Source: a virus. From it: a DNA stretch of 30,634 bases. The notes under the pieces were generated by a model, which saw only the letters and a list, made by a program, of their open reading frames with translations, did not search any database and was not told where the DNA came from. Position 1 is the first letter of the stretch. Each line of letters starts with the position of its first letter. The translations under genes were made by a program, and so were the position numbers. Location: the IMG/VR virus record IMGVR_UViG_3300009104_000080, positions 1 to 30,634 of that record; one strand, written 5' to 3'. Shown piece by piece: positions 1 to 30,634 of the stretch.

Positions 1-716
1 TAGGTACGGACTTAAAGATTTTCTTTACAGCAAATAACGGCACTAACTGGACTGAAGCGGCTAGTTACGGAACTGCAACCACATATAGTGGAAGTAAGAA
101 GTTAGTTAAGTTAGGTAATACGACTGTTGCAGCAGGAAGCCAGATAGCACTAAAAGCTGAGTGGGCTAATCAGGTGGCTGGAACGGCAACTACTAACTAT
201 TCTGATTCCTACAGTACAGGTAATCGTGGCTCTATTATTACAGTAACAACCAATATGAATACCACAAGAGCCGTCACTAAAATTGTTGATGGGTCAAAAT
301 CAGGCAGTTCAGATGGTTTTTATTTTACTGGCTCACAAACAGTCACTTCAAGTTCTTACATTCGTTTTCAATTATCAGCCGCAAGATGTTTCACAGGTTG
401 TCGAATTTGGAATGATGAAAATAATGATTCTGCTGGACACGGGTATTGGAAATGGCAAGGATCAAATGATGGTACAAACTGGACTGATCTTGGTAGTAGC
501 TTTCAATTAATTAATACTGGTATTCCTAGTACACCCGGTTATGATACTTTTGATGGTGGGTTGGGGAGTAACACTACCAACTATACTTATTATCAAATGG
601 CAGGGGTGTCTGGTACTGCCGATTCTAACTCTAACTGGATGGAGTGGGAATTTGAGTCTGGAACAGCAAGCCCTGGTAAAGAAACTCAACTTCATGGTTG
701 GGCTGTAAATTACTAA
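1..716 (+). CDS. Tail fibre/adhesin, C-terminal part, discoidin-like domain (5' truncated by window)
   Basis: The reading frame is open from base 3 with no start, so the gene begins left of the window; the internal GTG at 174 is not a convincing start because the upstream codons continue the same Gly/Thr/Asn-rich pattern. The C-terminal part resembles an F5/8 type C (discoidin-like) carbohydrate-binding fold: a WKWQGSNDGTNWTDL strand-turn motif, and a late YYQMAGVSG...WMEWEFE segment like the family's closing strands. In phages such modules sit at the end of fibres and bind surface glycans. It precedes two other tail-related genes in the same direction. Virion adhesin is a fair call; the ligand and the full length cannot be seen. 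Confidence 0.7.
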   Translation, partial: GTDLKIFFTANNGTNWTEAASYGTATTYSGSKKLVKLGNTTVAAGSQIALKAEWANQVAGTATTNYSDSYSTGNRGSIITVTTNMNTTRAVTKIVDGSKSGSSDGFYFTGSQTVTSSSYIRFQLSAARCFTGCRIWNDENNDSAGHGYWKWQGSNDGTNWTDLGSSFQLINTGIPSTPGYDTFDGGLGSNTTNYTYYQMAGVSGTADSNSNWMEWEFESGTASPGKETQLHGWAVNY

Positions 717-727
717 GGATATAACAA

Positions 728-1573
728 ATGGCATTATCGAAAATAAATTCAAAAATGCTTCATTCAGCATTACCTTCCCTAGACGGAAGTAGTCTTACTG
801 GTGTGGGTGTAGATGGTATTACATCATCTGCTGATGCAACTGCGATTACTATAGATGCTAATGAAAAAGTTGGATTAGTAACAACCACACCTAATAGTTA
901 CGAGGCAGAAGCTAGTCAATTAGTTGTTGGAACTACTAGTGGTAATAACGGAATATCCATAGCCTCTGGTACTTCAAATGTAGGTAGCATCTACTTTGCA
1001 GACGGAACTACTGGTAATGCAAAATATAGAGGATACATTACTTATACTCACACTACCGACAAGTTTGATTTTGGTACTGGTGCAAATACAAGAATGACCA
1101 TTGACCAGAACGGTAATATAACAAAACCAGCACAACCCTGTTTTCTTGCTTGCTTGACTTCCAACGCTAGTAACGTAACAGGTGCAGGTACTGGGTATTC
1201 AACAGCCGGAAAAACTTTTACTGAAATTTATGATGTTGGTTCAAATTTTTCAAGTGGCACATTTACTGCACCAGTAACAGGCAAATATATTTTGTTTGGC
1301 TCATTCTATTTTGCTAATACAAATACAAATAATAATCAAACTATAATTTATTTTACAACATCAAACAGAAGTTATAACGCTCACCGTTCACACGGCAATA
1401 ATATTTACCCTTATCAGGGGAACTTTACCCATAGTGTAGTCGCAGATATGGACGCGTCAGACACCTTCCATATGACAGTTAATATGTATGGTCATTCCAG
1501 CGATACAGTACACGTTTATGGAACTGGCACTCCTCAAAACGGTACTTTTATGGGAGCCGCATTAATAGCGTAA
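728..1573 (+). CDS. Tail fibre protein with C1q/TNF-like C-terminal head
   Basis: A 281-residue protein with three parts. Residues 1-30 (MALSKINSKML...) are a fibre N-terminus of the type repeated in marine phages. Residues 70-135 are a beta-rich stretch with YRGYITYTHTTDKFDFGTG and TRMTIDQNGN, typical of phage fibre shafts. Residues 138-281 read like a C1q-like jelly roll (FTEIYDV near the start, FTAPVTGKYILFGSFYF in the middle, NGTFMGAALIA at the end). C1q-like domains trimerise and are known as receptor-binding heads in phage fibres. Start is ATG with AAGGATATAACAA upstream. It lies 11 nt after the adhesin and 8 nt before the next gene. Domain call is by pattern only. Confidence 0.7.
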   Translation: MALSKINSKMLHSALPSLDGSSLTGVGVDGITSSADATAITIDANEKVGLVTTTPNSYEAEASQLVVGTTSGNNGISIASGTSNVGSIYFADGTTGNAKYRGYITYTHTTDKFDFGTGANTRMTIDQNGNITKPAQPCFLACLTSNASNVTGAGTGYSTAGKTFTEIYDVGSNFSSGTFTAPVTGKYILFGSFYFANTNTNNNQTIIYFTTSNRSYNAHRSHGNNIYPYQGNFTHSVVADMDASDTFHMTVNMYGHSSDTVHVYGTGTPQNGTFMGAALIA

Positions 1574-1581
1574 GGAAAAAT

Positions 1582-1929
1582 ATGAAACTAACACAAAGAC
1601 AATTAGACGTTCTTAATCACGTTGTTGCAGATGGGCAAGAGTGGGCCGATAACGCAAAAGAAGCACACGTTTTAGCTAAAATTGAGAAATACGAATCAGC
1701 TTATGACGAAGCTGTTGCAAAGGGTAACTACCAAACTCGCAAGCAACGTGATGACGCAGAGGCTAAAGCGGAGCAGGATGCTTATGATAATGCACCTTAT
1801 CCAGAAAAGCGTAGACGATCTTACCCCCCTATAAGCGATCAATTAGATGCGTTATGGAAAGGTGGAACTGCTGCTGATGCGATGAAAGCTAAAGTAAATA
1901 AAGTAAAAACAGATAACCCAAAGGAGTAA
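1582..1929 (+). CDS. Small tail accessory protein with YPxxxDQLDxLW motif
   Basis: A 115-residue, charged, mostly helical protein. Residues 81-95 carry YPPISDQLDALWKGG, a motif seen near the C-terminus of many small phage proteins encoded beside tail fibre genes. These are usually annotated as hypothetical, XkdW-like or fibre-associated. The central part (residues 35-75) is rich in Ala, Lys, Glu and Asp and probably forms a long helix or coiled coil. AAGGAAAAAT precedes the ATG. It shares the higher GC content of the two genes to its left and is clearly unlike the AT-rich genes to its right. A role as fibre chaperone or connector is plausible from position; nothing in the sequence proves it. 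Confidence 0.6.
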   Translation: MKLTQRQLDVLNHVVADGQEWADNAKEAHVLAKIEKYESAYDEAVAKGNYQTRKQRDDAEAKAEQDAYDNAPYPEKRRRSYPPISDQLDALWKGGTAADAMKAKVNKVKTDNPKE

Positions 1930-1932
1930 CGA

Positions 1933-1974
1933 ATGGCTGGATACGTTGGGCGAGGAATAAATTATATTAATTAA
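1933..1974 (+). pseudogene. 13-codon remnant of a structural gene start
   Basis: A good ribosome site (AAGGAGTAACGA) is followed by ATG and only 13 codons, MAGYVGRGINYIN, then TAA and further stops. The peptide reads like the opening residues of a phage virion protein rather than a random ORF. It lies exactly where base composition falls from fairly balanced to extremely AT-rich. The likely explanation is the 5' end of a fibre gene left after recombination or replacement. It could instead be a genuine tiny peptide. Confidence 0.35.
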
Positions 1975-1989
1975 TAATGAGTAAAGTGA

Positions 1990-2616
1990 ATGGTATTAAA
2001 ACCAAATATAAAAAAAGATTTAGGTTATTTAATTATTGAAAATTTATATTCTGATTCTGAATTAAAATTTATCTGGAATGAGATTAAACATATTGATTAT
2101 GTTTTTGATAAAGTTTTTGATGATGAAAAAAAAGAAGAACACAGAAAAACCCATAATGGTACTAATAAGGATGGGATTCCTTTGATGTCGGGTTTCGGTT
2201 TATCTTTAGATACATTTTATTCTAATAGAGAATTTTCATCAATTATATCAGCTAGTAGAAAAATTTTAGATAAAGAAGTAGTGAAAGAAATGATTACCAT
2301 TAATAATGAAAATACTGCTTATGAATTAGTCAATGAAGATTTTACTTTGTTGAATAAATATAAGACAGGAGAAAGTTATAAGAAACATAGAGATTCATCA
2401 AGTTTTAGTTCAATCACTTTTCTTTGTGAATCAGAAATTAAAGATGGTGGTATAAAGTTTAGTGATTATGATGTAACAATACCTTTTAAAAATAATTCTT
2501 GTGTGATTTTTCCTTCAAGGGTTTATCACGAAACAGAAAGTTTTATTTCAAAAACAGAAAGGTATTCAATTGCACAATTTATGAATATTAAATATTTTAT
2601 TAATCGTAATGCATAG
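1990..2616 (+). CDS. 2OG-Fe(II) dioxygenase (prolyl-hydroxylase-like)
   Basis: A 208-residue protein with the double-stranded beta-helix signature of Fe(II)/2-oxoglutarate oxygenases. The metal ligands are visible as H133-x-D135 (KKHRDSSSF) and H180 (PSRVYHE), with R191 (ERYSIAQF) placed to bind the 2OG carboxylate. GGIKFSDYDVTIPFKNNSCVIFP before the distal His is typical of the P4H/2OG-FeII_Oxy_3 type. Such enzymes hydroxylate protein side chains or small molecules; the substrate is unknown. Its start overlaps no other gene, and its end overlaps the next oxygenase by 8 nt, so the two are probably translated together. Composition is much more AT-rich than the genes upstream, suggesting separate acquisition. 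Confidence 0.85.
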   Translation: MVLKPNIKKDLGYLIIENLYSDSELKFIWNEIKHIDYVFDKVFDDEKKEEHRKTHNGTNKDGIPLMSGFGLSLDTFYSNREFSSIISASRKILDKEVVKEMITINNENTAYELVNEDFTLLNKYKTGESYKKHRDSSSFSSITFLCESEIKDGGIKFSDYDVTIPFKNNSCVIFPSRVYHETESFISKTERYSIAQFMNIKYFINRNA

Positions 2617-3175
2617 ATATTATTATTTTGATAGTGTTATCAGTTCGGAAGATTGTGATAGTTTTGTAAATTCTTTTGATGATAAAGAATTTGATTCAGG
2701 ACAAATTAAACTTGATGATACTGGTAATGAAGGTGAAGGAGAAATTCGTAAATCTAAAGTATTATGGATTGATCCAAAGCATATAATGGTCAGAGCTGTT
2801 TGGTCTTATATTTTAGAAGTTAATACTATGATAGATGGTTTTAATTTATTACTTGATGGATATGAACCAAAAGCACAATTAACAAAATATGATAATATAG
2901 GCGATAATTATAGTTGGCATACAGATACTTTTATTAGTAATAATAAGTCTGATTCTATAAGAAAATTATCATTAAGTTTACAATTATCTAAACCAGAAGA
3001 TTATAAAGGATCTGAATTACAATTATTTAATGGTGATAAAGAACCTGAAAAATTACCGATTAATCAAGGAAGTATTGTAATATTTAGGTCTGAGGAATGG
3101 CATAGAGTTACTCAATTATTAGAAGGTGTCAGATATTCACTTGTATTTTGGGGAACAGGACCACGATTAATTTAG
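2609..3175 (+). CDS. 2OG-Fe(II) dioxygenase (PKHD/PiuC-like)
   Basis: A 188-residue oxygenase, distinct from its upstream neighbour. Iron ligands are H104-x-D106 (YSWHTDTF) and H165 (EEWHRV), with R175 (GVRYSLVFW) as the 2OG-binding Arg. RKLSLSLQLS at 118-127 followed by YKGSELQLF matches the PKHD-type (PiuC-like) hydroxylase core. The ATG lies inside the end of the preceding gene (8-nt overlap), so translational coupling is likely. The two enzymes form a small AT-rich cassette between fibre genes and the late promoter at 3210. Family assignment is confident; the target, perhaps a virion protein, is inference from location. Confidence 0.85.
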   Translation: MHRYYYFDSVISSEDCDSFVNSFDDKEFDSGQIKLDDTGNEGEGEIRKSKVLWIDPKHIMVRAVWSYILEVNTMIDGFNLLLDGYEPKAQLTKYDNIGDNYSWHTDTFISNNKSDSIRKLSLSLQLSKPEDYKGSELQLFNGDKEPEKLPINQGSIVIFRSEEWHRVTQLLEGVRYSLVFWGTGPRLI

Positions 3176-3209
3176 AATAAAAAATTAATGATTTTGAGTA
3201 TAAAAGTTT

Positions 3210-3217
3210 TATAAATA
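3210..3217 (+). promoter_or_regulatory. T4-type late promoter TATAAATA
   Basis: Exact match to the T4 late consensus TATAAATA in a short intergenic gap, 28 nt before the ATG at 3246, with a TTAAGGAG ribosome site between. In T4 this element is read by RNA polymerase carrying the gp55 sigma and gp33 with the gp45 clamp. The next exact match at a gene boundary is at 10234, so this one probably drives the whole 3246-10221 block. Confidence 0.75.
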
Positions 3218-3245
3218 TATTAAATAGAGATTAAGGAGAGAAATA

Positions 3246-3650
3246 ATGCCATATTTAGGAGCCGTGCCAGCAACAGCTAGTGTTATAGATGTTATTGATG
3301 GTACAATAGTAGATGCTGATATTCATAATGCAGCTGCTATTGCTTCATCTAAAATTGCTCATGGTACAACAGCAAATAAAATATTAGCTCTTAATAGTTC
3401 TGCACAAATTCCTGCAGTTTCTGGAGCATTATTAACTAATTTGCCCTTGCAAGTTGACGAACCAGCAGCACAAACACCCACAGCTGGACAAACTACTTTT
3501 AATATCACTTATACAGTAGGTAGAATTTTAGTTTTTTTAAACGGTGTTAAGTTATTAAAAGGTACAGATTTTACAGCAACTAATGGTACAACAGTAGTAT
3601 TAACGACTGGTGCAGCTACTACTGATAAAATTGAATTTCTTACATTCTAA
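3246..3650 (+). CDS. Short fibre-like virion protein, paralogue A
   Basis: A 134-residue Ala/Thr/Val-rich protein. The middle contains IPAVSGALLTN, a fibre connector motif. The C-terminal 60 residues (from TAGQTTFNITYTVG through VFLNGVKLLKGTDFTAT to IEFLTF) form a compact beta domain found at the end of many marine phage structural proteins. The next gene is a clear paralogue: about 47 bases around 3474-3520 recur nearly unchanged at 3945-3991. TTAAGGAG precedes the ATG and it is the first gene after the late promoter. It is probably a short fibre or fibre-attachment protein; the exact virion position is not visible. Confidence 0.65.
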   Translation: MPYLGAVPATASVIDVIDGTIVDADIHNAAAIASSKIAHGTTANKILALNSSAQIPAVSGALLTNLPLQVDEPAAQTPTAGQTTFNITYTVGRILVFLNGVKLLKGTDFTATNGTTVVLTTGAATTDKIEFLTF

Positions 3651-3671
3651 ATTTATTAACGGAGTAAAGTT

Positions 3672-4127
3672 ATGGCTCTTAGTAGAATAAAAACTGGTGG
3701 CATTGAAGATGGTACAATTCAAGATGTAGATATTAATGATGTCGCGACAACTAAACTTACAGGACTTGTCCAGTCAGCAAATTTAGATGCTAGTAATCTT
3801 GGAAGTGGAACCGTTCCGGATGCACGTTTAAATATTGGAACTGGTGCTGGTCAATTAATTCAACTTGATGGTTCTGGTAGATTACCAGCGGTTTCAGGAG
3901 CATTATTAACTAATGTAGGTTTAGCTTATTCTGAATCAGTAGTTACACCCACAGCAGGACAAACTACTTTTAATATTAATTATACTGTAGGAAAAATTCA
4001 AATATTTTTAAACGGGGTTAAACTAGTAGTTGGAACAGACGTAACGGCAACGACAGGTACAACTGTTGTATTTCCTGCTTCACCGGCTTTAACAACAAAT
4101 GATACAGTATCACTTTGTACTTTCTAA
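3672..4127 (+). CDS. Short fibre-like virion protein, paralogue B
   Basis: A 151-residue protein. The N-terminus (MALSRIKTGGIEDGTIQDVDIND) and GSGTVPDARLNIG are standard marine-phage fibre elements. The rest matches the preceding gene: AVSGALLTN, then TAGQTTFNINYTVGKIQIFLNG and a final VSLCTF. The pair therefore shares a C-terminal beta domain with a different front part, the usual result of fibre module shuffling. ACGGAGTAAAGTT precedes the ATG. A virion protein co-expressed with its neighbours is likely; function beyond that is unknown. Confidence 0.65.
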   Translation: MALSRIKTGGIEDGTIQDVDINDVATTKLTGLVQSANLDASNLGSGTVPDARLNIGTGAGQLIQLDGSGRLPAVSGALLTNVGLAYSESVVTPTAGQTTFNINYTVGKIQIFLNGVKLVVGTDVTATTGTTVVFPASPALTTNDTVSLCTF

Positions 4128-4139
4128 GGGAGAACACAC

Positions 4140-5159
4140 ATGACTTTAGCTACATTTGAAACTCCAGAAGTTGGCGCTATAAATTGTCCGGGTGCTACGG
4201 AAGATCAGCACAAGGCAAAAGAATGTGATAATTATGATTTTATCACAACTGCTGATCCAACAAAAATGCAAAAGGCAAGAGAAAATAAAGTTTCGGATAC
4301 AGTAAAAACGGAAGATAAATATTTAAATGGAAAACATGACTTAGAAGGTCATATGAAAATTACTCAAAATTGGACAACTCCAATTGGTGAGTTAGATATT
4401 AAATTGCCAGAAGAAATGAGATTAGGTTTAATTCGTTTTGTTGCTTCCCGTGGTTATTGTACAACAATGGGTACTCATAAGAAAACTCAAACACCTGAGT
4501 TTGAACGAAATCATTATAATCTTTTTGATTATGGTAAAGATGATCCTGAAGGAGAACATATTAGTTCATTTGAAAAAATTTCATCTGAGATTATTCGATA
4601 TTACTTAGCAAATTCTTATGATCTTTCATCTGCAGACGATTTAAGAATTGAGGCAAGAGGATTTGGTAATATGCAGACCTATGGCCGTAGAACATATCCT
4701 CATTATCATCATGGTTTTGATGGTGTGTTTATTCATTACTTAACAGTTGGTGATGAATTTCAAATAAAAGAATTTAGTGATAATCCAAGTGATACGGAAT
4801 TAGCAATGATTCCCGCTGGATCAACTGTTGATCGTATAGAACCCGAAGAAGATCATGGAAAAATTAAAGCTACATTTAATTTAGATGAAGATGATTTACC
4901 TTGTGATGGTTCGGGTAATTTGATTTTATGTGATCCTAGACCTGCTATTAATTATCCTTATTGTAATAAAGCTATTGCGTGGGAACCTAAAGTAGGAACG
5001 ACTTTATTACATCCTGCTTATGTTTGGCATGAAAGTAATCATTTTACAGGTAAGGGAATAAGAGCATCTATTGTAATTAATTATCGAGTTTTAACTAGGA
5101 ATAATTCTGATCTTCTTAAACCACTTAGTAACGTAGATGAACAAGGAAATTTTAGATGA
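4140..5159 (+). CDS. 2OG-Fe(II) oxygenase, 2OG-FeII_Oxy_5-like, copy 1
   Basis: A 339-residue protein. The C-terminal half holds the oxygenase core: H188-x-H190 in [21 protein letters not shown] at 263-269, then [16 protein letters not shown] with H297 and R308 ([10 protein letters not shown]). This order (HxH, DPR, G.lllhP...H, R..i..N) fits the TIGR02466/2OG-FeII_Oxy_5 family of putative oxygenases. Residues 1-60 are a polar extension absent from the shorter paralogue at 7714, as is an insert around 205-255. The next gene starts at its stop codon (ATGA overlap), tying it to the Cys-rich fibre genes. Hydroxylation of the fibre proteins is a reasonable hypothesis, not shown. Confidence 0.75.
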
Positions 5160-5584
5160 GTAGAGCAAGATTGTTAGCAGATTTATTAGAAACAGATGGG
5201 GATGTTAAATCGACTCATTTGGATAATGTGCCTCCGGCTGATTGGTCAAATTTATTAAATAAACCAACTTTAGCAGCTTCTGCAACGACAGATACTACTA
5301 ATGCCGACAACATTACATCCGGAACAATTCCTCTTGCACGTTTAGGATCGGGAACTCCATCTAGTTCAACACAGTTAAGAGGTGATGGTGCATGGGCAAC
5401 AAATTGTACTAATCATGGTAATTGTACAACAGATGGAAAAACGAGATGTTCTAATTGTGATGGATTTATTAAAACCGCAAATTGTCAAGTAGGCTCATCT
5501 TACAATTTATATATTTCTGGTACAGAAATAAAAGCTACTAGTTCAAATTGTAATTGTAATTGTGCTTGCGCTTGTAACTGTTAA
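5156..5584 (+). CDS. Fibre-like protein with Cys-X-Cys tail, paralogue 1
   Basis: A 142-residue protein. Residues 1-65 are a standard marine-phage fibre N-terminus ([43 protein letters not shown]). Residues 84-101 hold a spaced cluster C84-x5-C90-x7-C98-x2-C101 ending in NCDG, like a metal knuckle. A short beta stretch follows, then the protein ends NCNCNCACACNC with Cys at 132, 134, 136, 138, 140 and 142: eleven cysteines in the C-terminal 60 residues. The ATG overlaps the stop of the oxygenase upstream. Two further copies follow. Alternating Cys could bind Fe/Zn at a trimeric fibre tip, form disulphides, or be the substrate of the nearby radical SAM enzyme; all three are inference. Confidence 0.75.
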
Positions 5585-5593
5585 GGAGATACT

Positions 5594-6019
5594 ATGTCAC
5601 AAAATAGATTAATTGCTGATTTAATAGATAGTGGTGGTGATGTAAAATTAACCCATTTAGATAATGTTCCAGAAGCTGATTGGAATACTTTAACAGGAAA
5701 ACCAACTTTAGCAGCTTCTGCTACTACGGATACTACGGATGCCTCAAACATTAGTTCGGGAAGTTTGTCTATGACAAGAATTAAACAAGGAGGTTCACAC
5801 ACTAATTATTTACGAGGTGATAATACTTTCGTAACTAACTGTACTAATCATGCAAATTGTACAACGAATGGAAAAGCAAATTGTGCAAATTGTGATGGTA
5901 CTGCAAAAACAGCTTCTGGTAGTGTTGGATTTAGTGGTTATCTTATAATGACCGGACAGAACATTTCACTACAAGGTGGTAATTGTAATTGCAATTGTGC
6001 CTGTGCATGTAATTGTTAA
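5594..6019 (+). CDS. Fibre-like protein with Cys-X-Cys tail, paralogue 2
   Basis: A 141-residue paralogue of the preceding gene, with the same fibre N-terminus through [21 protein letters not shown]. The same Cys spacing recurs (C83-x5-C89-x7-C97-x2-C100, then DG). The tail NCNCNCACACNC puts Cys at 131, 133, 135, 137, 139 and 141. The middle (residues 105-128, SGSVGFSGYLIMTGQNISLQ) differs and looks like a beta strand pair that could vary the exposed surface. Its stop codon and ribosome site merge (TTAAGGAGATACT precedes this ATG, 9 nt after the previous gene). Tight repetition of both ends with a variable middle suggests duplication and diversification. Confidence 0.75.
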   Translation: MSQNRLIADLIDSGGDVKLTHLDNVPEADWNTLTGKPTLAASATTDTTDASNISSGSLSMTRIKQGGSHTNYLRGDNTFVTNCTNHANCTTNGKANCANCDGTAKTASGSVGFSGYLIMTGQNISLQGGNCNCNCACACNC

Positions 6020-6028
6020 GGAGATAAT

Positions 6029-6517
6029 ATGTCAAAAGCAAGACATTTAGCAGATTTATTAGAATCAGATGGAGATGTTGTTACTGGAGGATTAGACAAT
6101 GCTCCAGACAGAGATTGGAATACTTTATTAAATAAACCAACTCTTGCTGCCTCTGCTACTACGGATACTACTAATGCATCTAACATAAGCAGTGGAATAA
6201 TTCCGAATGGTCGGTTAGGTTTAAATGGTGGTACAGCCAACAGTACAACTTTTTTAAGAGGTGATGGGCAATGGGTAACTAACTGTACAAATCATCCAAA
6301 TTGTAGTACCAATGGACAAGCTCGTTGTTCTAATTGTGATGGTACAATTAAATCAGCCTCAGGAAGTGCCAGTATGGCTAATTGTAACGGAAATAATGCC
6401 TGTGCTTGTGGTTCTTCTGCTGCATCATTATCTTATAGTGGAACAGCAGTAACACTTTCTGGAAATAATGCTAACTGTAATTGTGCCTGTGCATGCGCCT
6501 GTGCTTGCAATTGTTAA
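6029..6517 (+). CDS. Fibre-like protein with Cys-X-Cys tail, paralogue 3 (longest)
   Basis: A 162-residue third copy, with the same N-terminus and the conserved cluster C86-x5-C92-x7-C100-x2-C103. It gains a second Cys island (C119, C125, C127 in ANCNGNNACACG) and a longer tail, Cys at 150, 152, 154, 156, 158, 160 and 162, for fourteen cysteines in all. The alternation is almost purely Cys-Asn and Cys-Ala. It is preceded by TTAAGGAGATAAT 9 nt after paralogue 2. The expansion and contraction of the CX unit between copies suggests slippage in the TGT/TGC-rich 3' end. No other protein in the window is similarly cysteine-rich. Confidence 0.75.
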   Translation: MSKARHLADLLESDGDVVTGGLDNAPDRDWNTLLNKPTLAASATTDTTNASNISSGIIPNGRLGLNGGTANSTTFLRGDGQWVTNCTNHPNCSTNGQARCSNCDGTIKSASGSASMANCNGNNACACGSSAASLSYSGTAVTLSGNNANCNCACACACACNC

Positions 6518-6536
6518 TTAATTAAAGGAGAATAAA

Positions 6537-7667
6537 ATGTTTAGAAAAACATATGATAGTCTTTCAACCGCGGTTCATGTTGAATTTCTGCTTGATAAAG
6601 ATAAAGCATGCATAAAGACTTGGTTAGAAGTTAATAAAAGAGTATGGGACATACAGCAAGAATTTAAAGATAAATTTGAGGATGGATGGAAATATTCTGC
6701 AACAGGTAATTCTGGATGGTCAGATGTACAACCAGGTATTAACCCTTGGAGTTTAGATATGATTCGAGATAAAAAAGATTATGATGGTAATCCAGTTACC
6801 GTAAAACATATCGAAAGATCACTTGATATTCCTAAAAGTCCTTCAATAGGTGAATGGCCAGCAGAAGTTTCTGGTATCTATCATAAATATTTGCCAGCGG
6901 GTAGAATTATGGGACAAACTGTAATGGGTGAACAGTTTTTACCTAATATGCCAGAGAGATATCGTAGTGATTATATTGATCGTTTAACTGGAAAATATTT
7001 TATGGGTACTTCCTTTGCATGGTTAGATTTAACTGATCCATCAATTTTTAGTGGAGAGAAAGATGATGCTGCTTGTTGGGTAATCGGTATTGACTATGAA
7101 GGTAATGCAAGACCTGCATTTAATTCAGTACCAAGAGAAAAAGATACTAAAGCACATCCATTAAGAGCTTCTCGACATGCAGGTAGACCAGCATGTTTAT
7201 TTGTATATCAACCTTTTAGTGATGTACCTTTTGATGAATGTTCAATTACATTGAAATATAATAAAGGGTATGGTTTTAGTACTAATGCAAAAGCTGATTG
7301 GGTTGATGGTACAAATGAAAAAGAAATGTTTGCAACATCTGGAAAAGATTATAATTATGTAGGTCAAATGTATGAAGCTTTTCCAAAATTTATAGTTACA
7401 TCAGGTGGAAATAATATCGCAGCAGACGGAACTGATACAGTCGAATTTAAAATGGTTGATAATGATGGCAAAACTATTGAAAAAGATATTCAATTATTTT
7501 TAGAAGCAACTGGTGGATATTTACCGAAACAAAGATTAACCACTAATAAAGGTGTAGGTACTTTTAAAGTTACAGCCTTAGGTCTTACTTCAGGTGAAAA
7601 ATTTAAAGTAAAAATTGGATTTCGTAATTATACTGGTGTTGCTGATGTTGATTATACAGTAGATTAA
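6537..7667 (+). CDS. Unknown protein with C-terminal Ig-like domain
   Basis: A 376-residue protein I do not recognise. Residues 1-280 are a mixed, Trp- and Tyr-rich globular region with no signal peptide or membrane segment. Notable stretches are WSLDMIRDKKDYDGNPV, GTSFAWLDLTDPS and ACWVIGIDYEGNARPAF. The last 95 residues (from PKFIVTSGGNNIAADGTDTVEF to VDYTVD) look like a bacterial Ig-like (invasin/Big) domain, common on phage virions. AAAGGAGAATAAA gives a strong ribosome site. It sits between the Cys-tailed fibre genes and the second oxygenase, so it may be part of the same fibre or its maturation. The N-terminal region could be enzymatic or structural; I see no catalytic motif. Confidence 0.55.
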   Translation: MFRKTYDSLSTAVHVEFLLDKDKACIKTWLEVNKRVWDIQQEFKDKFEDGWKYSATGNSGWSDVQPGINPWSLDMIRDKKDYDGNPVTVKHIERSLDIPKSPSIGEWPAEVSGIYHKYLPAGRIMGQTVMGEQFLPNMPERYRSDYIDRLTGKYFMGTSFAWLDLTDPSIFSGEKDDAACWVIGIDYEGNARPAFNSVPREKDTKAHPLRASRHAGRPACLFVYQPFSDVPFDECSITLKYNKGYGFSTNAKADWVDGTNEKEMFATSGKDYNYVGQMYEAFPKFIVTSGGNNIAADGTDTVEFKMVDNDGKTIEKDIQLFLEATGGYLPKQRLTTNKGVGTFKVTALGLTSGEKFKVKIGFRNYTGVADVDYTVD

Positions 7668-7713
7668 ATTCTACAAGGGGATTAATATTAATCATTAACT
7701 AATTGAGGACTTT

Positions 7714-8520
7714 ATGACTAATTCTTTGGTAGAAAAACCAGAACATTTAAAATTTTTTGAAGAACATCCAAAGGGAAAAGAACAAGAAGATACTAGAACC
7801 GATCCATTAGATGGCCATGCTAGAATAGAACAACTTTGGACAACGCCTTTCATGGAGGTAGATATAACTTTACCTGATGCAATGCGTTATGATTTGATTA
7901 ATGTTCTACATAAAAAAGAACAATCATTACAAGAAATTCGTGATGAAAATCCTCAGTTTTATTCTATTGTAGATTCAAAAGGATTTTACGCAACTACACA
8001 TTATAATTTATTTGCTAATCCACAAGAGTATCCAGAAAAGGATACTATATTAGAATTTGAAAAAATATCAACTAAATTAATTCGTTATTATATTCGTAAA
8101 GGTTGGGGTATACAACAAGCGGATGAATTAGAACTTGAAGGTAGATGCTTTGGAAATATCCAACAACCTGGTGCGAGAACATATCCTCATTACCATCAAG
8201 ATGTTAATGGTGTTTTAGTTCATTATTTATCTATGGGTGAAGGTAATCTAACAGATAATGTAATGAAAGATTCAGAAAAATCACCAAGACATCCTACTCA
8301 TAATGTTTTATTTCAAGATCCCCGACCAGCAATCGCATATCCATATTGGCAAAAAATTCATGCCGTAACACCAAGAGTAGGATTAACTCTTATTCATCCT
8401 AATTATCTTTGGCACGAAACAAATCCTTGGTTAGGACAAGGAGAAAGAAGTTGTATTGTAGTTAATTTTAGAATTGTATCTCACGGGTATAATGAGTTAA
8501 TTAAACCTTTTCGTTTTTGA
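7714..8520 (+). CDS. 2OG-Fe(II) oxygenase, 2OG-FeII_Oxy_5-like, copy 2
   Basis: A 268-residue paralogue of the gene at 4140. Matching elements are HARIEQLWTTPFMEVDITLP near 35-54, GRCFGNIQ, TYPHYHQDVNGVLVHYL with H159-x-H161, FQDPRPAIAYPYW at 200-212, and RVGLTLIHPNYLWHETNPW with H234 and R245. It lacks the N-terminal extension and internal insert of copy 1. The residue after HxH is Gln here but His in copy 1, so only the first two His are conserved. It is followed 15 nt later by the radical SAM gene, with TTTTAAGGAG between. Two diverged copies in one transcription unit suggest two substrates or two sites on related substrates. Confidence 0.75.
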   Translation: MTNSLVEKPEHLKFFEEHPKGKEQEDTRTDPLDGHARIEQLWTTPFMEVDITLPDAMRYDLINVLHKKEQSLQEIRDENPQFYSIVDSKGFYATTHYNLFANPQEYPEKDTILEFEKISTKLIRYYIRKGWGIQQADELELEGRCFGNIQQPGARTYPHYHQDVNGVLVHYLSMGEGNLTDNVMKDSEKSPRHPTHNVLFQDPRPAIAYPYWQKIHAVTPRVGLTLIHPNYLWHETNPWLGQGERSCIVVNFRIVSHGYNELIKPFRF

Positions 8521-8535
8521 TTTTAAGGAGAAAAC

Positions 8536-9909
8536 ATGGCGAAGTTTAAATTTTATTTAGAATCTCCAAAAGAAGATGGTAAAGAGATTGTATTAGATTA
8601 TGATAATGATACATCTGAATTACGTTTTGATAATGGAGATATTGTAGTACCTCAATCTGAATATCGAGATTGGAAACCTTTTTACAAAATGGATGAAGGT
8701 AAAAGACAACTTAAAACAATTAAAATACAGTTAGGTTTGAAATGTAACTATTCTTGTGAATATTGTTCTCAAAGATTTGTTCCTAGAAATCCAGATGATA
8801 CTTATGCTCATCAAGACGAATCTGAAAAAACCGCAAATGAAATTGAAGAATTTGTTAATAAATTTGAAGGTATAGAAATAGATGAAGAACCCCATTTTGA
8901 GATGTGGGGTGGAGAACCTTTTTTATATTTTCCAAAAATGAAATTAGTAACTTTGTATTTAAGTGAAAAATTTCCTAAAGCTACTTTTAGTGTTATAACT
9001 AATGGTTCTTTACTTAATCAGGAAATTATAGATTTTCTTGAACAATATGATTTTTCTGTTTCTATTTCTCACGACGGTCCTGGTCAAAAAACTAGAGGTC
9101 CCGATCCTTTAGATGATCCAGAACAAAAGAAATGGTTATTTAAATTAAGAAATATTTTAATGCCAAAAGGTAAATTTTCTGTTAATGCAATGATTCATAA
9201 AGATAATGATAGTCGTGCAGAAGTTAATCGTTGGATTAAAAATCAGTTTGGTATGGTTCCAATAGGAGAAGGTGGTGTAATTGATGCATATGATGAAGGT
9301 GGTGTATCAATGTCTTGGAAAACAGAAGATGAACATATTGGATATAGAAGAAAAGCATTTAAAGAAGTAATGAATAAAAAGATTGAACAATTTACTATGT
9401 TAGAAGGAAAAATTCAAAATTTTATTGATTCATTAAAAGAACAAAGACCTTCTTCATCTTTACTACAAAAATGTGGTATGGATATGCCAAGTACAATTTC
9501 AACAGACTTAAATGGAAAAATAACAACTTGTCAAAATGTAACTACATCTTCTAATAATCCAGCGGGTATATCACATGAGATTGGTACACTTGAAAATTTA
9601 GAAGAAGTTAATATTAAAACAGGAACTCATTGGTCAGATCGTGTAGAATGTCCTAAATGTCCTGTATTACATTTATGTCAAGGAAGTTGTTTATTTTTAA
9701 GTCCTGATTCAAAAGAATGGGAACTTTCTTGTGAAAATTCATATAGTGATAATGTTGTTTGGTTAGCAGCATCATTGTATGAACTTACAGGAAAAATTTT
9801 ATATAAGATTGAAGGTCCTCAACCAGAACATAGAAAAGATATTTTTGGATTTCAAAAAGACGAATATATTAAAAAAGCAGAAGAAAGGGAAGCTGTAACG
9901 ACAAATTAA
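8536..9909 (+). CDS. Radical SAM/SPASM maturase
   Basis: A 457-residue enzyme. The radical SAM cluster motif is C70-x3-C74-x2-C77 in LGLKCNYSCEYCSQR, with GGEP at 125-128 for SAM binding. The C-terminal SPASM domain is complete: C313-x13-G-x4-C332, then C372-x2-C375-x5-C381-x3-C385, then C399, the seven ligands expected for two auxiliary 4Fe-4S clusters. SPASM enzymes include anaerobic sulphatase maturases and sactipeptide, mycofactocin and quinohemoprotein maturases, which modify Cys, Ser or other residues of proteins and peptides. The N-terminal 60 residues precede the TIM barrel and may bind substrate. It lies in the late block with the Cys-tailed fibres, the obvious candidate substrates. 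Class is certain by motif; substrate is inference. Confidence 0.92.
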   Translation: MAKFKFYLESPKEDGKEIVLDYDNDTSELRFDNGDIVVPQSEYRDWKPFYKMDEGKRQLKTIKIQLGLKCNYSCEYCSQRFVPRNPDDTYAHQDESEKTANEIEEFVNKFEGIEIDEEPHFEMWGGEPFLYFPKMKLVTLYLSEKFPKATFSVITNGSLLNQEIIDFLEQYDFSVSISHDGPGQKTRGPDPLDDPEQKKWLFKLRNILMPKGKFSVNAMIHKDNDSRAEVNRWIKNQFGMVPIGEGGVIDAYDEGGVSMSWKTEDEHIGYRRKAFKEVMNKKIEQFTMLEGKIQNFIDSLKEQRPSSSLLQKCGMDMPSTISTDLNGKITTCQNVTTSSNNPAGISHEIGTLENLEEVNIKTGTHWSDRVECPKCPVLHLCQGSCLFLSPDSKEWELSCENSYSDNVVWLAASLYELTGKILYKIEGPQPEHRKDIFGFQKDEYIKKAEEREAVTTN

Positions 9910-9912
9910 ATT

Positions 9913-10221
9913 ATGCGTGAATTTTCTTCTATACCATTTTATCGTTTTATGATTAAAGGTGGGAAATTTGATCGAGTTGAATATTTTTATAAACATATTG
10001 TAGCTCGGAAAATGAACTCTCCTGGACAGTATGAATTGTCTTTTGAATTTGAGATTCTTGGAGGTAATTATAAAGATCGTGGGTATGATTCAGACCAAGA
10101 ACATTTAAATACTAAAGTTAATGAAACCAACGAGGAATTATTTATTGAAGAAATAAAAGAAATACTTAATCATTTAGTTTCGATAAAAGACGCACGACTT
10201 CTTATACAATGGATAGAATGA
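9913..10221 (+). CDS. Unknown small protein after the radical SAM gene
   Basis: A 102-residue protein starting 3 nt after the radical SAM stop codon, with no clear Shine-Dalgarno sequence, so translation probably depends on coupling to that gene. It is mixed alpha/beta: aromatic N-terminus (FSSIPFYRFMIKGGKFDRVEYFY), a central strand pair (YELSFEFEILGGNY), and a helical acidic C-terminus (EELFIEEIKEILNHL...LLIQWIE). No Cys, signal peptide or membrane segment is seen. The tight pairing suggests an accessory or substrate-binding partner of the radical SAM enzyme, as in peptide maturation systems, but I do not recognise the family. Confidence 0.55.
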   Translation: MREFSSIPFYRFMIKGGKFDRVEYFYKHIVARKMNSPGQYELSFEFEILGGNYKDRGYDSDQEHLNTKVNETNEELFIEEIKEILNHLVSIKDARLLIQWIE

Positions 10222-10233
10222 GTGCATTTTTTT

Positions 10234-10241
10234 TATAAATA
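10234..10241 (+). promoter_or_regulatory. T4-type late promoter TATAAATA
   Basis: Exact late consensus just after a T-run, in the only gap (about 47 nt) between the radical SAM block and the next virion genes, 27 nt before the ATG at 10269. It probably starts the 10269-12870 fibre/virion unit and may read on into the neck genes. Confidence 0.75.
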
Positions 10242-10268
10242 CAAGAAAACCGCTTTATAGGATTAAAA

Positions 10269-10613
10269 ATGGCAGCAATTTTAGATCAAACAATAGATCA
10301 AGGTACATCATACAGTAATACTATTACCGTATTTCAGTCTGATGGAACAACGGCATTAGATTTAAATGGCTATACTGTTGCTTCACAAATTAGAAAGAAT
10401 TTTACTTCTTCTTCATTTCATACAATTACTTGTACAATAGTTTCACCCACTACTACAGGTAAAATTAATTTAACTTTAACTCCAGCACAAACTGAAGCTA
10501 TCAAATTTGGATATTATTATTATGATGTAGAAATTACATCAGGCTCAGGAACAGTTACAAGAGTTATTGAAGGAAAAATGCACATTAAACCAGGTGTAAC
10601 AAGAGCATCTTAG
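10269..10613 (+). CDS. Virion protein, Ig-like beta-sandwich
   Basis: A 114-residue all-beta protein. The pattern DQGTSYSNTITVFQSDGTTALDLNGYTVASQIRK, then TGKINLTLTPAQTEAIKFGYYYYDVEI and a final VIEGKMHIKPGVTR, is a recurring phage and prophage virion fold, similar in layout to baseplate/BppU-type N-terminal domains. It ends with VTR as those do. The ATG follows AGGATTAAAA. It is first after a late promoter and is followed by two more virion-like genes. Structural role likely; precise location on the particle unknown. Confidence 0.6.
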   Translation: MAAILDQTIDQGTSYSNTITVFQSDGTTALDLNGYTVASQIRKNFTSSSFHTITCTIVSPTTTGKINLTLTPAQTEAIKFGYYYYDVEITSGSGTVTRVIEGKMHIKPGVTRAS

Positions 10614-10626
10614 AGAGGAAATACTA

Positions 10627-10842
10627 ATGAGTAATTTAGTAGTTAAAACTTTATTTACAAGTGATCCATCTGATGTTATTAAGGTAACAACATCTTTGGG
10701 TACAGCAAATGTTAATGATTTAGCTGATGTTGATACTTCTGAAACAATACCAAACGATGCATTATTAATTTGGGATACAAATACTGCGAAGTATAAACCT
10801 ATTTCGTATAAAACTTTAGTAATAGATGGACAGACATTTTAA
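10627..10842 (+). CDS. Small virion-associated protein
   Basis: A 71-residue protein with an acidic centre (NVNDLADVDTSETIPNDALLIWDTNTAKYKPIS) and the ending LVIDGQTF. NDALLIWDTNTAKYKP is a motif seen in phage fibre and structural proteins, where such segments link shaft domains. The closing VIDG-x-TF also ends the large fibre encoded next, suggesting a shared C-terminal element. AGAGGAAATACTA precedes the ATG, 13 nt after the previous stop. Probably a minor fibre or connector. Confidence 0.55.
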   Translation: MSNLVVKTLFTSDPSDVIKVTTSLGTANVNDLADVDTSETIPNDALLIWDTNTAKYKPISYKTLVIDGQTF

Positions 10843-10861
10843 ATATTAAGGGGATAAGAAC

Positions 10862-12451
10862 ATGCCGAATGTCATACAAATTAAAAGAACAACTACATCT
10901 AATATCCCTACTTCCAATTCTGGTGGAGATATTACTGCTGGTGAATTAGCATATTCTTACTCTGCTGCTGACGGAAGTGGAAATGAATCGGGTGTAGGTA
11001 AATTATTTATAGGTCATGCAGATGGATTAGCTGGAGCAAATGCTGCCGCAATTATTGGTGGATCATTTTTTACAAATATGTTAGATCATACTGCCGGAAC
11101 AGCAACGGCTAATTCAGCAGTTTTACTTGATGGTAATTTACATACCGATCATGTTAAAACAACTAATTTACATATTGGTAATTCTGGGAGCGCAACACAA
11201 GTAACTGCAACGGGTGCAGAATTAAATATATTAGGTGGTGCTACTTTATCTACATCTGAATTGAATACACTTACTGGTATTACTGCTTCAACGACAGAGT
11301 TAAATAAGATAGATGGATATACAGGAACTACTGCACAATTAAATACTGTTGATGTAACTCCCGGAACATTAACTGCAAGTAAAGCAGTTGTTGTTGATTC
11401 AGATCAACATATAGATAATTTAAAAACTGGTACTTTACATTTGGGGGCAGCAGGAAGTACTACTGCTGTAACTGCATCAGCAACCGAGTTGAATTTGTTA
11501 GATGGTATAACAGAAATTGATACAGATATTACAAGTGTTGCTGCAACTCATACTACGTTAGCATCAGCAAAAGCAATTAAAGCATATGTTGATTCTAACC
11601 GTGCAGGATTAGAAGTTAAAGATTCGTGTCGAGTAGCAACAACTGCTCATCTAACTGCTACATATAATAATGGTGCATCTGGTGTTGGAGCAACTTTAAC
11701 TAATTCTGGTTCACAAGCAGCAATTGCAATTGATGGTGTAACACTAAATGCAAATGAAAGAGTTTTAGTTAAAGATCAAACATCTGCGGCACATAATGGT
11801 ATCTATAAAGTTACTGATGTTGGAAATGGATCTACTAATTGGATATTAACTAGAACAACTGATGCTGATACAACCGCTGAATTAAATTCAGGTGTATTTA
11901 CTTTCGTAGAAGAAGGTACTAGTAATGCAAATCACGGGTTTACTATGACCCAAGATACTACTATTAATTTTGGAACAACAACTGTTACATGGACTCAATT
12001 TTCAGGAACAGGAATGATAACGGATGGTAACGGGTTATCAAAATCTGGAAATACCATGGCGGTTAATACTGGTACGGGTATTACAATTACATCTGATAAT
12101 GTAGTTATTGATACAGCATGGGCGGGACAAGCTGCTATTACAACTGTTGGAACTATTGGAACAGGTACATGGGCAGGAACTGCTGTTGCTTCAGGATATG
12201 GTGGAACTGGCATTGATACTTCAAGTTCAACTGGTATTCCAATAGTTACAAGTGGTACTTGGTCAATCTCTGCTTCATTAGGAACTGCTTCTGGTGGAAC
12301 AGGTGCAACAACATTTACTTCTAATGGTATATTATATGGTAATGGTGCTGGAGCAATACAAGTTACTGCTGCTGGTACTAATGGTTATTTTTTATATTCT
12401 AATGCTGGAACACCAGCATGGACAAATGTAATAGATGGAGGAACATTTTAA
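10862..12451 (+). CDS. Large tail fibre with Mtd-like N-terminus and repeats
   Basis: A 529-residue fibre. The N-terminus (VIQIKRTTTSNIPTS...GELAYSY...GKLFIG) matches the small beta domain at the front of the major tropism determinant (Mtd) and many fibres. Residues about 115-210 carry repeated TELN-type units (ATGAELNILGG, TSELNTLTGI, TTELNKIDG, ATELNLLDGI). Then comes the widely spread segment LEVKDSCRVAT...VLVKDQTSAAHNGIYKVTDVG. The C-terminus has GGTG units (GYGGTGID, ASGGTGATT, GILYGNGAGAIQVT) and ends VIDGGTF. It is preceded by AAGGGGATAAGAAC. A trimeric host-recognition or side-tail fibre is likely. No diversity-generating reverse transcriptase is present in the window. Confidence 0.8.
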   Translation: MPNVIQIKRTTTSNIPTSNSGGDITAGELAYSYSAADGSGNESGVGKLFIGHADGLAGANAAAIIGGSFFTNMLDHTAGTATANSAVLLDGNLHTDHVKTTNLHIGNSGSATQVTATGAELNILGGATLSTSELNTLTGITASTTELNKIDGYTGTTAQLNTVDVTPGTLTASKAVVVDSDQHIDNLKTGTLHLGAAGSTTAVTASATELNLLDGITEIDTDITSVAATHTTLASAKAIKAYVDSNRAGLEVKDSCRVATTAHLTATYNNGASGVGATLTNSGSQAAIAIDGVTLNANERVLVKDQTSAAHNGIYKVTDVGNGSTNWILTRTTDADTTAELNSGVFTFVEEGTSNANHGFTMTQDTTINFGTTTVTWTQFSGTGMITDGNGLSKSGNTMAVNTGTGITITSDNVVIDTAWAGQAAITTVGTIGTGTWAGTAVASGYGGTGIDTSSSTGIPIVTSGTWSISASLGTASGGTGATTFTSNGILYGNGAGAIQVTAAGTNGYFLYSNAGTPAWTNVIDGGTF

Positions 12452-12473
12452 TAATTAACAAGATGGAGGATTT

Positions 12474-12683
12474 ATGTCTGAAAATGGTACTGATGAATTG
12501 AATGAGAAGTTGCGTTACGCACAGAATTTAATTACTATTTTACAAACTATGTTAAATGAAAGAACAGCTCAGGCAATTCAGCTCGAAGCAAGAATTAAAT
12601 GTTTAACAGAAGATTTAGAAAAATCTAAACCAAAAACTGGGGAATCAGTAGATGCCGATAGTAATAAAGCCGAAAAAAAGTGA
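12474..12683 (+). CDS. Small coiled-coil protein
   Basis: A 69-residue highly charged protein. Residues 8-52 form one amphipathic helix with heptad-like hydrophobics (LNEKLRYAQNLITILQTMLNE...LEARIKCLTEDLEK), followed by a disordered polar tail. GATGGAGGATTT gives a good ribosome site. Its end overlaps the start of the next gene by 32 nt in another frame. Small coiled-coil proteins beside fibre genes often act as assembly chaperones or trimerisation partners; here that is inference from position only. Confidence 0.6.
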   Translation: MSENGTDELNEKLRYAQNLITILQTMLNERTAQAIQLEARIKCLTEDLEKSKPKTGESVDADSNKAEKK

Positions 12684-12870
12684 AACAGCTTCGTCAATCC
12701 CATCAACAAGTGATTTAGATACTGGTGAGATTGCAATGAATACGGCAGATCAAAAAATCTATACTAAAGATTCAAATGGCGCAATTATTGTAGTTGGGTC
12801 TGGTGTTGGTGGTGCAACTACCGCATATGTTGACGCTAAAGCAATTACAATGGCAATCGCATTAGGATAA
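12652..12870 (+). CDS. Mini virion protein, Mtd N-terminal-like domain
   Basis: A 72-residue protein. MPIVIKPKKSETASSIPSTSDLDTGEIAMNTADQKIYTKDSNG follows the same pattern as the N-terminus of the 529-residue fibre (V-I-x-I/K, PTS, GE-I/L-A, K-L/I-F/Y). It consists of little more than that domain plus a short helix ending AITMAIALG. It starts within the previous gene (32-nt overlap) after a GGGG about 9 nt upstream; the next gene starts 5 nt after its stop. It may be a free attachment module or a cap that occupies fibre sites. The long overlap leaves the exact start slightly uncertain. Confidence 0.55.
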   Translation: MPIVIKPKKSETASSIPSTSDLDTGEIAMNTADQKIYTKDSNGAIIVVGSGVGGATTAYVDAKAITMAIALG

Positions 12871-12874
12871 AACT

Positions 12875-13618
12875 ATGGCAATTACATCAAGAACACAGTT
12901 ACAAGATTATTGTTTAAGAAGATTGGGTTGGCCTGTTATTGAGATTAATGTTGATGACGATCAAATATCAGATAGACTAGATGACGCTTTAGAATATTTT
13001 GGAGAGTATCATTTTGATGGTGTTGAAAAAGTTTTTTTAAAGCATACATTAACACAAACCGATATTGATAATGAGTATATTCCAATGAATGATCCTATTA
13101 TAGGTGTTAATAGAGTTTTACCAATTCCTAATTTCAATGCTTTTCAAACTGGGTTTTTTAATGAAGAATTTCAATTACGTTTAAATGATTTAAATACATT
13201 TACAGGAACATCATTAATTAATTGGAGAATGTCATTATCAAATTTTTCAATGGTTGATTATTTATTTACTGTAAATGCAACTGTATTATTTAATAGAAAA
13301 CAAAACAAATTATATCTTGAAACAGATTGGGCAGAAAAATTTAAAGTAGATGATAAACTTATTATAGAAGCTTATCGAATATTAGATCCCACAACATATA
13401 CCGAAATATACAATGATATGTTTTTAAAAAGATATGCTACTGCTTTAATTAAAAGGCAATGGGGAGAGAACTTAAAGAAATTTGAAGGAGTGCAATTACC
13501 AGGTGGAATTACACTCAATGGTAAAACAATCTATGATGAAGCGGTAGAAGAAATTACCAAAATTGAAGAAGAAATGAATTTAAAATATGAACTTCCACCT
13601 GATGGATTTATAGCCTAA
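12875..13618 (+). CDS. 13: Neck protein gp13
   Basis: A 247-residue protein matching the T4-superfamily neck protein gp13 of marine phages: N-terminal SRTQLQDYCLRRLGWPVIEINVDDDQISDRLDDALEYFGEYHFDGVEK is diagnostic, and the C-terminal YNDMFLKRYATALIKRQWGENLKKFEGVQLPGG follows. gp13 with gp14 forms the collar that joins a filled head to the tail. T4 gp13 is about 309 residues, so this is a shortened form as in cyanophages. It is followed by gp14 with a TAATG stop/start overlap, giving the T4 order 13-14-15. Confidence 0.88.
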   Translation: MAITSRTQLQDYCLRRLGWPVIEINVDDDQISDRLDDALEYFGEYHFDGVEKVFLKHTLTQTDIDNEYIPMNDPIIGVNRVLPIPNFNAFQTGFFNEEFQLRLNDLNTFTGTSLINWRMSLSNFSMVDYLFTVNATVLFNRKQNKLYLETDWAEKFKVDDKLIIEAYRILDPTTYTEIYNDMFLKRYATALIKRQWGENLKKFEGVQLPGGITLNGKTIYDEAVEEITKIEEEMNLKYELPPDGFIA

Positions 13619-14469
13619 TGTCATCTAATATTTATTTCCAAAATTCCATGATGGATCAAAACCTCATGGATGATATAAACCGTGAAGTAATACAACAAGC
13701 TGGGTTTGACGGTTATTATATTCCACGAACTATTGTTAAAGAAGATTTTCTTTATGGTGAAGATGTACTATCAAAATTTACAAATGTATATCAAGTGGAA
13801 ATGTTTGTTAAATCTATTGAAGGTTTCGGGGGCGAAGGAGATTTAGTAAGTAAATTTGGATTGGATGTAAAAGATGAATTAATCATTACAGTTCACAAAA
13901 AACATTTTCAAATTGCAACTGAAATGGATAAACCCTTAGAAGGGGATTTAATTTATTTTCCACAGAATAAGGGAGTTTTTGAAATTAAGTTTGTTGAACA
14001 TGAACAACCTTTCTATGTAGTAGGAAAAAATTATACTTACGATTTAACTTGTGAGTTGTTCCAATATAGTGAAGAACAAATGGATACAGGTGTAGAAGAA
14101 GTTGATGATATTGAAAGAGAACAATCTTATGCTGTTGATTTAATTGTTTCAGCAGGTGGAACTGGTTCATTCATAGTTGATGAAGAAGTATATCAAGGTG
14201 CTAATCTTGCTACTGCAACAGCTAAAGGTATAGTTGTTAGTTGGACACCATCAGCGGGAAATCCAACTATACGAGTTAATGATCTTGTTGGTACTTTTAT
14301 AGCAGGAACAAATATTACAGGTGAATCAAGTGGTGCTGTTTGGTCATTGGCATCGTCAGATACATTAGCAATGCCTACAACTCCGTTTGCTGATAATACA
14401 GAGTTTGAAACAGATGCAGATTCAATATTAGATTTTTCAGAATCCAATCCATTTGGTGAGGTTACTTAA
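13618..14469 (+). CDS. 14: Neck protein gp14
   Basis: A 283-residue homologue of neck protein gp14. The N-terminal INREVIQQAGFDGYYIPRTIVKEDFLYGEDVLSKF and later KHFQIATEMDKPLEGDLIYFPQNKGVFEIKFVEHEQPFYVVGKNYTYDLTCELFQYSEE are characteristic of the T4-like family. A Gly/Thr/Ala-rich beta stretch at residues about 180-260 (SAGGTGSFIVDEEVYQGANLATATAKG...) is less conserved and resembles other virion decoration repeats. It works with gp13 in the collar. It starts at the overlapping TAATG of gp13 and ends in the same way into gp15. Confidence 0.88.
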   Translation: MSSNIYFQNSMMDQNLMDDINREVIQQAGFDGYYIPRTIVKEDFLYGEDVLSKFTNVYQVEMFVKSIEGFGGEGDLVSKFGLDVKDELIITVHKKHFQIATEMDKPLEGDLIYFPQNKGVFEIKFVEHEQPFYVVGKNYTYDLTCELFQYSEEQMDTGVEEVDDIEREQSYAVDLIVSAGGTGSFIVDEEVYQGANLATATAKGIVVSWTPSAGNPTIRVNDLVGTFIAGTNITGESSGAVWSLASSDTLAMPTTPFADNTEFETDADSILDFSESNPFGEVT

Positions 14470-15467
14470 TGTTTGGTACTTATTTTTATAATAAAAATAT
14501 ACGGAATATTGTTATTTTATTTGGTACAGTATTTAATGATATTATCGTAAGACGTACAACTTCTACTGGTGTTATACAAGAAGAAATTAAAGTTCCAATA
14601 GCTTATGGACCTTCTGAAAAATTTTTAGTTCGATTACGTCAAGCTACAGATATATCCAAAGGTAAAGTAGGTCTTACTTTACCACGAATGTCATTTGAGT
14701 TTACTGCTATTAATTATGATCCTACAAGAAAGTTACAATCAACTAAAAAAATTAAATCACCAAAAGGTGGAGGTTTAATTGAAAGTGTTACAGTAACTAA
14801 TCCCGGCAATAGTTATACTTCCGCACCGACTGTTACTATTTCAGGTGGCGGTGGTACTGGAGCAACTGCAGTTGCTACAATAGATTCAACTACAAAAAAG
14901 ATAACAAACATTCAAATAGCAACACCCGGAAGTGGATATACAGGTATTCCTACAGTTACAGTTTCAGGTGGCGGTGGTCGAGATGGTGCTGGTGAAGCAA
15001 ATATTGATGCGAGTACAACTTTAATGTCTACTGTTTATAATCCAGTTCCATATAATTTTGATTTTACTTTGAGTATAATGGTAAAAAATTCTGATGATGG
15101 AACACAAATACTAGAACAAATTTTACCATATTTTACACCAGAGTATCAAGTAACATTACACGAATTATCTGCTTTAGGAATTAAAAGAGACATACCAATT
15201 ATTTTTACTGGATTATCTACTGAAGATAGTTATGAAGGAGATTATCTTACAAGACGAGCATTAATACATACATTAACTTTCACAGTTCAAGCATTTATGT
15301 ATGGTCCTTCTGGTGATGTTAATATTATTAGATCAGTAGATGTTAATAAATTTGATGTTCTTACTACTGGTAGTTCTAAAGTAACTACTACTAATGTTAA
15401 ACCAGATCCATTGACAGCAGATACAGATGATGATTATGGATTTACTACTGTTATAACAGATTCTTAA
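14469..15467 (+). CDS. 15: Tail terminator/sheath stabiliser gp15 with inserted repeats
   Basis: A 332-residue homologue of gp15, which caps the contracted tail and binds the neck. The front (MFGTYFYNKNIRN...FNDIIVRR...IKVPIAYGPSEKFLVR, VGLTLPRMSFEFTAINYDPTRKLQ) and back (YNPVPYNFDFTLSIMVKNSDDGTQILEQILPYFTPEY, RRALIHTLTFTVQAFMYGP) are diagnostic. Between them, residues about 98-184 are an insertion of two Gly-rich beta repeats (ESVTVTNPGNSYTSAPTVTI and TNIQIATPGSGYTGIPTVTV, each followed by SGGGG). T4 gp15 is about 272 residues, so the excess roughly equals the insert. The core fold should be intact. Confidence 0.88.
   Translation: MFGTYFYNKNIRNIVILFGTVFNDIIVRRTTSTGVIQEEIKVPIAYGPSEKFLVRLRQATDISKGKVGLTLPRMSFEFTAINYDPTRKLQSTKKIKSPKGGGLIESVTVTNPGNSYTSAPTVTISGGGGTGATAVATIDSTTKKITNIQIATPGSGYTGIPTVTVSGGGGRDGAGEANIDASTTLMSTVYNPVPYNFDFTLSIMVKNSDDGTQILEQILPYFTPEYQVTLHELSALGIKRDIPIIFTGLSTEDSYEGDYLTRRALIHTLTFTVQAFMYGPSGDVNIIRSVDVNKFDVLTTGSSKVTTTNVKPDPLTADTDDDYGFTTVITDS
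14760..15020 (+). repeat. 15: Tandem Gly-rich repeat insert within gp15
   Basis: Encodes two copies of a roughly 40-residue unit with the pattern V-T-N/A-x-P-G-x-x-Y-T-x-x-P-T-V-T-x-SGGGG. Both copies read in frame and sit at a loop between the conserved halves of gp15. This repeat type is common in unrelated phage virion proteins, so it is a mobile structural module, not part of the ancestral gp15. Confidence 0.6.
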
Positions 15468-15479
15468 AGGAGTACTAAT

Positions 15480-15701
15480 ATGGCTTGGGTAACTGTACCG
15501 GGATCAGATAGTATATGGCAATATGAAAATACTGCTACGGCAGCTAATACATATTCAGATGCAAATGGTACATATTCTGGAGGAGTAAGAACTTTTACTA
15601 CACCAGAAGGAACTGTACAAAAAAATTATGTAAGATGTAGAAAGACGGGAGAAACAATAGAACGTGGAGAACTTTCTAAAAGTTATTTTGATGCACAATA
15701 A
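15480..15701 (+). CDS. Small conserved virion-region protein
   Basis: A 73-residue protein: AWVTVPGSDSIWQYENTATAANTYSDANGTYSGGVRTFTTP, then YVRCRKTGETIERGELSKSYFDA. The first half is a pattern met in small T4-like marine phage proteins encoded near the neck genes, and looks like a beta hairpin repeat. AAAGGAGTACTAAT precedes the ATG, 12 nt after gp15. It lies between gp15 and gp16, where T4 has no gene. Minor virion protein is the best guess. Confidence 0.6.
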   Translation: MAWVTVPGSDSIWQYENTATAANTYSDANGTYSGGVRTFTTPEGTVQKNYVRCRKTGETIERGELSKSYFDAQ

Positions 15702-15716
15702 AAATAGGTTAATTAT

Positions 15717-16112
15717 ATGAAAAAAACAACTGTTGAAAAATTAAATAAAGTATTAGATGTAACAGGTGATTTAATACCAGTTGAAAGAAATAAGAATACA
15801 AAAAAACCTAATGAAGATTTAAGTTCTGATTATAACTTTTCAAGAGAACAATATCATAAACTTATAGATAAAGGTAATGATGCTCTTGAAGAATTACTTG
15901 CAGTTGCAAAAGAATCTGAATCTGCAAGAGCATATGAAGTAACTGCAATGTTGATTAGAAATTTATCTGATACAACAAAAGAACTTTTACAATTACAAAA
16001 AACAAAAAAAGAGATAGAGAAAGAAACTAAAGATCCTAATACTGTAAATAATTCACTTTTTATTGGTAGCACTAAAGAGTTACAGGATTTATTGTTAGAG
16101 AAGAAAAAATAG
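15717..16112 (+). CDS. 16: Terminase small subunit gp16
   Basis: A 131-residue, charged, helical protein. It shows the T4-like small terminase pattern: an N-terminal linker (EKLNKVLDVTGDLIPVERN), a central helical pair (YDALEELL-like LIDKGNDALEELLAVAKESESARAYEVTAMLIRNLSDTTKELLQLQKTKKEIEKE), and a C-terminal NSLFIGSTKELQDLL. gp16 oligomers recognise concatemer DNA and stimulate gp17. T4 gp16 is about 164 residues. Its position before gp17 supports the call, although a membrane-protein gene intervenes. Confidence 0.82.
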   Translation: MKKTTVEKLNKVLDVTGDLIPVERNKNTKKPNEDLSSDYNFSREQYHKLIDKGNDALEELLAVAKESESARAYEVTAMLIRNLSDTTKELLQLQKTKKEIEKETKDPNTVNNSLFIGSTKELQDLLLEKKK

Positions 16113-16175
16113 AGAAGGTTTGTCCTTGCACATCTATTTTACTTGTTCAACCATTAGAAGGTGTAAAGATAAAAG

Positions 16176-16466
16176 ATGGATATTAATAATACCGCTGACC
16201 TTATAGAAAGATTAGGGTTACCTGTGGTTGGATTCTTACTCGTTGGTTATTGTTTTTGGAAAATAGTTGGATGGTTAAAGGATTCATTGTCAGGTAAACT
16301 TAATGCTCAAATGGATATATTGGTACAATTAATAGATAGAATCCGAGTTTTACAAACTGATATTTTAAAATTGGATACAATGATAAGAACACGATTTGGT
16401 TTAGATGTAGACGAGGAAAGAATCTCAAGAGCAGATGAACCCGCAAGAAAGAAAAGAACTAGATGA
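16176..16466 (+). CDS. Small membrane protein with coiled coil, possible holin-like
   Basis: A 96-residue protein. Residues about 13-33 (GLPVVGFLLVGYCFWKIVGWL) form one transmembrane helix. It is followed by a helical, coiled-coil-like region (NAQMDILVQLIDRIRVLQTDILKLDTMIRTRF) and a strongly basic tail ending ARKKRTR. The plan resembles BhlA/UviB-type holin-like proteins, but these are defined loosely and the match is by architecture only. It overlaps gp17 by ATGA, so it is translated with the terminase. The upstream 63-nt gap has only a weak ribosome site. Alternative: a membrane anchor with no lysis role. Confidence 0.55.
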   Translation: MDINNTADLIERLGLPVVGFLLVGYCFWKIVGWLKDSLSGKLNAQMDILVQLIDRIRVLQTDILKLDTMIRTRFGLDVDEERISRADEPARKKRTR

Positions 16467-18109
16467 GTAAAGAAAACAGAGATGATGCTTATTTGGGTAA
16501 TCGGTTATTAAAACCGACAAATGTTAATCAACAGTTTACAAAAGAAGAAGTTACAGAATATATTAAATGTCGTGATGATATTATATATTTTTTAAGGAAT
16601 TATGTTCAAGTTGTTCATGTTGATAAAGGTTTAATACCATTTGATCTATATGATTATCAAAAAGATTTGGTTGATACACTTGATAGTAATAGATATGTTA
16701 TAGTAAAAAGTGCTAGACAGTCTGGTAAATCTGTAACAAGTCTTGGTTATATTTTACATTATGTATTATTTAACAAGACAAAGATTGTTGGTATACTTGC
16801 TAATAAAGCATCTACGTCAAGAGAATTACTTGGAAGATTACAAACAGCATATCAACATTTACCCAAGTTTTTACAACAAGGTATTGTTGAATGGAACAAA
16901 GGAAATTTAGAACTTGAAAATGGTTCTAAGATAATTGCATCTTCAACATCATCATCTGCAATTCGTGGTTATAGTTTTTCATTGTTGTTCTTAGATGAAT
17001 TTGCGTTCGTACAAAGAACGATTGCTGATGCATTTATTAAGTCAGTTTATCCCACGATTTCATCTGGTAAAGATACTAAAATAATAATGGTATCTACACC
17101 GAATGGATATAATTTATTTTATAAGTTCTGGAATGATGCTGTAGAAGGTAATAATCAGTTTAAAACATTTAAGATTCATTGGACTAGTATTCCAGAAAGA
17201 GATCAAGAATGGCGTAAAAAGATTATATCTGATATTGGTGAAGAAGCATTTCGACAAGAGTACGAAGCAGACTTTTTAGGTTCTTCTAATACTCTTATAT
17301 CTTACGAAAAGATGCAAGAAATGTCTTATAGCGCTCCAGAATGGTCAAAAGATGACTTAGATGTTTATGAAGAACCTAAAAGAGATAGAAAATATACTAT
17401 TACAGTAGATACAGCTCGTGGTCAAGGATTGGATTATTCAACTTTTTGTGTATTTGATACGACTGAAGTTCCGTATAAAATAGTAGCAAAATATCGAAAT
17501 AATACTGTAGCCCCTCTACTCTTTCCTAATATTATAAATAATATAGGTAAGAAGTATAATGAAGCGTATCTTCTAGTAGAAAGTAATGATATTGGATCTC
17601 AAGTGGCTGATGTTTTACACCATGATTTAGAATATGAAAATATTTTAACAGTATCATGGTTTGGTCGTCATGGCCAACAAATAACAAGCGGTCATAGAAA
17701 AGATATTTCTTTGGGTGTTAGAACAACTAAACAAGTTAAAAGAATTGGTTGTTCAAATTTAAAAAGTTTAATCGAAGAAGATAAATTATTAATTACAGAT
17801 TATGATATTATTTCTGAATTGACAACTTTTGTTGCAACAGGAGAATCATTTGCGGCTGAAGAAGGTGCGAATGATGATTTAGTTACGACATTAGTATTGT
17901 TTGCATGGTTAGTAGATCAACAGTATTTTAAAGAACTAATTAATTTGAATATTAGAGAAAAATTATATCAAAATAGGATGGACTCTATTGACGATATGAC
18001 AGTTCCTTTTGGTATTATTGATGATGGATTGGATGATAAGTATGAAACGGATGCTGAAGGTCAAGTATGGGAAAAAGTAAGCACCGTATATCATACAAAT
18101 AAATGGTAA
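16463..18109 (+). CDS. 17: Terminase large subunit gp17
   Basis: A 548-residue packaging motor and nuclease. ATPase: Walker A SARQSGKS at 83-90 (K89), Walker B LLFLDEF at 174-180 (D178, E179), coupling motif STPNG at 211-215. Nuclease: RNase H-like acidic triad candidates D316 (TVDTARG), E373 (LVESNDIG) and D471 or D472 (GANDDLV). The order and spacing match T4 gp17 (about 610 residues). It cuts concatemeric DNA and pumps it through the gp20 portal. The start overlaps the membrane-protein gene by 4 nt. No intron or frameshift is seen. Confidence 0.95.
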   Translation: MSKENRDDAYLGNRLLKPTNVNQQFTKEEVTEYIKCRDDIIYFLRNYVQVVHVDKGLIPFDLYDYQKDLVDTLDSNRYVIVKSARQSGKSVTSLGYILHYVLFNKTKIVGILANKASTSRELLGRLQTAYQHLPKFLQQGIVEWNKGNLELENGSKIIASSTSSSAIRGYSFSLLFLDEFAFVQRTIADAFIKSVYPTISSGKDTKIIMVSTPNGYNLFYKFWNDAVEGNNQFKTFKIHWTSIPERDQEWRKKIISDIGEEAFRQEYEADFLGSSNTLISYEKMQEMSYSAPEWSKDDLDVYEEPKRDRKYTITVDTARGQGLDYSTFCVFDTTEVPYKIVAKYRNNTVAPLLFPNIINNIGKKYNEAYLLVESNDIGSQVADVLHHDLEYENILTVSWFGRHGQQITSGHRKDISLGVRTTKQVKRIGCSNLKSLIEEDKLLITDYDIISELTTFVATGESFAAEEGANDDLVTTLVLFAWLVDQQYFKELINLNIREKLYQNRMDSIDDMTVPFGIIDDGLDDKYETDAEGQVWEKVSTVYHTNKW

Positions 18110-18147
18110 ATCTATATCAATATTAAGAATGTAAAAGGAGAAATCAA

Positions 18148-19899
18148 ATGGCATTTCAAGTATCACCGGGAATTAACATAACCGAACAAGACTTAACAAC
18201 CGTTGTACCCAACGTATCGGCATCTGTTGGCGGATACTCAGGGGCATTTCAATGGGGTCCGGTAGATGAGAGAACAAATATTTCATCAGAAAATGAATTA
18301 GTTGATGTTTTTGGTAAACCGGACAGTAACACATTTCAAGATTTTTGGACAGCAGCTAATTATTTAGCATACTCTAACAACTTAGTAGTTGTAAGAAGTG
18401 TTGCGACTGCTGCTACCAACGCTGTTATCGGAGACACAGATGGAACTGGAACAGCAATTGATGTTCACAATAAAACTCATTACGATAGTGTATTGAGTAC
18501 ATTTACAGATCAAGCGTTCGTTGCAAAATATCCTGGAGCATTGGGAAATAGTTTAAAAGCAATGGCTATTGATTCACATGGTTGGGCAGCAACTGTAACA
18601 GGTGGTCCTCTCGCAGAACAAAATGTATTTAAAGCAAACTTTGATCGCGCACCGGGAACATCAACTGATGTTAGTAATGCTGGTGGATCGAATGATGAGA
18701 TGCATGTTATTGTTATTGATGAAGATGGTCAATGGACTGGAACACCTGGTTTTGTTTTAGAAAAATTTGCTTATGTAAGTAAAGCAAGTGATGCTAAAAA
18801 AATTGATGGTGCTTCTAATTATGTTGGAGATGTTTTGCGGAACGAATCCAAATATATTTGGTTGGGAAAAAATACACAACTAACCGCAACGTCAACTGAT
18901 TCAGGTAGTGAAGTTGATGCTGGGTCAACGAAAGTTGGAAGTACTTTTAAAAGTTTTAATAGTGCTACTGAAGCAGAAAAATATCCTGGTGGTTCATTAG
19001 CAGGTGGTGTTGATGGAAATACATTGACTCAAGCAAACAGACAGGCTGGATATGCTTTTTTTCAAACTGCTGAAGCTGTTGATGTTTCATTAATTATGAC
19101 AGGTCCTGCAGATGCAATAACTTCTTCATGGGTTACAACAAATGTTGCAGATGCAAGAAAAGATTGTATGGTGTTTGTTTCTCCCTTACAGGGATCTGTT
19201 GTTAATAACGCTGGATCTGAAGTTACTGCAATTACCACAGATCATGGTAATTTAGTTAAATCATCTTATGCCGTTATGGATAGTGCATGGAAATATCAAT
19301 ATGATCGTTATCGAGATGTGTTTGTATATGTCCCGTTGAACGGTGATATTGCTGGTTTGTGTGCGAGAACGGATAATACTAATGATCCTTGGTGGTCTCC
19401 CGCTGGTTTGACAAGAGGTATTATAAAAAATATTGTAAAACTTTCTTGGGAACCAACTAAAGCAAATCGTGATACGTTATATCAATTAGGAGTTAATCCT
19501 TCTGTAACACAAGCAGGCGCTGGTGTTATTCTTTTTGGTGATAAAACCATGCAGACAGTTCCAAGTGCATTTGATAGAATTAATGTACGAAGATTGTTTA
19601 TTACTCTTGAAAAATCAATTTCAGTAGCTGCCAAAGCAATGTTATTTGAGTTCAATGATGAGTTTACGAGAACACAGTTTGTAAACTTTGTTACACCATT
19701 CTTACGAGAAGTACAAGGTCGCCGTGGTATTACTGATTTCAAAGTAGTATGTGACGGTTCAAATAATCCTGGAGAGGTTATTGATACAAACCAATTTGTA
19801 GGTGATATTTTTGTTAAACCTGCAAGGTCTATCAATTACATTCAGTTAAATTTTATTGCCGCCAGAACTGATGTTAATTTCACAGAAATTGGTGGTTAA
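18148..19899 (+). CDS. 18: Tail sheath protein gp18
   Basis: A 583-residue contractile sheath subunit. The N-terminus (FQVSPGINITEQDLTTVVPNVSASVGGYSGAFQWGP) and the C-terminal core (RRLFITLEKSISVAAKAMLFEFNDEFTRTQFVNFVTPFLREVQGRRGITDF...DIFVKPARSINYIQLNF) are diagnostic for T4-like sheath proteins. T4 gp18 is 659 residues; the middle domain is the variable part. AAAAGGAGAAATCAA gives a strong ribosome site suited to a major protein. No exact late promoter lies in the 38-nt gap upstream, so it probably relies on readthrough from farther up. Confidence 0.95.
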   Translation: MAFQVSPGINITEQDLTTVVPNVSASVGGYSGAFQWGPVDERTNISSENELVDVFGKPDSNTFQDFWTAANYLAYSNNLVVVRSVATAATNAVIGDTDGTGTAIDVHNKTHYDSVLSTFTDQAFVAKYPGALGNSLKAMAIDSHGWAATVTGGPLAEQNVFKANFDRAPGTSTDVSNAGGSNDEMHVIVIDEDGQWTGTPGFVLEKFAYVSKASDAKKIDGASNYVGDVLRNESKYIWLGKNTQLTATSTDSGSEVDAGSTKVGSTFKSFNSATEAEKYPGGSLAGGVDGNTLTQANRQAGYAFFQTAEAVDVSLIMTGPADAITSSWVTTNVADARKDCMVFVSPLQGSVVNNAGSEVTAITTDHGNLVKSSYAVMDSAWKYQYDRYRDVFVYVPLNGDIAGLCARTDNTNDPWWSPAGLTRGIIKNIVKLSWEPTKANRDTLYQLGVNPSVTQAGAGVILFGDKTMQTVPSAFDRINVRRLFITLEKSISVAAKAMLFEFNDEFTRTQFVNFVTPFLREVQGRRGITDFKVVCDGSNNPGEVIDTNQFVGDIFVKPARSINYIQLNFIAARTDVNFTEIGG

Positions 19900-19902
19900 T
19901 CG

Positions 19903-19910
19903 TATAAATA
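19903..19910 (+). promoter_or_regulatory. T4-type late promoter TATAAATA
   Basis: Exact late consensus 3 nt after the gp18 stop codon and 24 nt before the gp19 ATG. It gives the tail tube gene its own strong late start, as expected for a protein needed in high copy. Confidence 0.75.
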
Positions 19911-19934
19911 CTATAAACGAAAAGGAGTAATAAA

Positions 19935-20546
19935 ATGGCAACAAGTATACATGATTTTCAAAGTCGATTTAGAGGTGGTGTACGACCAAATCTATTTGTT
20001 TGTAATATTATCCCTCCACAGGGATTTAACATGGAACCTTTTCAGTATCATTGTAAGGCAACGCAACTTCCCGGTTCAACTATAGGAAATGTTGATGTAC
20101 CTTATCATGGAAGATTTCTGAAAGTTCCTGGTGATCGTACATTCGCAGATTGGACTGTAACAGTTTTGAATGATACAAGTATGTACATTCGTGGTGTTTT
20201 TGAAAAGTGGAGTGAACAACTTCAACATCATCATGCTAACATTCAAGTAGCTACAGCCGGAATTTATGGTGCTGCATTAATTCAACAGTTAGATCGTCAA
20301 GGAAGAACAATTCGTACTTATAAAATTACGAGTATGTACCCTACTGACATTTCTGCTATTGATTTGGCATGGGATACAAATGATACCGTAGAGGATTATA
20401 CTGTAACTTTTGCAATTAATGAATTTACAACGGGTCAAGGTAATACCTTAGGTGTTGGTCAAGGTAATAGTTCTGTTGGTGTTACATTCGCAGCTGATAG
20501 TAATGGTAACATTGGTGGACAAATCTTTGGTAGTATTGGCTTCTAA
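19935..20546 (+). CDS. 19: Tail tube protein gp19
   Basis: A 203-residue tube subunit. FVCNIIPPQGFNMEPFQYHCKATQLPGSTIGNVDVPYHGRFLKVPGDRTFADWTVTVLND followed by RGVFEKWSEQ is the T4-like tube pattern. The Gly/Asn-rich C-terminal extension after residue 165 (GQGNTLGVGQGNSSVGVTF) makes it longer than T4 gp19 (163 residues). It forms the inner tube inside the sheath. AAAAGGAGTAATAAA precedes the ATG, and a strong hairpin follows the gene. Confidence 0.93.
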   Translation: MATSIHDFQSRFRGGVRPNLFVCNIIPPQGFNMEPFQYHCKATQLPGSTIGNVDVPYHGRFLKVPGDRTFADWTVTVLNDTSMYIRGVFEKWSEQLQHHHANIQVATAGIYGAALIQQLDRQGRTIRTYKITSMYPTDISAIDLAWDTNDTVEDYTVTFAINEFTTGQGNTLGVGQGNSSVGVTFAADSNGNIGGQIFGSIGF

Positions 20547-20559
20547 ATATATGAACATT

Positions 20560-20582
20560 GGGGGATGATTTTATCATCCCCC
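20560..20582 (+). terminator. Hairpin after gp19, terminator-like
   Basis: Perfect 10-bp inverted repeat GGGGGATGAT / ATCATCCCCC with a TTT loop, 13 nt after the gp19 stop. It is followed by GAAAATTTTGATTTT and not by an uninterrupted T-run, so it may be a weak terminator or an mRNA 3' stabiliser that protects tube message while allowing some read into gp20. Confidence 0.7.
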
Positions 20583-20614
20583 GAAAATTTTGATTTTAAC
20601 AAAGGAAATTCTTT

Positions 20615-22141
20615 ATGGCTTTTGAAATATTTGGATTTGAAATACAATCTAAAAAAGATAAAAAGGCTAAGACATTTGTAACTCCCGAAAATACCGATGG
20701 TGCAACAACTGTTGTTGATGGTGGAGGTATTATTGGGCATTACTTAAATGCTGAGGCTGATGCAAAAGATGAGAAGGTTTTGATTCAAAAGTATCGTGAT
20801 ATGTCTTTTTCCCAAGAAGTTGATGGTGCAATTGAAGATATTATTAATGATGCAGTAATACACGAAGATGGTGTACCCGTAGTTGCTCTTGATTTAGATA
20901 GTATAGATTTATCTGATGCTATCAAAGATAAAATTAGTCAAGAATTTACTACAATATTAGATTTATTAAATTTTAATAATGAGGGTGGAGATTTATTTAA
21001 AAAATGGTATGTTGATGGAAGATTATATCATCATATTGTTGTTGATGAAAACAGGATTAAAGATGGTATTACAGATTTAGTTCCTATTGATCCTTTAAAT
21101 ATTAATAAAGTTCGTGATGTTCAGAAAGAAACTGTTAATGGTGTTGAAGTTGTTAAATCAGTAAATGAGTATTATATTTACAATTCTGATCCTATGATGA
21201 CTGGAAATTTTCAAGTAGGTCAAGCAGGAAGCACTAAACAAATAACAGTTGCACCAGATGCTATTTCATATGTTCATTCGGGATTGATTGACCAAGTAAA
21301 ACAAGTTGTAATTGGTTATTTGTTTAAAGCAATTAAACCATTCAATCAATTAAGAATGATTGAAGATGCTCTGGTTATTTATAGATTAGCAAGAGCGCCA
21401 GAACGAAGAATCTTTTATATTGATGTAGGTAATCTCCCCAAACTGAAAGCAGAACAATATCTGCAAACAGTAATGAACCGTTATAAACAAAAAATGATTT
21501 ATAATGCTTCATCAGGAGAAGTAGAAGATCAACGTAAACATCTTTCAATGTTAGAAGATTTCTGGTTGCCAAGACGAGAAGGTGGCCGAGGTACTGAAAT
21601 TCAAACTTTGCCAGGTGGACAAAATCTTGGTGAAACAGAAGATATAGAATATTTTAGAAAGAAATTATATAAGTCTTTGAATGTTCCAATATCAAGAATT
21701 GAAGGAACTGATTCAACACAGTTTAATCTTGGAAGAGCATCTGAAATTACAAGAGATGAAGTAAAGTTTGGAAAATTTATTACTCGTTTAAGACATAAAT
21801 TTTCTCATTTGTTTTGTGATTTATTGAGAGTCCAATTAATTCTTAAAGGTATTATTAAAGAAGAAGATTGGGTAGATATGAGAGATCGTATTCGTTATAT
21901 ATGGGCAAAAGATTCTCATTTTATGGAATTAAAAAATTCCGAAGTATTAAGAGATCGCTTTGAGTTAGCTGCACAGGCAGAAGAATATGTTGGTAAATAT
22001 GTTTCTAAAGAATATGTAAGAAAAAGTATTTTACAGCAAACTTCTGAACAAATAGAAGCTTTGGATAAACAGATGGATCTTGAAAAAGCCGAAGAAGAAC
22101 CTGAAGATGATTTTGGGGGAGATGCTGATGAGGACTTCTAA
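20615..22141 (+). CDS. 20: Portal protein gp20
   Basis: A 508-residue portal (T4 about 524). Diagnostic segments: FSQEVDGAIEDIINDAV near 66-82, FKAIKPFNQLRMIEDALVIYRLARAPERRIFYIDVGNLP around 235-275, then KLSMLEDFWLPRREGGRG-like HLSMLEDFWLPRREGGRGTEIQTLPGGQNLGE and YKSLNVPISRIE. It forms the dodecameric ring at the head vertex through which gp17 packages DNA and nucleates the prohead. The C-terminus is acidic. Its last codons overlap the next small gene. Confidence 0.95.
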   Translation: MAFEIFGFEIQSKKDKKAKTFVTPENTDGATTVVDGGGIIGHYLNAEADAKDEKVLIQKYRDMSFSQEVDGAIEDIINDAVIHEDGVPVVALDLDSIDLSDAIKDKISQEFTTILDLLNFNNEGGDLFKKWYVDGRLYHHIVVDENRIKDGITDLVPIDPLNINKVRDVQKETVNGVEVVKSVNEYYIYNSDPMMTGNFQVGQAGSTKQITVAPDAISYVHSGLIDQVKQVVIGYLFKAIKPFNQLRMIEDALVIYRLARAPERRIFYIDVGNLPKLKAEQYLQTVMNRYKQKMIYNASSGEVEDQRKHLSMLEDFWLPRREGGRGTEIQTLPGGQNLGETEDIEYFRKKLYKSLNVPISRIEGTDSTQFNLGRASEITRDEVKFGKFITRLRHKFSHLFCDLLRVQLILKGIIKEEDWVDMRDRIRYIWAKDSHFMELKNSEVLRDRFELAAQAEEYVGKYVSKEYVRKSILQQTSEQIEALDKQMDLEKAEEEPEDDFGGDADEDF

Positions 22142-22448
22142 AATACAATCTATTTTAAAAGTAAAAACTCATAGTTTTATTGAAAATTATAAAAAGAATA
22201 TGTTTAAAGACATATTACATGATGAATCGCCTTCTAAAAAAATATCTGCAGAAATGAAAGAAGCAATTCGTTTTGTATTTAAATATGTTGATAAAAAAGG
22301 TTTCGGACAAATGAATAAGTCCGTTATTATGGCAAGTAAAAAATTTAATCTACGACCTAACGATATTACTTCTTGGATTCAATCCGAAGAACTAGGTGAA
22401 AAGTTTTTTCTTGATATTATTAAAGATGAAAGGATCAAACATGACTGA
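22128..22448 (+). CDS. Small unknown protein in the prohead region
   Basis: 106 residues from the ATG at 22128, chosen because GGGGGA lies 7 nt upstream; an earlier in-frame start inside the portal gene has no comparable site. The protein is basic and helical (SILKVKTHSFIENYKKNMF..., SKKISAEMKEAIRFVFKYVDKK...). It overlaps the end of gp20 by 14 nt and the next gene by 8 nt. In T4 this interval holds prohead core genes 67 and 68, so a core or scaffold role is plausible, but no sequence motif confirms it. Confidence 0.55.
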   Translation: MRTSKIQSILKVKTHSFIENYKKNMFKDILHDESPSKKISAEMKEAIRFVFKYVDKKGFGQMNKSVIMASKKFNLRPNDITSWIQSEELGEKFFLDIIKDERIKHD

Positions 22449-22641
22449 TATTAAAAGTAATGTATTAAAAAATATTTTAAATAAAAAACTTAATAAAGCA
22501 AAAGAAGGTATTACTCAAATTTTAAAAGATAAATCTTTTAAGGCTATCGAAGATTATAAAACAACTTTTAAATTTGATAGACCAGAAGTACAAGAACCAA
22601 CGGTTTCAGATGAACCTAAAACACCAGAGGTAGAGAAATGA
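22441..22641 (+). CDS. Small basic helical protein in the prohead region
   Basis: 66 residues from ATG 22441, preceded by AAAGGATC; the frame is open further left, but that start lies deep inside the previous gene. A Lys-rich amphipathic helix (SNVLKNILNKKLNKAKEGITQILKDKSFKAIEDY) is followed by an acidic, Pro-rich tail. It overlaps both neighbours (8 nt and 4 nt). Size and position suit a prohead internal core protein comparable to T4 gp67; there is no clear homology to report. Confidence 0.5.
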   Translation: MTDIKSNVLKNILNKKLNKAKEGITQILKDKSFKAIEDYKTTFKFDRPEVQEPTVSDEPKTPEVEK

Positions 22642-22880
22642 TAACTTTTAAAGAATATATTAAATCGTCAGGCGAAAAACGAAGATGTGCTGGTGGTGAT
22701 GGAAGAAGGAAAGAACAAAGAAAAGAAGCATCTGGTGATAAAAAAGCTTATCAAGCTTTTTTTAATAAGACATTAAAAAAATATGGTGTGTCTAGTCCAG
22801 ACGAATTAAAAGGTGCAGATAAGAAAAAATTCTATGATGAAATTGATGCTGGTTGGGAAGGCGATAATGAAAACGACTGA
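22638..22880 (+). CDS. Small protein with C-terminal KKFYDEIDxGW motif
   Basis: 80 residues. The C-terminal half (KKAYQAFFNKTLKKYGVSSPDELKGADKKKFYDEIDAGWEGDNEND) follows a pattern seen in small T4-like marine phage proteins: an FFNKxLKKxGV helix, then DELK...KKKFYDEID-GW and an acidic end. The N-terminus (MITFKEYIKSSGEKRRCAGGDGRRKEQRKEA) is strongly basic. It overlaps the upstream stop by ATGA and the downstream gene by 14 nt. It is probably part of the prohead core set; function is not known. Confidence 0.6.
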   Translation: MITFKEYIKSSGEKRRCAGGDGRRKEQRKEASGDKKAYQAFFNKTLKKYGVSSPDELKGADKKKFYDEIDAGWEGDNEND

Positions 22881-23235
22881 CGATTTAGTTGAAGATGTTA
22901 TTGATGAAGTTTTGAGTAAGTCTGCAAGATTGAAAAGATCAAGATTATTGAAAGTAAAATCTTTTCAAATTGCTCGTAAGCGTAAACTCGCTATGAAGAA
23001 GAAAGCATCACCTGAAAAATTAAAAGTTAGAGCATTAAAAAAAGCGAGAGAACTAATTACAAAAAAGATTTTAAAAAATAGAAAAAAATCAGATTTATCT
23101 TTAAGTAGTAGAGAACAATTAGAAAAAAGATTAAGTAAAAAGAAAGCAGTAATTAAAAGAATCGCTAAAAAGATTTTACCAAAAGTTCGCAGTGCTGAGA
23201 CTCAAAGAATAGCTAAATTAGGACAGAAAGGGTAA
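22867..23235 (+). CDS. Highly basic protein upstream of gp21
   Basis: 122 residues from ATG 22867 (GGAAGG just upstream). About a third of residues are Lys or Arg, in runs such as RKRKLAMKKKASPEKLKVRALKKARELITKKILKNRKK. RQVIKRIAKKILP-type text (KKAVIKRIAKKILPKVRSAE) near the end matches the basic proteins other marine T4-like phages encode just before the prohead protease. It could bind scaffold or DNA inside the prohead and be cleaved by gp21. Length and charge resemble a nucleoid-like internal protein. Confidence 0.6.
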   Translation: MKTTDDLVEDVIDEVLSKSARLKRSRLLKVKSFQIARKRKLAMKKKASPEKLKVRALKKARELITKKILKNRKKSDLSLSSREQLEKRLSKKKAVIKRIAKKILPKVRSAETQRIAKLGQKG

Positions 23236-23237
23236 CT

Positions 23238-23876
23238 ATGAAATTAATAACAGAACACTTAAACGAAGTAGAATATATTACTGAGGGAAAAGAAAAAGAA
23301 CAATATATTAAAGGAATCTTTATGCAATCTGATATTAAAAATCAGAATGGTAGAGTTTATCCTCATGCAGTATTGAAAAAGGAAGTTCAGAACTTTAGTA
23401 AAAAATATATTAATGAAGGTCGTGCTTTAGGAGAACTTGGACATCCAATGGGACCTGTTATTAATCTGGATAGGGTGTCTCATGTTATTAAAGAACTCTA
23501 TGAAGATGGAAAGAATTTTATTGGTAAAGCAAAAGTAATGGACACACCTAATGGTAAGATCGTTAAGAATTTTATTAGCGAGGGTGTTAAACTTGGTGTA
23601 TCTTCTCGGGGTATGGGAAGTTTGAAAGCTAATAAAAAAGGTGTTAATGAAGTTCAAAATGATTTTATTTTATCTACTGTTGATATTGTTGCTGATCCAT
23701 CAGCACCAGACGCATTTGTTAATGGTATTATGGAAGGTAAAGAATGGGTATGGGAAAACGGTATTATAAAAGAAAGAGAAATTGATGATATGAAAAATAT
23801 TATTAAAAAAGCAAATATGAGAGATTTGGAACAAAAAAAGCTTGAAGTTTTTGAAAAATTCCTCCAAAATCTTTAA
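23238..23876 (+). CDS. 21: Prohead core protease gp21
   Basis: 212 residues, the same length as T4 gp21. Serine protease of the T4 prohead (peptidase U9/S78-like) type. The catalytic His is H69 in GELGHPMGP, the Ser is S122 or S123 in LGVSSRGMG, and the conserved STVDIVADPSAPDAFVNG at 146-163 carries the acidic residues. It cuts gp22, gp23 and core proteins after (L/I)-x-E and then itself. AAAGGGTAACT precedes the ATG, 2 nt after the previous gene. Confidence 0.93.
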   Translation: MKLITEHLNEVEYITEGKEKEQYIKGIFMQSDIKNQNGRVYPHAVLKKEVQNFSKKYINEGRALGELGHPMGPVINLDRVSHVIKELYEDGKNFIGKAKVMDTPNGKIVKNFISEGVKLGVSSRGMGSLKANKKGVNEVQNDFILSTVDIVADPSAPDAFVNGIMEGKEWVWENGIIKEREIDDMKNIIKKANMRDLEQKKLEVFEKFLQNL

Positions 23877-23879
23877 TAT

Positions 23880-23887
23880 TATAAATA
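23880..23887 (+). promoter_or_regulatory. T4-type late promoter TATAAATA
   Basis: Exact late consensus 4 nt after the gp21 stop and 33 nt before the gp22 ATG. The gap before gp23 has no exact copy (only CTTAAATA at 25047), so this promoter probably drives gp22 and gp23 together. Confidence 0.75.
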
Positions 23888-23920
23888 TACAAGAAACAAA
23901 TTAATTCTAGGAGATTAACA

Positions 23921-25036
23921 ATGGCTAAAAAAGAAACACTCAAAGATGATGGAAAAAATGAAGAGGTTGATATGGAAGAAATGAAAGACAAGAATAAAGA
24001 ATTAGGCATGCCAGAAGTTGATGGCGAAGAAGGTCGTTCTGATAAAGAAGAAGATGGCGAAGGTGGAACCAAGAAAGCCAAAGAAGGTCCTTCAGCTGCT
24101 CCAAAAGCAGAATCTAAAAAAGTAAAGAAAGAAATGGATGATGAAGATTGGGAAGATGAAGATGAGGATGAAGAAGATGAAATGGAATCCAAAAAGACTA
24201 AGAAAGAATCTAAAAAAACTAGGAAAGAAATGGATGATGAAGATTGGGAAGATGATGAAGAAGATGAAGAAGAAATGGAATCCAAAAAAGCCAAGAAAGA
24301 AGAAAAAGAATTAGAAATAGACGTTTCTGAAGATGTTTCTGCTTTGATTGATGGCGAAGAACTTTCAGAAGAATTTAAGACTAAAGCCGCTACAATTTTT
24401 GAAGCCGCTGTTAAGTCTAAGATTTCTAAGATTCGTAAACAGGTTCGTGAAGAATCTAAAAAAGAATCACAAGAAAAAACTCAGGCAATTCATACTGAGA
24501 TGACAGAAAAAATGGATGAGTATATGAATTACGTTGTAAAAGAATGGATGGAAGAAAATAAACTAGCTGTTGAAACCGGTGTTCGCAACGAAGTCACGGA
24601 GAGTTTTATTTCTGGATTGAAAAAATTGTTTGAAGAACATTACATTGACGTTCCTGCAGAAAAAGAAGATGTCTTTGAGAGTCTTGTACAAGAAGTTGCC
24701 GAATTGGAAACTAAACTTGACGAACAGACCCAAAAGCATATGGATACAGCGAAAGAGTTGAATACTTATAAAGCTATAGACGTTTTCCGAAACATTACTG
24801 AAGGTATGGTTGACACGGACATTGAAAAAATGAAAGAGTTGACTGAAGATGTCGATTATGAATCTGATGAACAATATAAAGAAAAGTTGAACATCATTAA
24901 GAACAGTTACTTTAAGAAAGATAAGAAACTGGAAGATAATAAGGGAACTGCGGCAACTAACAAAGACATAACAGATGGATCAAGTGATGGTAGAATGGAT
25001 AGTGTTATGGCTGCAATATCTAACTTGAAAAAGTAA
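23921..25036 (+). CDS. 22: Prohead scaffold gp22
   Basis: A 371-residue core scaffold, longer than T4 gp22 (about 269). Residues 1-130 are a low-complexity mix of acidic and Lys-rich blocks, including two 32-residue repeats beginning KEMDDEDWED. The rest (from LEIDVSEDVSALIDGEELSEEFKTKAATIFEAAV, through KISKIRKQVREESKKE, to DVFRNITEGMVDTDIEKMKELTEDVDYESDEQY) is the conserved gp22 part. ALIDGEELSEEF contains protease-type (L/I)-x-E sites. It fills the prohead and is degraded by gp21. CTAGGAGATTAACA precedes the ATG. Confidence 0.9.
   Translation: MAKKETLKDDGKNEEVDMEEMKDKNKELGMPEVDGEEGRSDKEEDGEGGTKKAKEGPSAAPKAESKKVKKEMDDEDWEDEDEDEEDEMESKKTKKESKKTRKEMDDEDWEDDEEDEEEMESKKAKKEEKELEIDVSEDVSALIDGEELSEEFKTKAATIFEAAVKSKISKIRKQVREESKKESQEKTQAIHTEMTEKMDEYMNYVVKEWMEENKLAVETGVRNEVTESFISGLKKLFEEHYIDVPAEKEDVFESLVQEVAELETKLDEQTQKHMDTAKELNTYKAIDVFRNITEGMVDTDIEKMKELTEDVDYESDEQYKEKLNIIKNSYFKKDKKLEDNKGTAATNKDITDGSSDGRMDSVMAAISNLKK
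24110..24303 (+). repeat. 22: Tandem 96-bp repeat within gp22
   Basis: A 32-base identical block starting AAAGAAATGGATGATGAAGA occurs at 24128 and again at 24224, 96 nt (32 codons) apart, in frame. The flanking ESKK-x-KK units repeat too. It encodes alternating acidic and Lys-rich segments and lengthens the gp22 N-terminus; copy number could vary by slippage. Confidence 0.7.
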
Positions 25037-25119
25037 ATACCTTATTCTTAAATATATGGACTAAGTGAATTTGAAGTTTGTTAAGTTTTAAAATTTAATT
25101 AATAATAAAGGAGATACAA

Positions 25120-26379
25120 ATGTATTTATCTGAAACAATCAAGGAGAAATGGCAGCCCGTAATAGAGCATAAAGACCTTCCTGAGATTAAAGATTCTTAT
25201 AAGCGTGATGTAACATTGCGTTTGTTGGAGAATCAAGAAAAGTTTTTATCAGAAGCGGCTCCTGCTAACAGCTCTGGCGCTATGCCTGATACTGGTGGCG
25301 TTGCTAAATGGGATCCGGTACTAATTTCCCTAGTTCGACGCGCTATGCCTCAAATGATCGCTTATGACGTTTGTGGTGTTCAGCCTATGTCTGGACCTAC
25401 GGGATTAATTTTCGCAATGAAGAGCCGATACGGAACTCAAGGTGGAACCGAAGCTCTTTATGACGAAGCTAATACTGCTTATGCCGGAGATAATGACGGT
25501 ACGCCTGCTCATGTTGCTACCGATGATACCAACAATCCGTTTGATGGTACTTGGACAACTGGACAAGGACTTGATAACGCTGATGGTGAAGCAATCGGAT
25601 CATCTGGTGGACGTACTTTCCAGGAAATGGCGTTCAGTATTGAGAAAACTTCAGTAACCGCTAAAACGCGTGCATTGAAAGCTGAATATTCAACAGAACT
25701 TGCTCAGGATCTTAAAGCCGTTCACGGTTTGGATGCTGAAACAGAATTGGCGAATATCCTTTCTACTGAGATTCTCTCTGAAATCAATCGCGAAGTAATT
25801 CGCTTAATTTATTCATCTGCTAAAGCAGGCGCACCTACTGGTACGGTAACGACCGCTGGTACTTTTGATCTGAACACGGACTCTAATGGTCGTTGGATGG
25901 TTGAAAAGTTCAAAGGTTTATTGTATCAAATTGAGCGTGATGCTAATCGTATTGCTATCGACACCCGACGCGGTAAAGGTAACTTTATGATTTGTTCATC
26001 TGACGTTGCATCTGCTATGTCAATGGCAGGAATGCTCGATCATGCACCGGCAATGTCTACTGCGTTAGAAGTTGACGATGCTAATCGAACTTTCGCTGGC
26101 GTTCTCAATGGTAAGATGAAAGTTTATGTTGACCCATATTGGGGTGGATCCGTTGACCACTTTTATACAGTTGGTTATCGTGGTACATCACCTTATGATG
26201 CAGGCTTCTTTTACTGTCCTTACGTTCCTCTACAAATGGTTCGTGCGATGGGTGAAGATACATTCCAACCAAAAATCGGATTTAAAACCCGATATGGTCT
26301 TGTAGCTAATCCAATGACTAGTATCGCTGCTAATTCAAATTCATATTACAGAAAAGTTAAAGTTGCTAACTTGATGTAA
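25120..26379 (+). CDS. 23: Major capsid protein gp23
   Basis: A 419-residue HK97-fold capsid precursor. The N-terminal LPEIKDSYKRDVTLRLLENQEKFLSEAAPAN matches T4 gp23, with the gp21 cut site after FLSE (E45/A46). RRAMPQMIAYDVCGVQPMSGPTGLIFAMKSRYG and the C-terminal YDAGFFYCPYVPLQMVRAMGEDTFQPKIGFKTRYGLVANP are diagnostic. AAAGGAGATACAA is a strong ribosome site. Base composition is visibly more balanced and codon choice less AT-driven than in neighbours, as expected of the most abundant protein. No separate gp24 vertex gene follows. T4 gp23 is 521 residues; the insertion domain is absent or reduced. Confidence 0.96.
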   Translation: MYLSETIKEKWQPVIEHKDLPEIKDSYKRDVTLRLLENQEKFLSEAAPANSSGAMPDTGGVAKWDPVLISLVRRAMPQMIAYDVCGVQPMSGPTGLIFAMKSRYGTQGGTEALYDEANTAYAGDNDGTPAHVATDDTNNPFDGTWTTGQGLDNADGEAIGSSGGRTFQEMAFSIEKTSVTAKTRALKAEYSTELAQDLKAVHGLDAETELANILSTEILSEINREVIRLIYSSAKAGAPTGTVTTAGTFDLNTDSNGRWMVEKFKGLLYQIERDANRIAIDTRRGKGNFMICSSDVASAMSMAGMLDHAPAMSTALEVDDANRTFAGVLNGKMKVYVDPYWGGSVDHFYTVGYRGTSPYDAGFFYCPYVPLQMVRAMGEDTFQPKIGFKTRYGLVANPMTSIAANSNSYYRKVKVANLM

Positions 26380-26400
26380 TTTAAGTTTGTTTTTAACTAA

Positions 26401-26432
26401 GGGGGATGGGGTTTTACCCCTCCCCCTTTTTT
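26401..26432 (+). terminator. Strong Rho-independent terminator after gp23
   Basis: GGGGGATGGGG pairs with CCCCTCCCCC (one bulged T) around a TTTTA loop, followed at once by TTTTTT. It lies 21 nt after the gp23 stop. This is the best intrinsic terminator in the window and should end the gp22-gp23 message. Confidence 0.9.
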
Positions 26433-26446
26433 ATTTGGAGAATGAT

Positions 26447-27181
26447 ATGAGTAACGCATATTCGCAATACGGTTTTATTAATCGTCATGTAGCACAAAAT
26501 AGACCAGAGGTTTATAATGATGTTTGTGATTTTTCTAAGGGAGATAGATTTATTGGAGTTTATAAAAATATATTATCTCCAGAATTTTGTAAGAATTTAA
26601 TAGAAACATATGAACATTATAATAACACTACACCAGATGATGCTCTTGGCAGAGAAGTAGAAGATCCAAGAGGATTTCGGTGTGATGATTTATATATTGA
26701 ACAAATACCAGAATTTATTGAAGCTTCTGGAACTCTGTTTCATTTCTTATGGGAACATTATAATAAATATGAAAAAACATTTGATATTTTATCGTGGTCT
26801 CCTAAATTGATTGCCATGCCTTTGAAAATGAGAAAAGTTAGTAAAGAGAATAAAGAAAGTAATTGGGAATATCATTATGAACAACAATCAGATGATATAC
26901 AATCACAAGGTAGAATTTTAACCTTTATGTATTATTTAAATGATATTGAAGAAGGTGGGGAAACAGAATTTGTTTATCAAGATCGTTTAAAAATCAAACC
27001 TACTACAGGAACCTTGTTAATCTGGCCAGCAGGGTTTACTCATACTCACAGAGCATTACCGATATTAAATGATGAGCCAAAATATTTAATTACAGGATGG
27101 ATTATGTTTGATAAATTGTTTGATAACTATTTCGGTGAAAAGAAAGAATATATAGAGAAACTTAATAAAGAAAATGCATGA
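26447..27181 (+). CDS. 2OG-Fe(II) oxygenase, prolyl 4-hydroxylase-like with HxE
   Basis: 244 residues from ATG 26447, preferred because TTGGAG lies upstream; a longer frame would start inside the terminator. Core: H143-x-E145 in WEYHYEQQ, then RILTFMYYLNDIEEGGETEF at 156-175, KIKPTTGTLLIWPAGFTHTH with H199 (or H201), and K212 in PKYLITGW at the position usually taken by the 2OG-binding Arg or Lys. This is the P4H-type arrangement. Substrate unknown. It overlaps the nuclease gene by 8 nt and lies just past the gp23 terminator, so it is probably expressed weakly or from an unseen promoter. It is a different branch from the other four oxygenases. Confidence 0.82.
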   Translation: MSNAYSQYGFINRHVAQNRPEVYNDVCDFSKGDRFIGVYKNILSPEFCKNLIETYEHYNNTTPDDALGREVEDPRGFRCDDLYIEQIPEFIEASGTLFHFLWEHYNKYEKTFDILSWSPKLIAMPLKMRKVSKENKESNWEYHYEQQSDDIQSQGRILTFMYYLNDIEEGGETEFVYQDRLKIKPTTGTLLIWPAGFTHTHRALPILNDEPKYLITGWIMFDKLFDNYFGEKKEYIEKLNKENA

Positions 27182-27590
27182 ATATAGAGCAAAGGTAACT
27201 AAAATCATAGATGGAGATACTATTAGGTGTGATATTGATTTGGGGTTTGATTTGTTTCTTTCTAATCAAACTATACGACTCTATGGAATAGATACACCCG
27301 AATCACGGACAAAAGATCCTGAAGAAAAATTTTACGGGAATTTATCTAAAGCCTTTTTAAATGATTATTGTCCCAAAGGATCGCATATAACTCTTAAAAC
27401 GCATTTAGACAAAAAAGGGAAGTTTGGCCGTATTTTAGGTGAAATTATAGTTAATAAAGTCAACTTAAATGAACAAATGATTGAAGAAAATTTAGCAGTA
27501 TCTTATCAAGGACAATCAAAACAAGATATACAAAAAGAACACCAAGTTAATAGAGTAGCATTGAATAGAAAAGGATATGTTTATTATTAA
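27174..27590 (+). CDS. Staphylococcal-nuclease-like (thermonuclease) protein
   Basis: 138 residues with the SNase fold pattern: KIIDGDTIRCD at the start (D13, D15), TIRLYGIDTPESR with R35, D40, T41 and E43, and KFGRILGEI with R86. These fall where the Ca-binding and catalytic residues (D21, R35, D40, T41, E43, R87) lie in staphylococcal nuclease, so the enzyme is probably active. No signal peptide is seen, so it acts in the infected cell or on the virion. It starts 8 nt inside the oxygenase gene. Possible roles are host nucleic acid breakdown or recombination trimming; location before uvsY and uvsW is suggestive only. Confidence 0.85.
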   Translation: MHEYRAKVTKIIDGDTIRCDIDLGFDLFLSNQTIRLYGIDTPESRTKDPEEKFYGNLSKAFLNDYCPKGSHITLKTHLDKKGKFGRILGEIIVNKVNLNEQMIEENLAVSYQGQSKQDIQKEHQVNRVALNRKGYVYY

Positions 27591-27627
27591 CTTTTCCCTT
27601 GTATTGTGCTTTTCTTTGTGTTATAGT
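27589..27627 (+). promoter_or_regulatory. Sigma70-type promoter with shared upstream 17-mer
   Basis: -35 TTGTAT (27599-27604), 17-nt spacer, -10 TATAGT (27622-27627). The 17-mer AACTTTTCCCTTGTATT at 27589-27605 covers the -35 and recurs exactly at 28648 ahead of uvsY. Predicted start is about 27634, just before three stem-loops. Likely an early or middle promoter. Confidence 0.65.
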
Positions 27628-27641
27628 TTGTATGTCGGTTG

Positions 27642-27735
27642 GTTCAAGTATTATAAATACTTCAACACAGAATGAAATATTCTGTTTTTGAATATAAAAG
27701 AGGATAAGTAAATGCTTAGTTTACTTGTCCTCTTT
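27642..27735 (+). ncRNA. Candidate structured leader or small RNA: three stem-loops
   Basis: Part of the 176-nt gene-free gap 27591-27766. Three inverted repeats stand in a row. Stem 1: GTTCAAGTAT (27642-27651) with ATACTTCAAC (27657-27666), 9 of 10 pairs. Stem 2: ACAGAAT (27667-27673) with ATTCTGT (27679-27685), followed by TTTT. Stem 3: 16 bp with one G-U pair, 27697-27712 with 27720-27735, loop TGCTTAG. Stem 3 buries an AGGA ribosome site and ATG. The element may be a regulatory leader for the genes at 27767 onward, or a separate small RNA of about 100 nt. Structure is by eye only. Confidence 0.5.
27652..27659 (+). promoter_or_regulatory. T4-type late promoter inside stem-loop 1
   Basis: Exact TATAAATA, beginning in the 5-nt spacer between the arms of an imperfect palindrome. 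A late transcript would start near 27665 and so carry stems 2 and 3 but not stem 1, whereas the sigma70-type transcript carries all three. Confidence 0.7.
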
Positions 27736-27762
27736 CCCACACAAAAAAAAAGAAAGAAGTAA
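27712..27762 (+). CDS. Possible 16-residue leader peptide
   Basis: ATG at 27712 with GAGGATAAGTAA upstream opens a 16-codon frame, MLSLLVLFPTQKKRKK, ending TAA five nt before the next gene's ATG. It has a hydrophobic front and basic tail. Its ribosome site and start lie in stem 3, so translation would be structure-controlled. Could be chance, since half of it is set by the stem sequence. Confidence 0.3.
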   Translation: MLSLLVLFPTQKKRKK

Positions 27763-27766
27763 AATT

Positions 27767-27946
27767 ATGGATGTTCAAAGTACGTTAGAAACTCCAGCAT
27801 TTCAGAGTATGAATCAATCTGCTCTCACACCACCTGCTGCATCAGTAACACCCGTGAATCCTGTAGGAGATGTGGGAGTAGCAAAAGTAGATGAAATAGC
27901 ACCAATAGAATCAGGTAAAGGTTCTATGGTTAATACATCAGCGTAA
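27767..27946 (+). CDS. Small Pro/Ala/Val-rich protein, unknown
   Basis: 59 residues from ATG 27767 (weak AGAAG upstream). A longer frame from TTG 27725 runs through stem 3 and is less likely. The sequence (TLETPAFQSMNQSALTPPAASVTPVNPVGDVGVAKVDEIAPIESGKG) is low in charge, rich in Pro, Val, Ala and Ser, and looks disordered. No motif is recognised. It is followed 13 nt later by another small gene with TAAGGAA as ribosome site, so it belongs to the small-gene set leading to the tube-fold protein. A minor virion or accessory protein is possible. Confidence 0.5.
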   Translation: MDVQSTLETPAFQSMNQSALTPPAASVTPVNPVGDVGVAKVDEIAPIESGKGSMVNTSA

Positions 27947-27959
27947 GGAACTTTATTCA

Positions 27960-28118
27960 ATGGAAAAAGAACAAATTAAAGAAGCAATGTTATGGTACAA
28001 AAGAAAACTAGCCGTAACCGAAGATATAAATATCGAAGATATTAAAGAAGAAGATATTGAAAATATAGAAGTACTTAAAGAAATTCCTACGACTTCAAAA
28101 AATCAGTTAAATGACTAA
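27960..28118 (+). CDS. Small acidic helical protein, unknown
   Basis: 52 residues, starting MEKEQIKEAMLWYKRKLAVT and continuing with EDINIEDIKEEDIENIEVLKEI. It has an amphipathic N-terminal helix (residues 3-18, with Trp-Tyr) and a Glu/Asp/Ile-rich remainder. TAAGGAA lies about 9 nt upstream of the ATG, and its end overlaps the next ATG by 8 nt, both signs of a real gene. It contains an exact TATAAATA at 28025-28032. No family is recognised; a partner or chaperone for the tube-fold protein is possible from coupling. Confidence 0.5.
   Translation: MEKEQIKEAMLWYKRKLAVTEDINIEDIKEEDIENIEVLKEIPTTSKNQLND
28025..28032 (+). promoter_or_regulatory. Possible intragenic late promoter TATAAATA
   Basis: Exact late consensus inside the 52-codon gene, 78 nt before the ATG at 28111. 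It could drive the tube-fold protein, but it is within coding AT-rich sequence, where chance matches are more likely than in gaps. Confidence 0.35.
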
Positions 28119-28644
28119 ACTTACAAGTACACAACCTAAGAATTTTAATCAATTAAATGTTGTAAATTTTGAAGTTAGTTTTTCTCGTTTACCTCATGTA
28201 GAATATTTTTGTCAAAGAATTACTATTCCCTCAGTAATTTTGGGAGATACTTTTTTACCTACTCCATTTTTAAATGCTCCCGTAGAAGGTGATACACTTC
28301 AATTTGAAGCACTCACTATCGGGTTTATATTAGATGAAGATTTGAAAAATTATCAAGAAATATATGCATGGATGCTTGGACTCGGTTTTCCTAAAAACTT
28401 TGAACAGTTTAAAGAACTTGAAGAAACAACTACCATATCTGAAGATGCCAGTAGATTTTCTGATATGGATGTAATTTTTCATACTAATAAATCAAATCCC
28501 AATTACAGGTTTACTTTTACTGATGTTTACCCTACTTCTCTGAGTTCCGTTGGAATGGATACTACTACGTCTACACTTGATCCTATCATAATTGACACGA
28601 CTTTTAACTTCAAAGGACAGTTTGAAATAGCCAAGATTGAATAG
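28111..28644 (+). CDS. Tail-tube-fold protein (gp19/gp54/gp48-like)
   Basis: 177 residues. VNFEVSFSRLPHVEYFCQRITIPSVILGDTFLPTPFLNAPVEGDTLQFEALTIGFILDEDLKNYQEIYAWMLGLG follows the same order as this phage's gp19 (strand, YxCq, lPg.tlG, GD.. f..lti, W) and resembles the tube domain of T4 gp54 (LGY...FHNAP...ISF...NY..M..W). It could be the baseplate-tail tube junction protein, a second tube subunit, or a tail completion protein. It overlaps the small gene upstream by 8 nt. Its location just before uvsY, away from gp18-gp19, is unusual for a tube gene. Tail role is likely; which one is open. Confidence 0.65.
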   Translation: MTKLTSTQPKNFNQLNVVNFEVSFSRLPHVEYFCQRITIPSVILGDTFLPTPFLNAPVEGDTLQFEALTIGFILDEDLKNYQEIYAWMLGLGFPKNFEQFKELEETTTISEDASRFSDMDVIFHTNKSNPNYRFTFTDVYPTSLSSVGMDTTTSTLDPIIIDTTFNFKGQFEIAKIE

Positions 28645-28647
28645 GCA

Positions 28648-28686
28648 AACTTTTCCCTTGTATTAATTAATGTAATTTGTTATAAT
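28648..28686 (+). promoter_or_regulatory. Sigma70-type promoter of uvsY, leaderless
   Basis: 17-mer AACTTTTCCCTTGTATT (28648-28664), -35 TTGTAT (28658-28663), 17-nt spacer, perfect -10 TATAAT (28681-28686). The uvsY ATG is at 28693, six nt after the -10, exactly where transcription should start. There is no ribosome site between, so the message would be leaderless. Confidence 0.75.
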
Positions 28687-28692
28687 TGTTAC

Positions 28693-29121
28693 ATGAAAAT
28701 TGAACAAATATTAGAATTAATTGAATCAGATAAAAAGATTGATTATACACAATTGGATTCTGAATCTCTTAAAATTCCAGAACAAGTATCTAAATATCAA
28801 CAACTCGCACATGACGAAGCGATTCGTTTGCGTTTTCTTGAAAAAGAATATAATGTTTTGAGATATAAAAGGTGGATGTATTATATGGGAAAATCAGATC
28901 CATCTGAATATGAAAAAGAACCATTTGACCATAAAGTTTTAAAATCAGATATTAATATTTACTTAGAAGCAGATCAAAAACTTAATGAATTACAAGACAA
29001 ATTAAAAATACAGGAAGAAAAATTGAAGTTAATCGTGCAAGCAGCACAAACTATGCAAAATAAATCCTTTAATATAAAGAACGCTCTTGAACATCAAAAA
29101 TTTATGGGTGGTGCTTTTTAA
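28693..29121 (+). CDS. uvsY: Recombination mediator UvsY
   Basis: 142 residues (T4 137). The helical plan and landmarks fit: a front helix (MKIEQILELIESDKKIDYTQLDSESLKIP), RLRFLEKEYNVLRYKRWMYYMGKSDPSEY, the conserved LKSDINIYLEAD and a final MQNKSFNIKNALEHQKFMGG. UvsY loads UvsX recombinase onto gp32-coated single-stranded DNA. It lies just before uvsW as in T4. It has a very good sigma70-type promoter with no leader, and no Shine-Dalgarno sequence. Confidence 0.88.
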   Translation: MKIEQILELIESDKKIDYTQLDSESLKIPEQVSKYQQLAHDEAIRLRFLEKEYNVLRYKRWMYYMGKSDPSEYEKEPFDHKVLKSDINIYLEADQKLNELQDKLKIQEEKLKLIVQAAQTMQNKSFNIKNALEHQKFMGGAF

Positions 29122-29123
29122 TT

Positions 29124-30599
29124 ATGATTGTCGTTGGAAAATTAAACGAAACCTTTTTGCAAATATCTTGTGAAAGACACATATCTCAGGAACTTAATGA
29201 ATTTTTTGCATTTCAAGTTCCGGGTTATCAATTCATGCCTCAATATCGTAATAAGATTTGGGATGGAAAAATTCGTTTATATAATGTAAAAACACAACAA
29301 CTTTATATGGGTCTTTACGATCATCTTATGAAGTTTGCAATGCAAAGACATTATATTGTTAAAAGTGATATTATAAGTGTTAAGCCTACCAAAGATTTAA
29401 AAATTAATGATTTTTTCAAATCATTAAATCTTCATTGTAAAAATAAACCAATCATACCTAGAGATTATCAGATAGCTTCGTTTGAACATTGTATCAAATC
29501 TGAGCGTGCATTATTATTATCTCCTACATCTTCAGGAAAAAGTTTAGTTATATATTCATTAATAAGATGGCATCAACACTTTTTAGATAATGATAAGATA
29601 TTAATACTTGTGCCAACAACTAATCTTGTTACACAAATGTATAATGATTTTAAAGATTATTCATCTCACGATAAATGGAATGCCGAAAATCAATGTCATA
29701 TGATTTATTCGGGTAGAGATAAGAAAACAGATAAACAGATTGTGATTTCTACATGGCAATCTTTGTTTAGACTTGGAGTTCCTTTCTTTAAACAGTTTGG
29801 TATGGTAGTAGGTGATGAGGCTCATTTATGTAGTGCTACTTCATTGAAAGGCATACTTGAAAAGATGGTTAGTTGTCGATATAGATTTGGTACTACAGGT
29901 ACATTAACTGAATCTAAAACACATCAATTTGTTTTAGAAGGTTTGTTTGGTAAAGTATATAAGGCAATAACTTCTAAACAATTAATGAAAGATAAACATA
30001 TATCTGATTTAAAAATACAATGTTTGTTATTAAAATATCCAGAAGTTGAAAGAGAATCACAAAAGAAATCAACATATAAAGAAGAAATAGATTTTATTGT
30101 ATCACATACAAAACGAAATAACTTTATCTGTAATCTTGCATTAGATCAAACGGGTAACACACTCATACTATTTAATTATGTAGAAAAGCATGGTAAAGTA
30201 TTAAAGAGGTTGATGGAAAATAAATCTCATAATAGAGAGGTGTTTTTCATTGCCGGAGAAACAGATGTGGAAGAACGAGAATCAATTCGTGCTATCACAG
30301 AAAAATGTAAAGACGCAGTTATTATTGCATCATCTGGTGTTTTATCAACGGGTGTTAATATTAAAAATTTACAGTCATTGATTTTTGCACATCCGTACAA
30401 AGCAAAGATTAGAAATTTACAATCTATTGGTAGAATATTAAGATTAGATGATAAAAATAATCAAGCGGTTTTATATGACATTGTTGATGATTTACATTGG
30501 AAGAAAAGGGATAATTACGGACTTAAACATTGGAGAGAGCGTGTTAAAATATACGCAGATGAAAAATTCGATTATAAGTTCCAACAAGTAACTATATAA
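29124..30599 (+). CDS. uvsW: DNA/RNA helicase UvsW
   Basis: 491 residues (T4 about 503), superfamily 2 helicase. The N-terminal domain (QVPGYQFMPQYRNKIWDGKIRLYN, about 31-54) is the UvsW DNA-binding region. Walker A PTSSGKS is at 134-140, DEAH at 231-234, FGTTGTL follows, and the C-terminal motif SIGRILR is near 434-440. UvsW unwinds branched DNA and R-loops and shifts T4 from origin- to recombination-dependent replication. It follows uvsY by 2 nt. Its stop codon lies within the next late promoter. Confidence 0.92.
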   Translation: MIVVGKLNETFLQISCERHISQELNEFFAFQVPGYQFMPQYRNKIWDGKIRLYNVKTQQLYMGLYDHLMKFAMQRHYIVKSDIISVKPTKDLKINDFFKSLNLHCKNKPIIPRDYQIASFEHCIKSERALLLSPTSSGKSLVIYSLIRWHQHFLDNDKILILVPTTNLVTQMYNDFKDYSSHDKWNAENQCHMIYSGRDKKTDKQIVISTWQSLFRLGVPFFKQFGMVVGDEAHLCSATSLKGILEKMVSCRYRFGTTGTLTESKTHQFVLEGLFGKVYKAITSKQLMKDKHISDLKIQCLLLKYPEVERESQKKSTYKEEIDFIVSHTKRNNFICNLALDQTGNTLILFNYVEKHGKVLKRLMENKSHNREVFFIAGETDVEERESIRAITEKCKDAVIIASSGVLSTGVNIKNLQSLIFAHPYKAKIRNLQSIGRILRLDDKNNQAVLYDIVDDLHWKKRDNYGLKHWRERVKIYADEKFDYKFQQVTI

Positions 30600-30602
30600 A
30601 TA
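30595..30602 (+). promoter_or_regulatory. T4-type late promoter overlapping the uvsW stop
   Basis: Exact TATAAATA spanning the uvsW TAA, 12 nt before the GTG at 30615. A transcript starting near 30608 would leave almost no room for the AGGAG at 30602-30606, so its use for the next gene is doubtful. Confidence 0.5.
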
Positions 30603-30614
30603 GGAGATAGAGTA

Positions 30615-30634
30615 GTGGGTAAGACTTATAGAAA
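30615..30634 (+). CDS. Start of a further gene (truncated by window)
   Basis: GTG at 30615 follows AGGAG with 8-nt spacing and opens MGKTYRK before the window ends. A basic start of this type is common in small phage proteins. Too short to identify. Confidence 0.4.

Follow-up and report, generated by a model that had tools for sequence, protein, structure and literature searches.

Distal iron tips built from HxH motifs have been reported for phage T4 and proposed for marine phages (PMC11705849). Radical SAM enzymes with a SPASM domain carry the motif CX9-15GX4C-gap-CX2CX5CX3C-gap-C, and in one of them, CteB, the AuxI cluster has an open coordination site at which a substrate cysteine can interact (PMC6231123). 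Thioether acceptors in ranthipeptides are Asn (NxxcA, Cys23-Asn20), Asp (freyrasin, Cys-Asp), and Thr (CteA), and the SPASM radical SAM enzyme QhpD installs Cys-Asp/Glu thioethers within a functional protein (PMC8326336). On the phage side, a study of pelagimyophages found the host recognition cluster to contain inserted radical SAM cassettes, for which it gave no function (PMC7029224).

Here, we analyzed a stretch of 30,634 nucleotides (positions 1 to 30,634 of the virus record IMGVR_UViG_3300009104_000080), referred to as the window. Its G+C content is 33%, and strong PHROG profile matches for tail sheath, tail tube, portal, terminase, and major head protein identify it as a fragment from a T4-like marine myovirus. 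Three of its genes encode fibre proteins with C-terminal tails of alternating cysteines. We propose that the tip of these virion fibres probably undergoes a RiPP-like maturation, in which the radical SAM/SPASM enzyme encoded at 8536-9909 would use the tails as its substrate segment and staple them by thioethers.

The fibre paralogues are arranged in tandem on the plus strand at 5156-5584 (142 aa, 11 Cys), 5594-6019 (141 aa, 10 Cys), and 6029-6517 (162 aa, 14 Cys); over the aligned part, the second and the third are 60% and 70% identical to the first, respectively. The tail reads NCNCNCACACNC in fibre 1 (5546-5581) and also in fibre 2 (5981-6016), with six cysteines each, and NCNCACACACACNC in fibre 3 (6473-6514), with seven. 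Upstream of the tail, all three share a spaced cysteine cluster of the form C-x5-C-x7-C-x2-C-D-G (NCTNHxNC-x7-C-x2-CDG), located on the same strand at 5402-5464, 5837-5899, and 6281-6343. The ORFs, identities, and tail sequences thus bear out the initial annotation, which had described three tandem paralogues with alternating-Cys tails and a spaced cluster. Its boundaries of 5156-6517 are correct for the fibre ORFs, but the functional unit is larger and extends from about 4140 to 9909. Searches of Pfam, PHROGs, and NCBIfam gave no strong family for the fibres, the best match being phrog_5342 (tail fiber; E 1.1e-04) for fibre 3, and fibre 1 showed only short N-terminal matches to cultured phages by tblastn, namely to pelagiphages and one roseophage.

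The fibres are part of a conserved cassette consisting of CxC fibre, an Ig-domain protein designated protein X, one or more 2OG-Fe(II) oxygenases, and a radical SAM/SPASM peptide maturase, with all genes on the plus strand in the window. An oxygenase gene of the PF13759/phrog_81 type (4140-5159) overlaps the start of fibre 1; the matches of its product were to Pfam 2OG-FeII_Oxy_5 with E 5.9e-05, which is under the curated cut-off, and to phrog_81 with E 7.5e-08. Protein X (6537-7667) has an N-terminal part that is uncharacterised and has only uncharacterised viral matches, and a C-terminal intimin/Big_1-like Ig domain; its structure model (pLDDT 82) gave Ig-like structure matches, e.g., to intimin 1f00. 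It is followed by a PF13759 2OG-Fe(II) oxygenase with an HQD motif and a distal WHE (7714-8520; Pfam E 2e-09, over the cut-off) and by the radical SAM/SPASM enzyme (8536-9909; phrog_1802 E 8e-58, Pfam Radical_SAM E 1.5e-11). Neighbors were tallied at 124 distinct enzyme loci, of which 86 contain one connected fibre cluster, 76 protein X, 57 a PF13759-type oxygenase, and 43 a lambda-J/Tal-like host-specificity protein; P2/Mu-like loci have instead a weak Asp/Asn beta-hydroxylase match (PF05118, E 0.022).

Oxygenases are numerous in the window, whose 30 kb encode no fewer than five of the 2OG-Fe(II) type (1990-2616, 2609-3175, 4140-5159, 7714-8520, and 26387-27181). According to an alignment by eye, some cassette PF13759 proteins (window 4140-5159; 11186-11995 of L005) carry HHG or HHA in place of the iron-binding HQD of their sibling at 7714-8520. 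Gly or Ala at that iron-ligand position is typical of 2OG halogenases.

Fibre and enzyme served as queries to retrieve further viral contigs. Tails adjoin the enzyme in T4-like, podovirus-like, lambda-like, and sheath-bearing (P2/Mu-like) phages. The cassette order of the window recurs in a second T4-like group (L006, L007), in a podovirus-like contig with four CxC fibres (L005/L029), and in L030. In lambda-like phages (Achromobacter phages JWF and 2-1; L031), the fibre beside the enzyme is a different one but bears a tail of this kind, and in sheath-bearing P2/Mu-like prophages (L032-L039) a protein of 77-108 aa ending in NCACACDCACACSK or similar stands beside it. These small CxC-tail proteins (8171-8502) directly follow a fibre whose C terminus is intramolecular-chaperone-like. 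In Thalassobacter stenotrophicus, three separate cassettes were seen (L200, L210, L235), and their tails read NCNCNCRC.

The anatomy of the tails was compared over 101 distinct enzyme-linked examples, which are runs of 3 to 10 cysteines. Asn (238), Ala (80), and Asp (41) account for 359 of the 395 residues between cysteines (91%), and the residue preceding the first Cys is Asn in 82 of the 101 tails. The proteins bearing them are mostly fibres of about 70-600 aa. The tail forms the C terminus in 94 cases, and in the other 7 it lies directly before a Hint domain, which starts with CFPAGT... and has weak, correctly placed Pfam matches (PF05203 and relatives). Hint domains cleave themselves off ahead of their Cys, and we infer that such self-cleavage would leave the tail C-terminal in these proteins as well. 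Short precursors released as the product, as in RiPPs, were not found among the tail-bearing proteins, and the predicted removal of Hint is the one release step that is apparent.

The linkage of tail and enzyme was analyzed by an enzyme-blind scan of viral contigs for DNA encoding CNCNCNC (at least 120 stretches, redundancy removed). Among the matches listed, at least 29 non-redundant clusters of C-terminal CNCNCNC tails were obtained; a member of the phrog_1802 family (372-555 bits) is encoded on the same strand at most 2.5 kb downstream in 20 of these 29 and a more distant radical SAM protein (122-153 bits) in 4, while 5 were not evaluable because the contig ends within 3.5 kb. Genetic linkage of substrate and modifying enzyme, as in RiPPs, was accordingly seen in 24 of 24 evaluable clusters listed, each with a radical SAM gene downstream, and in none of the 53 control loci with out-of-frame CNCNCNC, where the matches listed did not include even a 100-bit match to a radical SAM protein. 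A first tally of the matches listed had given the enzyme at 28 of 36 in-frame C-terminal tail loci versus 0 of 35 loci at which the pattern falls outside any open frame (Fisher p 8e-13). A scan for CACACAC yielded one true tail, nearly all other matches being low-complexity or antisense frames. The distant radical SAM protein is paired with CNCNCNC tails in L120/L046, L052/L130, and L152, and L052 has four radical SAM ORFs.

Seen from the enzyme side, at least four alternating cysteines were present in 58 of 79 bacterial loci, which are mostly prophage-like regions of Beta- and Alphaproteobacteria, although a few of these runs are out-of-frame noise. Of the remaining bacterial loci, several are truncated contigs or carry tails that are short or broken up (NCDCHC, NCNCMG, NCNCDCGG). 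About one fifth of the bacterial enzyme loci are without a tail, and these include many truncated contigs and some members of a non-phage subclade. Homologous marine fibres from viruses in which the enzyme was not found have no tail, and most have no cysteine. The initial annotation had regarded homologues with unconserved cysteines as evidence against its reading of the tails; such homologues were seen to some extent, but they do not contradict the link to the enzyme and rather support it, since tail and enzyme are absent together.

The CxC tail is not a product of chance, because it recurs in independent phages and prophages, nearly always at the C terminus or just before Hint, and because the same enzyme family or a distant radical SAM protein is present wherever the flanking sequence of the tails listed suffices. 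The near-constant downstream radical SAM gene suggests that the fibre tip is chemically rebuilt, before the host is met, by an enzyme of the type known from peptide antibiotics. From this gene linkage we propose the tail of fibre 1 as a radical SAM substrate, and it is very probable that such tails are the substrate of the cassette enzyme.

Three options had been put forward in the initial annotation for the tails, namely binding of Fe, Zn, or clusters in the manner of the T4 HxH tip, inter-chain disulphides, and enzyme-made cross-links. The last agrees best with the data, as the gene for a radical SAM/SPASM maturase lies 2 kb downstream and accompanies such tails almost without exception, whereas bare metal or disulphides explain this linkage poorly since neither would need a dedicated enzyme. 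A metal-holding needle, in which three unmodified CxC strands of the trimeric fibre would hold Fe, Zn, or small Fe-S clusters along the axis as a cysteine counterpart of the T4 gp37 HxH tip, is unlikely. It would suit the alternation, which is as in HxH, the distal position, and the marine phage context, but it leaves unexplained both the near-absence of tails without a peptide-modifying radical SAM gene and the strict choice of N/A/D between cysteines, and tails also occur far from a marine iron context, e.g., in the sewage phage JWF. The HxH pattern of T4-type tips was not found in the tails, which are CxC with N/A/D in between.

The linkage might also arise if the target of the enzyme were protein X, host lipopolysaccharide, or something else, with the tails being simple disulphide or metal sites that merely share the cassette. 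Co-occurrence of protein X and oxygenases would agree with this, as would the reading of pelagimyophage radical SAM genes as cassettes of the host-recognition region (PMC7029224). However, protein X and the oxygenases are missing from many loci at which tail and enzyme stay together, the tail resembles a RiPP core, and relatives of the enzyme are found in RiPP-like clusters, so that we regard this explanation as quite unlikely. The relatives concerned are non-phage proteins (L217, L220, L232, L233, L236, L237; about 6400-11300) that adjoin a YcaO-nitroreductase fusion and an ATP-grasp protein, and the same loci encode a Cys-containing peptide of 65-70 aa with a DC(S/G)-x-ISP-like core; together, this looks like an undescribed RiPP cluster.

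The features of the enzyme itself are in line with a peptide maturase carrying a SPASM domain. The CX3CX2C motif of the AdoMet cluster is located at residues 70-77 of the window enzyme and is present in 121 of 121 homologues. The SPASM domain has seven cysteines, i.e., C313, C332, C372, C375, C381, C385, and C399; the first two and the three AdoMet-cluster cysteines occur in all 121 homologues and the other five in 120. Their arrangement in the window enzyme (CX13GX4C, CX2CX5CX3C, then C) is the SPASM motif, and the corresponding regular expression, with the upper spacing relaxed to 17, matched 116 of the 121 homologues. AuxI has three of the usual four cysteines, as in CteB, and no Cys lies between C313 and C332 in the 121 homologues. 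An AlphaFold2 model, for which two phage-collection sequences were left out of the alignment, reached a pLDDT of 85 and a pTM of 0.85, with the RRE-like N terminus only partly formed. Its nearest solved fold is CteB (5wgg; Z 23.3 over 366 residues, rmsd 4.5), followed by ChlB (21.2), anSMEcpe (20.4), and TigE (18.8). The best NCBIfam matches are peptide and protein maturases, all far under their cut-offs.

Two other chemistries were weighed against these data. An anSME-like enzyme could turn tail cysteines into formylglycine, the aldehydes of which would react covalently with host-surface amines, and the fold match to anSMEcpe (Z about 20) and the deposition of the JWF gene as anaerobic sulfatase-maturating enzyme point in this direction. 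Yet the residue after C332, at the position of anSME Asp277, which we take to be the catalytic base, is Gln in 110, His in 8, and Asn in 2 of the 121 homologues and hence one of these three in all but one, and none of the 121 has the fourth AuxI Cys, which in anSME is C261. The anSME combination of a catalytic Asp after the second AuxI Cys and a fully ligated AuxI was not found among them. On this residue evidence, formylglycine chemistry of the anaerobic sulfatase type was down-weighted and appears very unlikely. Conversion of alternate residues to the D-form, by which the tail would fold as a beta-helix as in polytheonamide, would fit the strict alternation and the Asn/Ala-rich intervening positions, which recall PoyD substrates. 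The fold match to the epimerase EpeE (Z about 13), however, is far weaker than that to CteB (23), and we consider epimerisation highly improbable.

The favored reading, RiPP-like maturation of the fibre tip, can be outlined as follows. The cassette would be the equivalent of a RiPP maturation operon, with a virion tail-fibre protein in the role of the precursor. Once the fibre has been translated, its tail cysteines would be captured by the enzyme, probably at an open AuxI site, and radical chemistry would join their sulphurs to neighbors, most likely the intervening Asn or Asp (or Ala), so that the distal tip would become thioether-stapled and protease-resistant. As a plausible second step, a 2OG oxygenase may hydroxylate Asn or Asp of the tail segment, and in some phages self-cleavage of the Hint domain following the tail would expose the modified tail at the C terminus. 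Thioether stapling is favored because cysteines alternating with Asn, Asp, or Ala fit the known acceptor set; judged from homology and composition, a thioether, probably from Cys to Asn or Asp, is nevertheless a tentative assignment of the product. Because rings between Cys(i) and residue i+1 or i-1 would be very small, the actual bonds probably reach across more residues or between chains. Protein X or another chain might also supply the acceptor. A modified tail peptide was not seen in the databases examined. We infer a host-binding function of the modified tip, and it is possible that the modified tail also binds metal.

Beyond annotations and gene lists, no link between radical SAM enzymes and tail fibres was found in the open-access full text searched. 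On this basis, the fibre tail would be an unprecedented substrate for RiPP-like radical SAM maturation. We know of no virion protein for which a role as radical SAM substrate has been demonstrated. The arguments are about evenly balanced as to whether these fibres represent a widespread, undescribed class of phage receptor-binding fibres, with a covalent tip built by a radical SAM enzyme (multiple Cys-Asn/Asp thioethers, possibly hydroxylated or metal-loaded) through a virus-encoded RiPP-type pathway and sometimes unmasked by Hint. If the proposal is true, phages build a presumed host-touching part of the virion by RiPP-type radical chemistry, phrog_1802 radical SAM genes, now filed as generic or auxiliary metabolic, obtain a function, and these enzymes form a new group of maturases whose substrates follow a simple rule (N-C-x-C). 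Achromobacter phages JWF and 2-1 offer cultured entry points for studying the role of the modified tip in adsorption.

Compared with known systems, the phrog_1802 protein of these two phages is of the same enzyme family (42% identity) and is encoded beside a CxC-tail fibre followed by Hint, and its designation as "radical SAM domain-containing protein" is annotation only, with no function or link to tails in the searchable literature. The T4 gp37 HxH iron tip and marine HxH fibres likewise have alternating metal-capable residues at the distal end, but the T4-type tip uses His and is not known to need an enzyme, whereas the tails described here use Cys and show strict linkage to radical SAM genes. 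QhpD/PeaB, the maturase of quinohemoprotein amine dehydrogenase, was the best NCBIfam match of the window enzyme (E 1.8e-17), but with 63 bits against a cut-off of 453, and its substrate and host are unrelated to the phage case. The ranthipeptide models were not reached by the enzyme either (PapB 61.5 versus a cut-off of 340, SCIFF maturase 32 versus 425). SCIFF/ranthipeptide systems (CteA-CteB, NxxcA, freyrasin PapA-PapB) nonetheless share with the phage cassette the seven SPASM cysteines, the three AuxI cysteines, and a linked Cys-rich substrate; in these systems the substrate is a free peptide, whereas in the phages it would be the C terminus of a fibre with strictly alternating CxC.
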